From assembly GCA_020186115.1 (NCBI GenBank), contig WSYJ01000178.1, forward strand, positions 744,001 through 808,000: a stretch of 64,000 nt of DNA, written 5' to 3'. Shown piece by piece: positions 1 to 64,000 of this stretch. Position numbers and translations under genes: made by a program. Origin of the DNA: Histomonas meleagridis. Taxonomy: Eukaryota > Parabasalia > Tritrichomonadida > Dientamoebidae. The number at the start of each line of letters is the position of its first letter. Positions within the stretch are counted from its first letter, which is position 1. Below the pieces are notes generated by a model. It was given only the letters and a program-made list of their open reading frames with translations. It was not told where the DNA came from and made no database searches.

Positions 1-43
1 CCTATGATAAGCCAAATTGGGTATTTAGGATTGTGCTGGGAAA

Positions 44-145
44 ATGTCATTTACAAATCGAAATAAGGAACTCAGACAAAGTCTTGTGCAAATTGAACAT
101 GATAATAATGGGGCACCCTTAGAACGCGCCGATAAGCTCAAATGA
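44..145 (+). CDS. short upstream ORF overlapping the next start
   Basis: A 33-codon frame opens with ATG at 44 and stops at TGA 143-145. That stop overlaps the ATG of the next gene (142) as ATGA. The peptide is polar and looks like ordinary protein (charged, Gln/Asn/Arg-rich), not random AT-rich translation. It may be the true N-terminus of the following protein separated by a one-base frameshift, or a translated upstream ORF. I cannot tell which from sequence alone. Confidence 0.3.
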   Translation: MSFTNRNKELRQSLVQIEHDNNGAPLERADKLK

Positions 146-1149
146 AAAAAAAGGAAAATAAACAAGAAACAGATACAAATATTTTTTCGCAGGATGAATT
201 TATGATTCTTCGCGATGACACATACAATTTAGTGCTTGGAAGTGATAGTCGTCTCACATTTGTACCAACAATATTATATTTAACGAATAAACAAATTTAT
301 ATACGTCCAACAACTGAACCATCTGAACCAATACATGTGTCACTCTTCCAAATTTCATCGTTTACACAAAAACAATTAAATGATTATCCAATTTTATATG
401 TATTTCGAACAAATCAACCGCCAATTAGAATTTTCAACCCAAATACAGAGCTGCAAACAGCATTTGCAAAAGTTCTTACCAAACTATGTGCTGCATCTGA
501 AATTGGAAGTTTTGAGTGTGATATGTTATCTTTATCTCTTCAAAAGAAAGTTATCAGCTCTCCTACACTTCAAGACTTTTTCAAATCATTCGTCAAGGAA
601 GAGAATAAAGCAACTGTTAATACACCTGTTCCTGAAGAATCAATTCCACAGAAAGCATCTCCACCCACAAAACAACTCAAAGCCATTGACATCATCAATG
701 GTCTTATTGGAGAAAGTGAGCTTCTATTTTTCGGTGTTATTGTCACAATCATTCTTATCTTATCCGTTATATTTATTTTTATTCCGATTGGTAATTTCCT
801 TTGTTCTATTGTGTTCATATTTATTGCTCACTGTGGGTTTAAAATGCTCTTTTGTGACGAAGATGAAGATGAAACATCTGGAAAAAATGATCTTGAGAAA
901 CAACTTAGTCACATTCGAGAGTTTGCTCAGTTCAAGGAAAACATTAAGAACAGGTTCATGTGGAGGAACCCCAGACACACTTTGGAGGTGGCACTGTTCC
1001 TCTTTGCGTCCGCATTGCTATTTTCTTGTTATCATCCGGCATTCATATTAGCGGTGTCACTTTTCGGTTTCGGTTTTATTGAACGATGGAACCCTTTTGG
1101 CTTTGGATCACTTGTGGAGATAATCACAAATTTGTTTGACTTTAGCTGA
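142..1149 (+). CDS. GRAM-like membrane protein with two C-terminal hairpins
   Basis: 335 residues. The N-terminal part (about 18-125) has the beta-rich look of a GRAM/PH-like domain (a TILYLTNKQIYI strand and a DYPILYVF strand). A polar linker rich in Pro, Glu and Thr follows (about 150-180). Then come two pairs of hydrophobic segments, about 194-236 and 281-322, separated by an acidic loop with an EDEDE run and a segment containing KNRFMWRNPRHTLE. That arrangement resembles reticulon-like or MCTP/GRAMD4 C-terminal membrane anchors that shape or tether the ER. The family call rests on pattern, not alignment. The start is ATG 142, but the upstream frame at 44-145 could be the real N-terminus. 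Confidence 0.5.
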   Translation: MKKKENKQETDTNIFSQDEFMILRDDTYNLVLGSDSRLTFVPTILYLTNKQIYIRPTTEPSEPIHVSLFQISSFTQKQLNDYPILYVFRTNQPPIRIFNPNTELQTAFAKVLTKLCAASEIGSFECDMLSLSLQKKVISSPTLQDFFKSFVKEENKATVNTPVPEESIPQKASPPTKQLKAIDIINGLIGESELLFFGVIVTIILILSVIFIFIPIGNFLCSIVFIFIAHCGFKMLFCDEDEDETSGKNDLEKQLSHIREFAQFKENIKNRFMWRNPRHTLEVALFLFASALLFSCYHPAFILAVSLFGFGFIERWNPFGFGSLVEIITNLFDFS

Positions 1150-1689
1150 TGCGTCAGCATTTGGAACCAGGGTATACATTGTAAGCAATGTAGCTAATTT
1201 TGGGTGTTTCTTTGCAGTTGTTAAATTAAGTGCTATGTAAAAATTTCATGATGAAGAGTGAACTAATTGTTGGTAATTAGACTTTAATGTTATCTATTTC
1301 TTCTAAAATTCACCAAGCCATTGAAATCATTATTTATCAGATTTTTCTAGATAAATTTACCGATGTTTAATTTAATTTTTCCATCATAAAAATCGCATGG
1401 AATTTTTATTCATATAGGTATATAATAGAGGTTTTCGTATTTTAATTAGATTCGTGGATACTTAGTATATTTGAATGAAGAACCGATCTAAGCAGTCGCG
1501 TGCAACAACCCCCAATTTTCGGGGCTACCCCAAATTGACGATAGATATACGATATGACTTTTTGACCCAAATGTTTAACGGTCGTATTTACTGAAGATTC
1601 ATGATATGTAATTTCTTCTTTTGGAAATTAAAAAAATTTACAAAATGTTAATTTACTAAATTTAGAAGAAATACAACAAAATTCATTTA
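1150..1689. other. intergenic, no gene seen
   Basis: AT-rich sequence without a credible reading frame. The only contrast is a C/G-rich patch near 1509-1535 in which CCCC and GGGG blocks could pair across a short AT loop. I assign it no function. Confidence 0.5.
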
Positions 1690-2010
1690 ATAATTATTAC
1701 AACGACAATAGTCTTTCATTAACATATGTTTAATTTCTGAATGTTTCAATAATCAAATATTCTGTTTTCGAAAATTGTATAAATTTAGAAATAATTAATC
1801 TGACTTATGTAAAAGAAATTGGATCGAAATGTGTCTCAAATTGTTCCAAGTTAAAACACATTTTTTTAGAAAACGTTCGTTTACAACATTAACACCTGAA
1901 GAATGGAACCAAATTCTAAAGATTCAAAATCAAACCAAAAAGGTTTAATTATTGGAGTAACAATTGGTGTTGCTTTGGTTGCAATCATGTTATGGTTTCT
2001 ATACTGTTAA
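1690..2010 (+). pseudogene. relic of a BspA-like leucine-rich-repeat surface protein
   Basis: The frame from about 1690 reads one leucine-rich repeat of the BspA/TpLRR type, with the typical spacing of FENC, NLEIINL, IGSKC and CSKLKHIFLENV between 1761 and 1880. Stops lie at about 1729 and 1890. After a frame change the sequence encodes a small tail from 1903 (35 codons, stop 2008-2010): a charged stretch, then a membrane span (GLIIGVTIGVALVAIML) and a few residues. LRRs followed by one C-terminal membrane span are the standard architecture of trichomonad BspA-like surface proteins. Only the last repeat and anchor remain, with at least one frameshift. It is not likely to be functional. Confidence 0.65.
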
Positions 2011-2343
2011 ATTCTATTAGTTTCATGAAACAAGTAAATAAAATATTATATGAGATATATCAAAATAATTTTTCATAACTTTACATCTAATCCACATGAT
2101 GATGCTCAAAACGAAAATATCGTATTTTCCTTATTAAAATCAAAAATTTAAAAATAAAAACATTACGGTACAATAATAATTTGGAACTTTTTTCTGATCA
2201 AATTGTTAAAATTTATAAAGAAAAATGAATGCATCAAAATAAGTTAAAAAGTCTCCGTCTATAATGTGAAAAACATTTAAAAAATACATTGTGAGTTATC
2301 ATTTATGCATTTAAAAATGATAAGAAGGGAATCAATGTGTCTT
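2011..2343. other. intergenic, no gene seen
   Basis: AT-rich spacer between the BspA relic and the 3' end of the eL32 gene; no supported feature. Confidence 0.5.
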
Positions 2344-2751
2344 TTATTGTTCTTCCTTCTTCATTCTGCAGCCAGCATTGTAAACGAAAATGTTCTTTTC
2401 TTGAGCTGCCTTTTCTATTTGACGGCGAAGTTTTCCACCAACAGCGTGATGAATAACTGCACAGTACTTTGTGTTATTTGTAAATAATGGTTCAAGTTCC
2501 TTTACGTTGTGAACAATAACTGGTCTGAAGCCATTAGGAAGCATATACTTTGTTTCTTTGTCACTTCCATAACCACATTTTGGATGAGCTGGTGTTCCAC
2601 GTTGGTTTTTACGGAATCTTGAATCAATACCACGGGTAAGACGCCAGCTTGACTTGACACGAACGAAAAGGTCTGATTGGATACGGTTGAACCTTGTCTT
2701 CTTCTTCTTGATGATCGGCTTGTGTTCAGCAGCAACAACGGTGGTAGACAT
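2344..2751 (-). CDS. RPL32: 60S ribosomal protein eL32
   Basis: 135 residues, the usual size for eL32, a structural protein of the large cytosolic ribosomal subunit. Family landmarks are visible in order: a basic N-terminus, FNRIQSDLFVRVKSSWR, the RGIDSRFR motif, GYGSDKETKYMLPNGF, then HNVKELEPL and a conserved NTKYCAVIHHAVGGKLR region. The ATG at 2751 gives the expected length. The start has an M3-like octamer (TACGGTTT on the coding strand) only about 15 bases upstream, so the leader must be very short. Single exon. The assignment is secure. Confidence 0.95.
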   Translation of the reverse strand: MSTTVVAAEHKPIIKKKKTRFNRIQSDLFVRVKSSWRLTRGIDSRFRKNQRGTPAHPKCGYGSDKETKYMLPNGFRPVIVHNVKELEPLFTNNTKYCAVIHHAVGGKLRRQIEKAAQEKNIFVYNAGCRMKKEEQ

Positions 2752-2765
2752 TGGAAAGGTCGGCC

Positions 2766-2773
2766 AAACCGTA
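2766..2773 (-). promoter_or_regulatory. M3-like promoter octamer upstream of eL32
   Basis: On the coding strand this reads TACGGTTT, fitting the degenerate Trichomonas vaginalis M3 core-promoter element as I recall it: (A/G/T)(A/G)C(G/C)G(T/C)T(T/A/G). It sits about 15 bases before the ATG. The same octamer class recurs before other genes in this window. Confidence 0.45.
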
Positions 2774-3310
2774 AATTGAATTGAAATTAACGGTCGCCAT
2801 CAAGAATCTAATTTGGTTCGAAGCTGTTTAAAAGTATTAATCAAATGTGAAATTGTATCACATGATTTTTTATAGAAAATGATAATATACTTCGGTAATT
2901 CAACGAGACAAATCATGATTAAATGTCTATTGCCTTCAAACACATTTTTTTATGTGCAAATAACTTTACAAATTAAGTGTTCATTAAGACAAATCATGTA
3001 ATTGGGAAAAAAATTCTTATTGTTTCTTCGAAAGAAATCTTTATAATATTATAATGTACATGCTGAATATAAATTTTTGTAACAAAACTTTCCAATGTGT
3101 AACGCTATTGTTTTTGCTGAGCCGCAAAAGCAGCCATATGATTTTATGATTAAAAAAACTTATGCATCAAATATTTGATACACCAGTTTGCATGCTGATG
3201 CATTTGTATCGTGAAGAATTGTAATTTTTACATAGAAAAATTGAGAATGGCATTTGGCGCTATTAGTTACTCGTCCTGCTGCTCTGACTTCAATGATTCT
3301 ATCCTGAACC
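2774..3310. other. intergenic, no gene seen
   Basis: AT-rich with no reading frame that looks like protein. It lies upstream of eL32 (leftward) and downstream of the fragment at 3311-3676. Confidence 0.5.
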
Positions 3311-3676
3311 TTATTCTCTGGCGTTTTGAATCTTCATATGCGATATTTGGTGACCACATTGTTCATGTTCATCAGAGAGTTTGATTAAATATCCGCAAGA
3401 AGCAATCTTCTTCATAGCACAAAGGCCCATAGAATGAAGAATAAGCTTTGGTAAGTATTCATCTTCTTTTTTAAGTTGTGCTTTTCTTCGTTCAAAATTC
3501 TCAGTCCTCTTTTGTTCAGCCAAGGAATCATACTCCGTTTGAGCTTCAGCTTTTTCAACTGCTTTTGTTGTTTTCTTTGCACGTTCTTCAAGTTGTAGTG
3601 TCTGCTTGCAAAACATACAATTAGATTTAATAATGATATATGCAATTTTTTGGATTTGGAAAGTATAACAACACAA
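3311..3676 (-). pseudogene. fragment of a charged coiled-coil protein
   Basis: The open frame has no ATG at its 5' end (it opens with TTG). The first internal ATG is about 20 codons in. From there it encodes a Lys/Glu/Gln-rich helical stretch (LQLEERAKKTTKAVEKAEAQ), then a less charged tail with several Cys and His (CAMKKIASCGYL, EHEQCGHQ). The composition is protein-like and unlike the noncoding surroundings. I do not recognise the family. It could be the 3' exon or surviving end of a larger gene. Confidence 0.3.
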
Positions 3677-3919
3677 ATCAAAAGAAGAAATTCTTAATAA
3701 ATTTATAATTTTATTCTAATGTATCATACTGTTTAAATTGATGATCTGTTCTTTCTGTATCGGGATTTCTTTAATTTTCAGCCCAAAACGGGTTTTTATT
3801 TGATAGCATTATTACGGTTAACCAGAAAATTCAAAACCAAATACAGTAAGATACAGTCGTTGCATTGAATCTTTTGGAACTGTTCTCCTTGAAAAAACCG
3901 TCCAATTAAAATTGATATT

Positions 3920-4564
3920 ATGTTGGAAGGATCCTCAGAAACACAAGTAATAAAAACAACAAGTATCATAAACAAACTTTTGGGAACTCTTTACTTCCTA
4001 GGATTGACATTTTCATGTATGGTTGGAGCACAATGGCTGAATGAAGGGACATTTTATCCTTTATTCAATTCAGAAGGAACTGTATCCAAAGACATTGAAC
4101 TATTTGGTTATCCTCTTTTTATATTGGTATTGACACCAATCGAGTTATTTTTTGCAGGAATAACTTTATGTATTTATTGCTGCTGCTCAAAACCAAATAA
4201 AATCGCCGTTAGGATATTTGTGTGGCTAACTGCTATTGCTAGCATTGGGCCAATTGTTATCCATGCATGTTCTATTCCTCCAACAGAACCCGAAAAATGT
4301 GCTAAATATTACAATTTAACAACCACATATTACAAGCATAAGGTTATTGGAGGCTGCTTTGTGGCTAATACAATGAATACAGCAGTTTTAACTTTTCTTG
4401 TAATATCTCATGTAATTCTTTTTGTTTACTTAATGATAACAAACTATGGCCTACCCAGAGATCCTGAACAAGTTCCACCCGAGTCAATATTAATGGGCGA
4501 AGATACTGGTCTTCTATACGGACAGAATTCTCCACAAACAACAAACATTAATCAATTTAACTAA
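3920..4564 (+). CDS. four-span membrane protein, unknown function
   Basis: 214 residues. It has a short polar N-terminus and four hydrophobic segments (about residues 19-40, 66-90, 98-118 and 150-173). The first loop is large, with WLNEGTFYPLFNSEG, and there is a Cys-rich CIYCCCSKP motif after the second span. A second loop has Cys residues and an NLT glycosylation-type site. The soluble tail is rich in Pro, Gln and Asn. The topology matches tetraspan families such as Frag1/DRAM or claudin-like proteins, and the next gene is of that kind, so the two may be diverged relatives. No domain is secure. Confidence 0.55.
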   Translation: MLEGSSETQVIKTTSIINKLLGTLYFLGLTFSCMVGAQWLNEGTFYPLFNSEGTVSKDIELFGYPLFILVLTPIELFFAGITLCIYCCCSKPNKIAVRIFVWLTAIASIGPIVIHACSIPPTEPEKCAKYYNLTTTYYKHKVIGGCFVANTMNTAVLTFLVISHVILFVYLMITNYGLPRDPEQVPPESILMGEDTGLLYGQNSPQTTNINQFN

Positions 4565-4820
4565 AAATCGATTTTAGGTTGTAGTTTGTTTTTTGTTTAA
4601 ATTCGTTTTGAAAAATATTAAAATTTCAGATTAAATGTATTTCATTATTTGTTGGAAATGGTTTTTGTCAAATGCTTTGAGAAAGCAATTTATGTGGATG
4701 AAGGACATTAACTTAGTTTCTTTCATTGATTATGTCTTTTACTGATTTTAATGTTGATGATAATTTTTGTGTGGAATAAAAATAAACGGGTTCCTTTAAC
4801 GTTCCTTTTTTTCTGTTTGA

Positions 4821-5489
4821 ATGAAACAAAAACAACAAACAGAATCAAAGAAGTATGGAATCGAAATTTTCTTGGTCTTGGTTTCATTTATGCCACCAAT
4901 GTTTTATTTAACACTGCTTATAATTTTTATTTTGGAAGGAAGATGGGCGGGATATCTTCCAACTATTTCTGAGACAGGTACAGAGTTTCCAAATACTTCT
5001 TTTATGTTTGCTTTCTTCACTATAATTTCAGGAACAATTTTTTTTGAAATGATATTTCATTCACTCTATGTTTTCAATAATTTCAAAGTTACAAAAGTCT
5101 ACAAAGGTTTAGCATTATTCACTACGCTTTTAAGTATTTTTTTCTTTTGCTTGATTTCAGTTTTTCCATGTAATACATCACCAATAATGCATTTCACATC
5201 CACTTTTATTGGATTTTCTGGAATTGTCTTATTCCAAATTATTGTTGAACTTATTACATGCAAGAATTCATCTAAAACAAAGAATTTTTTCAGAATTTTT
5301 TCGATTATTATGCAAATCTTATCGCTACTAACTGTTGCATTGAGCCCAAAGTTGTTCAGTACAAGAATAAATGTCACCACTTCTGCCATTGGGGAGTACG
5401 GAATTGTCACATTTTTGCCAATTTTTTTCATGTCTTTTAGTAGCGAAATGTCTAAATCGAATACATTTTTGATGTTCTTAAATATTTAG
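4821..5489 (+). CDS. Frag1/DRAM/Sfk1-like membrane protein
   Basis: 222 residues with five to six hydrophobic spans. After the first span comes GYLPTISETGTEFPNTSFMF, which closely matches the loop signature of the Frag1/DRAM/Sfk1 family (P-x-I-S-D/E-T-G then a Pro-rich turn). The family comprises membrane proteins linked to GPI-anchor remodelling, autophagy or phosphoinositide control. The start is ATG 4821; frames upstream of it are low complexity. It lies about 250 bases after another tetraspan gene on the same strand. The family call is good; the function in this organism is not known. Confidence 0.65.
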   Translation: MKQKQQTESKKYGIEIFLVLVSFMPPMFYLTLLIIFILEGRWAGYLPTISETGTEFPNTSFMFAFFTIISGTIFFEMIFHSLYVFNNFKVTKVYKGLALFTTLLSIFFFCLISVFPCNTSPIMHFTSTFIGFSGIVLFQIIVELITCKNSSKTKNFFRIFSIIMQILSLLTVALSPKLFSTRINVTTSAIGEYGIVTFLPIFFMSFSSEMSKSNTFLMFLNI

Positions 5490-5833
5490 AAAAATATACA
5501 AAACCTCTTTATAATATTAAATAAAACTTATATAAATGCGCGTTTTTTATAATCTGAAACAATTGTTTTCATGAAAATTTTAATAAATCTCGAACATATA
5601 CAAATGAAGTTTCAAATACTGATATATTTTTTTATTTTGTACTAATTTATCTGTAAAACATTTTTATTTATCAATAATGGCTTTTTCAAGATAACTTTGA
5701 TTTATTTATTTTAAAAATTTAATCTATTTAATAGATAAACTTAATTTAATATTTATCAAGATAAATGAAGACTCTAATTAGAGTTATCAACACTAAAAAA
5801 ATAAGAAGAAAAACAGAAAGAATTTATATTTAT
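5490..5833. other. intergenic between convergent genes
   Basis: Very AT-rich 3' region shared by the converging Frag1-like gene and the karyopherin-like gene. No gene or structured RNA seen. Confidence 0.5.
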
Positions 5834-8251
5834 TTAAGCAAATTGTTTCATATACAAATAAGTCTTTGAAGCCGCTCTAATTTTTTCATTATAAATTGAC
5901 ATTTTCCTAATTTCATCAATGTTTGGATCCATTAAATCAGTGTGCACGAACGAAATAATTATTTCTGGATCCATCACATTCGCCAACACATGTCTAAAGA
6001 TATTTATATATCTTTGGAAATCCTTTTTCGCGAAATTAAACAAAATGTCTGTTTCTCTCAAACCATATGAAAGTATTATATTAAAAGTCATTATCCAAAA
6101 CTCATCGCTCAAAAACGTATATACATTATCGAACATTATATTTAAAGTTTCGAAAATTTTAGAGAAAATTTCTTCGAAAATTTTCGCGGTATTGAACATA
6201 TACATTAAAAGGTCAGCAATAAATCGATATGAATATTCGGTACATAAAACAGCTTTCAATTTATGTTCCATACATAAGGTACCAATAAGTTGAAATATTT
6301 TTATAGGCAAATTCGGCCTCATTTTAATTTGCCTAAAAATCAATTCTGTTACAATTGGATGAAGAAGTTCGATTCCTATTTTTAATGCTCGTTTTATATA
6401 GTCATCATGTTCATCATCTGCGCAAACCCAATTTAATGTTTGCGTTAATATTTCGATGACAAATTGCGGATTTTTCGATGATATTTTTAACGCATCTGAA
6501 TATAAATGTCGATTTACCATTTCTCTAACAAATGGTTCAACATTAATTTCGATTTTTTCTTTTAATAATCCACAAATTAAAGATGAAGCAATTCGGATTT
6601 CATTATCACTTTGTGTCATTAATTGCGAAATTAATAAAAACGTGTTTTGTGATGGTGAAATCGATACAATTGTTTCAAGGATTTTAGGACTTAATGGCGC
6701 ATTTTGTGGAATCGCTTCTAATTGAATATTATTAACTTTCGCAAAATTAATCGTTGCATCCATAACATCATCGTCATCAGCATAATTTTGTAACATGAAA
6801 TTGAACACTGATTGCGCGCTATCGTTTGGAGGAAGGTCTTTGTAAACTATACAAATTGTCTGTGATATTAATGAAGAAGAAATTGCGTATTTCATCATTA
6901 TTGGTGATGTTATTATGTTTAACGTAATACCTGCTATTTGATTATAAAAGTTTTGAAATCCTTCTGAATCTATGTAATGTGTAAGAAAAGTATCTAAATA
7001 TTTTGTCGATAAATAGCATTGCATTAATGTCATGTTTTCATTATAAGAATTAACAATGATATTTAATGATGTAATTGGATCACTTTGACATACATATACA
7101 ATATTATCAATGAGAAAATCAAATACATCAACAACGTCTTCATCATATTCTTTAATTGTGGCAATTTGTTTAGTAATAAGTTGTGGTATAAATGCAATTA
7201 TACGTTGATCGGGTGCTTGCATTGTCATTTCATAACGGGAAACAATTGTTACAAGACATAAAATTGTGGAATTTAATTCACTATATTGATTAGATTCTGC
7301 AAAAAATAATGATAAGGAAAATAATAACTTGTACAATGGATCTGATGGATCATATTCTTTAAACACTTTAAGAATTTTATTGATGACATCAATGACTGGC
7401 TCAAATTGAAGTTGCATTGAAACGCTTAAAATGCTCTCAAAAAGTGGAATTATTTGTGTTGAATCGTTAACGATAGGTATTGAAATCGAAAAGAACTGAA
7501 GAACATATGACTTTTGGATTTCATTAAGATCAGGTCGAAACAAGACTTCTGGGATTTGGGTGACCTTTGAAGAAATTTGTATCCTCATTTGTTCAAGGAA
7601 TTCTGGAATATTGAAATTAATTTGAAATGAAATCGATTTTAACAAAGTAACAAGAGAAGGCTGTGTGTATTCAATGATATAAAAGCTAAGAATATCAAGC
7701 GCAGGTCGAGATGGAGAAGCATAAAAATAATTAATTATTGTTTCTAAAAATGTAGGGAAAATTTGTACGATAACAATGAAATTAACATCGCCAAATATAG
7801 GAACATCATGAGCAATTTGAAGTACATTACAAAGCTCTGAGAAAAATATAATTGCTATTGGTGGTGGGAAACTTTGAATTAAAGGAAGAATTTCTGGAAC
7901 ATTATTTGGATTAAGCAAATGAAAACATCCAACTGCTATGCACCTGCAAACAGCAGTAAGAACAATATTGTTTGAAACTGATAAAGAATATGATATTAAT
8001 ACTTGAATAACATTTTGAAGAAAATCACGTGGAACAAGTGGGTGAAGCAAGCTTGCTAAAACAGTGAAAATGTAATATTGAGCATTTGGATTTAAACCTT
8101 TATTCATTGAGAATAATGTCAATTGCCAAACTTGTTCGATCCCAAGCGACCTCATTTGATTTTTCATTTCTAAAATGTCGTCTGTCCATTTCTCTTGTTC
8201 CTTAGTTTTTTGATCAAAGACCTCCAAGAATTGTTCTGGACTGTTCTGCAT
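5834..8251 (-). CDS. HEAT-repeat protein, exportin/importin-like
   Basis: 805 residues, almost entirely amphipathic helices, with no low-complexity or membrane regions. The N-terminal 150 residues (WTDDILEMKNQMRSLGIEQ, then a helix pair with LLHPLVPRDFLQNVIQVL) look like the start of an importin-beta/exportin solenoid of the transportin-3/importin-13 class. Such carriers bind Ran-GTP and move cargo through nuclear pores. The fold is well supported by helix periodicity; the karyopherin identity is inference. It is divergent from the TAF5-like gene: only 68 bases separate the two starts, so they share a promoter region. Confidence 0.5.
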   Translation of the reverse strand: MQNSPEQFLEVFDQKTKEQEKWTDDILEMKNQMRSLGIEQVWQLTLFSMNKGLNPNAQYYIFTVLASLLHPLVPRDFLQNVIQVLISYSLSVSNNIVLTAVCRCIAVGCFHLLNPNNVPEILPLIQSFPPPIAIIFFSELCNVLQIAHDVPIFGDVNFIVIVQIFPTFLETIINYFYASPSRPALDILSFYIIEYTQPSLVTLLKSISFQINFNIPEFLEQMRIQISSKVTQIPEVLFRPDLNEIQKSYVLQFFSISIPIVNDSTQIIPLFESILSVSMQLQFEPVIDVINKILKVFKEYDPSDPLYKLLFSLSLFFAESNQYSELNSTILCLVTIVSRYEMTMQAPDQRIIAFIPQLITKQIATIKEYDEDVVDVFDFLIDNIVYVCQSDPITSLNIIVNSYNENMTLMQCYLSTKYLDTFLTHYIDSEGFQNFYNQIAGITLNIITSPIMMKYAISSSLISQTICIVYKDLPPNDSAQSVFNFMLQNYADDDDVMDATINFAKVNNIQLEAIPQNAPLSPKILETIVSISPSQNTFLLISQLMTQSDNEIRIASSLICGLLKEKIEINVEPFVREMVNRHLYSDALKISSKNPQFVIEILTQTLNWVCADDEHDDYIKRALKIGIELLHPIVTELIFRQIKMRPNLPIKIFQLIGTLCMEHKLKAVLCTEYSYRFIADLLMYMFNTAKIFEEIFSKIFETLNIMFDNVYTFLSDEFWIMTFNIILSYGLRETDILFNFAKKDFQRYINIFRHVLANVMDPEIIISFVHTDLMDPNIDEIRKMSIYNEKIRAASKTYLYMKQFA

Positions 8252-8287
8252 CCCAAAAATTATTTAACGTTCGCTTGATCAAGTTTT

Positions 8288-8295
8288 GACCGTTT
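8288..8295 (+). promoter_or_regulatory. M3-like octamer in a divergent promoter
   Basis: Reads GACCGTTT on the plus strand, fitting the M3 consensus. It lies in the 68-base gap between the karyopherin-like gene (minus) and the TAF5-like gene (plus), about 24 bases before the apparent plus-strand start. A TCACC about 17 bases before that start could act as an initiator. Confidence 0.4.
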
Positions 8296-8319
8296 ATTCT
8301 TCTTCACCTTAAAAAAATT

Positions 8320-9786
8320 GTGAAACCAAAACCATTACCACCATTTGTAGATAAGTTCATACAAAAGAAAAAAATTAAAATTGGTGCTAAGAAGAGAGAG
8401 ATTCCATTAAGATTAAATGATGAAAAAACAATTATCGCAAAAACCATTGAAAACATTTATAAAGTCAGGTCTCCAAAGATTGTTCGCCAAGGGTACGCAA
8501 TGTTTAGAAGCATATCTTTAAATTCACTTGGTTTTTTGCACAATGATTATTTTCAAATTTTATTTCCTTTTTTTATTCATTCTTCTCGAGAGTTTTTAGT
8601 AATGGAAATCCAACAAGAATTTCAAGAATTTGTTACAAAATATAGATATGATTTTGATATTGAACAACAAAAAATCATTGATTCATTGATATCCCAAGGC
8701 AAAAAATATTCCGATCTAACGTTTGAAGTGTGCCTTACCAGTTATGGATATCATCAAATAGTATCAAGTCTACAAAAAGTAAAATCAAATTTTTTATCAA
8801 CTATATTTGAAAATTACATAGAAGTCACCACTCTCCCTCATGAAAATCCCATACAGTCCCTAGGCGTCAACACTCCAATCATCCATACCACCCAAATGCC
8901 ATTACCAAATTATGCTCATTTTACAATATACAATCATTACTCCAAAGTTTCCAATCTTTGTATATCACCATCAGCCCAGCTTCTCTCCATATCAAGTGGT
9001 TCTACAGTAACCTTACATACTTTAGATCCGTCTTCACATTTTCCAAATCAATCACCATCAACCACAATTTTACATCACAATTCCCCTATTCTTTCGGCCA
9101 CCTTTTCGCCAAACTCTTCTTTTATAGCATCGTCATCCTATGATTGTGAAATGCGCATTGCGCATACCGAAGTTTGTCGTGAAATTTGTCATTTTAAATT
9201 TCACATTTTGCCTATTCTTGACTTACAATATGATAATAAAAGTTTTTTTATCTCTGCTTGTTCACAAGATCGAACTATTTCACTTTGGACAACTTCTTGT
9301 CACACTGCGCTTCGACAATTTGTTGGACATCAACAAGCAGTTCTTCAGTCCTGTTTCTCGTCTAACTCGAGAAATCTTTTTTCGATTTCTTTGGATTCGT
9401 CGATAAAGATGTGGGACATTGGAAAAGCCGAATGCATAACGCAATTTAAACTTAATTCTTCATTTGTTCCGACTTCAATTGATTCACATCCAATGAAAAA
9501 CATTATTGCATGTGGTGACAAGTCGGGGAAAGTGTTAATTTATGATTTCGATAATAATTGTCCATTTTTTGAGCCACAACAATTGTTGGACGGCGTGTCA
9601 AGTGTTAAATTTATTAATAATGGAAATGTTATAGCGGTGAGTGCATTGTGCGGTGAAATAAGGTTTATCGACTTGCAAAATAAGCAAATGAGTGAGTTAA
9701 TTGAGATTAATGACTCGACAATTGATAATATTTGTAAGGGTAATTATGAAAATATGTTAATTACTGTCGGAAAATCTACAAGATAA
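8320..9786 (+). CDS. TAF5: TAF5-like TFIID subunit (NTD2 plus WD40 propeller)
   Basis: 488 residues as opened. A basic N-terminus is followed (about 45-125) by a helical domain with YAMFRSISLNSLGFLHNDYF and ILFPFFIHSSREF, which matches the TAF5 NTD2 domain. From about residue 200 there are six or so WD40 blades, including ISACSQDRTISLW, a FVGHQQAVLQSCFS blade and SLDSSIKMWDIGKAE. NTD2 plus WD40 is diagnostic for TAF5, a scaffold of the TFIID (and SAGA) complexes for RNA polymerase II. Oddity: the frame begins with GTG. An in-frame TGA lies upstream with no ATG between, and the first internal ATG is at about residue 61, inside NTD2. The true start is therefore uncertain. Confidence 0.65.
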   Translation: MKPKPLPPFVDKFIQKKKIKIGAKKREIPLRLNDEKTIIAKTIENIYKVRSPKIVRQGYAMFRSISLNSLGFLHNDYFQILFPFFIHSSREFLVMEIQQEFQEFVTKYRYDFDIEQQKIIDSLISQGKKYSDLTFEVCLTSYGYHQIVSSLQKVKSNFLSTIFENYIEVTTLPHENPIQSLGVNTPIIHTTQMPLPNYAHFTIYNHYSKVSNLCISPSAQLLSISSGSTVTLHTLDPSSHFPNQSPSTTILHHNSPILSATFSPNSSFIASSSYDCEMRIAHTEVCREICHFKFHILPILDLQYDNKSFFISACSQDRTISLWTTSCHTALRQFVGHQQAVLQSCFSSNSRNLFSISLDSSIKMWDIGKAECITQFKLNSSFVPTSIDSHPMKNIIACGDKSGKVLIYDFDNNCPFFEPQQLLDGVSSVKFINNGNVIAVSALCGEIRFIDLQNKQMSELIEINDSTIDNICKGNYENMLITVGKSTR

Positions 9787-10418
9787 TAAATCTGTTAAAA
9801 TTATTCTTTTGATTTTGTTGATATGATTTTAAATTATTTGTTTTGTAAATAAAAAAGAATTTAATAAAAACAATACTAAAAATTATTAGAACTAATAATT
9901 AAATTAAAGAACATATTACATCATAGAAAATAATTATTATACATTTAAAAACAAAATTGATAATTTTATTTAATAAAATATTAATCATTTAGAATATATA
10001 GAGAAAAATCTGCGAATAGAGGAAAAATATGTAAACGCCTCAAAAAAATCGAAATAGGATACTGAAAATTAAAAAAATTTTATGTTGGCATTTTCAATAT
10101 TCATCATTTTTTGTTTAAAATTTTTACATCACCATATTATTCTTATAAAGATTTAAGTTGATACTTTTTGTTCTCAATGTATTGAACATTATTAATTATT
10201 CTCTATTAAGATAAGATAAATCAAACATTTGGTAATTTTTTTTTTAAATGATTTTGACAGTGTTTTTTCTACTTTCTTTGCTTTCTTTTTTTGGTAACTT
10301 CTCATTAAAAAAATCCAAAATTTACAAAAAATAGAAAAAATTACAGCTTATTTGGCTATAGCAATAGCTTAAACGCATTAGAAACGGCACATATTTATTA
10401 TATAATTTTTGAAGATAT
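9787..10418. other. intergenic between convergent genes
   Basis: AT-rich, about 630 bases, between the 3' ends of the TAF5-like and phosphatase genes. No gene seen; only homopolymer runs of A and T. Confidence 0.5.
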
Positions 10419-11414
10419 TCACGCAAAATAGAATGATACAACAGGTGTTTCTTCAGGTGTTGGTCGAACATAATTTTCATCTTGTTCAAAGATGTGAAGA
10501 CTGTATGGCTCTTCTTCATCCTCGAATCTTAATTTCATTATTGAAGCGACATTACCAGATCGATATGCATAATTCGGCGCTGACCAAACTGTGATCAATT
10601 GAAAGTCAGGTTCTGATGTTATATTTCCGAAGTATTTTTCATATCCTTTCATTGCGAGTTGATGTGATCTGCATATCGCTCTGAGGCGGTTGAGGCGGTT
10701 AAATTTTACAACTTGCGGTTTTCCAAACAAATAACCGGCGCCGCGGCCGTTTGATTTGAACCGTTTAACTTCGTCGGGATCGCTCCAGCACAAATCGGCA
10801 AATGGGCCCGTTTCCGGCACTTCGACCTTGCGATTGTACATGCTAATGCACTCTATAAGAGGAATATCCGGTGATAATCCACCATGAACACAAAAAATGT
10901 CGTTATCAATGAGTGCCGCCATCGGAAGAAGATCAAAAACATCATTACACATGATCCAAAGACTACTGTGTCCATACTTAAGCATTATTTCATTGTAAAA
11001 GCCATATGTATATGAAACACGTCGACATTCATGATTACCACGAAGGAGAAAAATTTTATCTGGATTTTGAAGTTTGAGACAACAAAGAAGAAGAAATGTA
11101 TTAAGAGAGTAGTAGCCTCTGTCAACATAATCACCCATAAATAAATACTTTTGGCCTTTAAAAATGAGGGTTGAATCAACAATATCAATTCCACCTGAAA
11201 TTTGGAAAAGTTTTAATAAGTCATCGAATTGCCCATGAATGTCACCGCAAATAACAATTGGAGATTTGATCAACAAAACATTATTTTCTTTTATCAAAAT
11301 TTCAAGCATTTTAAATAAAATTTTTGTTACGATTGATTCTGGTACTGTTTCATGTTTGATTAACATTTCCATGATGGAGCCATAATCCCATTTATCTTCA
11401 TCGATTTGGTTCAT
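10419..11414 (-). CDS. PPP-family serine/threonine phosphatase, PP2A/PP4/PP6 type
   Basis: 331 residues. All metal-binding signatures of the PPP family are intact: GDIHGQ (57-62), GDYVDRG (94-100) and GNHE (126-129), then VHGGLSP, GAGYLFG and SHQLAMKGY. The C-terminal VWSAPNYAYRSGNVASIM is of the PP2A/PP4/PP6 kind, although the usual CYRCGN is here AYRSGN. The tail ends VSFYFA, not the DYFL of canonical PP2A, so it may be free of the usual methylation control. It would remove phosphate from Ser/Thr in a holoenzyme with regulatory subunits. The start at 11414 gives a normal catalytic-subunit length. No M3-like octamer was seen nearby. Confidence 0.9.
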   Translation of the reverse strand: MNQIDEDKWDYGSIMEMLIKHETVPESIVTKILFKMLEILIKENNVLLIKSPIVICGDIHGQFDDLLKLFQISGGIDIVDSTLIFKGQKYLFMGDYVDRGYYSLNTFLLLCCLKLQNPDKIFLLRGNHECRRVSYTYGFYNEIMLKYGHSSLWIMCNDVFDLLPMAALIDNDIFCVHGGLSPDIPLIECISMYNRKVEVPETGPFADLCWSDPDEVKRFKSNGRGAGYLFGKPQVVKFNRLNRLRAICRSHQLAMKGYEKYFGNITSEPDFQLITVWSAPNYAYRSGNVASIMKLRFEDEEEPYSLHIFEQDENYVRPTPEETPVVSFYFA

Positions 11415-11768
11415 CTTCTTTTAGGTCAGATAGCTCCTAATTTAAATTGGAAGAGATAAACGATAAATTTATTCAAAAAGTAACAGTTATAATCAAATAT
11501 GTTTGTAAATCTTTTAAAAATGCGCGTTTTTCTATTTTCAAATAAAAAAATTTCGTTATTAAGCAAACATTATTAATAAAAAATTGGTTAAGAATCTTAT
11601 CGAGATATTCTCCTTTTATATGTTAAAAAGAATGAGTTCAATTTTCTGGTCAGAAAGGATATTTACATGTTAATAGAATTAGCAATAAAATTTGAACAGC
11701 CACAAAATTCAACAAAATAATGACTTTTTCAAAAGTGCTTTCTGAAAAAAAGTAGGCATTTTAAAATT
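11415..11768. other. intergenic, no gene seen
   Basis: AT-rich 5' flank of the phosphatase gene (minus strand) and 3' flank of the tRNA; nothing else recognised. Confidence 0.5.
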
Positions 11769-11774
11769 AAAAAA
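11769..11774 (-). terminator. RNA polymerase III terminator of tRNA-Asp
   Basis: Two bases after the tRNA 3' end, the coding strand has a run of six T, the standard Pol III stop signal. Confidence 0.8.
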
Positions 11775-11776
11775 TC

Positions 11777-11847
11777 TCGCTGACCGGGAATCGAACCCGG
11801 ATCACAGGAACGACAATCCTACATGATAACCATTACACTATCAGCGA
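11777..11847 (-). tRNA. tRNA-Asp (GTC anticodon)
   Basis: 71 bases. The acceptor arms TCGCTGA and TCAGCGA pair perfectly over 7 bp. A D-arm region with TAATGGTTATCA is followed by the anticodon stem TAGGA/TCCTG (one G-T pair) around a 7-base loop TTGTCGT, giving anticodon GTC. The T-arm CCGGG-TTCGAAT-CCCGG is perfect. There is no intron and no encoded CCA. The B box GGTTCGAATCC is intact, and a Pol III T6 terminator follows. Confidence 0.95.
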
Positions 11848-12188
11848 CATCTGTTTGAAAATAAGGAGGAAAGTTCGTTATAAACAATTTTAAAAAAGTT
11901 TGAAAACCTCACTGGGTTAAATTGGCAATATAGTTTTAATATTGATGATCATACACTCGGTTTTAGTTCCTGGAGCTATAAGTAGTTTAACGAAAAAAAC
12001 TGGTGTCTTAAAAATAATAAAGTTTTCTTCCTGCGCAGTTAGGTGACAAAATAATGGCGCCTTTTTTAATCAATCAAAAAGTTATTTGAATATGAACGAT
12101 CACCACATTCAACACTTTTCAATACTTATAAATATATTAAAACGTTTTAATAATAAACAATTGAATTAATGTGTTCATTTCTTCTTGA
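11848..12188. other. intergenic, no gene seen
   Basis: Spacer between the tRNA and the broken ankyrin gene. AT-rich; no supported feature. Confidence 0.5.
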
Positions 12189-13239
12189 ATGAGCCAAAAA
12201 GATAACTATATTACATTATTAAAAGACCTTGAATCAATTATCTTTGACTTAAATGAAGATAATATTGAATCAAAAGGTGAAAGTGTTATGAATTTATTTG
12301 ATATTAATTTTTCCCATATTCTACTAATCTTATCATATCACGTTTAATATATCAATCTTTTATAGTTCAAAAGAAAGATATTAAAATATATTTATTATTC
12401 ATAAATATAATGAAGTCAAAAGAAGAATCAATTCAAGGAAATTATAACATAATCGAAACTTTTACACATTTTCTTCTTCAATTAAATTCACAAGAATCAT
12501 ATTATTTTCTAGAAAACATGATTGAAGAAAATTATATTTCTTCTAATATAGTTCAAACAAAAAAACACTTTATATTTTTGCACATTATTTTACTGAAACA
12601 AAAATTAATCAATTTAGAAATTCTGAAAAAACATATTTAAATTTCTTTATAGATATTGAAGATCTTAAAAAAGATAATTGGAAACTACATAAACAACTTA
12701 TTAAAGAAGGAATTAATCCTATGCCTGTTATTAAAGCGATTCGTAATGATGATATTGATCAACTTCAAGAAATTTCATCACGAGATAATTTTGATTTTAA
12801 TCAAATAATTGAACCATCACTTTATGAAATGTTTTCATTTGTTAATCAAAAAAATGAAAATGTTACATTAATTGCATATGCAGCATTTTTTTGGATCAGT
12901 TAAATGTTTTAAATATTTACTTATGAATGGTTCCAATTTAAATAATATAGGTAAATATGCAGTTGCAGGTGGAAATATAGAGATTATTCATTTATGTGAA
13001 CAAAATAATTGTTCTTTTAACCAAGTTCATGAAATTGCTTTAGAATTTCATCGGAATGATGTCTTTGATTATTTTTTATAAGAAAAACACGATTAAAATC
13101 AAAGAATTCACTCAATTAGAAATTGAATGTATTAAAAATGATAATTATTCTTTATTTGTATCTTTATTAGATAATATAAAGTCAAGATTTTATATAAATA
13201 TCATTAATGAAACAGCAAAAATTGGTAATATTTTTTAGT
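12189..13239 (+). pseudogene. DUF3447/ankyrin gene header, frameshifted
   Basis: The frame opens at ATG 12189 and reads the family N-terminus (LNEDNIESKGESVMNLFDIN). It shifts near 12310 and continues in other frames: NLIISRLIYQSFI, then at 12410-12640, then KDNWKLHKQLIKEGINP at about 12670. The DUF3447 core is recognisable at 12720-13080 (IRNDDIDQLQEISS, CFKYLLMNGS, GKYAVAGGNIEIIHLCEQNN) but crosses at least four frame changes. One is in the homopolymer before 12890, another just after 13080. Intact relatives are at 32282, 39050, 52811 and 61781. Frame damage makes this a pseudogene unless the sequence itself has errors. Confidence 0.8.
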
Positions 13240-13864
13240 GAAATATTTTATGAATGATTGTAAACTTCAAAAGAAAACTTTAACTTGTGCAACAGAGTCA
13301 GGAAATTTCGAATTAATGAAATTTATTCTTAAACAAAAAGGAATTGATATTAATGCTAAAAATATTTATTTGTTTTATTTATAATTTATTTTAATAATTT
13401 GGTATTTCAAAATAATATTTGGAAATTATTTAAATTATTTTATACAGCACTTATGATAGCATCTTCAAATGGTCATACAGAAATAGTTAAATTACTTCTT
13501 GAACAAAAAGGAATTGATATTAATGCTAAAGATATTTATTAGTTTTATTTAATATTTATTTTAATAATTTTTTATTTCAAAATAATATTTGGAAATTATT
13601 TAAATCATTTTATACAGCACTTATTTTAGCATCTTCAAATGGTTATACAGAAATAGTTAAATTACTTCTTGAACAAAAAGGTATTGATATTAATGCTAAA
13701 GATATTTATTAGTTTTATTGAAAATTTATTTTAATAATTTCTTATTTCAAAATAATATTTGGAAATTATTTAAATTATTTTATACAGCACTTATGATAGC
13801 ATCTTCAAATGGTTATACAGAAATAGTTAAATTACTTCTTGAGCACCAAGAAATTTCTAGATAG
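13240..13864 (+). repeat. ankyrin array with 170-bp units (locus A)
   Basis: Four ankyrin blocks (last: ALMIASSNGYTEIVKLLLEH) are separated by AT-rich spacers. The end of the block motif recurs at 13361, 13531 and 13701, exactly 170 bases apart. In two of the copies the frame meets TAG immediately after the NAKDIY codons, so the spacer cannot be read through. The final block runs into a stop, TAG 13862-13864. The header upstream is frameshifted, so this locus is probably dead, but its blocks are still open. Confidence 0.75.
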
Positions 13865-14123
13865 TTATTAAATGAATAAGCAATTGCTTCTAAATAAAAT
13901 ATCGAATTTTAATTACCACATTTGGAACATTTGAAATAAAAACGCATACATCTGAAGATGATCACATTATAGCCAATATAAGGACTATCTTTAGTTTGTG
14001 CTTTGTTTCGTGCATACCTACATTACATGTATATACACTATTTTTAAATAAGTTGTAGAACGATAAAAATGGTCGTTGCATATCGGCTTTATTTACATAA
14101 GTCAAATGCCACAAGGAAAAACA

Positions 14124-14330
14124 AAAAGATAAGCATTTAAAAGATTATTGGAAGGTGGAAAGAAAACAGAAGACATAATAACAGTTCTTCATGTTTCAAA
14201 ACAATTTCTGAAGTTCGCCAATAAATCCAAAATAATCCTCAAGAACCAACAAAAGATTGTTCAGGAAATAATAAATAAGACAGAAGAAAGAACATCAGAT
14301 CCAAGCCTTTTTCATGCAATAAATCGGTAG
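14124..14330 (+). pseudogene. possible transposase DNA-binding fragment
   Basis: A short frame (ATG 14148, stop 14328-14330) encodes a basic helical peptide with EGGKKTEDIITVLHVSKQF, reminiscent of a helix-turn-helix segment, and ends with a polar tail. It lies beside a decayed Tc1-like transposase on the opposite strand. It could be an end of another element. The identity is not established. Confidence 0.25.
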
Positions 14331-14649
14331 CATTCAAAAAGTTGACACGTCACTTTTTTCGATATAAAAATTAATATCAAGAATTGATATTAAGAGAAAT
14401 TAAATTTTAATGAAAGGTTCAAACTCCCCCATTATCCCATGAAGCATCAACCCCTAGTGGTAATGCAAGTTCAGTGCATTTTTGACACGATTTTCAAAAC
14501 GAAAATTTCAAAATTTGATTTTTACTTCAAAGAAATTTTTACTCATTTTTGGAATTTGTTTGGATGCATGTTAGCTAACATGTAAATTGAGTGCGATTCT
14601 CATTATCAGGTTTGTAAATTCCATAAAAGATCTCGGCGCTTCCTGGTTT
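14331..14649. other. intergenic, no gene seen
   Basis: Mixed composition with a C-rich patch near 14425-14460; possibly the outer part of the decayed transposon. I found no clear terminal repeats. Confidence 0.4.
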
Positions 14650-15870
14650 ATATTCATTTCCAAATTCTTCCGTTGTTATTATATCAATAAAATGGGTAAT
14701 TCAGATTTTTCTACCAAATGTGGATGATCAACTATTCTAAACATAATATAACTTTTCTTTTTCGGGTGATTATTCCACCAACCATTATATAATCATTTAT
14801 GCATTATTCACCAACATCTTTTGGTGAAAGAATTCCTTCAGATGACATATTTTCAACCTCTGATATTTCATTATCATATTTGTGATGCTTATAAATAAAT
14901 CTTGCAATTAAATGCCTTTCATTTTCAATGCATAAACGAAATCGATTGATCATTGATTTGATTAGATTGTTGGTTATGTTTTGATCGATCTTCTGTTAAT
15001 ATTTCTTTTATTTGATCCCAATGATCTCTCATTCTGTCATTAATCTTTAATTTTGATATCGATCATAAATTTTCTATTGGCGATAAATGGACTTTTAGAC
15101 ATTTCATTGTATTTGATGCATTATGGCATGGTGCCCCATCTTGTTGAGAATGGACTTTGCTTCATTTTGATTTAATATCTTCTATTATATTGTTTCTCTT
15201 CAACATTTCAACATATCCTTTTGAATCAACATTTTTCTTTATAAATATCAATGGTGTTCTATAATTGTAACCTATTCCCGTACAAACCATTATAGATTTA
15301 TTAAACTTCGCTTCTTCTGCAAAGCCACATTAATTAAAAACACCTCTTCTGATCCACCTTCTTGAATGATCAGGGGATGAAGAAAACCTTAACTCATTTG
15401 CGATTATTACTTCACAGTTACAATCTATATAATTTTCTAGCAAAATTCAATTTTTTTCTTAATATGCATATCTGTCAAAACAGGTTTTTTCATTGGTGTT
15501 GTGAAATTAAATCCCAATTTGTGCCTTATTTGATCGACAGATCTTCATGAAATATTAATATTATATGTCGACAAAATGTTTTGGGATATACAAATTGAAG
15601 ATTCAGTTGGGTCTTTTATTTTATTGACATATACCAGCTGTTGATTCAACGCCTAAAATTTTTGTAGGCCTTTCCCATCTTAAGTGGTGATGGGGAATTA
15701 TTGGTTTTCTTATCCTCATTACTAACGCGAGAAATTATAGAGTATTACACATGCAATTCGATTGAGATATCTCTGTATGTTTTTCCATACTTGAGTTTTT
15801 CGGGGATCAAGTCCTCAATTGTGCATTTTCGCTTCGCTTCAGAAAAAAATTGCGCCAAAAATTGAATCAA
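14650..15870 (-). pseudogene. decayed Tc1/mariner-type transposase
   Basis: Read on the minus strand in shifting frames. Near 15830-15750 is a helix-turn-helix-like stretch (KYGKTYRDISIELHV), then GKAYKNF near 15670. A FSSSPDHSRRW segment near 15380 corresponds to the region of the first catalytic Asp, and VDSKGYVEMLKR lies near 15215. QQDGAPCHNA (about 15145-15115) carries the second catalytic Asp, and LSPIENL (about 15080) the third acidic residue. The distance between the last two is shorter than the normal 34 residues, so part is deleted. Many stops and frame changes: a fossil copy related in kind to the better preserved element at 54.2-55.6 kb. Confidence 0.75.
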
Positions 15871-16454
15871 TAAAAAGACAGGAGCACGATATGTTTTTAA
15901 AAAGTTAGTTTAGATCTTTCAAGTGATCATCTTTCAACTTGATCATCTTTCAAATTCTAATTTATAAATGATTTATTTTTTCAAATACAAAAAAATTGAT
16001 CGTATCATCCTACCGACATTTTGCCTTAAGATTATATTAATTCTTATTTTTAAAAATTAAGATTTTAATATATCATAAATGAATTTCGAGAGATACAAAA
16101 ATTAATATTGTAAAAATTATATATAAATTATATGATATAAAATTGGAAAAAATTTCATAACACATAGAGAAATTATTGAATAATTCATTATCCATTATAA
16201 ATCTTAATCTTTTTTTCCTTTCTCAATGTTAATTTAGCTTTTTAAGAAAAATCATATTGTAATGCAAAAATAAGTGCTCTATTAAATAATTTATTCATCA
16301 ACATTATCTCATTTTTATTTAACAGAAAAAGTTTTTACAGAAGATAAAATTTCTATTTTCCTGCTAATCACTCCAATAATTATTTGATTTTTAAGATAAT
16401 TTATTCACTTAATAAATTCCAAATATCATTTTTTTTACAAAACATTATAATTAA
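15871..16454. other. intergenic, no gene seen
   Basis: Very AT-rich sequence downstream of the WDR34-like gene; nothing recognised. Two near-identical short segments around 15930-15955 (CATCTTTCAA) are probably chance. Confidence 0.5.
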
Positions 16455-17831
16455 TTATATCGATATAATATTTTTTGTTTCTGCTTCCCATTGACTCATT
16501 AGCCTATTTGTACCAGAGTGTTGTTCAAGTGATCCCTCACCACACTCGAAAACCAAAACTTTTCCATCACTACATCCCACGATCAATGTTCCAGGAAAGC
16601 TTTCATCCCATTTTACTTTCACTGCGTTTAATGCATCGAACGTTATTAATGGTTCCGAGAAGCTTTTATACAAATCCAATATTGCAACTCTATCAACGAG
16701 CGCTAGTGCGACAACGGAAGGGAAACTTGCCGACCATGCGACATCTTTTATTTGTGAGTTAATAATTTTGGTTGATTTCAATGGGTCTTTCGATACACTA
16801 TTATGCATACACAATGTCTCATCGATACCAACAGAAAGAAATAGCCCCGGAGCAAGAGGACATATCGAAATAGAAAGAACTGGTCCTGTGTGACCCGTAT
16901 GAAATTGTCTTTCCCGTGCAACAAGAGAAGATTCAAATGGAAGTGGAATTCTTACAATTGCTCCACTTTCAAGTCCAACTAACGCATCAGTCGTGTTTGG
17001 TATGACTGAAAGACATATAATGGACCCGTCCTTCTCAGAAACACGAAGAGTTGTACACTGCTCAAGAAACTTTGTCCGCGAGTTCCGCCCTTTAAGTGTC
17101 CAAACACACATCAAACCGCCAATCGACGCTGAAACAAGAGCAAGAACAGTCTGTCTATCAGAGAGCCAATCAAGGGAAACAATCTCATCAACGTGAGTTT
17201 CGCCGAGTTTAGTTTGCGCCCATTTATCGTTGTTTCGAATTATTGTGATTTCCCCCGTATGATGTCCAACAGAAATAATGGCTGGATAATGTGGATGGAA
17301 CTTTATGGAAGTAACACATGCTTCAAGAGGAATTTGATGTTTGGTAGAACTAACTGTGGAGAGAAGATATAATTGTGAATTATGCCTGCAAAATCCATAA
17401 TGATTTTGAAGCTTAAGACCAACAGCAACAGTGGAACCTGTGCAGTTGCAATCAAGAGATGTAACAGTGTATTGAGGATTTGTATCAAATTGATTTTTAA
17501 GATTAATGCTTTGGTGGGTGGACTTCTTCTCAAGATATTGATATGCTGATGTAGGAGTTAACTCTTTTAAAACAATTGGTTCAACTTTGCGGAGAAATTT
17601 GTAAAGATCTTTTTCATTAACATTGATTGTTTCATAGCGAGGTGCTGAATAATTAATTCCCTTGTCTTCTCTGGAATTTGATGATGTTTCTTCATCAACT
17701 TTAGACGAAATTAAATCATCTGACGTTTGAACTTCAACTGTTTTAAATTTTTTCTTTGAAGAAACTCCAACAGCTCCAGAGTCAAATGAAACTGTATCTT
17801 GTGAATTATCATTAAAAGTTCTTGAAGACAT
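16455..17831 (-). CDS. DYNC2I2: cytoplasmic dynein-2 intermediate chain, WDR34-like
   Basis: 458 residues. The N-terminus is disordered and Ser/Lys-rich with VEVQTSDD, like the N-terminal VQT motif of WDR34. Then comes DLYKFLRKVEPIVLKEL (about 75-91), close to the FLRRVEP..IREL signature preceding the WDR34 propeller. The rest is a WD40 propeller with FHPHYPAIISVGHHTGEI, SLDWLSDRQ, an HTGPVLSISICP blade and WDESFPGTLIVGCSDGKV. Dynein-2 powers retrograde intraflagellar transport, in keeping with a flagellate. It is followed by another flagellar gene, SPAG17-like, on the same strand. The propeller is certain; the WDR34 assignment is by motif. Confidence 0.72.
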   Translation of the reverse strand: MSSRTFNDNSQDTVSFDSGAVGVSSKKKFKTVEVQTSDDLISSKVDEETSSNSREDKGINYSAPRYETINVNEKDLYKFLRKVEPIVLKELTPTSAYQYLEKKSTHQSINLKNQFDTNPQYTVTSLDCNCTGSTVAVGLKLQNHYGFCRHNSQLYLLSTVSSTKHQIPLEACVTSIKFHPHYPAIISVGHHTGEITIIRNNDKWAQTKLGETHVDEIVSLDWLSDRQTVLALVSASIGGLMCVWTLKGRNSRTKFLEQCTTLRVSEKDGSIICLSVIPNTTDALVGLESGAIVRIPLPFESSLVARERQFHTGHTGPVLSISICPLAPGLFLSVGIDETLCMHNSVSKDPLKSTKIINSQIKDVAWSASFPSVVALALVDRVAILDLYKSFSEPLITFDALNAVKVKWDESFPGTLIVGCSDGKVLVFECGEGSLEQHSGTNRLMSQWEAETKNIISI

Positions 17832-18017
17832 ATTTTTGTAATTTTTTCCTTATTAACGTTTTTTTGGCTTAAACGTTCGCTATCTTTTATGTGTTTTATC
17901 AAACTACAAACATGAACAAATCGTAATTATTTAGAAATAAACGCATGCTTCAGCACGATGACATGATTTTAAACTTTTATGAAGAATTTAATAACACTAA
18001 TTTTTATTACAAATTTA

Positions 18018-21000
18018 TTATTTAATAACATTTCCATAAACAGGAATTTTCATTTCTCCTTGATTTGAAATCAATAAGAAATACGTGTCTATTTCACCGA
18101 TTTTCTTTGGTTCAATTTCCAACTTAATCTTAAGTTTAAGTCCTGGTGCCACTATTCCAGGCACTGTTAGAACTCTAACAGAAGTATTTTTTGGCTTTGA
18201 GAAGCTATATTTTAAAGGTGCTTTTCCTATATTTGTTAATATGAATTGTGCATGTGCTTTTTTTCCTAATTTTACATCACCAAAATCAACATAATCTTGT
18301 TTTGATGTTGTCTGTGGTCGTGATACCTCAGTTTTATAAAATCCTAAATCAGCTGGTCTTCTTGGAGAAATAATCATTTTTGTTGGTCTGAATGATACAG
18401 GATCTTTTGGAGGTTTATCCATTCTAACATTAGGGTCAGGCATATCATAAAGCTTTGCACTCTTTGGGATTGGCTTTGGGAGACATTTTTTACATTCTGG
18501 AAGAACAACGAATTCGGATTCGGGCGATAGCCAATAATTCAATGGTTTATTGCGCTTGACGAAGTTCATTTGACTTTGAGCGATTTGTAGTCTTGGCTCA
18601 GGTGTAAGCACTGGAACTCGAATAATTTCAGGAGGTTCTACTTTAGGGTTTATTTCCTCTAAGTAAACTTTTTCATTTTCTTTCATTATTTGTTGTATTT
18701 TTTCTCTCAGATCATGAAAAAACAGATTAAATTCTATTTGATCCGATAAAATTTGATTTACATCTTCTTTTGCTTCATCCAAATTTCTTTTTCTTCTCGA
18801 AGAAGATTTTGGTATTTGTAATTTCCGCAATATATTATTACGTGTAATTTTATCAATAAAATCATGTTTTAAATATGCTTTATTATTATTTAATGTTTTT
18901 ATATCATGAGTCGTAATTATATTAAACTTTTGATTTAATAATATAAATTCTTTATTCTTTTGTGTTAAATTTCGTGTTTTGTTCATAAAGAAATTCTCAT
19001 GAACAAATTCTGTTGATGATAAATCAGAACGAACAGCAAAGAATCTTGGCGTCAAGTCAGAAAGAATTAAATTCATTTGTTGTTCATTCATTGTATCTTT
19101 AAATGGCTGAATTTTACCCCATTTAGATTCGACAAAATTTGTTTTTCTCTTTGGATTTAAATTTGCTAATATACCAAACGATTGTACACCTGATTTATTA
19201 GCGAAAAATATTTTTTCATTTGATTTAATTTGACAACAATCAAATGTTAATGAAAGAGTTTTATCATTCTTTAAATTCATATCAATTATTTTATTTTTAT
19301 ATTCTATTAATGAATCGTTAACAGAAATTTTTTGTTTATCTAAAACAAATTTATATTTATTAAAAGAAAAAATATATTCATTAGATTTATATGTAATAAT
19401 TGGAAAATTATAAATTTCATATGTACAATAATTTTTATATTGATGAATTTTAATATTATCTGTAATTATTATTGTTCTACTTTCATCTTTATTAATATAA
19501 ATATGTATATATTCATCATCGCGAATAATTTGTTTTGTTTTTGTATCGAAATTTTTTACTAAAATTTGTTTTGTTTTTGTGTATTCTAAATTATTTGTTC
19601 CTTTAATACATGTATCACCATTTAAGTCAATCCAAATCCATTTATTTTGATCATATTTTCCAATTTCTCCTTTTTTAGTAATTATAATTTTTATTTCATT
19701 TATTTCACATATGAAATTTCCATTACTTATTATATATTTTTTATTATTTGATGTCAAATTTAAGTTTATAAAATTATATACAAGTGAAAAATTATTTATT
19801 AAAATAGTAAAATCATTTTCTTTAAAATATAAATTCATTTTTGGATCTTTAATATAAACATTAATTGAATCTTTTGTCGATTGAATTTTTTTGTTTTTTA
19901 ATGTAATTTCATATGAAAAAGAATATAACTCATTAATTATACTTCTTTTTATATTAACTCTAATTCCATTCTCAATATAATATGGATAATTGTATTCAAT
20001 TGTTTTGTTATATTTCATTGGAAGTTTATAAAAATGTTTTTCTGTTTCTAATTGCTTTAAAAAAGATGGAAATATTTGGTCAACATCAAAATTCGTTGTC
20101 AAGACAAAATTTCGTTGTTTTTTATCATTTTCTGTTTTTTCTGGTTCTTTCATACTCATAAAATCTGTGGCGCCTTCGCTTGTTGGAGGCATAAAAAATG
20201 TTACTTTTGGCCTACCAACAAATCTGGTGATTGATGGAATTACTAAAATCCATAATACACCAGCAGGTTCTTCCAAAAATGTATCAAAAATGTAATTGTC
20301 TTTATCAATTTCTTTTAAGGCTTCTGTGATATGTTTATACTCGATGGTATATTGGAATAATTTCCACTCATTAAAATTTGATGGGTATCCAAGTTTCATT
20401 TTTTTGTTCAAATTGGAGATCATTAGCTCATATCTATGGCCTGCTGAAGCACGAAAATTTTCAAAATCATGGTAAAATTTAAATAATAATTTCGAAATTT
20501 TATAGTTTTCTTCTTTTAATTTCCATTTTACAATTGGATATAGTATCCAATAATATTGTTCAGCAACTTTATTATAATAGGTAAATGGTTTTCCTGTATT
20601 TGTGTAAATGTAAGTTTTGTGAAGATTTGAGCGGCCGTTTAAAAATATTTTGTCTATCGGTGACGGTTTTGATCGGACACTAACGGTTTCCCAATTATTG
20701 GATTGAAGGTAACACAACATATTTTTAATGGGACTTTCGTCATTTTGCTTATGAAACTCTTCTAAATCAGCCATGCACTGTAAAATCTGTGGGATTATAT
20801 GGAAAGTTGAATTGCCAATTGAATTGAAATATCTATTTCTACAATCAGTAATGAGTGAAATATAATGCTGAAGTGATTTCCAAGCTTCGTTAGTTGTTGC
20901 TACATTCTCGATTTCACTAAAAACAATTGATGGATCACATGTGGATTGTAATGAATTCCATCTTAGAGGAGGAAATGTGTTTGCATTAAAGATCGAATCA

Positions 21001-21539
21001 AGTTCGCTTCCTTTGATGAAAGTCTTTTTGGATATTTGTTTCGAGCGACGAATAATTGGTTCTTCTTTATTTATCTCGTTTGATTGCTTATGTACTGCGA
21101 TAAACGCTGATATGTTAATCACTTTGCACATTCGTTTGAGTTGTTTTGGAACATAGGGAAATCCAATAATACAAAATACAATGTCTGCTTTTCCTTCATA
21201 AAGTTGATTTTCCTCAGTAACGCGAGTTGCAGCTAATGACGAGTTACCTCGAGTTTGCTTTTTTTCTAACATCATTTGGATTTTCTTTTTATGATCCCTA
21301 ACTTTTGAAATTTCTGTTTCGATTTTTCCGGAAATTCCTTTAACTATACTATGAGTTTGATGCTTTTTTCCCCCTTTGAATGATCTTCCTGATGACTCAA
21401 GATAATCGTTTGCATTGATAGGAATAAAAGTTTTTTTTGAATTTGTTTTTGCATAATCAATAAAATCTTGGATTCCGAAAGCAGGGTGAACAACATCTAA
21501 AGTGAAAACAAATGCACGAATTAATGTTTCTTCGCACAT
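18018..21539 (-). CDS. SPAG17: SPAG17/PF6-like central-pair apparatus protein
   Basis: 1173 residues. The N-terminal region (1-200) has ADIVFCIIGFPYVPKQLKRM. A long middle (about 500-760) is a beta-rich, Asn/Ile/Lys-dominated region of repeated short strands. The C-terminal part has KRNKPLNYWLSPESEFVVL, a Pro-rich linker with PDPNVRMDKPPKDP, and a last domain (about 1075-1173) of ASH/MSP immunoglobulin type (DYVDFGDVKLGKKAHAQF, NIGKAPLKYSF). This order matches SPAG17 (Chlamydomonas PF6), a scaffold of the C1a projection of the axonemal central pair. ATG 21539 has a TGCCGTTT octamer 9 bases upstream. The protein is shorter than vertebrate SPAG17. Confidence 0.7.
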   Translation of the reverse strand: MCEETLIRAFVFTLDVVHPAFGIQDFIDYAKTNSKKTFIPINANDYLESSGRSFKGGKKHQTHSIVKGISGKIETEISKVRDHKKKIQMMLEKKQTRGNSSLAATRVTEENQLYEGKADIVFCIIGFPYVPKQLKRMCKVINISAFIAVHKQSNEINKEEPIIRRSKQISKKTFIKGSELDSIFNANTFPPLRWNSLQSTCDPSIVFSEIENVATTNEAWKSLQHYISLITDCRNRYFNSIGNSTFHIIPQILQCMADLEEFHKQNDESPIKNMLCYLQSNNWETVSVRSKPSPIDKIFLNGRSNLHKTYIYTNTGKPFTYYNKVAEQYYWILYPIVKWKLKEENYKISKLLFKFYHDFENFRASAGHRYELMISNLNKKMKLGYPSNFNEWKLFQYTIEYKHITEALKEIDKDNYIFDTFLEEPAGVLWILVIPSITRFVGRPKVTFFMPPTSEGATDFMSMKEPEKTENDKKQRNFVLTTNFDVDQIFPSFLKQLETEKHFYKLPMKYNKTIEYNYPYYIENGIRVNIKRSIINELYSFSYEITLKNKKIQSTKDSINVYIKDPKMNLYFKENDFTILINNFSLVYNFINLNLTSNNKKYIISNGNFICEINEIKIIITKKGEIGKYDQNKWIWIDLNGDTCIKGTNNLEYTKTKQILVKNFDTKTKQIIRDDEYIHIYINKDESRTIIITDNIKIHQYKNYCTYEIYNFPIITYKSNEYIFSFNKYKFVLDKQKISVNDSLIEYKNKIIDMNLKNDKTLSLTFDCCQIKSNEKIFFANKSGVQSFGILANLNPKRKTNFVESKWGKIQPFKDTMNEQQMNLILSDLTPRFFAVRSDLSSTEFVHENFFMNKTRNLTQKNKEFILLNQKFNIITTHDIKTLNNNKAYLKHDFIDKITRNNILRKLQIPKSSSRRKRNLDEAKEDVNQILSDQIEFNLFFHDLREKIQQIMKENEKVYLEEINPKVEPPEIIRVPVLTPEPRLQIAQSQMNFVKRNKPLNYWLSPESEFVVLPECKKCLPKPIPKSAKLYDMPDPNVRMDKPPKDPVSFRPTKMIISPRRPADLGFYKTEVSRPQTTSKQDYVDFGDVKLGKKAHAQFILTNIGKAPLKYSFSKPKNTSVRVLTVPGIVAPGLKLKIKLEIEPKKIGEIDTYFLLISNQGEMKIPVYGNVIK

Positions 21540-21547
21540 CTCTTTCT

Positions 21548-21555
21548 AAACGGCA
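21548..21555 (-). promoter_or_regulatory. M3-like octamer upstream of SPAG17-like gene
   Basis: Coding strand TGCCGTTT, fitting the M3 consensus, only about 9 bases before the ATG at 21539. Confidence 0.4.
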
Positions 21556-21689
21556 ATCCCATTGTAAAATATACGTTAGCAAATTCATGGTAAACTCACT
21601 TTCAAACAGCAAATCCACAGCGTCAATTTCACCACAAATCAAATCACAACTCAAATTTCTCTATAATCAAACAGCAGCTTGCACCAAAT

Positions 21690-22056
21690 TCGCATTCACC
21701 AGCAGCCACATAGTACTTACGCCACAAATATAATCACACAAACTTCTATAACCAAATTCACATTCACACAGTACTTACGCCACAAATATAATCACTCAAA
21801 CTTCTATAACCAAATTCACATTCACACAGTACTTACGCCACAAATATAATCACACAAACTTCTATAACCAAATTCACATTCACACAGTACTTACGCCACA
21901 AATATAATCACACAAACTTCTATAACCAAATTCACATTCACACAGTACTTACGCCACAAATATAATCACTCAAACTTCTATAACCAAATTCACATTCACA
22001 CAGTACTTACGCCACAAATATAATCACTCAAACTTCTATAACCAAATTCGCACAGC
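21690..22056. repeat. 58-bp tandem minisatellite
   Basis: About six copies of a 58-base unit. The anchor GTACTTACGCC recurs at 21713, 21771, 21829, 21887, 21945 and 22003, exactly 58 bases apart. Copies differ mainly at one position (ATCACACAA versus ATCACTCAA). The outermost copies and flanks (21600-21700, 22040-22090) hold degenerate pieces (AATCACAACTCAAATTTCT, CAGCGTCAATTTCAC). The array lies between the start of the SPAG17-like gene and the 3' end of the kinase gene. It has no long open frame and is recent, given near-identity of units. Confidence 0.95.
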
Positions 22057-22194
22057 CACAGCGTCAATTTCACAGATCGAATCACTCAAACTTCTCTTTA
22101 CTTTCACTATATGCCGCAATTTGCTCTTTTCGAGCTGAGAGAAACTAAAAACGTATAAACGTATAACAAATTTCTATTTATTCATTAACAAATT

Positions 22195-23619
22195 TTACTT
22201 TAAAGTTCTGTACATATGTTCGTCGTCCATTGTCATTTTCTTCTCTTTCTTTTTCTTTCTGTCCTTGTCCGTCCTCATTATCGGCAGCGTGTGCGCGTAG
22301 TTCTTTTTGGTATATCTGAATCCGATGAACGCCATATTAATTATTTGGTTTTGTTCTATTTCGGGCGTATCTTCGCGTGGGACAAACTCGTCGAAGTTCG
22401 AAGTGTCCCAATCGCCGTTTAACTTTGGGACTATTGGCGGTACCATTTCCCGAATATGATCGAAATCGATTCCCTCAAAAAACGGGTGTTCTTTGATTTG
22501 TTCGTAGTTAAACCGATATTCCTTCGAACATAACAACCTTTGGATCAACTTAATTGCGTTTAAGCTGACATTTGTATTTGCTGGAAATTTCAAAGTTTCT
22601 CTCCACTTGACAATATTTATCGCAGTTTCGCGTGCTGTGTTAGCCATGAATGGCGGAGACCCGAACAATACTTCATATAATATGATACCGAAACTCCAAT
22701 AGTCCACACTTTGGTCATATGGCTTCTTCAGGAGTATTTCAGGAGCAATATAATCCGGTGTTCCGACTGTCGAATATAATGCCTTCCGTTGGTTCATTGA
22801 ATCCTTCCGTAAAAAGATGTCATTCGCGTACTTAACGTGCTGCATGTACGTATCGGGATAACCGTCGGATTTTGCCGATAGACCAAAGTCGGTTAGTTTG
22901 ATGTGCCCTGTTTTTGTGAACAACAAATTGTCGGGTTTAATGTCGCGGTGAATGAAACCAGACTCATGTACGCTATGTATTGCTAACAATGTTTCCGCCA
23001 AATAAAATCGTGCTTCTGATTCAGTTAGGGTACCACGTTTGATTAACAAATTCATCATATCTCCACCAGGTAAATATTCCATAACAAAATATAAGTGATT
23101 TTCATCTTGGAATGAATGAATTAATTCAACAATCCATGGATTAGTATTTGTATCTGATGATGTTAAAACATCTCTCTCGGATATGGTGTTGTAGATTTGT
23201 TTCTTCGCGACAAGTTCACTTTTTTTTAATATCTTCATCGCATAATGATTCTTTGTAATTATGTCTTTCACTAGCCAAACATCAGCAAACGCACCACGTC
23301 CAATCTGTCGGATACGTCGGAATTGATCTTGACTAAGTTTCCTTCGTTGCTCCCTAAGAATATTTGACATCTTCTCCGCATATTCAATCTGTGATAGGCT
23401 GTTGTTGCTACGATTATCTGTCTGTTGTAAAGATTTACTTTTTTCTTCGTTCTCTTTGATGAGATTTTCATAATATGTTTCTATGAAATGTTTCACAAGC
23501 TCCACTTTGACTAACGTCTCTCGAGATGGATGAAACGGATCCGTTGAGACAGTAACCGGACCATGTTGAAGGATATTTTCTTGGTTAAATCGCCCAAAGA
23601 GTTGATCAAACCAAGTCAT
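22195..23619 (-). CDS. NDR/LATS-type AGC protein kinase
   Basis: 474 residues. An N-terminal helical region (about 33-95) of the kind that binds MOB cofactors precedes the kinase domain. Visible are the Gly loop IGRGAFADVW (106-115), catalytic Lys129 in YAMKILKK, HRDIKPDN (HRD 224-226) and DFG 244-246. NDR kinases have an insert before the APE motif, here about 40 residues rich in Lys/Asp, then VGTPDYIAPE. The AGC tail ends with a hydrophobic-motif-like FIGFRYTKKN. All catalytic residues are present, so it should be active. NDR kinases with MOB act in mitotic exit, morphogenesis and cytoskeletal control. An M3-like octamer lies 15 bases before the start. Confidence 0.88.
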   Translation of the reverse strand: MTWFDQLFGRFNQENILQHGPVTVSTDPFHPSRETLVKVELVKHFIETYYENLIKENEEKSKSLQQTDNRSNNSLSQIEYAEKMSNILREQRRKLSQDQFRRIRQIGRGAFADVWLVKDIITKNHYAMKILKKSELVAKKQIYNTISERDVLTSSDTNTNPWIVELIHSFQDENHLYFVMEYLPGGDMMNLLIKRGTLTESEARFYLAETLLAIHSVHESGFIHRDIKPDNLLFTKTGHIKLTDFGLSAKSDGYPDTYMQHVKYANDIFLRKDSMNQRKALYSTVGTPDYIAPEILLKKPYDQSVDYWSFGIILYEVLFGSPPFMANTARETAINIVKWRETLKFPANTNVSLNAIKLIQRLLCSKEYRFNYEQIKEHPFFEGIDFDHIREMVPPIVPKLNGDWDTSNFDEFVPREDTPEIEQNQIINMAFIGFRYTKKNYAHTLPIMRTDKDRKKKKEKKMTMDDEHMYRTLK

Positions 23620-23634
23620 CAGATCTGTAAAATT

Positions 23635-23642
23635 AAACGGTT
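23635..23642 (-). promoter_or_regulatory. M3-like octamer upstream of NDR-type kinase
   Basis: Coding strand AACCGTTT, fitting the M3 consensus, about 15 bases before the ATG at 23619. Confidence 0.45.
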
Positions 23643-24300
23643 ATTGGATTTGAGTGGTTAAATGGTCAGTGCAAATTTTTGAATTGTTTTAGTTTTTGAA
23701 TGTAATATTTTACGATAAGTGGCAGAAAGAAAATAGAATTGAAACAAAGAGCGAAAACAAAGTGAAAATAATTTCAATTGTACTGTTTTTCGAAAACTGT
23801 ACTTTGAAGTAACACAAATTCTAATTCAAGATTTCATAAAAAATTAAAATATAATTTTGAAATTGAAATTAATAAGTTAAAATGCAAATTGATATTTATA
23901 AATATTATATTTTTAAAGCGCCTTTTAAGTAAAATTTATGAAAATGTAAAAATTAATTGATTTGATAATTTTGAAATAATTTATTTGATTTTTTAAAAAA
24001 TGTATAATTTTGTATTTAATTTGTTATAAATAATTATTCAATTCACTAACAACATTTTATAATATTTGAAATTATAATGATTTCTGATTTTGAATTATCA
24101 CATGTAAATCAATTTCGATATTAATTTAATTTGATTCATTTTGCGTAACATCGAATTTAATCCAATTTTTCTAATAACAATACATATAATCATCAAACAC
24201 ATAAATAAAATTAAATGTTTTTTTTGCCCTTTCCGCCTGACATGATTTCCTCTGAAATATTGAATGCCCGTCAAAATTGAATGCAAAATTTTTGATTTGA
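23643..24300. other. intergenic between divergent genes
   Basis: About 660 bases of very AT-rich DNA between the kinase gene (minus) and the small orphan gene (plus). No reading frame of interest. Confidence 0.5.
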
Positions 24301-24675
24301 ATGTCAAACGGCATCACCAAAAGCATTTGGGACCACTTCACATCAATGAAAGCAGGAAGGCCAACATACCACGTCAAAGCAAAGTGGATCTCCGTGTGTA
24401 ATCAGGACGGCACGTCATCGTATTACGAGCTCGACAACAAAGGAAATTTGACCGACATCAAATTATTGAAAAGCAAGAATAAGGTCAGAAGCCAAAATGC
24501 CATCACGCACGCAACCAGCATGCCATGCATCGCAAAGACATCGCTCCCAATGAAGACAGAACCATCACAAATCACCCCGATATTTAACGAGAATTCAGAA
24601 GAAGTTGAAATCGACCTCCTCGAGGACTTCTTTTTTTCAAATGATTTCAACGCGTTCGAAGAGAGTTATTTCTGA
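24301..24675 (+). CDS. small orphan protein with acidic tail
   Basis: 124 residues from ATG 24301. The base composition is clearly less AT-rich than the flanks, which supports coding. The N-terminal third (KSIWDHFTSMKAGRPTYHVK, then KWISVCNQDGTSSYYEL) recalls the beginning of a BED-type finger, but the Cys/His ligands are missing. The middle is basic. The C-terminus is acidic and Phe-rich (EEVEIDLLEDFFFSNDF), like a transactivation or docking peptide. It converges with the DNA polymerase gene, only 44 bases away. I do not recognise the family. Confidence 0.55.
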   Translation: MSNGITKSIWDHFTSMKAGRPTYHVKAKWISVCNQDGTSSYYELDNKGNLTDIKLLKSKNKVRSQNAITHATSMPCIAKTSLPMKTEPSQITPIFNENSEEVEIDLLEDFFFSNDFNAFEESYF

Positions 24676-24719
24676 CTTTTCAATTCTTTGATACCGATAT
24701 AAAATGTTTGTTAATAAAG

Positions 24720-26555
24720 TCAGTAATATGTTTCATTGAGCTCACCGTACGTTGGGCCGTATTTGATTTTACTCGGAATCGGTATCTTTAATCCTAACAT
24801 TGATGAACAATTTGCATAATTTGTTATTTGATTTAACAACTCATTAAATTCATTAGCATCAGACATAACTTCTGTTTGGAATAACCATTCGTCATGTAAT
24901 TGTAATAATGGTTCAATTTCATTGATGTTATCTAAAATATGAATCAACGCAAACTTAACAAAATCTGCTGCGCTTCCTTGGATTAATGTATTGATGGCAA
25001 TTCTTTGATCTCGTTTTCGTTCGAATGATGAATTACTTTTAATGTTTGGTAATATTCTTCTTTTCCCACATAACGTTTTAACATATCCATCTTTCGTAAC
25101 TTGAGAAGTAATTTTTTCAACAAATTTTTTGATGTTTGGAAATGTCTTTAATAAAGAACTTAATTTTTGCCCTTTTTCATTTCCATCTTTTGTCCAACTT
25201 TTTCCATATATTGTTGCATACACAGCTTGTTTAGCTTCTTTTCTTTGTTCTTTAGTAACTTCATTAATGTCATTCAAATTATATATCAGCATAGCAATAT
25301 GTGAATGAACATCGATTTGTAAATTATTACATAGTTCTGTTAATTTATTATCTTCGACATAATGTGCTAAGATACGTAATTCAAGTTGTGAATAATCTAA
25401 TGATATTAATATATAATTAGAATTAATTGGAAAAAATAATTTTCGTATATTAATTTCAGTGTTTGTTGGAATGTTTTGAAGATTCGGTGACGTTATCGAT
25501 ATTCGTCCTGTTGATGTTGAACAAGGATGGAAAAATGGATGTAAATTACAATCATTGTCACAATATTCATTGAAGTTTAACCAATTCGATGATATTTTTT
25601 GTAATGTTCGATATCGTAATATTAATGGTATTATTGGATGTTGAATCTTTGATATGAATTGAAAACTTGTTGGAGCAAAGTTACGATGATGTGTAATGAC
25701 TTGATGACGACTATTAATTGATATTGGATTATTCTTTTGTAAGAACTCATTTGGAATTTGTAAATGTAATGTATTAAATAATATATTACTAACTTCATAT
25801 GGTGATAATATATTAAATTCTTCTTTTGAGATTTTATAGATTTCATTCCGTAATTCCATTAGTTGTCTTTCTATGTCTTCTTTTATTATTAATGATTCAG
25901 TGACATTATATGATAATGATTTTAAATGCATTTGCCCAAGTATCCGAATATGTTTCATTTCGATTAAATTTATCCATTTTAATGAATTGTTTTTTTGGAT
26001 TTCGTCATATATGGAAATGAATATATTAAACCATTGTTGAATATTATTAGTGTTTGTAATACTAGAAATTGGATATATGACTTCCGATTTTTGATATGAT
26101 TCTGTGTTATTAAACCATACGCCAATGATTGGGTCAAAAAATTCAATATTGGAACAAAAATCTGGTTCCATAGAAAAAACCCATGAAGAATTCGGTAAAA
26201 AATGGATACATGTTTCATCAAATAATACATTAGTTAAATAAGGATCCATATTTATAGGCTCTACTTCATTTTCTAAATGAAATCTAATTTGTGTTATTGT
26301 TTCAATTGGTTGAATTTTAGGCACTTTGTTATATTCTAAGTTTGAAATAGAATCATTAGATATAATTTCCCATATTATTTTCCCAGAAAAAATTCGATTT
26401 TCATCATCAGACAAAAATTGAATATCTTCAAAATTATGTGAACTAGAATCTAATGGCGGAATCGGGCCTTCCCATTCAGGAAATGCAAATCTAAACAAAG
26501 TTTCGTATGGAAACTCTTTTGTCATTTGATTTGATGTTACAACATCAAAGTGCAT
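24720..26555 (-). CDS. family A DNA polymerase, POLQ/POLN-like
   Basis: 611 residues covering a degenerate N-terminal part and a complete polymerase domain. Family A motifs are plain: STGRISITSPNLQNIP, motif A ISLDYSQLELRILAH (about 385), motif B RKEAKQAVYATIYG (about 435) and motif C LQLHDEW (about 553), with the catalytic Asp residues in A and C and the O-helix Arg/Lys intact. IQGSAADFVK and CGKRRILPN are also typical. No 3'-5' exonuclease motifs, 5' nuclease or helicase domain is seen. The sequence is closest in style to the nuclear POLQ/POLN polymerases of translesion synthesis and end joining. The start codon lies 51 bases after the arginine deiminase stop codon on the same strand. Confidence 0.85.
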   Translation of the reverse strand: MHFDVVTSNQMTKEFPYETLFRFAFPEWEGPIPPLDSSSHNFEDIQFLSDDENRIFSGKIIWEIISNDSISNLEYNKVPKIQPIETITQIRFHLENEVEPINMDPYLTNVLFDETCIHFLPNSSWVFSMEPDFCSNIEFFDPIIGVWFNNTESYQKSEVIYPISSITNTNNIQQWFNIFISIYDEIQKNNSLKWINLIEMKHIRILGQMHLKSLSYNVTESLIIKEDIERQLMELRNEIYKISKEEFNILSPYEVSNILFNTLHLQIPNEFLQKNNPISINSRHQVITHHRNFAPTSFQFISKIQHPIIPLILRYRTLQKISSNWLNFNEYCDNDCNLHPFFHPCSTSTGRISITSPNLQNIPTNTEINIRKLFFPINSNYILISLDYSQLELRILAHYVEDNKLTELCNNLQIDVHSHIAMLIYNLNDINEVTKEQRKEAKQAVYATIYGKSWTKDGNEKGQKLSSLLKTFPNIKKFVEKITSQVTKDGYVKTLCGKRRILPNIKSNSSFERKRDQRIAINTLIQGSAADFVKFALIHILDNINEIEPLLQLHDEWLFQTEVMSDANEFNELLNQITNYANCSSMLGLKIPIPSKIKYGPTYGELNETYY

Positions 26556-26606
26556 TCAAAAATTCAATTATTTACATGGGGCACCCCATTTAATCAAATC
26601 AATTTT

Positions 26607-27851
26607 TTAATTATGTGAACGAAGAACTTGTGTTAAGGAGTGAACACCCCCATACATTGCCGTCATTTCACTTAAGTCAGCGTAAACAATGTTGCCATTA
26701 AAACCATGACTTTTAAGTGTTCTTTCAACTTCAGGATTAATTGCAAGAATCTTAACATGTCCATAAACATCTCTACCAAGTTGTAAGTTATTCATGAAAT
26801 AATCTTTTTGTTGATCAAGTGAAGCCATTACAATTGTATATCCTTGATTTCTTAACCATTTACCAAATGGCATCTGCAATTCTTGAACATATTGACCATC
26901 TCTTCTAACAAACTCATGAACAATACGTATGTACCTTGGATCATCTTGTGCAACTTTGTCTAAACAAATACAAACTTGATCATCAAGTGGTGAGAAAATC
27001 GTATCAAGATGAGTTCTTTGACTACTAAGATCTCGTACATCTTCAACAATGACAAATCGTTCTGTACCAACCAAATCTTCGCGCATTAATTGTCTTGCAG
27101 CAACCATATTTGTACGTAATCCAACTCCGAGTAAAGCTAATTCTCTACCAAGAGGAATGAAGTCACCTCCTTCAAGTACGCCTGGTGTATATATTTGTCC
27201 AATTGGTGTTATTCCAAGTTGATTCCATACATGTTTCATCAATATGTTTTCGAAAGAACGTTGTGGAGCTGCAAAGCGACCCATGACAACTCCTTTTGCG
27301 GTAGTAATTTGTTGATCTCTAGTAAACATAAAATTAGAAAGTGGAGATACTGGAATCGTTGTTGCACTAAATCCTGTACTTGATTGATCTATTTTGATTG
27401 TTACTGTTGGGTGTAACATGAGTAAGTCAATGAGATTATCTTTGTTAAGTTTTGAGAGAGAATAGTCAAAATAATTTCGTGACATCTTCTTTGAAAGATT
27501 ATCTAATTTAGCGTTAGGAGAAATCTCAAACTTACAATCTGCTGAGTCAAGAAGTAAGGACCTTAATTTTTCTTCTGACATTTGAGATAATATTTCACGT
27601 ACAGTCCATACTCTAGCACCAGATTCTTTTGCAAGAAGAGCGCACATCTTCTTATGCGATTCAATAACACGTTCTGGACTAGGAGGTGATTGATAAAGGA
27701 AAGCATCAAGATGAAAAGGAAATCGTTCAGCTAATGAAGGGCAATGAGCGACTATATCTGTTGGCGTATCGAACACCGACACTTGGTGCGTGCTTCCGAC
27801 CTGTAGAATCTTCCTTGCTATTCCTCTTGAGTGTGAAATGCTTTTAAGCAT
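26607..27851 (-). CDS. arginine deiminase, hydrogenosome-type leader, nucleophile Cys replaced by Ser
   Basis: 414 residues from the ATG at 27851. An open frame extends further upstream only through a GTG, so this ATG is preferred. It begins MLKSISHSRGIARK, a typical trichomonad hydrogenosomal targeting sequence (ML start, Ser and Arg, no acid). The arginine deiminase fold is clear: NFMFTRDQQ (FTRD 176-179), LEGGDF (227-231), RTHLDTIFS (His281 and Asp283) and the final GGVHSLTQVL. Deiminases carry the nucleophile Cys right after that His. Here residue 405 is Ser (codon TCC, 26637-26639), one base from Cys. Other catalytic residues are present. Arginine deiminase turns arginine into citrulline and ammonia for ATP production; with Ser this copy may be inactive or altered. 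Confidence 0.9.
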   Translation of the reverse strand: MLKSISHSRGIARKILQVGSTHQVSVFDTPTDIVAHCPSLAERFPFHLDAFLYQSPPSPERVIESHKKMCALLAKESGARVWTVREILSQMSEEKLRSLLLDSADCKFEISPNAKLDNLSKKMSRNYFDYSLSKLNKDNLIDLLMLHPTVTIKIDQSSTGFSATTIPVSPLSNFMFTRDQQITTAKGVVMGRFAAPQRSFENILMKHVWNQLGITPIGQIYTPGVLEGGDFIPLGRELALLGVGLRTNMVAARQLMREDLVGTERFVIVEDVRDLSSQRTHLDTIFSPLDDQVCICLDKVAQDDPRYIRIVHEFVRRDGQYVQELQMPFGKWLRNQGYTIVMASLDQQKDYFMNNLQLGRDVYGHVKILAINPEVERTLKSHGFNGNIVYADLSEMTAMYGGVHSLTQVLRSHN

Positions 27852-28039
27852 TCTAACAATTGAGATAAACCCTTTAAATTGTTTTATCGTTTTATTTATC
27901 GTCCAATGAACCGTTAAGAGTGACCTCACAAACCGAAAATGTCATTTCATTTACAACTAATTTACTGATTTCGACAAATATGCGCATTAATTTATTTTCA
28001 ACATAAATCTTATCAAGCACTTAATTTGATAATTATGCT

Positions 28040-28437
28040 TTATTTTTCATAATTCAACAAATCTTTATTTAGTACAACTGCCATTTTTCATGTTCAAACA
28101 TCAAATTTAATGAAGAAAATTTCGAAATTTTATAATTTTGGCACCTCCTGTGAAAGGTTTTTATTTTTTATTGGAAATTTTCACATTTAAAAAACATATA
28201 AATAAATAGAAAACAGAATTCATTTACTTTTTCATTAAGATTTTCAGTATAAATTCAATCAAAGTGCACTTTGTTTTTCATAGTTCTTTATTTGCCACTT
28301 TTCATGATCTACAACAAATTTATTGCAGAAAATTCCAAAATTTTATAATTTTCGTGCATCCTGTAAAATATTTTTATGTTTCCACATTTAAAATAAAAAA
28401 ATAAATCGAAGACAGAATTCATTTACTTTTTGTTTAT
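28040..28437. repeat. imperfect tandem duplication downstream of WASHC4
   Basis: Two diverged direct copies, about 28050-28245 and 28270-28437. Both contain, in the same order, an AAAATTTTATAATTTT block, a GCA(C)CTCCTGTGAAA-like block, a TTTTTAT run, a CACATTTAAAA block, and a shared CAGAATTCATTTACTTTTT end. The right copy abuts the WASHC4 stop codon, so its 3' flank has been duplicated. No protein is encoded. Confidence 0.75.
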
Positions 28438-28439
28438 TA

Positions 28440-31400
28440 TTAGTTAAATAGAATTCTTGCCGAGTGCACTGTTGTTTCCAACAACTGATATTCTTTTGAT
28501 TGTTTTTGGATCAATTGCAGCGCCAACTTTTGAGTTTGTGCCTTATTTCCAGAGCCTTTTTTAATGAAGAACGCCGATTTATTTGCGTTATTTTTGACGT
28601 CTTCTATTTGTTCATTTGTATGTTGTTTCAAAGAATCGAACCAATGCAATGTATCGAACACCTCATCCTGTGCCAACAACTTTAATATGTAAGCGATTCC
28701 AAGTGGGAAACCATCATCGCTATAAGATGAGTTCTTATTTTCGATCATTGCCTTATCTTTTAATTGCATTATATGATCGATATAAGACAAAGTCAATGAT
28801 GGAATTATTGCAAAGAAGTTATGTAAATGTGTATTATTCTTATCACGGAAAGGACCAGCGAATACATCGACGAGCATCTTAAAGAAGCTATCATTACTAT
28901 TGAACAATTCCTTTAACTTTCCGACAATCGAATCAAGTCGTTTAGTTGCATCCATTGTAGCATCTGGTAATTGGACTTCTTTAGCAAATTCATAAAATGA
29001 TAAACTTTCATCTTCATCATATACAAAATCATTCGCCTTATTTAAGTATCGTGTTCCACCATTTTTAACCATACGAACAAATCCTAATGCATTCCCGATC
29101 TCTGTAATTAACACACGGAACTTATCTAATGGCGATGGACTTTGTGCATTTTCTGCAAATCGTTTCATATCAGTAACAAATTTCTCTGCTCGTTTATAAG
29201 GCCATAAACCATTGACTTCTTCTTTATGTGTTTCGAACCAAGAAATATCATTAATTAATCGACTTTTAACATTTTCATCGAATAAAAACTTCGAAAATAT
29301 ATTAAATTTCGTTCTTAAAAAGCGATACGTGAAATCAACAGTTGTATTCATTATACCTATACCATGAGATCTATATGAAGAAAAGATATGAGGAATACCT
29401 ACAATTGATATATAATGTGAACCTTCAGCACGTTGAATAAAGACTTGTGAATTTAAGTCATAATTATAACATGAAACAAAGACATTAATATTACGCATGA
29501 TCTCTAATACATCAATATCTTGTTGCATCATAGAGCCTGGTAAATGACAATCTAAAACATTAATTCCATATAATTCATTGGCCATATTTGCCATCTCTGT
29601 ATATGTTTCCCAAACTTGTGGTGATACTGAAGTCTCTTTATAAAATGTTTGCGTGAAATAATAACTTGCTTCATATTGGATATCTATAAATCGTGTCATT
29701 ATACGGAATGGTGGAATTGTTAAGAATTTATCGAAATCAGAAAATTGTTTCTTTAATGGATTTCGTTCTGATACTGATAAATGTTCATGTGTATGAAAAC
29801 GTAATTCTGTTTCAATTTGACTTAAGATTGGTGATATGAATTCTTTTCGTATCATTTCAATGAATATTTTCTCAAATGTTAAATATAATTCATTATTCTT
29901 CTTAACCATATCTGCAACATCATTCATTGCTTGCGCTAAAAAGATAATACGTCTTGGAGCTGATATAATTGCCTTTAAAAAGTATCGGAAGTTATCAATG
30001 GAATCAATTAAATATGAACAATTACATGCATCATCAATATATTCATTACAATTTTGTAACAAATTAATCTTTCGTAAGTTTTGGATGATATCATTACGTG
30101 TAAAACCTAATCCATTTAATGGCTTCGATGAAAACAAATCAGAAATAATTTCTAAACATGGTGCACTATATGAACTTGATATAAATCGTACACAATGATA
30201 TGCAAGTTTTGTTAAATTACTTGCGCGTGATCGAATTGATCGATATTGTTTCTTTTTCATAGTTTGTGCAGTACTTTTAAGTTGTGTATGAAATATTTGG
30301 ACAATAGTATCAACAACTTTTGGTAAGTTATGTGATATAGCTGATTGATTTAAGAAGAACGTATGTTGTACCGCTTTTAATAACTCAATCATTCTACCAA
30401 TATGTTCAATGCTTGTTTTACCTATTGGTTTATCAAATGATTGATGTAAATCAGCTGTACGACATATAGAACTACGTATGAAATAACATAACTCAATTCC
30501 TTCAATGATATTGTTTTGACATCGACTTTGCCAACTACTAAACATTGTAAATAACTTCATACATAATTGTCCTAATGTTGAATTAGTGGCATTAAGTTGT
30601 TGTAATAACTTTTGGTTTGATGATTTATGTTCATTAACACCTATAACTTGTAATAATAATTTTGTCATATTCTCTCTCATATACATTATTTGTGAGAATA
30701 ATGCATAATGATATAACTTTACGATTGGTATGATTTGATATGTTGAAAAGATATTTGAGATGATCTTTGGTTTAATGTTAGGTTTAAATAATGTTAAAAA
30801 ATGTAATAATAATGTAATATCACAAATCTCATCATCATGCTCACAAAATTCAACATTCTTTGATCGCTTGGTATAAAAGATAATTTCATTTTCTAAATAA
30901 CGTTCAAGCATTTGAGAAAATAATTTCGGTGCGATAGGAATAAACTTCTCAATTGCATTGAAAAATAATTGAAGTAAATCCCCGCCAAAAACAATTCGAT
31001 GAATTTGATTAATGATCGGCTCAGCATATGATAAGTCATCTTCAGTAACGCCAAAGCCAGACGGATCTTTGCGTATCGTAATCATCATCTTCCGATATTC
31101 TGTCCATCCAGTAATTAATGTAGGATTTTCATTAATTAATGTTGTAAGAATATATAATAATTTAAGAAAACGACCAAGCGCTGAAAAAGCAGATGAGAGG
31201 ACAGTAGACTGGAAATAATCATTGTATAATGGATTCTCAGGTGAATATAAAAATAAGATGTATTCAATAAATCGTTGACCAACTGAAAAGTATTCGGGTA
31301 AGAAACTGGCTAACGATTTAAGCATTGGAAGGATCTTCGAAGTGAGTTCTTCTAATTGACCAGCAGGAATATCACAATCATTGTTCATAAGACTATCATG

Positions 31401-31913
31401 TGGTGGAACAATTGGTTCTGCTGTTTCACCAAAAACAGAGATCTCTGAGTAGTACTCTTCCTTGGCCTTCTTCTCGGCTTTGTTGATATAATCAATAAAC
31501 TGGGTTAATAATTTGATTGGATATATGATATCATCATCATGTTCTTCGAAAAATTGATCAATAGTTCTCTCAGTTGGATATGGGTAGTGAAGACTTACAG
31601 GTGAGGAAGAAACACCCCATGTACGGCAAGGGTTTTGATCAATAGCTTCATATAAATTTTCAAGTTTTTCGGAAAATTGGGTTAAAAATGTGGATAAATC
31701 CTCACGTACATTTTGGGAAACTTTGGTAAATGATTCTTTCTCGATGACAGGAAAGAGAAATTCCCATTGAGTTGTAGTAGTCTCTGAAGAGATTGGAAGA
31801 GGTGATGGGATTGGTACATCAGCTGGAACTTCTGGTGGTGGTGGTTCTACTGGTGCTTCGGGTTGTTCTACTGGTTCCTCAGGTTGCTCTGTTGGTGTTT
31901 CCGGTTGATCCAT
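28440..31913 (-). CDS. WASHC4: WASH complex subunit 4 (SWIP/KIAA1033-like)
   Basis: 1157 residues, the length expected for WASHC4. A Pro/Glu-rich N-terminus (about 1-40, PEEPVEQPEAP type repeats) is followed by the helical protein. The most diagnostic stretch is near 780-900: DVLEIMRNINVFVSCYNYDL, then SHYISIVGIPHI, SHGIGIMNTTVDFTYRF and SKFLFDENVKSRLINDI, all close to the human sequence pattern. The protein belongs to the WASH complex, which activates Arp2/3 to build actin on endosomes during retromer sorting. Single exon, start ATG 31913. Confidence 0.9.
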   Translation of the reverse strand: MDQPETPTEQPEEPVEQPEAPVEPPPPEVPADVPIPSPLPISSETTTTQWEFLFPVIEKESFTKVSQNVREDLSTFLTQFSEKLENLYEAIDQNPCRTWGVSSSPVSLHYPYPTERTIDQFFEEHDDDIIYPIKLLTQFIDYINKAEKKAKEEYYSEISVFGETAEPIVPPHDSLMNNDCDIPAGQLEELTSKILPMLKSLASFLPEYFSVGQRFIEYILFLYSPENPLYNDYFQSTVLSSAFSALGRFLKLLYILTTLINENPTLITGWTEYRKMMITIRKDPSGFGVTEDDLSYAEPIINQIHRIVFGGDLLQLFFNAIEKFIPIAPKLFSQMLERYLENEIIFYTKRSKNVEFCEHDDEICDITLLLHFLTLFKPNIKPKIISNIFSTYQIIPIVKLYHYALFSQIMYMRENMTKLLLQVIGVNEHKSSNQKLLQQLNATNSTLGQLCMKLFTMFSSWQSRCQNNIIEGIELCYFIRSSICRTADLHQSFDKPIGKTSIEHIGRMIELLKAVQHTFFLNQSAISHNLPKVVDTIVQIFHTQLKSTAQTMKKKQYRSIRSRASNLTKLAYHCVRFISSSYSAPCLEIISDLFSSKPLNGLGFTRNDIIQNLRKINLLQNCNEYIDDACNCSYLIDSIDNFRYFLKAIISAPRRIIFLAQAMNDVADMVKKNNELYLTFEKIFIEMIRKEFISPILSQIETELRFHTHEHLSVSERNPLKKQFSDFDKFLTIPPFRIMTRFIDIQYEASYYFTQTFYKETSVSPQVWETYTEMANMANELYGINVLDCHLPGSMMQQDIDVLEIMRNINVFVSCYNYDLNSQVFIQRAEGSHYISIVGIPHIFSSYRSHGIGIMNTTVDFTYRFLRTKFNIFSKFLFDENVKSRLINDISWFETHKEEVNGLWPYKRAEKFVTDMKRFAENAQSPSPLDKFRVLITEIGNALGFVRMVKNGGTRYLNKANDFVYDEDESLSFYEFAKEVQLPDATMDATKRLDSIVGKLKELFNSNDSFFKMLVDVFAGPFRDKNNTHLHNFFAIIPSLTLSYIDHIMQLKDKAMIENKNSSYSDDGFPLGIAYILKLLAQDEVFDTLHWFDSLKQHTNEQIEDVKNNANKSAFFIKKGSGNKAQTQKLALQLIQKQSKEYQLLETTVHSARILFN

Positions 31914-32207
31914 CGTTACGAAGTGCGGTTAACCTCAGAAAAATTCAGATAAACAATAAAGGAGAAAAAGATTAACTCAGGTTGCATCATAACGAAGTTA
32001 AGAATATAATTCAAATAAAATGACTGGAGACAAATCAAATCATATGATATGTTTTAATCATTAATGGTAAAAATCTTATTTCTTTACGTAAAAAAATCAG
32101 ATTTCTTATTTTGCTAAAAAGTGACAATATTTCCAAAAATGAACTTGTAACCCATTGTGTGGTTATGATTTTTCTAAAATATTATAATATCTTATCTAAA
32201 TTAATCA
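31914..32207. other. upstream region of WASHC4 with M3-like octamer
   Basis: Contains TGCGGTTA at 31924-31931 (plus strand), an M3-like octamer in reverse orientation relative to the gene, 11 bases before the ATG. No gene seen in the rest. Confidence 0.4.
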
Positions 32208-32294
32208 TCAAAAAATTACTTGGTTAATGAATTTTAAAATATATTTCATAACGTTGAAATTACCAATTGAAGAAGCTGAAATTATTGCAGGTTC
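32208..32294 (-). CDS. separated terminal ankyrin block of locus F
   Basis: After the upstream DUF3447 frame, an AT-rich spacer of about 70 nt is followed by an open block in another frame: EPAIISASSIGNFNVMKYIL, then KFINQVIF and a stop (TGA, 32208-32210). The pattern xPAIxxASSxGNxxVxKYIL is an ankyrin repeat. It follows the header at the same distance and with the same spacer elements (TTTTGTTTTATTTTAAAG; ATGTTTGGAATTTATTTG) as in the other loci. It is best read as the last exon of the gene at 32282-33514. Confidence 0.5.
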   Translation of the reverse strand, partial: EPAIISASSIGNFNVMKYILKFINQVIF

Positions 32295-33514
32295 AAAACA
32301 AACAAATAAATTCCAAACATTACATAGAAATATAACATATATAAAATAAACTTTAAAATAAAACAAAAAATATTAGTAGCTTTAATATCTATTTTAATTT
32401 TTTCAATTAAATACTTGAAAAACTCAAAATTTCTTGAATAAATGGAATTATATAAAATATCTTTTGGTAATTGTTTTGTATGATAAAAATATAAAAACAA
32501 ATACAAATTACCAATTTTTGCCGATTCATTTAATAAATCATCATTATATATTAAACCATTATCTATTAAAAATGCTAAAATTTCATAATTATAATATATT
32601 ATACATTTCTTTCCATATTTATTAATATCTTCAGGTTTAAATATATTTGGCTTATTCTCAAATAGATATCTAATTATATCATTTCGATGATATTCTATAC
32701 ATACTTCAATCGAATCATTAAAATCAACTTTTTCTTGTTCACATAAATGAATTATCCCAAGATTTCCACCAGCAGCTGCATAAGGGCCTGTTGAACTTAC
32801 ATCAGAACCATTTAATAATAAATATTTAAAACATTTAATAGATCCAAAAAAAGCTGCATAATCTGCTAATGAAATTGGCTTTTCATTGACTAATGAAAAT
32901 CGTTCATATAATGATGGATCAATCTTTTGATTAAAATCAAATTCATTTTGCGATGTCATTTCTTGAAGTTTTTCAATGTTATCATTTCGAATTACTTTCG
33001 CTAATTCATTGGGATTTACACCTTCATGTATTAATTGTTTATGTAATGCCCAATTGTCTTTTCTTAAGTTTTCAATTTTTCGACTATAGTCACCATATTT
33101 TTCATAATGTTCATCTGTTAAATAATGTACAAAATAACATGTTTTTAATGATTTGACATTTATGGGATCAATCATCTTTTCTTCTATCATCGCCTCTAAA
33201 AGATATCGTGATTCTTGTGGCTTATAAGCAAAATTTAGTGTGGAAAGAATATCATCCCTAAAATCAAATACAATGTTTTTCTTTTCTTGAATGGATTTTA
33301 AAAAAGTTATCAGAACATTTGGTACTCCCTTTTGTGAAAAGAAGGAAGAAAATACTAATTGACATATAACATGAATAAATGTTTGTGGATTTTCATCATC
33401 AAAAATATTCAAAATATTTTCAACTGAAGCTTCAATATTTGATTCACACAAATTATAGATTATGCTTTGTAGTGTTTCAAGGGTAGATAAATATTTTATA
33501 TTATTTGTTTTCAT
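32282..33514 (-). CDS. DUF3447/ankyrin protein, header frame (locus F)
   Basis: The open frame extends to 33550 only through a TTG; the first ATG is at 33514, giving about 410 residues. The N-terminal half is a helical region of the family (SIIYNLCESNIEASVENILN). Then KDNWALHKQLIHEGVNPNEL opens the DUF3447 domain, with DNIEKLQEMTSQNEFDFNQ, DYAAFFGSIKCFKYLLLNGS and YAAAGGNLGIIHLCEQEK. Further ankyrin-like units follow. The last about 35 codons (after IKIDIKATNIF) are a hydrophobic run that I believe is translation into the inter-repeat spacer. DUF3447 ankyrin proteins are greatly expanded in trichomonads; their role is unknown. Confidence 0.75.
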   Translation of the reverse strand: MKTNNIKYLSTLETLQSIIYNLCESNIEASVENILNIFDDENPQTFIHVICQLVFSSFFSQKGVPNVLITFLKSIQEKKNIVFDFRDDILSTLNFAYKPQESRYLLEAMIEEKMIDPINVKSLKTCYFVHYLTDEHYEKYGDYSRKIENLRKDNWALHKQLIHEGVNPNELAKVIRNDNIEKLQEMTSQNEFDFNQKIDPSLYERFSLVNEKPISLADYAAFFGSIKCFKYLLLNGSDVSSTGPYAAAGGNLGIIHLCEQEKVDFNDSIEVCIEYHRNDIIRYLFENKPNIFKPEDINKYGKKCIIYYNYEILAFLIDNGLIYNDDLLNESAKIGNLYLFLYFYHTKQLPKDILYNSIYSRNFEFFKYLIEKIKIDIKATNIFCFILKFILYMLYFYVMFGIYLFVLNLQ

Positions 33515-33593
33515 TTGATGAAAATTTTGTGTTTTGGCTTGGTGGTTCAATTGAATGCTATTGCACTGAAAAAGACCAAACCGATGGCCGTTT

Positions 33594-33995
33594 ATTAATT
33601 TGTCTCAACAAATAAAAATCATTTTCCATTTTTGTTTTTCATGAAATTTTAAATGAAATACTAATTCATTAATAGTTTGCACTAATTTTTTGAAATTAAT
33701 TTCATTGCATCAAAAAAATATTTTGAAACATTAATGTCAACAAATTTTCATCACTAACATCATAAAAATAAGGTTTACATATAATTTCGTGCTTTCTGGG
33801 GTAAGCGGTGCTTTTATTTTACATATATAAACGATGTAATTTGATTCTCTCCATGTGCAAATAACATCTTTTTATATTGAATGAACTTTTCTCACTCTCT
33901 TTATTAATTAAAAACAAGTCTTATTGGAATTGTGAAAAAATCATGATTATTATTTTATTCAAAATATAAAAATATTTGTATATCCTAAATTAGTA
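33594..33995. other. intergenic, no gene seen
   Basis: Between the locus F promoter side (octamer GGCCGTTT at 33586-33593) and the La gene 3' end. AT-rich, no gene. Confidence 0.45.
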
Positions 33996-34631
33996 TTACA
34001 AATTACTCCTTTTTGTTTGGATGTTCCTCTTCTTTTTGTAATCGCCAAGGATTTCTAGAGAAAGCTTCTTGTCTCCATCATAGAGTGGAGCCGCCAGTGC
34101 TTGATCAGCTGCAGCTTCACTAAAGAAAACAACAATTGCTGATCCAGTAAATATCCTATCTCCATCATCATTTAGTGTATATTGGAATATTATACTTTCT
34201 GGCTCTTCTGCCTCAGCTATAAAGATGTCATAAAGATTATCGACAGTTATATCTTTGTTTAAACCACATACTCTAACAGATCGAAATTTCCTCCTAACAT
34301 CTTTTGAATATGGTACTTTAGATCTAATTCTTTGATTGTTCATATCAACTTCAAGGAAATGTGAATGTGAGCATGCTAACAAAAGATCATCTGAAGTGAT
34401 ACCAATTTGTTTGATTCGTTTGCAATTCATAAAAACATTAACATTAACATAACGGTCTTTGGTTTTTAAAACTTGTTCTCGCATAAATTCATCATTATCA
34501 AGATTTGTGTTACAAAGATAAAATTCAATCTGGTCCTTAGCTGATTGCATTATGTCTGTCATTTCAAAGTCATCGCTTTTACCTTCTGCTTCTTTGTCTA
34601 AAGCGAAAAGTGATCCAAGTCTCTTTATCAT
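33996..34631 (-). CDS. La-type RNA-binding protein (La motif plus RRM)
   Basis: About 211 residues from the ATG at 34631; the longer open frame begins with GTG and is not preferred. The La motif spans about residues 22-100, with AKDQIEFYLCNTNLDNDEFM, VNVNVFMNCKRIKQIG and ACSHSHFLEVDMNNQRIRSK. The following RRM (about 110-195) has VRVCGLNKDITVDNLYDIF and FTGSAIVVFFSEAAADQAL. The tail is short and basic. La proteins bind the 3' oligo-U end of new Pol III transcripts such as tRNA precursors and protect them in the nucleus. It is shorter than human La, lacking the second RRM. Confidence 0.88.
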   Translation of the reverse strand: MIKRLGSLFALDKEAEGKSDDFEMTDIMQSAKDQIEFYLCNTNLDNDEFMREQVLKTKDRYVNVNVFMNCKRIKQIGITSDDLLLACSHSHFLEVDMNNQRIRSKVPYSKDVRRKFRSVRVCGLNKDITVDNLYDIFIAEAEEPESIIFQYTLNDDGDRIFTGSAIVVFFSEAAADQALAAPLYDGDKKLSLEILGDYKKKRNIQTKRSNL

Positions 34632-34961
34632 TTTTTTTCTTTTTTTCACTTCACTTTTGAATTTTTTTTTAAATTGCTTAAATAAATCGAGAAAAACAAA
34701 CGAGACCTAATTTTAGTATTATTGGAAGAAAAGATTTTCTCAATAATACAAAAATTACAAATACGAAATACTTATCAACACCCTATTGTCGACAAAAAAT
34801 TTTCCTCTAGGCCTTTATCGCAAAATGATATGCTCCAAGAGGTTTAAAATCAAAATAACACAAAATAAAAGCAACAACGAATATATCACATCAAAATCTT
34901 CAAGTTAATTAATTGCTGAATTTAATAAACCACGTATAATGTATAACACTAAAAAATTAAC

Positions 34962-35410
34962 ATGGAATCAAAAAAAATTCAGCAAGCTGAAAAAAGCATC
35001 CAATTTACGATAGGTAAAAAGTATACTAAAGATTTAAAGAAACTTAAAGAAACATATATACAAAGGTCAAATCAATCAGATGGCCTTCAATTTAATATTG
35101 TTAAAATGCGTGAAGAAGTAACTCGATTTGAAATAGAATGGAATACAGACGAAGCGACCAAAATTTTCCTAAATATCAAAATCCTTGAAAATGATATTAC
35201 AAATAATTTAATATAATTTAATATTACAAATTCGAGAAGTTGAAGCTCGGAAAGACATTTTGGCTGAAGCACAAGAAAACAAAAACAATTTGCATAGAGA
35301 GATTGGATGATGAGATGGAAAAGTTGGAAAAGAATAAGAAAAAAGAACTTGGCCAATAAAGCAAAGAATCGAAGAAATACTCAAACAATTACAAGAACAA
35401 CAAATATAAT
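34962..35410 (+). pseudogene. decayed coiled-coil protein gene
   Basis: ATG 34962 opens an 84-codon frame rich in Lys, Glu and Gln (ESKKIQQAEKSIQ, KKLKETYIQRSNQ). It stops at 35214-35216. Similar heptad-like sequence continues in another frame (IREVEARKDILAEAQENKNN, about 35228-35290) and then a third (RLDDEMEKLEKNKKKEL, about 35300-35357). The run of coiled-coil sequence over three frames suggests a frameshifted remnant. The parent family is not recognised. Confidence 0.45.
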
Positions 35411-35669
35411 GATATCAGTAGTTGTTTGCTCATGAAAAAAACACCAACATGCGAAAAGATAAGTAATTTGAATGAACATTTATACAATTTATGATGTGTC
35501 AATATACATAAGTGCTTTCCAAAATAATTTGAATAATTTCCAAATATTATTTTGAAAAATCAAATTATTAAAATCAATTTTAAATAAAACAAACAAATAT
35601 ATATTTCAACATTTAAGTAAAAATATTTATATAGTTAATTAAACTTTTTATTTTTTATCATTATCATGG
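35411..35669. other. intergenic, HSP70 upstream region
   Basis: AT-rich. Includes at 35507-35610 a degenerate copy, in reverse orientation, of the ankyrin-spacer sequence (CCAAAATAATTTGAATAATTTCC, followed by AAATATTATTTTGAAAAATCAAATTATTAAAAT). A stray fragment of the ankyrin array unit therefore lies here, without an ankyrin block. Confidence 0.5.
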
Positions 35670-35677
35670 AAACCGTT
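35670..35677 (-). promoter_or_regulatory. M3-like octamer in the HSP70 promoter
   Basis: Plus strand AAACCGTT, whose complement AACGGTTT fits the M3 consensus. It lies about 90 bases before the HSP70 ATG, farther than at the other genes and in reverse orientation. Confidence 0.3.
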
Positions 35678-35753
35678 AATATTTCAATACTTTAAATGGT
35701 CGGATATTTAAATTGAATCATTAAATGCTCAACCAAAAAATGCCTTCATAAGA

Positions 35754-35760
35754 TCATTTT
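35754..35760 (+). promoter_or_regulatory. initiator-like element before HSP70
   Basis: TCATTTT begins 13 bases before the ATG at 35767. It fits the trichomonad initiator TCA(+1)Py(T/A) and would give a leader of about 11 bases, in the range typical of trichomonads. Confidence 0.5.
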
Positions 35761-35766
35761 TTTATT

Positions 35767-37710
35767 ATGTCAGCAATTGGTATTGATCTTGGTACAACTT
35801 ATAGTTGTGTCGGTGTCTTCAGGCACGGTCGTGTCGATATTATAGCAAATGATATGGGTAATCGTACAACACCATCTTATGTTGCATTCACCGAAGATGA
35901 ACGTCTTGTTGGTGATGCTGCAAAGAACCAAGCAGCCATGAATCCAACAAATACAGTATTTGATGCCAAGCGTATGATTGGCCGTAAGTTTAGTGATCCA
36001 GTTGTTCAAAAAGATATGCAACATTGGCCATTTAAGGTTGTTCGTGGCGATGCAGATCGTCCAAGGATTCAAGTTCAATGGAAGGGTGAAACCAAACAAT
36101 TCTATCCAGAAGAAATCTCAGCTATGGTCTTAGGCAAAATGAAGGAAATCGCTGAAAGCCAACTTTCTAACAAAGTTACTGATGCTGTTGTTACAGTTCC
36201 AGCCTATTTCAACGATGGTCAACGTCAAGCCACAAAAGATGCAGGCGTTATTGCCGGATTAAATGTTCTTCGTATCATCAACGAACCAACAGCCGCTGCT
36301 ATTGCATTTGGTCTTAACGAAAAATCTGATAACGAACGTCATGTTCTTATCTTCGATCTTGGCGGCGGTACATTTGATGTTTCGTTACTTGATATTGATG
36401 GCGGCATGTTCGAAGTTCGTGCCACAGCAGGCGATACACATCTTGGCGGTGAAGATTTTGATAATCGTATGGTTAATTACTTTGCAGATCGTTTCCAAAA
36501 GAAGTTCAAATGTGACTTAAGACAATCACCACGTGCACTCCGTACATTAAGAACAGCATGCGAACGTGCTAAGAGAACATTATCCACAGCCACATCCGCA
36601 TCAATTGTTTGCGATTCATTATATGAAGGCCACGACTTCATGGATAACATTTCACGTGCAATGTTCGAGAACTTAAATGATGAACTTTTCAGGTCAACAA
36701 TGAATCCAGTCGCACAAGTATTAAGGGATGCGAACATGTCGAAGTCAGATGTCACAGATATAGTGTTAGTTGGTGGTTCATCGCGTATTCCACGTGTTCA
36801 ACAATTGTTACAAGACTTCTTCAACGGTAAGCAGCCATGTCGTGGTGTTGATCCGGATGAAGCAGTTGCATATGGTGCAGCAGTTCAAGCAGCAATTATC
36901 AAAGGCGATACACATGAAGAAATCAAAGATATCTTATTGTTAGATGTTGCACCACTTTCATTAGGTATCGAAACAGCAGGTGAAATTATGACTGTCTTAA
37001 TTCCACGTAACACAACAATCCCATGCAAGAAGTCAAATGTCTTCACAACGTTCTCCGATAACCAACCGGCAGTTACAATCAAAGTTTATGAAGGAGAACG
37101 TTCACGAACACGCGACAACAACTTGCTTGGTACATTCGATTTAACAGGCATTCCACCAGCACCACGCGGTGTTCCACAGATTGAAGTTACATTCGATGTT
37201 AACGCAGATGGTATTATGAATGTTTCTGCACAAGATAAGTCGACAGGTAACGTGAAGAAGATCACGATTAAGAATGAGAAAGGACGTCTTTCACAAGCAG
37301 ATATCGACAAAATGGTTGCAGACGCAGAGAAGTACAAAGCACAAGATGAAGAAGTGCGTAAGAAAGTGGAAGCGAAGAACGCACTCGAAGGATACTGCTT
37401 CGGCGTACGCAACTCATTAAATCAAGAGCAGTTCGCTAACGCATTGTCACAATCAGACAAGGACACAATTAACAAGGAAATCAATGACACACTCGCATGG
37501 ATCGAGTCTAACCAAGACGCAGACGTCGCAACAATCGAAGCGAAGCAGAAGGAACTCGAAGGCAAACTGATGCCAATTATGCAATCAGCTTATCAACATG
37601 CAGCAGGCGGCGCACAAGGCGGAATGCCAGGCGCGAACATGCAAGGAGGAAGTGGAGCATCAGCAAATAGTGGACATTCATCAGGACCACGAGTTGAAGA
37701 AGTCGATTAA
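35767..37710 (+). CDS. HSP70: cytosolic HSP70 chaperone
   Basis: 647 residues, full length. The ATPase domain starts [16 protein letters not shown] and includes the signatures [14 protein letters not shown] and [17 protein letters not shown]. The substrate-binding domain and helical lid follow. The C-terminus is Gly/Ala/Ser-rich and ends GPRVEEVD, the EEVD motif of cytosolic HSP70 that docks TPR co-chaperones. There is no organelle leader or KDEL. Unlike its neighbours the gene has a relatively G/C-rich, less A/T-biased codon use, especially in the last third, consistent with high expression. The leader is very short, with an initiator-like TCATTTT just upstream. Confidence 0.97.
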
Positions 37711-38214
37711 ATGTTATTGAAATGAAATAAATCATAAATTAAATTAAAATATTTTTTCTTGTTTTTTTATAAGAAACAGCGCAATAAATTTATATATATA
37801 TATAAAGTATTGAAAATTGAGAATGATTATTTTGTAGACATGTCAAAATTGACAAGTTTATTAATGCCGAATTATTTGAACCAGTTTATGTATTTGAAAT
37901 GTTTGTTTTAGATTTATTGGTTTTAGTCATCAGCTAAAATATATCATTAAGGATTTGGCAATTATGATTTTGCACAAAATATTGTTTTATTTAATAATTA
38001 ACAGATTTAAATGAAGATTATTATTAATGAACATTTGAGATGTTACTTCAAGATGAAATCTTTTTTTGATTCCGTTCGTTTGCTAATAAAATCAGTATAT
38101 TTTAAAGATTTTTTGCTTAAAATTTCGGAACTTAGTGATAATTTAATTAATTATTTTTACAAATTTTAAACAAAATTCCAAATTCTGATGTGATCGCGTT
38201 TATTTTCTTCTTTT
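37711..38214. other. intergenic, no gene seen
   Basis: HSP70 3' flank. Holds a short TA microsatellite near 37789-37805. No reading frame supported. Confidence 0.5.
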
Positions 38215-38880
38215 TCAGGTAAGTAACCAACGCGGGGTGTGTAAAACAAATGTATTATAAAGAATATCGATAAGTAAAACAAGCGCCAATTCTTTGGATT
38301 GTTGGATATGATAAAAAATAAGTTTAACTGCATGTAAGTAACTTTGTTTACATGTATTGATTTCTTTGTTTTTAGTATCAGGTAAAAAGAAATAAATTAT
38401 TATCGAAGAAATGAAAAACATGTTGACATCACAATGCAAATTTGAGAATTATTGAAACCACAATTTAAGTATCTTTGATATACATATTGACCTTGAAATG
38501 CAAGTCCAAGAATAAAAGAATAGTAACAAACAAAATAATGGAGCTGGAAATTATTGAGTCAAGTTGATTTTTGCCTTTTAGATTTGAACCACTTAACTAA
38601 CTTCATGATAAATAAATATTATTAATCCAGAAATAATCGTTTATGCTACTAAATTTATGAGTACTAGGTCTCTTTCTTTCTCAATTTCCTTTGGTATCGA
38701 AGTCTTCGATATTATAACAAACTTGCTAAAAATAATTAAAGCTATAAGTAGTGCTCCAATAGTTACCACGTTGAGAATTAAATTAGCTTTGCATGTCATT
38801 ATTCCAGATGTTTTTGTGAAATTTGATGAATTTTTATCTTGATAGATTTTATATATTTGTCTGTTTTTGTTTTTTGACAA
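38215..38880 (-). pseudogene. possible relic of a multi-span membrane protein
   Basis: Two short frames on the minus strand carry hydrophobic spans: 38641-38880 (LILNVVTIGALLIALIIFSKF) and 38215-38439 (FFISSIIIYFFL; ALVLLIDILYNTFVL). Further hydrophobic sequence lies in other frames between them. This could be a frameshifted polytopic membrane protein or merely AT-rich DNA. Weak support. Confidence 0.2.
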
Positions 38881-39049
38881 AATGTGTTCTCTGAAATTTT
38901 GTTGATATCTTTGGATTTAATTTTGTTTTGTACCTTGTAGAAATCAGATAATGAAAAATGTAAACTGCTCAAAACCTTTCGAAATAAATTTCGAGAGGAC
39001 GATACATATCGTTTATTTATAATCAAGGAATTAAAAAAGTTACATTTTA

Positions 39050-40393
39050 ATGACTGAAAGCACACAAACACTTGAATTAGAAAATGAGGCAAATAATGCA
39101 TCAATCAAAAGCCAATCTATATATATGCAAAAGTTGATTTTTTTAGAACAGGTTATATTTAATCTCACAGAAAAAAACTTTGAAATTTCTGTCGCAAAAA
39201 CAATGAATTTTTTTGACAAAGATATTCCTTTCACATTTAATTATTGTATAATTGTTTTAATTTATTTAGCATTTTCATCTCAAAGAGAATCAATCCAAAC
39301 ATATTTCAATTTTTTACAAGAAATTCAAACACAAGAAGAAGCAATTCTTCACAATAATCCAAAAATTATTGAAATTTTTACTAATTATATATCAGAATTT
39401 AATACACAAGAGACATATTATATCATTGAAAAAATGATTGAAAACGAATTAATTAATATAAATATTACCAAAAACTTTAATACCAATTATTTTGCACATT
39501 ATAAAACAGAAGAAGAAAACAAGAAAAACGATTCTAAAGATTCATTCAATGAAGAATTTAAAAATAATTATGAAAAATTATCAAAGAATGATTGGGAACT
39601 TCATAAGCAATTAGTTAAAGAAGGAGTTAATCCGAATGAAATATCAAAAATCATTCGAAATGATGATATAGAGAAACTTCAAGAAATATCAACACAAGAA
39701 GATTTCGATTTTAATCAAATCATTAAACCATCACTTTATGCACGATATTCATTTATTAACAAAGAAAATGTTACATTAATTGATTTTGCTGCATTTTTTG
39801 GAGCAATTCAATGTTTTAAATATTTATTATTGAACAACGCAAAAGTTGAAAATACAGGTAAATATGCAATTGCAGGTGGAAATCTTGAAATTATTTATTT
39901 ATGTGAACAAAATCATTCGACATTTGACGATGTTTATGAAATAGCAATTAAATTTCATCGAAATGACATCTTTAAATATATTTATGAAAACAAAATCGAA
40001 AAACTAGATCAAAACAATCAACAACATTTATTAACATATGTAATTACAAACAAAATTCCATTTAAAAACTTTGGATATTATATAAGTAACACACAAACAT
40101 TAACTGATATTAAATTCCAAGAACAAATTTATCAATGTATTAATATTGGTAATTATGAAATTCTTTCATTTTTAGAAGAAGAAATCAAATTCGATGAATA
40201 TATAATTAATGTAACAGCAAAAACAGGTAATTTATATCTTGTCGAATATTTTCTTGAACATAATCAAATTCCGAAAAACATTTTAGTTTTTGCATTAGAA
40301 TTGAACTTGTTCAGTATTATTAAACAAGAAGGGATTGATATTAATGCTAAAAATATTAATTTGTTTGTATTAAAATATGTTTTAATGTTTTGA
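39050..40393 (+). CDS. DUF3447/ankyrin protein, header frame (locus B)
   Basis: 447 residues from ATG 39050. The helical N-terminal half (about 1-170) is the least conserved part of the family. KNDWELHKQLVKEGVNPNEI starts the DUF3447 domain, followed by DDIEKLQEISTQEDFDFNQ, LIDFAAFFGAIQCFKYLLL, GKYAIAGGNLEIIYLCEQNH and IKFHRNDIFKYIYEN. Ankyrin-like units continue to the end. The final codons after INAKNI (LFVLKYVLMF, stop) are reading into the spacer. An array of further ankyrin blocks follows on the same strand, so the protein is probably longer than this frame. Confidence 0.8.
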   Translation: MTESTQTLELENEANNASIKSQSIYMQKLIFLEQVIFNLTEKNFEISVAKTMNFFDKDIPFTFNYCIIVLIYLAFSSQRESIQTYFNFLQEIQTQEEAILHNNPKIIEIFTNYISEFNTQETYYIIEKMIENELININITKNFNTNYFAHYKTEEENKKNDSKDSFNEEFKNNYEKLSKNDWELHKQLVKEGVNPNEISKIIRNDDIEKLQEISTQEDFDFNQIIKPSLYARYSFINKENVTLIDFAAFFGAIQCFKYLLLNNAKVENTGKYAIAGGNLEIIYLCEQNHSTFDDVYEIAIKFHRNDIFKYIYENKIEKLDQNNQQHLLTYVITNKIPFKNFGYYISNTQTLTDIKFQEQIYQCINIGNYEILSFLEEEIKFDEYIINVTAKTGNLYLVEYFLEHNQIPKNILVFALELNLFSIIKQEGIDINAKNINLFVLKYVLMF

Positions 40394-41509
40394 TATTTTA
40401 AAATAATATTTGGAATTTTATTAAATTATTTAGAACATCTTTAATGATAGCAACTATAAAAGGTTATATAGGAATTGTTCAATTTCTTATAGAACAAGAA
40501 GGAATTAACTTAAACTTAAAGATATTCGTATGCATTACACAAAATCGATATTAAAAATTTTGGGTTTTAAAAAATAATTTGGAATTTAATTATTAAATTT
40601 GATACCGCACTTTTATTGGCTTCGCAATATGATCAAACTGAAATATTTAAAATACTTCTTAAGAAAGAAGAAAACATTAATAACGTCAACATTGTTTTTG
40701 TTTATTTTATGTTAGTTACAATAAATTGATATTTTAAATATGTATTAGGTAATTATTTTCAATATTTAAATCAATTTTATATTTTGAAACCGAAAAAAAT
40801 CACATCTAAATGGTTAAATTACTTCTTGAGCAAGAAAAAATTGATATTAATGTTAAAGATGTTTATTTGTTTTATTTAATATATATTTCAACAATTTACA
40901 ATTTAAAAACAATATTTGGAATTTAATTAAATTATTTAAAACGCCACTTATTATAGCAGTTTCAAATAGATATTTTGAAATGGTTAAGTTACTTCTTGAA
41001 CAAAAAGGAATTGATGTTAATGCTATAGATATTTAATCATTATTTACAAAATTTTAATATTTCCAAATAATATTTGGAAATTATTTAAATTATTTCAAAC
41101 AGCACTTATTTTAGCATCTGAAAATGGTCATACAGAAATAGTTAAATTACTTCATGAACAAAAAGGAATTGATATTAATGCTAAAGATATTTATTTGTTT
41201 TATTTAAAATTTATTTTAATAATTTAATATTTCAAAATAATATTTGGAAATTATTTAAATTATTTTGGACAGCACTTATGAAAGCATCTAGAAATGGTTA
41301 TACAGAAATAGTTAAATTACTTCTTGAACAAAAAGGAATTGATATTAATGCTAAAGATATTTATTTGTTTTATTTGGTATTTATTTTAATAATTTAATAT
41401 TTCAAAATAATGATTGGAAATTATTTAAATTATCTGAAACAGCACTTATTTGGGCATCTTTAAATGGCCACAAAGAAATAGTTGATTTATTAAATTCTCA
41501 AACCGAATA
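40394..41509 (+). repeat. ankyrin array with about 170-bp units (locus B)
   Basis: Seven blocks follow the header frame. The first (TSLMIATIKGYIGIVQFLIE) contains a one-base deletion near 40519. The second (DTALLLASQYDQTEIFKILL) is open. A third is reduced to its end (WLNYFLSKKKLILM-like, broken). Four better ones follow, including ALILASENGHTEIVKL and ALMKASRNGYTEIVKLLLEQ. Block ends recur at 41186 and 41356, 170 bases apart. The last block (ALIWASLNGHKEIVDLLNSQ) ends TE and a stop near 41508. Spacers of about 71 nt between blocks contain TAA stops in several frames. Parts of this locus are damaged. Confidence 0.75.
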
Positions 41510-41579
41510 ATTCTAGAAATGATTTACACATAAATTATCTTTATAAAACGTTTACATATCTAAAAAATAAATTTTCTAT

Positions 41580-41989
41580 CACAATTTGAATTCAATGCAA
41601 ATAATAAATGTATTATTTTTTTGCAAAACTGTATTTCCTTCGTATCGTTCACTGATGGACTCATTCTGAAGTTTATCAAAAACACAATTTTGGGTTTTTA
41701 TGAAGCACTCTGTGCTATAGAAAGAGATATAACTTGGCGATTTGCCATTGGAACCTGAAAAGAAGCAATCTCCAACATGTGGTCTGTTCATCCAGTGAAA
41801 GTAATTCTAATCCTTCAGAGCCAGACGTATTATTATTAAATTGCTAGTGACGATATTGGTACTAAGGCAAGTTTTTAGATCAGTACAAATCTGCATCAAA
41901 TTAGGAGCATAAGTATTTTTGGTTATAACAAATTTCATTATTGGTACTGCGAACTCGACATACACTAGCAGTTTAAGCTTTGGTTCCAT
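41580..41989 (-). pseudogene. unrecognised reading frame with one internal stop
   Basis: Two frames, 41807-41989 (60 codons) and 41579-41791 (70 codons), are in the same phase and are separated by a stop plus five codons. Joined they would give about 136 residues with several Cys and few low-complexity runs (e.g. NTYAPNLMQICTDLKTCLST). I do not recognise it. It may be a relic of a surface protein or chance. Confidence 0.25.
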
Positions 41990-42740
41990 AATAAGTTATG
42001 TTTGCATAAGAAATACTTGAAGTGTATGATGTTTCTTTTAGTGATCCTGAAAATATTGCTCCAAATCTTTCAGCAAAACTCCCAGTGATCGAAGAGTACT
42101 AAAGAGAAAAAGGTTGTGAAAACTTGTAATAAAGAGATCCACCTTAGAGAGTTGAATAGTTTGTGAAAATACAAATATGGATTGTTATGTTTGCGGAAAT
42201 TTGACCAACAATTTCTACTTTTCATTGCTTCTTCAATTTTTTGTAAATCAAAAATGTTAACTGAGAACAGAAGTAAATTAAATATCCTTCCTGTTTTAAC
42301 TTTCCGATGAAAGAATCGAATTTTTTTGATTGTGTTATTTTAGAGGTACTCAAAATGGTAAAATAAACATATTCTGATGAATTTTTTGATTTTTATTAAG
42401 TCCTTATCATTACTTAAGTAAAAATCTGTCTTCAAATTGAGAAAAAAATTACAGATCGAAATGGAAATTTCGAAACCGATTTTTTCAAAATATATATTTT
42501 TTAAGACCAATCTTAATTATTTTTGATGTATATGATTTTTTTATCGGTGGTAGTTCTTTAAATCTTAATAATGTTTTTTTCATTCAATTTTCTTCATTTT
42601 ATTATCACTTTATTTAAATCGGATCTAAAAAGTTCTGTGCAGTTGTGGTGGTCTTTTTTTTTCTAATTATAATATTAAAATAAAGTAAATATTAAAATAT
42701 AAATATTATATTTTTTAATTTTAATGATTTATCAAGATAT
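41990..42740. other. intergenic, no gene seen
   Basis: No supported reading frame. Composition is slightly less AT-rich from 41990 to 42200 than farther on, so other decayed gene sequence may be present. Confidence 0.4.
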
Positions 42741-43930
42741 TTATATTTCGATGGTCAAAAAGTGCACAAAAATTGGTTTGTCTGTATGACCATTTGAAGA
42801 TGCTAAAATAAGTGCTGTATCAAACAATTTAAATAATTTCAAAAATTATTTTGAAATATCAAATTATTAAAATAAATTTCAAATAAAACAAATAAATATC
42901 TTTAGCATTAATATCAATTCCTTCTTGTTCAAGAAGTAATTTAATTATTTCTGTATGACCATATTTACATACTATCATAAGTGCTGTACCAAATAATATA
43001 AATAATATCCAAATATTACCTCGAAACACAAAATTATTAAACCAAATATAAAATAAAACATATAAATATCTTTAACATTAATATCAATTCCTTCTTGTTC
43101 AAGAAGTAATTTAACTATTTCTGTATGACCTTCTGAAGATGCTCTAATAAGTGCTGTCCAAAATAATTTAAATAATTTCCAAATATTATTTTGAAATATA
43201 AAATTATTATAATAAATATAAAACAAAACAAATAAATATCTTTAGCATTAATATCAAATCCTTTTTGTTCAAGAAGTATTTTAACTATATCTGTATGTCC
43301 ATTTCTAGATGCTTTCATAAGTGCTGTATAAAATATTTCTGAATTAAATGATATAAATAATTTCCAATTAGTATTTTGAAATATAAAATTATTTATATGA
43401 ATTTCAAATTAAATAAATGAATAACCCTTAACATTTAAAACAATTTCTTTTTGTGTGAGAAATAACTTAAAAATTTCTAAGTTGCCATAAATAGAAGCGA
43501 AAATTAATGCCGTTCTAAGTAATTAGAATAAATTCCTTACATGAAGTTTAAATTCTAAAACATTGTAATGAAGATCAGATTGAATAAATAAATATCAGTA
43601 TCATTAATATCAATCCCATTTTGTTTAAGAAGTAATTTAACTATTTCTATACTCCCATATATAGTTGCATACATAAGTGCTGTTTCGAAAAATTTAAATA
43701 ATTTCCAAATGTTCATTTGGAATATTAAATCATTTAAATAAACATCAAACAAAACAGATGAATATTTTGAGAATTAATATCAATTCCTTTTTGCTCATGA
43801 AGTAACTGAACTATTTCTATATTACTATCAAAAGATGCTTTTATAAGTGCTGTATTAAATAATATAAATAACTTCCAAATATTATTATCACTGAAAATAT
43901 TTTTTATATAAATTATTAGGAATCAATATT
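42741..43930 (-). repeat. headless ankyrin array (locus C)
   Basis: Seven ankyrin blocks on the minus strand, about 170 bases apart, with no DUF3447 header upstream. In order they include ALIKASFDSNIEIVQLLHEQ, ALMYATIYGSIEIVKLLLKQ, ALIFASIYGNLEIFKLFLTQ, ALMKASRNGHTDIVKILLEQ, ALIRASSEGHTEIVKLLLEQ and ALMIVCKYGHTEIIKLLLEQ. All seven blocks are open in frame. The last breaks off after NGHTD and runs into unrelated sequence ending in a stop at 42741-42743. The 5' end is lost near 43930. Probably a truncated duplicate of a full locus. Confidence 0.8.
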
Positions 43931-44436
43931 CTGATGGTGAAAAAAGCAGATAGGGAAAGAGCTTTCAATTATTTTTAAACTGTTTTGTTTTCTATTATAT
44001 TTTTTCTTGTTTTTTCCTTATATTTGAAATTTGTATGAATAGCTTGTAATTTTTTGTTTTTGTATTTTTATCATAATCTGATGTTTCTTATACTATCTAA
44101 ATATAAATGTTCTAAAATACATCTTTATTTTAATTTGTATATAATAAAAATTTTATTGCAATAAAAGCAAAATCAAATGATTCAAATGCACTAACATAAA
44201 TAATCACCACACAAACGCATAAAAAATTCATTTTCTAAAACAAAACAACAACACATTAACAAAAAGTGTCATTTTGATGCGCTAATTAAAAATCAAAATT
44301 TTTGTAAATTTTTTAGATATCATCGAACATAAAATCATTTCCACAAGTAAAAACTATGGAATCCTGTTGATCCAGCAAATTTGCAATGTCATCTGGGTTA
44401 AAACATTCAAAATCAGATGTGTAATTCAGATCAGTT
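43931..44436. other. intergenic, no gene seen
   Basis: AT-rich with no supported feature; it lies between the lost 5' end of locus C and the 3' end of the dead kinase. Confidence 0.5.
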
Positions 44437-45494
44437 TCATTTCTTCTCAGGAATCCATTCTGGTGTATATCTTTTTTCCAACACGTCATTCCAATTCAAC
44501 GAAGAAAAGAACGGATGTCTCTTGATCTCTTCCACATCTTCTTCAGATGCTCCTAATCTTGTTGCAGGATTTTTATCCAACAATTTCGTAATCAAATCTT
44601 TTGCAACTTCCGAAACATATACAGGAAATGAAACATGTTCTTTCAATATCATTTGATACATTTTTGGTGTATTCTCATCATAGAATGGCGGAAGACCCTT
44701 AAGCATCTCATAGACTAAAGTTCCATAACTCCACCAATCAACTGAACGTGTGCATTTCTGTTGCTGTAACTTTTCGGGCGCAATGTATTCCGGTGAATAC
44801 CAACAACAAAATGTCACAGAACTAAAACAAGTGATCTTAAGATGTCCGTCTTTGTCAACTAGGATATTTTCGGGACATAATTCAAGATATATGAATCCTA
44901 ATTTGTGGAGATAACCTAAGCCAAGTAAAATTTCGGCCGCATATAATACGGTACGTTGCTCACTGAAACGGACTTCGTCTCTTAGATGGGAAAACAATTC
45001 TTTGCCTGGTACATATTCTAATATCATATAAATTTTTCTCGGAGTTTGAATTGTATGATGCAATGCCACTAAAAACGGATGCCGCGCCTTGAGTAACACA
45101 TTGCGCTCTGTCATTGTTTGTTCGATTTGTTCTGTTTCGAGTAATATTTGTGAATTACTTTCATCGCATATAATTGGACATCGCGTTTACATAGAACAAG
45201 TCGTACTACATATTTGCCTCTTCCAAGGACTCGAACAAGATCAAATCGTCAAGACAGATTCCATCCGCTTGAAATCTCTGTCCTCTCTTTTCTTTTTTGT
45301 TTTCGATTCCTTTTTGGGATTCTTTGCACGCTTCGACCCAGGATTGGCACTCCGCCTGACTTGGGGCTAATAGCATAAAGTACGTGATCCTGGTATAACA
45401 ACTTTAAACGCGGGCTGCTCCTTGAATGCATTCTGGAGCAAGTTCGATTGAGGACTCGTGTTTTAATTCGATATATACTTTTTCTTTCTTTCAT
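44437..45494 (-). pseudogene. PH-domain AGC kinase, frameshifted and catalytically dead
   Basis: Read 5' to 3' on the minus strand. A PH-domain end is scattered over three frames (VYIELKHESSIELAPE; PAFKVVIPGSRT; AECQSWVEACKESQKG). Then come the Gly loop DLVRVLGRGKYVV and YAMKVIHK in one frame. After another shift there is an open 225-codon frame (44437-45114) for the rest of the kinase (MTERNVLLKARHPFLVALHH). At least four frame changes are visible. In the open part the HRD site reads YLELCPEN and the DFG site CFSS, so the catalytic Asp and metal-binding Asp are both gone. The AGC tail region remains. PH-AGC (Akt-like) kinases are a trichomonad family. Confidence 0.8.
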
Positions 45495-45751
45495 GACTCC
45501 GTGGAGTCTTATGATATTTGAATAAAATTAATAAAAAACAGTAAACAAATTATTTCTGAGGTTAATAATTTCTTCTGTAAACAAGTATTGAGTACTTTAT
45601 CTCAAAAGTGCGATATAAAACATTTTATAAATTTCACAAAGACGATTATGGATTGTTTATTTCAATTTTTTTATGAAACACAAAATACTTTCACAAAATT
45701 TAAATGTACTCACTGATGTAAGAAACTTTTTCTAAAAAGAAATAATAAATA
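45495..45751. other. intergenic between divergent loci
   Basis: AT-rich; the promoter region of the SANT/U-box gene is presumably here, but I see no clear element. Confidence 0.4.
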
Positions 45752-46690
45752 ATGGATCAATCAAATTTGGATTCATCATCTCTAACATTAGATGATGTAA
45801 TTGATTTTATTCCTCCCCCTCCTGAAGGTGTTGATCAAGAAACAGCAAAATCCATTATAAATTATCGGAAAACAATTTTTAACTTTCGAATTAAAAAAGT
45901 AAATACAAATATTATAGATTTTCTTAAAATATGGCCAAGAGGAAGTCCAGTTGATTTTTTTATTGCACTAGAATTCTGTAAAGATGATGTCCAAATTATG
46001 AAAGAAAAATTAAAAGATCAAACTTTTATTAAAACTATTATTGAAGAATCAAGTAAAAGGTGCTTTAAAGGGAAGCCAAGTGCTGAGTATGGGATTGCAA
46101 ATAAATATCTTTTTGAAATAAATGAAGATAAATTATTTGAAGATGAAAAACAAACCATAAAGAAAGAATGGAGACGCTCCGAAGTTGTTCAATTCAAGCG
46201 ATTGTATTTAGAGTATGGAAAAGATTTTCAATCGATATCTCATTATCTTAAAACAAAATCTGTAAACCAATGTAGATATATGTATACTAAATTAAGTAAA
46301 AACGGACGGCTTCCGAATATGGACGAAAGTTCAGATCAAGAATATATTGATGATGAATTTTCGATAAATTCATTATCATTTGTTTTTAATGGAGCAACCT
46401 TTAAAGTAGGTGAAAAACAGACAAAACTCCAGAAATATATATTCCTGAATCCAATTCCAGGACACATTGATCAAATAACAATGCAACCAATGCAAATTCC
46501 AACCATTTCTAAAGATGGGTATGTACTTGATTATAGTACCTGGTTGAAACTTTTGACTCAGAAAAAGGTAAATCCATTTACACAAAATCATATAAAATCA
46601 AAAAGAGAATTAGTTATATTAACAACAGATAACTTTCCTTATTATAAGGATAGGATTGTGAACTTGGAAGAAACTAATCCTAACAAATGA
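45752..46690 (+). CDS. SANT/Myb-like plus U-box-like protein
   Basis: 312 residues. The N-terminal 120 contains PPPPEG and helical sequence with DFLKIWPRGSPVDFFIALEF. A SANT/Myb-like domain lies at about 130-182 (KKEWRRSEVVQFKRLYLEYG then DFQSISHYLKTKSVNQCRYM), with the expected three-helix spacing and aromatic residues. The C-terminal 80 residues (NPIPGHIDQITMQPMQIPTI, GYVLDYSTWLKLL, VNPFTQNHI) have the fold pattern of a U-box: a conserved P-x-x-x-x-x-G-Y-x-x-D followed by NPFT. A SANT domain suggests chromatin or DNA contact, and a U-box recruits ubiquitin-conjugating enzymes. The combination is uncommon and is inferred from motifs only. Confidence 0.6.
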   Translation: MDQSNLDSSSLTLDDVIDFIPPPPEGVDQETAKSIINYRKTIFNFRIKKVNTNIIDFLKIWPRGSPVDFFIALEFCKDDVQIMKEKLKDQTFIKTIIEESSKRCFKGKPSAEYGIANKYLFEINEDKLFEDEKQTIKKEWRRSEVVQFKRLYLEYGKDFQSISHYLKTKSVNQCRYMYTKLSKNGRLPNMDESSDQEYIDDEFSINSLSFVFNGATFKVGEKQTKLQKYIFLNPIPGHIDQITMQPMQIPTISKDGYVLDYSTWLKLLTQKKVNPFTQNHIKSKRELVILTTDNFPYYKDRIVNLEETNPNK

Positions 46691-46787
46691 TACCTAAAAT
46701 AAATTTTATTTTTTTTTTTTTTAATTTTTGTCAAAAATAAAAACTCACAATTTATGTTGACATGAAATAAATTTTAGGCAAAATCCA

Positions 46788-49169
46788 ATGTCTGTGGTCT
46801 CTGCTGGGGCTCCAGGAGGATCAAGACTTGGCAGAGAAGGTGACCCAAGCATACCACTTCCAATTGATATTGAAACAAATGGAATTATTTGCATTGGTGT
46901 AGGTTGGAAACATAATATTGTTGTATATGAAGATGGACATGCAATAGGATGGGGGAGTAATGAAGATGATCAACTAGGCATTTCATGTCGAGAAACGCTT
47001 ACACCCAAACCTTTACGAGTTTTTGAAAATTATCATTTAACATGGGTACATTGCGGGGATAAAATTACTGTTGTACTAACCGAACCAGGTGATGCATATG
47101 TTATAGGTTCCACTTATGGTCGTACTCCAGTTCATTTAAACATCCCCACAGCAGTAATTTATTGTACTTGTGGAGTTGGCACAGTTTATGTAATAGATGT
47201 TAATGGCGATATTTATTCATGTTCAAGTTCCACAGGGAACTGTATTTTATATCATCTTCCCGAACCCGTTTGTGATATTGCTGCCGGTAGTGCATTTTGT
47301 ATTGCATTAACAATATCTGGGAAAGCATATGCACGTGGACGTGATGCTGCCTGTGGATGTTCTAACGCACGTACTACAGATGGATTTATCCCAATCACAT
47401 CCCTTTCAGGAATTACAATCTCACGAGTATTTTCATATTGCTCACACTCCATAGTATTAACCCGAGACGGCCGTATCTTTGTTTGCGGCTCCAACAATGA
47501 CGGCCGAATCGGACTTAACACTCAACAACAGCAAACTTCATTTCAGCAACTTCACTTTTTTGATGGGATGAACGTTAACGAAATTGACTGCGGTGATGCG
47601 CACAGTGTTTTCATCACCGAAAGCGGCGAAATCTATGGCTGTGGCGCGAGTGATGATGGCCGAACATTTGCAGGGAAACAGAAATCGTTTCCGACACCCA
47701 CAAAATCGAACATAAATGGAAAAGCAGTTTTTGTTCGTTGTGGTTGTTTTCATACTGTTGTGTTATTAAATGTTCGGAGGCCTATTCATCCAGGGCTTTT
47801 ATACTTCGGGATGTTAATAGGTAATATTCGGAAGCCGAAACTGATTAAAATTACATCGAGTTTAATCATTGATGTAGCTATAGGTTCGATTTCTTCAATG
47901 GGTTTTCTCCCCGGTGATGTTGTCTTTAATGGTAATGACGTTGGAGTTGTTGTGGGTATAAAAGGAGATAAAATATGTTTAAGAATTAATGAGAATTTGG
48001 CTCTGTATAAAAAGAATTCGTTGACGTTCATGTCTAGAAATAATTGCGTGAAAAAGGAAGAAATGGCGAATTCTGGTACAAAAATGATACTCGACGCTAA
48101 CCCAAAGATTTGTTTGGCATTTGGCATTCATCCGGATGATGTTGTTTTCCATTCAAAACTTTTGAGAGGAACCGTCGGCGGTTATGCCAATGGGACCGTT
48201 TGGTTTAAATTTGACAGTCTTAACGGTCGAATATGTAGGTGCAAAGGTAATTCTCTGCAAGAAATACATTCGGCTATCAAAATTATAGAATCAAAGAGAA
48301 CTATAAATTATGTTAAATGTGATGATGAAGTGGAATATCCAATTGAGCCACTTGATCATTTTAATATTTGTACAGACCAAATTTTTGGAATTGTTATTGG
48401 ACAAATCGGTAATATGTATTGCGTATCTGATTTGTTTTCTGGTAATTACTCATTAATTCCAAAAAAGAAAACTCACAAAATCCAAGAATTTAATTTGTTT
48501 AAACAATTTGATGTTGTTCAAACACCAAACGGATGCGGAGCTATCATTGCTTGTAATGACCAAAACGTTCTTATGTTGACAGATGAAAATCTTTTAAATA
48601 ATCATCCACCGACAATTGAACACGATCTTAAACTAATTTATCGTGCCTTTGGCGATGGCTATGTTGAATATAATGGCCAACAAATCTTTGTTGGAATTTC
48701 AAGATTTGATCCATCTGGACCAATTCCGGGAGATATTTATTCCACGAAAATTGGCTTTGTTCGAATTTTAGGATCTTTAAATGAGAAAATTATGTGCTGT
48801 ACGAACCTTGAGATATCTAATTTCGATGTTGAACTTATTGAGTTTGAAAGCTTAACTTCCGAATGTTTTGTTCGTGTTAGCCGCAGAATGTTGCAATGTA
48901 AGCAAAAATATTCATTAGCAACAGGCGGAAGCGTTGAGGTATCAATTGACATTGGAAGTTTTGCGAGAATGAAATTTTGTGCTTGTGATGAATTCGAACT
49001 TTGTGGCGTTAAATATATTGTGTTCGGATGTAAAGATGAATATTTATGGGTTTTGAAGGAAAACTGTAAAGGATTAATGTTTATAGAGGGAGAATGTGAC
49101 GCATTCCCTATGTGCGAGGCTAAATTGGTGTCAAGGCCAACGAAACATTACGAAAAGTTCTTTAAATAA
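46788..49169 (+). CDS. RCC1-repeat protein with C-terminal small-barrel repeats
   Basis: 793 residues. The N-terminal 340 or so form an RCC1-type propeller: VYEDGHAIGWGSNEDDQLG, ALTISGKAYARGRD, IVLTRDGRIFVCGSNNDGRI and FITESGEIYGCGASDDGRTF. The remaining 450 residues hold about five repeated beta modules beginning GDVVF or similar (PGDVVFNGNDVGVVVGIKGD; PDDVVFHSKLLRGTVGGYAN; FDVVQTPNGCGAIIACNDQ; PGDIYSTKIGFVRI), spaced about 65-90 residues. They look like SH3- or KOW-like barrels. Many proteins of this layout are known in trichomonads, but the function is unknown. The start at 46788 has MSVVSAGAPGGSRLGREGDP. Confidence 0.75.
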   Translation: MSVVSAGAPGGSRLGREGDPSIPLPIDIETNGIICIGVGWKHNIVVYEDGHAIGWGSNEDDQLGISCRETLTPKPLRVFENYHLTWVHCGDKITVVLTEPGDAYVIGSTYGRTPVHLNIPTAVIYCTCGVGTVYVIDVNGDIYSCSSSTGNCILYHLPEPVCDIAAGSAFCIALTISGKAYARGRDAACGCSNARTTDGFIPITSLSGITISRVFSYCSHSIVLTRDGRIFVCGSNNDGRIGLNTQQQQTSFQQLHFFDGMNVNEIDCGDAHSVFITESGEIYGCGASDDGRTFAGKQKSFPTPTKSNINGKAVFVRCGCFHTVVLLNVRRPIHPGLLYFGMLIGNIRKPKLIKITSSLIIDVAIGSISSMGFLPGDVVFNGNDVGVVVGIKGDKICLRINENLALYKKNSLTFMSRNNCVKKEEMANSGTKMILDANPKICLAFGIHPDDVVFHSKLLRGTVGGYANGTVWFKFDSLNGRICRCKGNSLQEIHSAIKIIESKRTINYVKCDDEVEYPIEPLDHFNICTDQIFGIVIGQIGNMYCVSDLFSGNYSLIPKKKTHKIQEFNLFKQFDVVQTPNGCGAIIACNDQNVLMLTDENLLNNHPPTIEHDLKLIYRAFGDGYVEYNGQQIFVGISRFDPSGPIPGDIYSTKIGFVRILGSLNEKIMCCTNLEISNFDVELIEFESLTSECFVRVSRRMLQCKQKYSLATGGSVEVSIDIGSFARMKFCACDEFELCGVKYIVFGCKDEYLWVLKENCKGLMFIEGECDAFPMCEAKLVSRPTKHYEKFFK

Positions 49170-49289
49170 ATGTTTGTATTCATAAAAATATATCATGCGA
49201 AAAAATATAAGAAATTGTGCTCTTCAAAATATGTTTCAAGTGCATAAATTTTTGGGTTTTGTGATTAAGGAGGCATTTTAGAAAAATAT
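49170..49289. other. short spacer
   Basis: AT-rich sequence between the RCC1 gene and the surface-protein relic. Confidence 0.4.
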
Positions 49290-50040
49290 ATCAAAAATGG
49301 ATATGACTTTATTGCTGGTCACGATTCAATCACATTAGAATTCCTTGAAGATGGTGAACCAATAGGCTTAACAAATGTATTCATTTTAATGGAGAAACTT
49401 CACCAGAAATCCAAAATGATGCATTTGTTAATATAAAAGCGACAAGAGTTATGACGATAGAAACATATCAAAATGAAACATTTGGAAATATGGAAATTTC
49501 TAAGGGAACAACACTTGACGAATGTCTCCCGCCAACACTCACATTCACTAATTCCTATACATTTACTGAATCGGATTCACTAACTGCATCAGTTGCTTAT
49601 TCATCTGATGTAACTTTATCTTTAACACATTAGTTCACTTTAACTCATTCATTATCTGTTATATATCGACAAATGTCATTTATTACGATTACACTGTTAT
49701 ATATTATTCGTCTTATTACAGTTATTATTCTGACTTTTATACATTAGTTGTCACTGATGTTACACCAAAAGATAATTCGATATCAAATGAATTGTTAATT
49801 GGTATTATATGCGGCGCTATTGTGATAGTTTTGATAATTGTCGGAATCGTAATATTTATGATTAAATATCAAAATAAGAAGCGAAAACAAAATGAAGAAG
49901 AAATGAATATTTCAGATGAAAATAATAATAAAATTAATGAAATAGATAATACATTTTCGGTTGGGATTAATAATTCAAATATTGAAGAAGATCCATTTGC
50001 AGACGATTTCAAAGAAGAAAAATTTATCAGTCAGATATAA
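49290..50040 (+). pseudogene. relic of a type I surface membrane protein
   Basis: Successive frames give parts of an ectodomain (NGYDFIAGHDSITLEFLEDG near 49297-49360; CIHFNGETSPEIQNDAF near 49390-49430). A Ser/Thr-rich stalk follows (TLTFTNSYTFTESDSLTASV, in the frame 49451-49633), then, after stops, a membrane span plus cytoplasmic tail (49792-50040: LIGIICGAIVIVLIIVGIVI, then KYQNKKRKQ and an acidic tail with EEDPFADDF). A single C-terminal span with a short charged tail containing an endocytic-looking DPF is typical of trichomonad surface proteins. At least two stops and one frameshift separate the parts. Confidence 0.6.
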
Positions 50041-50798
50041 ATAAAATATTTTAAGAACAAAATATTTTAATTTGTTTATTAATTTAATAAATACGAACAT
50101 TTTTGTTATTTAGCAAATTTTATGTTTCTTCTATTATAGTAAATCCAATTTATCCAAATCATAAACAGTAAAAGTAAATGATAAATTATATTAAAGAAAA
50201 AATTGGAAATTTAGAGATATTATGGTAAAAATACACTATTTTTTTAAAAATCAAAAGAAAGATATTCCAATTTCAAATAAGTGTTCGTCTTTAGTAGTTC
50301 TGCTTTTTTTAGTATAGACCATGGTCAGCTGGATGTATGAAAGCTTACAATTTTAATTGAAAAATGAAAGAAGAAAGTTGTATGCATCCACCACCACTTC
50401 AAAAATTTGTTTTAACTATAATTGTTCACACCATTTTATTATACCTTTTTCCTTATACATATCCACACATTGTCATAGCATCCTTTTGTCGGAATGAATT
50501 GACATAATTTATTTTCAGACAAAAAATTGATGTAATTAATGGCTAACTAAATTTGTTTGAATTATGTATACATGTATATGTATGCAAAAAAAGTCGAATG
50601 ATTTTACAACAATGATTTTGTTGTAAGGGGGAAATGTAATTGAAATTTCTCTTTATTTCACTTTAAACAATTTCTTTTTATTTCAAATTATGTAACCAAA
50701 CAACTTCAAAGCTCATTAAAATATGTTACGTGTTTTAAAAATTCTTTAACTTTTTATATTTGTTTATTCAATAAGTTTTTTAGAATGATATCAATTCT
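50041..50798. other. intergenic, no gene seen
   Basis: About 760 bases of AT-rich DNA between the surface-protein relic and the 3' end of ankyrin locus D. Nothing recognised. Confidence 0.5.
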
Positions 50799-51749
50799 TT
50801 ACCAAAATGGAAAGAATTCCATTTGATCATTTGCTTTATCTGTTATATCATCTTGGATTCTTTCTTTTTTACGAAACATTTCAATTATTTCGGTATAATC
50901 ATTTTCTTTTGCGAACATGTATGCTGTAAAAAATACTTTATATAATTTTCAAAGATGATATTAAATTAAAAAAAATTTGAATAAACATTAAGCTTTATTA
51001 ACAACCATCTTTAGCATTTATATCAATTCCTTCTTGTTCAAGTAATATCTTTACTATTTCTATGTGACCATTTTCAGAAGCAAACATAAGAGCGGTTTTA
51101 AATATATATAATATTTTCCAAATATTTTTTTGATATATGAAATTGTTAAAACAAATATTAAAATAAATACATAATCATTTTTGGTATTTATATCAACACC
51201 TTTTTGTGGAAGAAGTAATTTAACTATTTCAGTATGTCCACTTTGAGATGCTAATATAAGAGGTGTATTAAATAACAAAAATAATTTCCATAAAAAAATT
51301 TAAAACATCAAATTATTTGTGAGAATGTTTTATAAAATTAATAAATACTTTGAGTATTAATATCAATTTCTTCTTGTTTAAATAATATTTTGATTATTTT
51401 CTTGAAACCATTATTATAATTTGCATACATAAATGCGTTCCAAAGTAATTTGAATTAGTTCCAAATATTATTTTAAATTATCAAATAAATGAAATGTTTA
51501 TTTTCTATATTGAATAAATATTTTTAATATTGATATCAATTCCTTTTTGCTCGATTAGTAATTTAAATAATTCGATATTTCCTCTTTGAGAGGCTGTAAT
51601 AAGTGCTGTATTAAATATTTTAAATATTTTCCAAATATTATTTTGAAATATAAAATTATCTAAATAAATATTAAATAAAATAAATAAATACTTTTAGCAT
51701 TAATATCAATTCCTTCTTGTTCAAGAAGTAATTTAACGATTTCTATATA

Positions 51750-52305
51750 GAGTAGCGGGAAAAACCACTTTAAATCAGGAAAAAACCCTTTAAATCGAAT
51801 AACTATATTTAGCATCAAGACTAGCAAACAGCTATCCTTTCTAGCTTATTGCTTGCTACAAACAATATTTTTGATTTTTTAGAATAAAGATAATGAATTG
51901 ATTGTATGCAATTAATAAAATACTCAATAGTAATTGTCTAAATTGATCTTTTTTGTTCCTTAGTAAAACAGGGAACCTAGATGGGTCCCTCGGGTAACCG
52001 ATAGCGGAGGCTAGTGCACTAAAAAGCAGGTTTCTCAATTTTTCCTTATTTTTTGCAACTTTATCATGATAAGATTGTTTTATTAAACGATTTCCCATCT
52101 GATAAAAAAACAGAAAGCTTTAGAATCTGTGATCTTATTCTCTTCTCACAAGATTAAAAATTGAATAGACTCATAGGGGATATTCACAATATATTCGTTA
52201 TGACGATGCATGCTTTTTATTACTTTTTGCTAAATTTACTCCAGTTTTTCATAGAGGGACCCTAAAGGGGTTTTTCCCGGCTTAGAGGTATTTTTCCCGG
52301 TACTC
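51750..52305. mobile_element. 556-bp TA-flanked element inserted into an ankyrin block
   Basis: The element interrupts an ankyrin block. Removing 51750-52305 and one TA restores TTTCTATATAACCTTCTTC, as found intact in the neighbouring copy (about 52640). The target duplication is TA (51748-51749 and 52306-52307). Ends are inverted repeats: left GAGTAGCGGGAAAAACC, right (complement) GAGTACCGGGAAAAATACC. Each end carries a second inner copy of the GGGAAAAA-type motif as a direct doublet about 20-25 bases in. It is much less AT-rich than the host array. A TA duplication and terminal repeats point to a Tc1/mariner-like transposition system. The only internal frame is small (51856-52098, minus), so it is non-autonomous. 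Confidence 0.88.
51856..52098 (-). CDS. small ORF inside the 556-bp element
   Basis: 80 codons. A basic N-terminal half (GNRLIKQSYHDKVAKNKEKL) is followed by a Pro/Arg-rich stretch and a hydrophobic C-terminus (LLLSILLIAYNQFIIFIL). No transposase motif seen. It may be a remnant or chance. Confidence 0.25.
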   Translation of the reverse strand: MGNRLIKQSYHDKVAKNKEKLRNLLFSALASAIGYPRDPSRFPVLLRNKKDQFRQLLLSILLIAYNQFIIFILKNQKYCL

Positions 52306-52810
52306 TAACCTTCTTCATTAGCTCTAACAAGTGCTGTTTTAAATAATTTGAATAATTTCCAAATATTATATTGAAATATCATTTTATCTAAATAAATATC
52401 AAATAAAACAAATAAATATCTTTAGCATTAATATCAATTCCTTCTTGTTCAAGAAGTAATTCAACTATTTCTGTATAACCATTATAAGATGCATTCATAA
52501 GTGCTGTTCTAAATAATTAAAATAATTTCCAAATATTGTTTTGAAATCATAAATTATTAAAATAAAATCCAAATAAAATAAATAAATATCTTTAGCATTA
52601 ATATCAATTCCTTCTTGTTCAAGAAGTAATTTGACTATTTCTATATAACCTTCTTCAGATGCTCTAACAAGTGCTGTTTTAAATAATTTGAATAATTTCC
52701 AAATATTATATTGAAATATCATTTTATCTAAATAAATATCATATAAAATAAATAAATATCTTTAGCATTAATATCAATTCCTTCTTGTTCAAGAAGTAAT
52801 TTAACGTTTT

Positions 52811-54067
52811 CTATATGACCATTTTCACATGCATACATAAGTGCTGTATTAAATATTTTAAATATTTTCCAAATATTATTTTGAAATATAAAATTATTAA
52901 AATAAATATTAAATAAAATAAATAAATACTTTTAGCATTAATATCAATTCCTTCTTGTATTAAAATATATTTAACAAGTTCAATATTTCCTGACTCTAAT
53001 GAAAATACTAAAATATCTTTCGGAATTTGATTACTTTCAAGAAAATGTTTAATGAGAAATATGTTTCCAATTTTTGTTGATTCATTAATAATGTTTTCGC
53101 AAATTAGCATCCCTTCTTTTTGTAAAAATATAAAAATTTCATAATTATGAGATGAAATACACTTCTTTCCAAATTCTTCTAAATTATTAATTTCAGCAAT
53201 TTCATTCTCATAAAGATATTTAAAAATATCATTTCGATGAAACTTAATTGCTGTTTCATATGCACCTTCAAATGTTGAATGATTTTGTTCACATAAATGA
53301 ATAATTTCTTTATTTCCACCTGCAACTGCATATTTACCTGTATTTTTTATATCCGAACCATTCATAAGTAAATATTTAAAACATTTAATTGATCCGAAAA
53401 ATGCTGCATAATCAATTAATGTAACATTTCTTTGATTAACAAATGAATATCTTTCATATATTGATGATTCAATTGCTTGATTAAAATCAAAATCATTTTG
53501 TGATGATACTTCTTGAAGTTTTTCTATTTCATCTTTTCGAATTATTTTTGCAATTTCATTCGGATTTTCTCGCTCTTCAATTAATTTCTTATGAAGTTCC
53601 CAATCATTCTTTGAAAGTTCTTCAAAGTTTCCCATATTTCGTTTCAAATATTTATTTTTTTCTAGAAATTTTTTGGACATGTAATGTATAAAATATGATT
53701 CTTTTCTCATCTGTTTAACTATGTTTGATTCGCATAAATTTTCTTGAATCATTCTCTCAAGAAAATAATTTGATTCTTGAGAATATATATTTAAAATCAT
53801 TTGTAAAAAAACTTTATGTATTTTTCTTTGAATCTGTTTGTTATCTTCAAATTTTTTTATTTCTTTAATGAAATTCATATAGACTTCTAAATCATTCATA
53901 CCTGCTACAAATGATGAATAAATTATTTGACTAATAAGTAAGTTAAATGAATACTGATAATTATTATCAAGTATATCAAACACTGAAATAGCTGCTTGAA
54001 CAACATTTTCTTTATTTAAGGAAAATATTTTTTGTTGAATAAACTGAATTGTTTCCCAATTGTTCAT
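52811..54067 (-). CDS. DUF3447/ankyrin protein, header frame (locus D)
   Basis: 418 residues from ATG 54067. The helical N-terminal part (1-165) is diverged from other copies. The DUF3447 domain has KNDWELHKKLIEERENPNEI, KDEIEKLQEVSSQNDFDFNQ, DYAAFFGSIKCFKYLLMNGS, GKYAVAGGNKEIIHLCEQNH and IKFHRNDIFKYLYENE. More ankyrin units follow to QEGIDINAKS, after which the frame runs into a spacer as a hydrophobic tail (IYLFYLIFILIILYFKIIFG) and stops. The block from about residue 150 to 285 is almost identical to locus E at 61781-63133, unlike the rest. Intact ankyrin blocks continue downstream in other frames. Confidence 0.8.
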   Translation of the reverse strand: MNNWETIQFIQQKIFSLNKENVVQAAISVFDILDNNYQYSFNLLISQIIYSSFVAGMNDLEVYMNFIKEIKKFEDNKQIQRKIHKVFLQMILNIYSQESNYFLERMIQENLCESNIVKQMRKESYFIHYMSKKFLEKNKYLKRNMGNFEELSKNDWELHKKLIEERENPNEIAKIIRKDEIEKLQEVSSQNDFDFNQAIESSIYERYSFVNQRNVTLIDYAAFFGSIKCFKYLLMNGSDIKNTGKYAVAGGNKEIIHLCEQNHSTFEGAYETAIKFHRNDIFKYLYENEIAEINNLEEFGKKCISSHNYEIFIFLQKEGMLICENIINESTKIGNIFLIKHFLESNQIPKDILVFSLESGNIELVKYILIQEGIDINAKSIYLFYLIFILIILYFKIIFGKYLKYLIQHLCMHVKMVI

Positions 54068-54215
54068 TTTGTTTTATAGTACCGGACAAGCAAACCTAGT
54101 GAAAATCTTTTCGCCCTTATCGGCACAGAAAGTTATATTTTAACGGCCCCGATAAACTTATAAGGGGGTTTATGAACATTTAAAATTTGTAAACGTATAT
54201 AAAATAAACTCATCT

Positions 54216-54281
54216 CCAAAAATCCGTAACCTCTTTCTACTTTTGAAAGTAATTCGATGGTTTATCCTTACGGATTTTTGG
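54216..54281. repeat. foldback at the left end of the Tc1-like element
   Basis: CCAAAAATCCGTAA (54216-54229) and TTACGGATTTTTGG (54268-54281) are perfect inverted copies around a 38-base loop. The first also pairs with TTACGGATTTTCGG at 55619-55632 on the right end of the transposase region (13 of 14 bases). One copy is therefore probably the left terminal repeat and the other an inner repeat or a nested end. Confidence 0.8.
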
Positions 54282-54356
54282 TTAACTTACAATAATCAAA
54301 AAGTAGAAAAAATTTATTGAATTACAAAATTTAATGCAAAATGTTTGGGTGCTGTA

Positions 54357-55589
54357 TTAGTGGCTAATATTTTGCATCGGGTGTTGTATCAGGAACTTGT
54401 AACGACTTTCAATCTCTGGGGGCGTCCGATTGACGAAAAATTTCGATATTTTGATAAAATCGTCTCCAAATTGTGAATGATATATCATTATCATATGGTT
54501 ATCAAAAAACGTCCAAGGGTTATCTGCACTCAAATATGTTTGGTATTTTCTGATATTAGTATCGATTGGTAATTTATGACTGGCAACTAGAAATTGTATT
54601 GTTTTCCCATTATTGTCTAAACATGCAAGGATTCTCGCCCTAAATGAAAGAACAAGTTTGTTGATAGTACTCATAATAATGAAATCCCAGCATTGAACAA
54701 GATATTGTATAACTTCATCTATATTTTTTGGGTTGTGTGCATTAACGAAATGTTTTAATATACCCCACAGGTTTTCTATTGGGAACAGATCACAACTATT
54801 TGGTGGCCAATTATTTAACCAAACGCACATCGCATTGAGAAAATCTTTCGTATAATAATAGGTATGAGATGGTGCTCCATCTTGTTGCCATATCCATTGA
54901 CGTTGGCCAAAAATGTGATCAAGTGTGGTAAATACTGAATGAGTTTATAAAATTTCAACATACTTTTTTGAATTTTCGGTTCCATATATATAAATTAAAT
55001 CGCTTTTATAATTGACCTCAATAGCTGCAAATGCCATAACTCCTTTTGGAAATTTTTCTTTTAATGCTATAATCTGATCTGAGGTTTCACCGTTTTTCCG
55101 CCAAACCCATTTCCCGTCTGACCTTAAACAAAACCGCGATTCGTCGGAATAAATCATTTTGTCGTATCGAAAATTAAGGTCATTTAGTATATCTGTTGAA
55201 AAATTTATGCGTTTTGATATTTGTTGTTCACTTAAATTTTGACACACTTTACAAGGTTTCCAGTTATACTTAAGTTTGTGCCTTGCTCTATTCATCGAAG
55301 TTGGAGATAAAGGTAAAATCAATGATAATGATCTATCACTAATCGTCGGATCAGCAGACGTAAAAGCATCAACTTGTTGCATCATTGAATCTGTAAGCTT
55401 TGTTGGCCTTCCTCTTTGTGCTGGAGAAAAACATTTTTTATTTTGTTTATAGTAATTTGAAGTTTTATTAATTCTTTCATTACTACAATGACAAACATGT
55501 GAAATAAATTTGATTGTGTTCCCTTTGTTTTTAATATTTAAAATGTTCCATTCTTTGGATTTCGATGGGTCATATCCTTCGTATTCCAT
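54357..55589 (-). pseudogene. Tc1-like DD34E transposase with one in-frame stop
   Basis: Two frames, 55589-54945 and 54830-54357, are in the same phase. The 38 codons between them are open except for TAA at 54945-54947, so a single stop splits a protein of about 410 residues. Landmarks: DNA-binding part with RGRPTKLTDSMMQQVDAF; first catalytic Asp in YSDESRFCL; second in QQDGAPSHT, in the segment after the stop; and Glu in FPIENLW. Thirty-four residues lie between the second Asp and the Glu, the DD34E spacing of Tc1-type enzymes and not the DD34D of mariner. It would be active only with readthrough or repair of one codon. Confidence 0.85.
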
Positions 55590-55634
55590 CTAAATGACTT
55601 TTGAATTGCTATTTGGTCTTACGGATTTTCGGTA

Positions 55635-55918
55635 ATAAGTTTAGATAAATTTATGTATCCAATTTTATAATAGACTACAAAAATTGAAAATTTAAATTTC
55701 ACCATTTTGTTAGCAGATAAAAAGTGACAGAAATTTGATTGTAAATATGAAAAAATATTGAAATCTAATTCCATTTTTTTTTCCTGGGACAGAAAATATG
55801 TAAAAATTTATATTTATTTTCATTTTTAGTTGTCGTTCCACAATGAGAAAACACAAAATATTTCATTACATTAAAATGTTAATTTATTATTATTATACGT
55901 TTTATATTTTTTTTTTTT
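55635..55918. other. spacer right of the Tc1-like element
   Basis: AT-rich, no feature. Confidence 0.4.
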
Positions 55919-56434
55919 TCATTTTCTCTTTATTGCTTCCATTATTTTTATGTAAAATGGCCATATTAAACCTAATGCAAGGGATCCCAATGTTACCAAC
56001 GTCTGCAACACAGCCACGATATGACTCGAAGTGAATTTTGCGATTTTTTGATCAATTCGACTTGTGTATTCGACTGCATCTCTGTTTGAATTATACCATT
56101 TTTCCTTAATACAATCTATTGTACCATTAACATCTTTAATGACAATTGTCATAGAAATCATTTTCGTCGATAATTTCTTCAATTTGTTGACAAAAACATA
56201 CAATTGTTTTAACGAAATTTTGTATTTCATTTAATTCATTTCCAATTTTTATATGTTCTTCATAACTATCAATAAGTCCTTCGATGTCATCAATGTTTGG
56301 ATTAATGTTTTGTGTCTCGAAAAACGAATAAACATTTTCATAATCAAATGTCGAACATTCATAAGCCGTATATAATAAGATAATTCTGCTATATTATCTG
56401 GATTATCAAATTCTGATGAAATAATTTGAAACAA
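55919..56434 (-). pseudogene. frameshifted coiled-coil, tail-anchored protein
   Basis: The 3' frame (55919-56230) reads a helical region (VNKLKKLSTKMISMTIVIKD; EYTSRIDQKIAKFTSSH) ending in a membrane span (VTLGSLALGLIWPFYIKIM) and a short basic tail. Upstream, a second frame (56249-56434) and a third (NIDDIEGLIDSYEEHIKIGN; VKTIVCFCQQIEEIIDE) carry more acidic helical sequence. The layout (helices, then a C-terminal anchor) is SNARE-like in outline, but no SNARE zero-layer residue is identifiable. Frame breaks indicate a pseudogene or sequence errors. Confidence 0.35.
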
Positions 56435-57036
56435 AAATATGATTTAAAATTATTAATATGTATACATCATTGGGGTGTGGCAATTCAGTAAATAATTATT
56501 TTAAATTAATGTGTAATTTAAGTACTCTGCCGTGAAAAACCTGTAGATGACAACAAATTAATTTAATGATGGAAGAAATGGCACCTTTGCACGAGGAAAA
56601 GTCAAAGGAAATTGATGAAGAGGAAGAAAATGCTGAGCTTTGATTAAAGCAAAAATTTTCTTTTTTCCAAAGAATCACTTAAATAAACACTAAATACTGA
56701 CTCTTTGTAATGAGTTTTAATTAGAGATAAATTATACAATCTGAAATTTTAACATATGTTCAGTCCCGAAAATATTGCGAAATTTACAAAATTAAATCGA
56801 AAAAAAATTATTAAATATATATTACTAAATATGTTCTCTATGAATAATGCTACAGTGTAGACGTGGGTTATAATAAGGTGTTAGTCTATATGTTTTTCAT
56901 TGCAGTCTATATTTATAATGTATTAATACTTTATCTAAAGAAATTGTTTTATACTTCAAACACATAACAAAAATGAATAATATTATTATATAATAACGTC
57001 AAAAAAAATAATAAAATTTGAAGAAATTATTATTTA
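56435..57036. other. intergenic, tiny acidic frame only
   Basis: Contains one short plus-strand frame at 56566-56643 ending in an EEEENAEL acidic tail, possibly the surviving C-terminus of a lost gene. Otherwise AT-rich with no gene. Confidence 0.4.
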
Positions 57037-57915
57037 TTAAAAAGTAACAGAATTATCTAAAAATGAATCAGTTTCATTTTCGGGAAAACAAAATCCATTA
57101 ATTTCGGTATTATTAAACAAAAACAAGAAATCGCCCAAAAAAACAGTGGTGTTTGGAACCATTTCGTTTGGAAGTTCTTTGTTCCATAAAACAAATCGAT
57201 TTGTTTCATCATTAGATGTCGATGCTTTAATAATTTTATTCGGGATTATTTCTTCCTTTATTATATTATCTTCTTCCATGTCATATAATGTAAATTTACT
57301 TTCAGATATAATAATTAATTTATTTTCATTAATTTTGAAATTTAAAACTTTCTCGCCAACAGAAAAAGTGCAAACTTTTTGTTCGCCTTTGAATATTTGA
57401 ATAAAACCGTTGACACAACCGACAACGATATAATTTCTTGATGATGAAAGAGCAGTTATAACACTTGGAATTTTGTAAATTATTTCTGAATCATCTGTAG
57501 AAATAGCAAGAGTGAAATCATCACCAGTAGAAACAATAAGGTTTGAATCAATACAAGATACAAATTGTGCATTGTTTTTGAAATGGTAAATTTTTTCATC
57601 ACTTACAATTTTGTATGAAACACCTCTGACTGCTTTGTCGTAGTCAAGAAGAATTCTATGAATGGAACCATCTGAACATGAAAGAGCAATCACTCTTGGA
57701 TTATAATCTGATGTACTAATGTCATTTATTTTCGATCCGATTTTAAAATGTTTTACAAAATTTAGTGTGCTTTTAATTTGATCAAAATATAATAATGATA
57801 AAAAATATCCATTAGATGCCCAGACTTCACCTGATCCCTTTGACGAGAAAACCTTGTTTATTTGATTACTGAGTTGATTACTTGGAAGGGGATCAAACGG
57901 AGAGAGTTCTCCCAT
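57037..57915 (-). CDS. beta-propeller (WD40-like) protein
   Basis: 292 residues from ATG 57915. Repeating four-strand blades are visible, though Trp-Asp ends are degenerate: RVIALSCSDGSIHRILLDYD, NLIVSTGDDFTLAISTDDS, NYIVVGCVNGFIQIFKGEQ and KLIIISESKFTLYDMEEDN. The size and style resemble small propeller nucleoporins such as Nup37 or Nup43, but no diagnostic motif is seen. The M3-like octamer AGCCGTTT lies 18 bases before the ATG. Confidence 0.6.
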   Translation of the reverse strand: MGELSPFDPLPSNQLSNQINKVFSSKGSGEVWASNGYFLSLLYFDQIKSTLNFVKHFKIGSKINDISTSDYNPRVIALSCSDGSIHRILLDYDKAVRGVSYKIVSDEKIYHFKNNAQFVSCIDSNLIVSTGDDFTLAISTDDSEIIYKIPSVITALSSSRNYIVVGCVNGFIQIFKGEQKVCTFSVGEKVLNFKINENKLIIISESKFTLYDMEEDNIIKEEIIPNKIIKASTSNDETNRFVLWNKELPNEMVPNTTVFLGDFLFLFNNTEINGFCFPENETDSFLDNSVTF

Positions 57916-57932
57916 TTTGACACTTTTATTTT

Positions 57933-57940
57933 AAACGGCT
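57933..57940 (-). promoter_or_regulatory. M3-like octamer upstream of the propeller gene
   Basis: Coding strand AGCCGTTT, fitting the M3 consensus, about 18 bases before the ATG at 57915. Confidence 0.4.
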
Positions 57941-58605
57941 GTTCTATGGTTGTAACTGAAAATACCGTTTATTTTATAAACTATAGAATTTTATTTTTAA
58001 TTTTTCTTGTTCTTCTAAACTAAAGTTTAATATTTTTGAAAAAACTTAAATCGATAACGGAAAGGCTTTAATGTAAATATTCCAATTTTACTTGAATTAT
58101 AAATAGTTTCAACAGTTACAACACCAAATAAATTTTCAATTCCTTCTAAGAAAATTAACGTTAATTTTTGTTTGTTTTATCATTTTAATTTTAATATTCT
58201 AATTAGATTTAATAATAATCATCCCATTGATATTACATAACAAATCGAATGATAAAATTGTGAATTATTTTTAAACAGCATTGATTATTAGGATCTTATC
58301 TTTCAATCGAATAAAACAGAATTAATCGAAGAGATATTTTTTTTTTACATAATTATAATTGTGTTACATTTTTATTTTGATCACTATTAGAATCAAATAA
58401 TATCAATAAATTAAGGAAACAAACCAGACACGTAAAGGTGCATCTATCTATGTATAAATTTTTACAGTTAAAATATTAATATTATTATTAATGAAATTTC
58501 TAAAGCAAAAAAACATTACTTTTTATATTCTTTTATTGAAAATTGATTATATTAATAATTACTCCATGTCAATGTCAATAAATATAAAAATATTTATCAT
58601 TATTG
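57941..58605. other. intergenic, no gene seen
   Basis: AT-rich region upstream of the propeller gene and downstream of locus E. Nothing recognised. Confidence 0.5.
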
Positions 58606-61600
58606 TTATTTTGTCTTTTTCAAAAATCTAAATATAGTTAATTCATAATTTAATTTTTGTTCATCATATTCGATACCATCAATTTCCTTAAGGAGATTCA
58701 CAATTTCTTTTTTCTTTTCTTTAGCTGCAATTAAAATTGCTGTATCAAATAATTTTAATAATTTCCAAGTATTGTTATAAAACATCAAAATAGAACAACA
58801 AAAATTAAATTACGTAAAAAGATATTTTTAGCATTAACATTAATTCCTTCTTGTTCAAGAAGTAATTTAACTGTTTCTATGCAGCCATTTCTAGAAGCAA
58901 TCATAAGTGCTGTATAAAATATTTTAAATAATTTCCAAATATTATTTTGAAATCCAAAATTATCAAAATTAATTTTAAATAAAAAAAATAAACGTTTTTG
59001 GCATTAATGTCAATTCCTTTTTGTTCAAGAAGTAATTTAACGATTTCTGTACGACCATTTGAAAATGCTAAAATAAGTGCTGTATTATATAATTTAAATA
59101 ATTTTCAAATATTATTTTGAAATATTAAATTATTAAAATAAATTTTAAATAAAACAAATAAATATCTTTAGCATTGATATCAATTCCTTCTTGTTCAAGA
59201 AGTAATTGAACTATTTCTGTATGACCATAATAAGATGCATTCATAAGTGCTGTTCTAAATAATTAAAATAATTTCCAAATATTATTTTGAAATATTAAAT
59301 TATGAAAATAAATTCTAAATAAAACAAATAAATATCTTTAGCATTAATATCAATTCCTTCTTGTTCAAGAAGTAATTTAATTACTTCTATATTACCTTTA
59401 TAAGATGCAAATATAAGTGGTGTTTCAAATAATATTCATTATCTCCAAATAATAATATCATATATTAAAATATAAAAATAAAAATTAAATGAAAGAATCA
59501 AACATTTTTAGCACTAACATCAAAACAATTTTGGTCAAGAAGGAATTTAAGTGTATCTATATGTCCATTTCTAGAAGCATACATAAGTGCTGTATCAAGA
59601 TATTTAAAAAAATTTCTTTAATTATTTTGAAACATTAAAAGATTGGAACAATTATTAAACAAATTATATATACATTTTTCAAAGTTATATCATTTCCTTC
59701 TTGTTCAAAAATTAATTTAAAAGTTTCAAAGTTAACATTTGATGCTGCTGCCATAAGTGCTGTTTCAAATATTATAAACAAATTCCATATATATTTATGA
59801 TATATTAAATTATATAGACAAAAATTATTTACGAAAAATAAATATTTTTTATATGAATATCAATCTTTTTTTGATCAAGAAGTAATTTAACTAACTCTGG
59901 CTTGCAGTATCTAGCTGCATATATAATTGCTGTATTAAATAACTCCAATAATTTCCATATGTTTTGCTAAAATATCAAATAATTGATACAAATATTAAAT
60001 GATGTATATAAATATCAGTGGAATTAATATCAATACCTTCATTTTCAAGAATCAGTTTAACTTTTTCTATTCTATCAAACCTGCATGCTGTCATAAGTAT
60101 TGTCATAAATAATTTGAATAATTTCCAAATTATATTTTGAAATATCATAATATTAAAATATATTTTAATTAAAACAAACAAATATCTTTATCATTAATGT
60201 CGATTTCTTGATGTTCAAGAAATAATTTAAATATTTTTTCAACATTTGTTTGCATTAAAACTGTTTTAAATAATTTTAATAATTTCCAAATATTATTTTG
60301 AAATATTAAATTATGAAAATAAATTCTAAATAAAAGAAATAAATATCTTTAGCATTGATATCAATTCCTTCTTGTTCAAGAAGTGATTTAACTATTTCTG
60401 TATGACCATTTTCAGATGCTAAAATAAGTGCTGTTTGAAATAATTTAAATAATTTCCAAATATTGTTTTGAAATCATAAATTATTAAAATAAAATCCAAA
60501 TAAAATAAATAAATATCTTTAGCATTAATATCAATTCCTTCTTGTTCAAGAAGTAATTCAACTATTTCTGTATGACCATAATAAGATGCATTCATAAGTG
60601 CTGTTCTAAATAATTAAAATAATTTCCAAATATTATTTTGAAATATTAAATTATGAAAATAAATTCTAAATAAAACAAATAAATATCTTTAGCATTAATA
60701 TCAATTCCTTCTTGTTCAAGAAGTAATTTAACGTTTTCAATATGACCTTTTTCAGATGCTTTCATAAGTGCTGTATTAAATACTTCAAATAATTTCCAAA
60801 TATTATTTTGAAATATAAAATCATTAAAATAAATTCCAAATAAAACAAATAAATATCTTTAGCATTAATATCAATTCCTTCTTGTTCAAGAAGGAGTTTA
60901 ATCATATCTACATTATCGTTTTTAGATGCTGCCATAAGTGCTGTATTAAGCAATTTGAATAAATTTCAAATATTATTTTGAAATATCACATTAATGAATA
61001 AAATGTACATATAAAATTTATAAATATCTTTGTAATTTATATTATATTTCTTATTTTCGATTAAATATTTTGCAACATGAATTTTGTCAAATTTGGCTGC
61101 TTTTATAAGTGCTTCCTTATAATGATTAAATAAATTTTAAATATGAATATGAAATTCCAAAATATTAAAATAAATTAAATGAAAAAGTTAAAAACAAAAT
61201 CATCTTCTTCAAATTCATCTGGGTAATCTAATAGTAATTCTACAAGTTCAATGTTTCCATTTTCAATTGCACAATCAAGTTCATTCTCAAAAAAATTTTA
61301 GAAATCATTTCAATGAGACAAAAGTAATCCCATTTCCTATTCTAATTCCTTTGATTCCAAGAAGCATTTTAACAATTTCTGTATTTCCATTTTGACATGC
61401 ATATGTTAATTCTGTATTAAATGAATAAAATGAATACCAAAAATTTAAATGATACAGGATTTTTTTATAAAAAATATCAAAAATTAATAATAAACTTCAA
61501 AAAAGTAAATTTTACAATAAAAAATCAAAAGTAATATGTAAAGCATAAATATAAATATTTTTTTGTTGAAGAAGTAATTTTACAATTTCTGGATAACCTT

Positions 61601-61800
61601 TTATACATGCAATTTGAAGTGATGTATGAAAAATACAAAAAAAATTCCAAATTTTATTTTGAAATATTAAATCTATTTCGTTCAAATAGAAGATAAAAAC
61701 TACACAATCATTAACATCAATATTATCTTGTTCAAGAAGATATTTAACAATTTCAGTACAACCATTTTCTGTTGCATAAGTTAATGCAGTATGTTTAGAA
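58606..61800 (-). repeat. long ankyrin array with about 170-bp units (locus E)
   Basis: About 19 ankyrin blocks downstream of the DUF3447 frame at 61781-63133. Young blocks are near-identical (ALMKASEKGHIENVKLLLEQ, ALMNASYYGHTEIVELLLEQ). Old ones are strongly diverged yet open: ALTYATENGCTEIVKYLLEQ, SLQIACIKGYPEIVKLLLQQ, ELTYACQNGNTEIVKMLLG, ELDCAIENGNIELVELLLD, AIIYAARYCKPELVKLLLDQ and ALMAAASNVNFETFKLIFEQ. I found no stop or frameshift inside the blocks I translated. Spacers of about 45-75 nt, often with stops and of varying phase, separate them. The last block (AILIAAKEKKKEIVNLLKEI) goes on to a unique C-terminus and a stop at 58606-58608. Confidence 0.85.
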
Positions 61801-63133
61801 ACACCATTTGGTGATACATATAAATGAAATTAATACTAAAATGTTCATTAATATTATTAATACCTTTTTCTTCAATAAGATATTTAACAAGTTCAACATT
61901 TCCTGAACCTGATGCAAGTACTAAAATATTTGGTGGAATATTATCTTTATTAAGAAAATCTTTGATAAGATACAAATTACCATGGATCGCTGATTCACGA
62001 ATAATATCATTAATCTCAATTTTATCTTCTAAAAATGAAAAAATTTGATAATTATGATATTGAATACATTTTATTATGTCACTTATATTTTTGTTTTTGA
62101 TTCTTTCAAAAATTTCCAACGATTTCGTTGGAAAATCAAAATTCATTTGAATTTTTTTAATCATTTCTAAATTTATAGAATTTTCTTGATTGCCTTTTTC
62201 TAAATTTTCTAAATTATTTTCATAAAGATATTTAAAGATATCATTTCGATGAAACTTAATTGCTGTTTCATATGCACCTTCAAATGTTGAATGATTTTGT
62301 TCACATAAATGAATAATTTCTTTATTTCCACCTGCAACTGCATATTTACCTGTATTTTTTATATCCGAACCATTCATAAGTAAATATTTAAAACATTTAA
62401 TTGAACCAAAAAATGCTGCATAATCAATTAATGTAACATTTCTTTGATTAACAAATGAATATCTTTCATATATTGATGATTCAATTGCTTGATTAAAATC
62501 AAAATCATTTTGTGATGATATTTCTTGAAGTTTTTCTATTTCATCTTTTCGAATTATTTTTGCAATTTCATTCGGATTTTCTCCCTCTTCAATTAATTGT
62601 TTATGAAGTTTCCAATCATTTTTCGAAAGTTCGTCAAAGTGATAATAAAAATTATTGAAAAAATCAGATGATAATTTTTTTATTTCATGAATTTCTTCAT
62701 CTTTTAGAAGGTGTGCAAAATAGAGCTTTTTAAAATTATATGTAAAATTTAAATTTTTTATATCATATAAATTATGTTCAATTAGTTTTTCCGTGATAAA
62801 ATATGATTCATTTGTTTCAGATGTAACAATAAAGTTTATGAACATGTTGATTATATTTGAAATATTTGGATTGATTTTTTTTTCTTTGATTTCAAGAATT
62901 TGCATAAATTTTAAATAAATTTCAAAATTTTTCCTATGTGAAACAAAAGAGTAATATACCATTTGGGATATCATAAAATTAAATGTATATGAAAATTCCT
63001 CATCATAAGTGTTCATTATTAATTCAACTGAAGATTCAACATTATTATCATCTAGGCTAAAAATAATTTGAACCATATTGCTTAATTTATTAAGGCATTC
63101 GAATTTAACCATCCAGTAAAAATGCTCGACCAT
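61781..63133 (-). CDS. DUF3447/ankyrin protein, header frame (locus E)
   Basis: 450 residues from ATG 63133. N-terminal helical half with VQIIFSLDDNNVESSVELIM and YTFNFMISQMVYYSFVSHRK. The DUF3447 domain starts KNDWKLHKQLIEEGENPNEI and has DYAAFFGSIKCFKYLLMNGS, GKYAVAGGNKEIIHLCEQNH and IKFHRNDIFKYLYENN. Further ankyrin units follow, ending NVELVKYLIEEKGINNINE. After this the frame is lost; the next ankyrin block (KHTALTYATENG) continues two bases out of phase with only a short intervening stretch. With the array downstream the full product could be roughly three times the length of a single header domain. Confidence 0.8.
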   Translation of the reverse strand: MVEHFYWMVKFECLNKLSNMVQIIFSLDDNNVESSVELIMNTYDEEFSYTFNFMISQMVYYSFVSHRKNFEIYLKFMQILEIKEKKINPNISNIINMFINFIVTSETNESYFITEKLIEHNLYDIKNLNFTYNFKKLYFAHLLKDEEIHEIKKLSSDFFNNFYYHFDELSKNDWKLHKQLIEEGENPNEIAKIIRKDEIEKLQEISSQNDFDFNQAIESSIYERYSFVNQRNVTLIDYAAFFGSIKCFKYLLMNGSDIKNTGKYAVAGGNKEIIHLCEQNHSTFEGAYETAIKFHRNDIFKYLYENNLENLEKGNQENSINLEMIKKIQMNFDFPTKSLEIFERIKNKNISDIIKCIQYHNYQIFSFLEDKIEINDIIRESAIHGNLYLIKDFLNKDNIPPNILVLASGSGNVELVKYLIEEKGINNINEHFSINFIYMYHQMVFLNILH

Positions 63134-63369
63134 GAGTGAATAAAGTATTGAAACATAAACGTCAAATTATGACGAACATCAGAATCACATTACTTGAAAT
63201 TAAATAATAAACGGCACAACGATAAATTTAACGTTCTTTCAAAAGTTGATGATCGATATCGTCGTTATCGTCAAATTTATAACGATACGCCAATATAAAC
63301 TGGCATTTTTTTTTGTGAATTTTGATAGGATTGTTTTTCGTGGTTTGAATATCACTTAACATTTGAGTG
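63134..63369. other. divergent promoter region
   Basis: Lies between locus E (minus) and the TKL kinase (plus). It contains AAACGGCA at 63209-63216, whose complement TGCCGTTT fits the M3 consensus, about 76 bases before the locus E start. Confidence 0.4.
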
Positions 63370-64000
63370 ATGCTTGTTTCAGAAAGAAATGAGCACGAAT
63401 TCACTAAGGAAGAACAACGTCGTATCATTGATTCTCTTGACTTGTTCGAAATTTCAGAAAAAAATATACATAAAGGAAAATTCTGTATTGATAGAGGAAT
63501 CATCAAATACACAGGACAAATCGTTGCAATGAAAAGAGCCTTAACAGAAGATTCATATAAATCACTTGTTAATGAATTCAAGACGTTATGTAAATTATCA
63601 CATCCAGCAGTCCAATCATTAGTTGGTTTTTATTCCAATCCTGATTACAAAAAGGCAGTTCTTATTACCCCGTTTTATATTAATGGTACTTTACGTAACA
63701 TCATTAATTCACCTCCTTCAGAATGGAATTTACTTACAAAAACTATGATTATCTTTGGAATTGCTACTGGTTTAAAGTATCTTCATGAGAAAGGTATAAT
63801 ACATCATGATCTTAAATGATAATATTCTCATTGATGATAACTTTCATCCAATTATTGCAGGTTTTGGTGATTCACATAAAAATCCTAAAGGAGAACTAAT
63901 GTTCACACTTCCATATATTGCACCTGAAGTTTTATCAGGAGGACAATATACACCAAAAACTGATGTATATTCATTTGGGCTTCTTGTAAATGAAATTTTT
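63370..64000 (+). pseudogene. TKL-type protein kinase, frameshifted, cut by window end
   Basis: ATG 63370 (a GTG lies just before it). The N-lobe has GKFCIDRGIIKYTGQIVAMK (Lys in VAMKRA), then HPAVQSLVGFY and LITPFYINGTLRNII, the style of the expanded trichomonad TKL family. The catalytic loop reads IIHHDLK and the frame then stops at TGA (63817-63819). Reading two bases off phase continues with DNILIDDNFHPIIAGFGDSH, PYIAPEVLSGGQY and KTDVYSFGLLVNEIF. A normal kinase would have HRDLKPDN here, so about two bases are missing. In addition HRD is HHD and DFG is GFG, losing the metal-binding Asp. The C-lobe runs off the window. Confidence 0.8.

Follow-up and report, generated by a model that had tools for sequence, protein, structure and literature searches.

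Stop-containing spacers between open ankyrin blocks of Histomonas meleagridis as candidate non-canonical introns

Background

Ribosomal bypass elements are non-coding stretches inside a coding region with stops close to the edge, and the known cases need matching take-off and landing codons. Histomonas meleagridis, the organism studied here, is a parasite of poultry. For Trichomonas vaginalis, 63 introns are described, each the only one of its gene; they have GT/AG borders, an extended 5' motif, and a 3' motif into which the branch site is merged (PMC12316389). Introns without GT-AG borders that coexist with conventional ones are described in euglenids, where the removal mechanism of these nonconventional introns is given as unknown (PMC4770533), and in diplonemids, where they are termed noncanonical (PMC12621601).

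The spacers that separate the blocks of ankyrin arrays in H. meleagridis share features with each of these groups. They are short like the trichomonad type A/B introns, and a verified conventional intron of the same genome is also 71 nt long; however, they are devoid of GT/AG, of the extended 5' motif and of the branch/3' motif, all of which the trichomonad introns have, and they number up to about 45 per array as against one intron per gene in T. vaginalis (PMC12316389). With the euglenid (PMC4770533) and diplonemid (PMC12621601) introns they share the lack of GT-AG borders, but those introns pair their ends, whereas the spacers do not. In the literature searched, neither spacers of this kind nor ankyrin arrays of H. 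meleagridis were found described.

Results and discussion

The window, a stretch of 64,000 nt in which all positions are given, contains locus E (Table 1). A first-pass annotation had described about 19 ankyrin blocks behind a DUF3447 frame, at about 170-bp spacing, with those translated free of stops and frameshifts. This description held: block 1 lies inside the ORF, 19 additional blocks follow downstream, all 20 are open, and the block-to-block spacing is exactly 170 in 13 of 19 cases. The remaining six spacings are 140, 165, 210, 130, 171 and 161, the last being a block short by three residues followed by a normal 77-nt spacer. The final block runs, as had been noted, into a unique C-terminus closed by a stop codon. 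The 450-aa ORF scored above the cut-offs of four Pfam ankyrin families and slightly below that of DUF3447 (26.3 vs 26.9 bits); it terminates slightly past spacer 1, in a frame differing from that of block 2. The same domain order occurs in P0022 of Tritrichomonas foetus and in P0075 (1027 aa), in which DUF3447 and many ankyrin repeats form a single uninterrupted ORF. When each spacer is read on from the block before it, 14 of the 19 contain an in-frame stop, and 16 change the phase. The earlier statement that the spacers contain stops and change phase is correct in at least one respect for 18 of them and fails for spacer 2.

Table 1. Features of locus E (positions in the window)
Feature	Positions	Strand	Remarks
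Locus E (whole)	58606-63133	minus	DUF3447 ORF and ankyrin array
DUF3447 and ankyrin ORF	61781-63133	minus	450 aa; the repeat at 61838-61930, its last one, counts as block 1
Array of 20 ankyrin blocks	58606-61930	minus	31 codons per block by HMM; all open; unique C-terminus
Array stop codon	58606-58608	minus	TAA
Spacer 1	61791-61837	minus	47 nt, out of frame
Spacer 2	61626-61697	minus	72 nt; open and in frame, no other of the 19 being readable through
Spacer 3	61416-61532	minus	117 nt
Spacer 4	61286-61322	minus	37 nt
Spacer 5	61116-61192	minus	77 nt
Spacer 6	60945-61022	minus	78 nt
Spacer 7	60775-60851	minus	77 nt
Spacer 7, one favoured edge choice	60781-60851	minus	71 nt removed; 60775-60780 coding
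TTTGG element of spacer 7	60796-60800	minus	starts 26 nt ahead of the next block
Spacer 8	60605-60681	minus	77 nt
Spacer 9	60435-60511	minus	77 nt
Spacer 10	60265-60341	minus	77 nt
Spacer 11	60104-60180	minus	77 nt
Spacer 12	59934-60010	minus	77 nt
Spacer 13	59764-59840	minus	77 nt
Spacer 14	59594-59670	minus	77 nt
Spacer 15	59424-59500	minus	77 nt; first codon in block frame is TGA
Spacer 16	59254-59330	minus	77 nt
Spacer 17	59084-59160	minus	77 nt
Spacer 18	58914-58990	minus	77 nt
Spacer 19	58744-58820	minus	77 nt

Selection on the blocks

A dead array would be expected to lose its frames at random. In a neutral simulation of locus E, a consensus block was evolved until it had diverged as far as the adjacent spacers (mean 17% for the thirteen 77-nt spacers measured): on average 7.5 of 13 blocks stayed open, and all were open in 0 of 2000 runs. 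In 87 close unit pairs, no stop change was observed in the block frame vs 28.6 expected from spacer rates, and the N/S ratio was 0.41, with 0.27 in the core codons. In the two shifted frames the N/S ratios were 1.09 and 1.02, and the stops numbered 52 and 32 vs 62 and 102 expected. On tip branches, the core codons had one stop change vs 43 expected. Omega, a measure proposed with the first-pass annotation, was 0.42-0.44 in core codons vs 0.59-0.65 over all codons of that analysis; across all estimates the overall value was 0.59-0.77, only moderately below 1. When the expectations came from a uniform or an HKY model, the N/S ratio of the close pairs was 0.95 or 0.74. The division into core and surface codons was chosen after the variation had been seen, and the contrast between them is therefore in part circular, a problem that does not touch the stops counted in all codons. 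A rare-allele test yielded N/S ratios of 0.76-1.19 and, at no more than 3 of 255 units, six stops vs 8.1 expected. It does not support selection, and was judged biased and uninformative because its filter discards mutable neutral sites. Taken together, the tests support protein-level selection on the blocks while the spacers are present, as had been proposed.

The integrity of the blocks was followed in the 64-kb window and 20 further loci. At the DNA level 315 of 341 full blocks were open, 22 were frameshifted and four stopped; the rule of open blocks is not absolute genome-wide, and the 26 broken blocks show that some arrays are decaying. Seven frameshifted blocks were located in L022 and two stopped blocks in L026, while a copy at 39-41.5 kb of the window had deletions, one frameshift and one stop where the paralogues L043, L045 and L046 are open. 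These cases agree with dead, satellite-like arrays, in which translation would stop within the first spacer and unequal exchange would have spread the remaining blocks as relics. Of 25 arrays with an upstream ORF listed, 17 have an ORF that stops 105-204 nt beyond the beginning of the first block, hence inside the first spacer or shortly behind it, and the rare-allele N/S ratio near 1 points in the same direction. We nevertheless regard dead arrays as unlikely in view of the missing stop changes in close pairs and on tip branches and of the 20 open blocks that locus E has kept despite the divergence of its spacers. Neutral decay of the frames, as in pseudogenes, was found for some arrays only, a conclusion against which the rare-allele test counts.

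From these sequence comparisons it is probable that an array locus is one gene, with blocks that are translated and spacers that leave the RNA as non-canonical introns. We infer a removal at the RNA level, with the whole array as a single transcript. Spacer removal accounts better for the data than dead arrays, silent cassettes, or ribosomes that shift frame or bypass the spacers.

Spacer edges and splice signals

The spacers have coding sequence on both sides and are non-coding within, as introns are. Already the first codon of the spacer can be a stop (9 of 174), whereas the codon immediately before the block was never one (0 of 174). Across 320 spacers the edge choices (0,0), (0,3), (0,6) and (1,5) were free of stops; the TGA in spacer 15 bars the choice that keeps three spacer bases. 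The edges remaining after a junction scan would take out 71 nt and leave 33-codon repeats. The coding edges are located to within a base or two, and the predicted junctions fall in the first one or two spacer bases and 3-6 bases ahead of the following block. For the edge choices (0,3), (0,6), (1,5) and (2,4), the number of spacers with GT-AG ends was 0 of 320 in every case. The first-pass annotation had stated that no GT...AG works in frame; this stands at the block-compatible edges but is too strong once a loss of as much as 9 nt of adjoining exon is allowed, some workable pair then existing in 81 of 338 spacers. Such pairs, and a U6 RNA with ACAGAGA in the genome (43.7 bits, cut-off 44), could speak for spliceosomal introns of the ordinary kind whose GT-AG sites have degenerated and vary in position. 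This is very improbable, as GT-AG is missing at the coding edges and a verified conventional intron of the same genome, GTATGT...ACTAACACACAG at site L030 (71 nt, joined frame clean), shows the full rigid motifs. From this intron the spacers differ, and the claim that they are unlike described introns of the group was upheld, as was the lack of the trichomonad 3' motif: in a search for the branch and 3' motifs, ACTAAC and CACAG each occurred in 0 of 390 spacers, and GTATGT was found anywhere in the spacer in only three of 390.

The published annotation holds 573 introns, at most one per gene. A genome search for GTATGT, a gap of 10-40 nt and ACTAACACACAG had no matches, since the gap of the verified intron is longer. 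The 12-mer alone gave three exact matches vs two in the control and, with one mismatch, 131 vs 130; matches so close to the control make it unusable for counting introns. Of the two other exact sites, L031 lies within an open stretch, with the listed 5' motifs absent from the 260 preceding bases, and at L029 the joined frame was not open.

The spacers carry a conserved element. TTTGG is present in 327 of 390 spacers and starts 26 nt before the next block in 303 of these 327. Among 51 non-redundant 77-nt spacers (13% G+C), GG at positions 55-56 is kept in 43, although in the close pairs only one spacer base mutates more readily than G. Pair counts and duplex energies between the ends of the 51 spacers were similar to those of swapped partners, and RNA folding of the same set gave an alifold energy of 0.0 and no structure.

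Reading through the spacers

Translation might also cross the spacers, by ribosomal bypass or by repeated frameshifting. One -1 shift per spacer would suffice for the standard 170-nt unit, the frame of the next block is open across the entire spacer in 219 of 311 cases, and a bypassing ribosome would ignore stops. We hold this for quite improbable: stops occur in either frame near both edges, and the in-frame spacers of 60 nt require no shift, yet 16 of 20 contain stops. Matching take-off and landing codons occurred in 10, 3 and 0 of 320 spacers at three possible places, so that the spacers differ in this from known bypass elements, and they are far more numerous per gene. About eighteen serial events would be needed in locus E, which would be very inefficient. 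Overall, 52 of 390 spacers are in frame and 23 of these 52 are open; 367 of 390 cannot be read through. Outside locus E, where spacings of 171, 153 and 150 occur, the phase change is not strict.

Genome-wide, 1,111 spacers with consensus flanks were counted in H. meleagridis, vs 0 spacer-less junctions with the same standard flanks. This count bears on a silent cassette store, in which the blocks would donate by gene conversion to an expressed gene without spacers. Such a role would suit the hypervariable codons within the blocks, which coincide with the variable positions of ankyrin repeats, but its likelihood is slight: the genome offers no spacer-less junction with standard flanks, block 1 of the ORF differs in type from the array blocks at most loci listed, and with donors in the thousands, any one of them would be only weakly selected.

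Joined blocks were also looked for among proteins. P0009 has two blocks joined without spacer, at most one codon from the predicted edge; its region as query matched itself and one other protein at 35% identity. Seven of the 21 proteins P0001-P0021 end exactly at a block edge, which is also compatible with proteins simply stopping there. A read-through query matched seven proteins, none named H. meleagridis, and a joined H. meleagridis protein was not found in protein searches limited by query length. P0017, H. meleagridis by name, had no identical match in genome G000 (best 69%).

Several observations stand against the spacers being introns: a recognisable splice signal and pairing or structure are absent, 26 of 341 blocks are broken, 23 of 390 spacers are readable through, one of them in locus E, annotated introns do not exceed one per gene, and no joined protein of this organism was found in the length-limited searches. 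The observation underlying the first-pass annotation is confirmed and its interpretation partly supported.

Implications

If the spacers are removed, the gene at each locus would consist of the DUF3447 ORF and, behind it, a series of 33-codon ankyrin exons numbering about 46 at most, and a precise removal of the AT-rich spacers from the RNA (71 nt as standard, 54 nt in a second class, that of the 60-nt spacers) would produce one long ankyrin protein. Likely signals are the T-rich edge itself and TTTGG, which lies some 20 nt ahead of the 3' edge. It is conceivable, and here we are more tentative, that thousands of introns without GT-AG and without pairing, new for parabasalids, are removed by a second splicing route. 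These introns would measure about 71 or 54 nt, carry TTTGG at a constant distance ahead of their 3' edge and separate tandem ankyrin exons whose variation is greatest in the codons of the binding surface; beside the rigid conventional route, the second one may give rise to very long, evolvable ankyrin proteins. Spacer removal would add at least 1,111 introns to those annotated, and roughly 3,000-6,700 by extrapolation from the share of spacers whose flanks match exactly, taken as 143 of 390 or as 10 of 60. Many long ankyrin proteins would then be absent from the annotation of an intron-poor lineage, and every array, with its dozens of similar introns, would offer a natural series from which the signals read by the removing machinery could be learned.

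Blocks and spacers in locus E

Nineteen further ankyrin blocks, each block being one ankyrin repeat, were located beyond the DUF3447 reading frame of locus E (see table), separated by AT-rich spacers. All 20 blocks were open, in agreement with the first-pass annotation, which had described every block it translated as free of stops and frameshifts. Thirteen of the 19 spacings measured 170 nt. The spacers had been described as holding stops and changing phase: a stop in the frame of the preceding block was present in 14 of 19 and a phase change in 16 of 19, but one of the 19 can be read through. In neutral simulations of the locus, a mean of 7.5 of 13 blocks stayed open at a divergence matched to the spacers, and 9.6 of 20 at the blocks' own divergence; the complete set was never open.

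Features of the window with their positions
Feature	Position	Strand	Remarks
DUF3447 ORF of locus E, 450 aa	within 58606-63133	minus	ends with the first ankyrin block and a spacer
Paralogous DUF3447-ankyrin locus	39050-41492	plus	array decaying
Family A DNA polymerase ORF, 611 aa	24720-26555	minus	adjoins an arginine deiminase ORF
Tandem repeat, 58-bp unit	21707-22049		5.9 copies, 98% matches
Kinase-like frame	63367-64000	plus	broken near 63819 directly after the HHDLK motif (by eye; ORF end computed)

In the paralogous locus, block 1 carries deletions, block 2 a frameshift and block 4 a stop. Three other loci of the genome (L043, L045, L046) are open at the blocks broken there. Another locus, L048, has lost one unit, the resulting hybrid block still being in frame. 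The decayed copy, set against its open paralogues, shows the contrast to intact arrays.

Distribution in the genome

When the H. meleagridis genome was searched at the DNA level, at least 215 matches were counted, 40 of 1,701 candidate places being scored. DUF3447 matches were present at at least 150 places (150 of 1,695 candidates scored), with stops inside the match in two of the 150. The window and 20 loci contained 32 arrays of 3 to 46 blocks, 385 blocks in total; spacings below 400 nt included 170 nt (n = 257), 171 nt (n = 24) and 153 nt (n = 20). Blocks in changing frames downstream were seen in all of eight further loci, picked from earlier matches. Exact consensus junction flanks stood 55-85 nt apart at 1,111 places in the genome, and at no place 0-15 nt apart. 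Because exact flanks occurred in only 143 of 390 spacers of the main set and, for the eight further loci, in 10 of 60, the true number of spacers is probably several times above 1,111. In the 42-block array of L022 one frameshifted block type recurs several times. A divergent ankyrin array, L049, has one spacer that resembles, by eye, short tandem copies of an AT-rich unit of about 20 nt.

Tests of selection on the blocks

Three hundred forty-one full blocks were analyzed on the DNA level: 315 were open, 22 frameshifted and 4 stopped, three of the frameshift calls being 2-nt losses at the extreme block end that may be alignment effects. Multiples of three made up 25 of 47 indel events. The set of 255 units supplied 87 disjoint close pairs, whose own spacers served to estimate the neutral rates. 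In frame 0, 145 nonsynonymous changes were observed versus 396 expected, 45 synonymous versus 50, and no stops versus 28.6. The two shifted frames had N/S ratios of 1.09 and 1.02 with 52 and 32 stops (62 and 102 expected); the six spacer frames ranged from 0.61 to 1.52, five with stops. Uniform or HKY expectations instead of spacer rates gave frame 0 ratios of 0.95 and 0.74, respectively. Forty pairs of mutual nearest neighbours, including 20 identical pairs, had a ratio of 0.21 and no stops versus 4 expected.

Block codons were also split into core and surface codons, a split chosen after the variation was seen. In a tree built from 229 distinct units, the tip branches showed one stop change in core codons versus 43 expected (ratio 0.55), and the short tips none versus 8 (ratio 0.38). 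Surface codons had 16 apparent stop changes on tip branches, which stem from reconstructed ancestors, since only two tips, both of locus L026, hold stops. In codon models of two samples, each of 120 from 200 units with L022, L026 and stop-bearing blocks left out, omega was 0.59-0.65 overall; core codons had 0.42-0.44 and surface codons 0.69-0.81. A 70-unit sample gave 0.77 overall. A rare-allele test (ratio 0.76-1.19) counts against selection. This test was not relied on because its filter retains constrained columns and drops mutable ones, in the spacers as well. The claim that the blocks are selected as protein is supported.

Spacer edges and contents

Among 174 spacers, near-identical ones removed, block-frame stops began at the first spacer codon (9 spacers), and none occurred in the last codon ahead of the next block. 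After exclusion of 70 spacers in decayed or suspect arrays, the coding edges were scanned in the other 320 of the 390 by counting spacer bases as coding at the 5' and 3' edge. The pairs (0,0), (0,3), (0,6) and (1,5) were without any stop and (2,4) had 3; elsewhere in the scan, three or more kept bases brought at least 17 stops, and nine in total at least 12. Keeping six bases results in a 33-codon repeat with 71 nt removed in 263 of the 320 spacers; 33 codons are the usual ankyrin repeat length. At these six-base edges none of the 320 spacers had GT-AG ends.

Including the six kept bases, the 390 spacers measured 77 nt (n = 311), 60 nt (n = 20), 78 nt (n = 19) and other lengths. Fifty-two had a length divisible by three (23 open, 29 stop-holding); despite such a length, 16 of the 20 60-nt spacers contained stops. 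TTTGG started 26 nt upstream of the next block in 303 of 327 spacers holding it, alike across the 60- to 80-nt classes. In 51 non-redundant 77-nt spacers no consensus fold was present; the GG was retained in 43, though G is among the most mutable spacer bases. Unit positions 108, 110 and 128, within the spacer, are hypervariable amid otherwise conserved neighbours, 128 with four states. Matching codons of the kind needed for a ribosome bypass occurred in only 10, 3 and 0 of the 320 spacers at three possible places.

Related proteins and known introns

A protein search returned 72 relatives, of which 23 were read. P0001-P0016 lie on short contigs. The best identity of P0001 to the H. meleagridis genome is only 60%, thus it does not originate from this genome. 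Seven of P0001-P0021 end exactly at a block edge, P0005 continues into a tail like an H. meleagridis spacer translated in the same frame, P0015 has an in-frame stretch resembling a 60-nt-class spacer and P0009 fuses two blocks without a spacer near the predicted edge, the contigs of P0001-P0016 being possibly DNA or cDNA. P0009 terminates in a spacer-like tail. One open reading frame of P0075 combines DUF3447 with many repeats.

L030 contains a conventional trichomonad-type intron of 71 nt, which starts with GTATGT and runs from GTATGTTTTA to ACTAACACACAG; its removal joins the exons in a clean frame. It lies in a minus-strand gene which we take from its sequence to encode a DHHC palmitoyltransferase. 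The genome has a U6 RNA with ACAGAGA, slightly below the family cut-off. For T. vaginalis, 63 introns with GT/AG and extended motifs are described (PMC12316389). The H. meleagridis annotation, with AUGUSTUS trained on a transcriptome, lists 573 introns and no gene with more than one, in a report whose main text does not contain the word ankyrin (PMC8529796). Euglenid nonconventional (PMC4770533) and diplonemid noncanonical introns (PMC12621601) are without GT-AG like the H. meleagridis spacers, but have pairing ends; end pairing was absent in 51 spacers. That the blocks are translated while interrupted by spacers is well supported, and the most economical consequence would be a removal of the spacers from the RNA.
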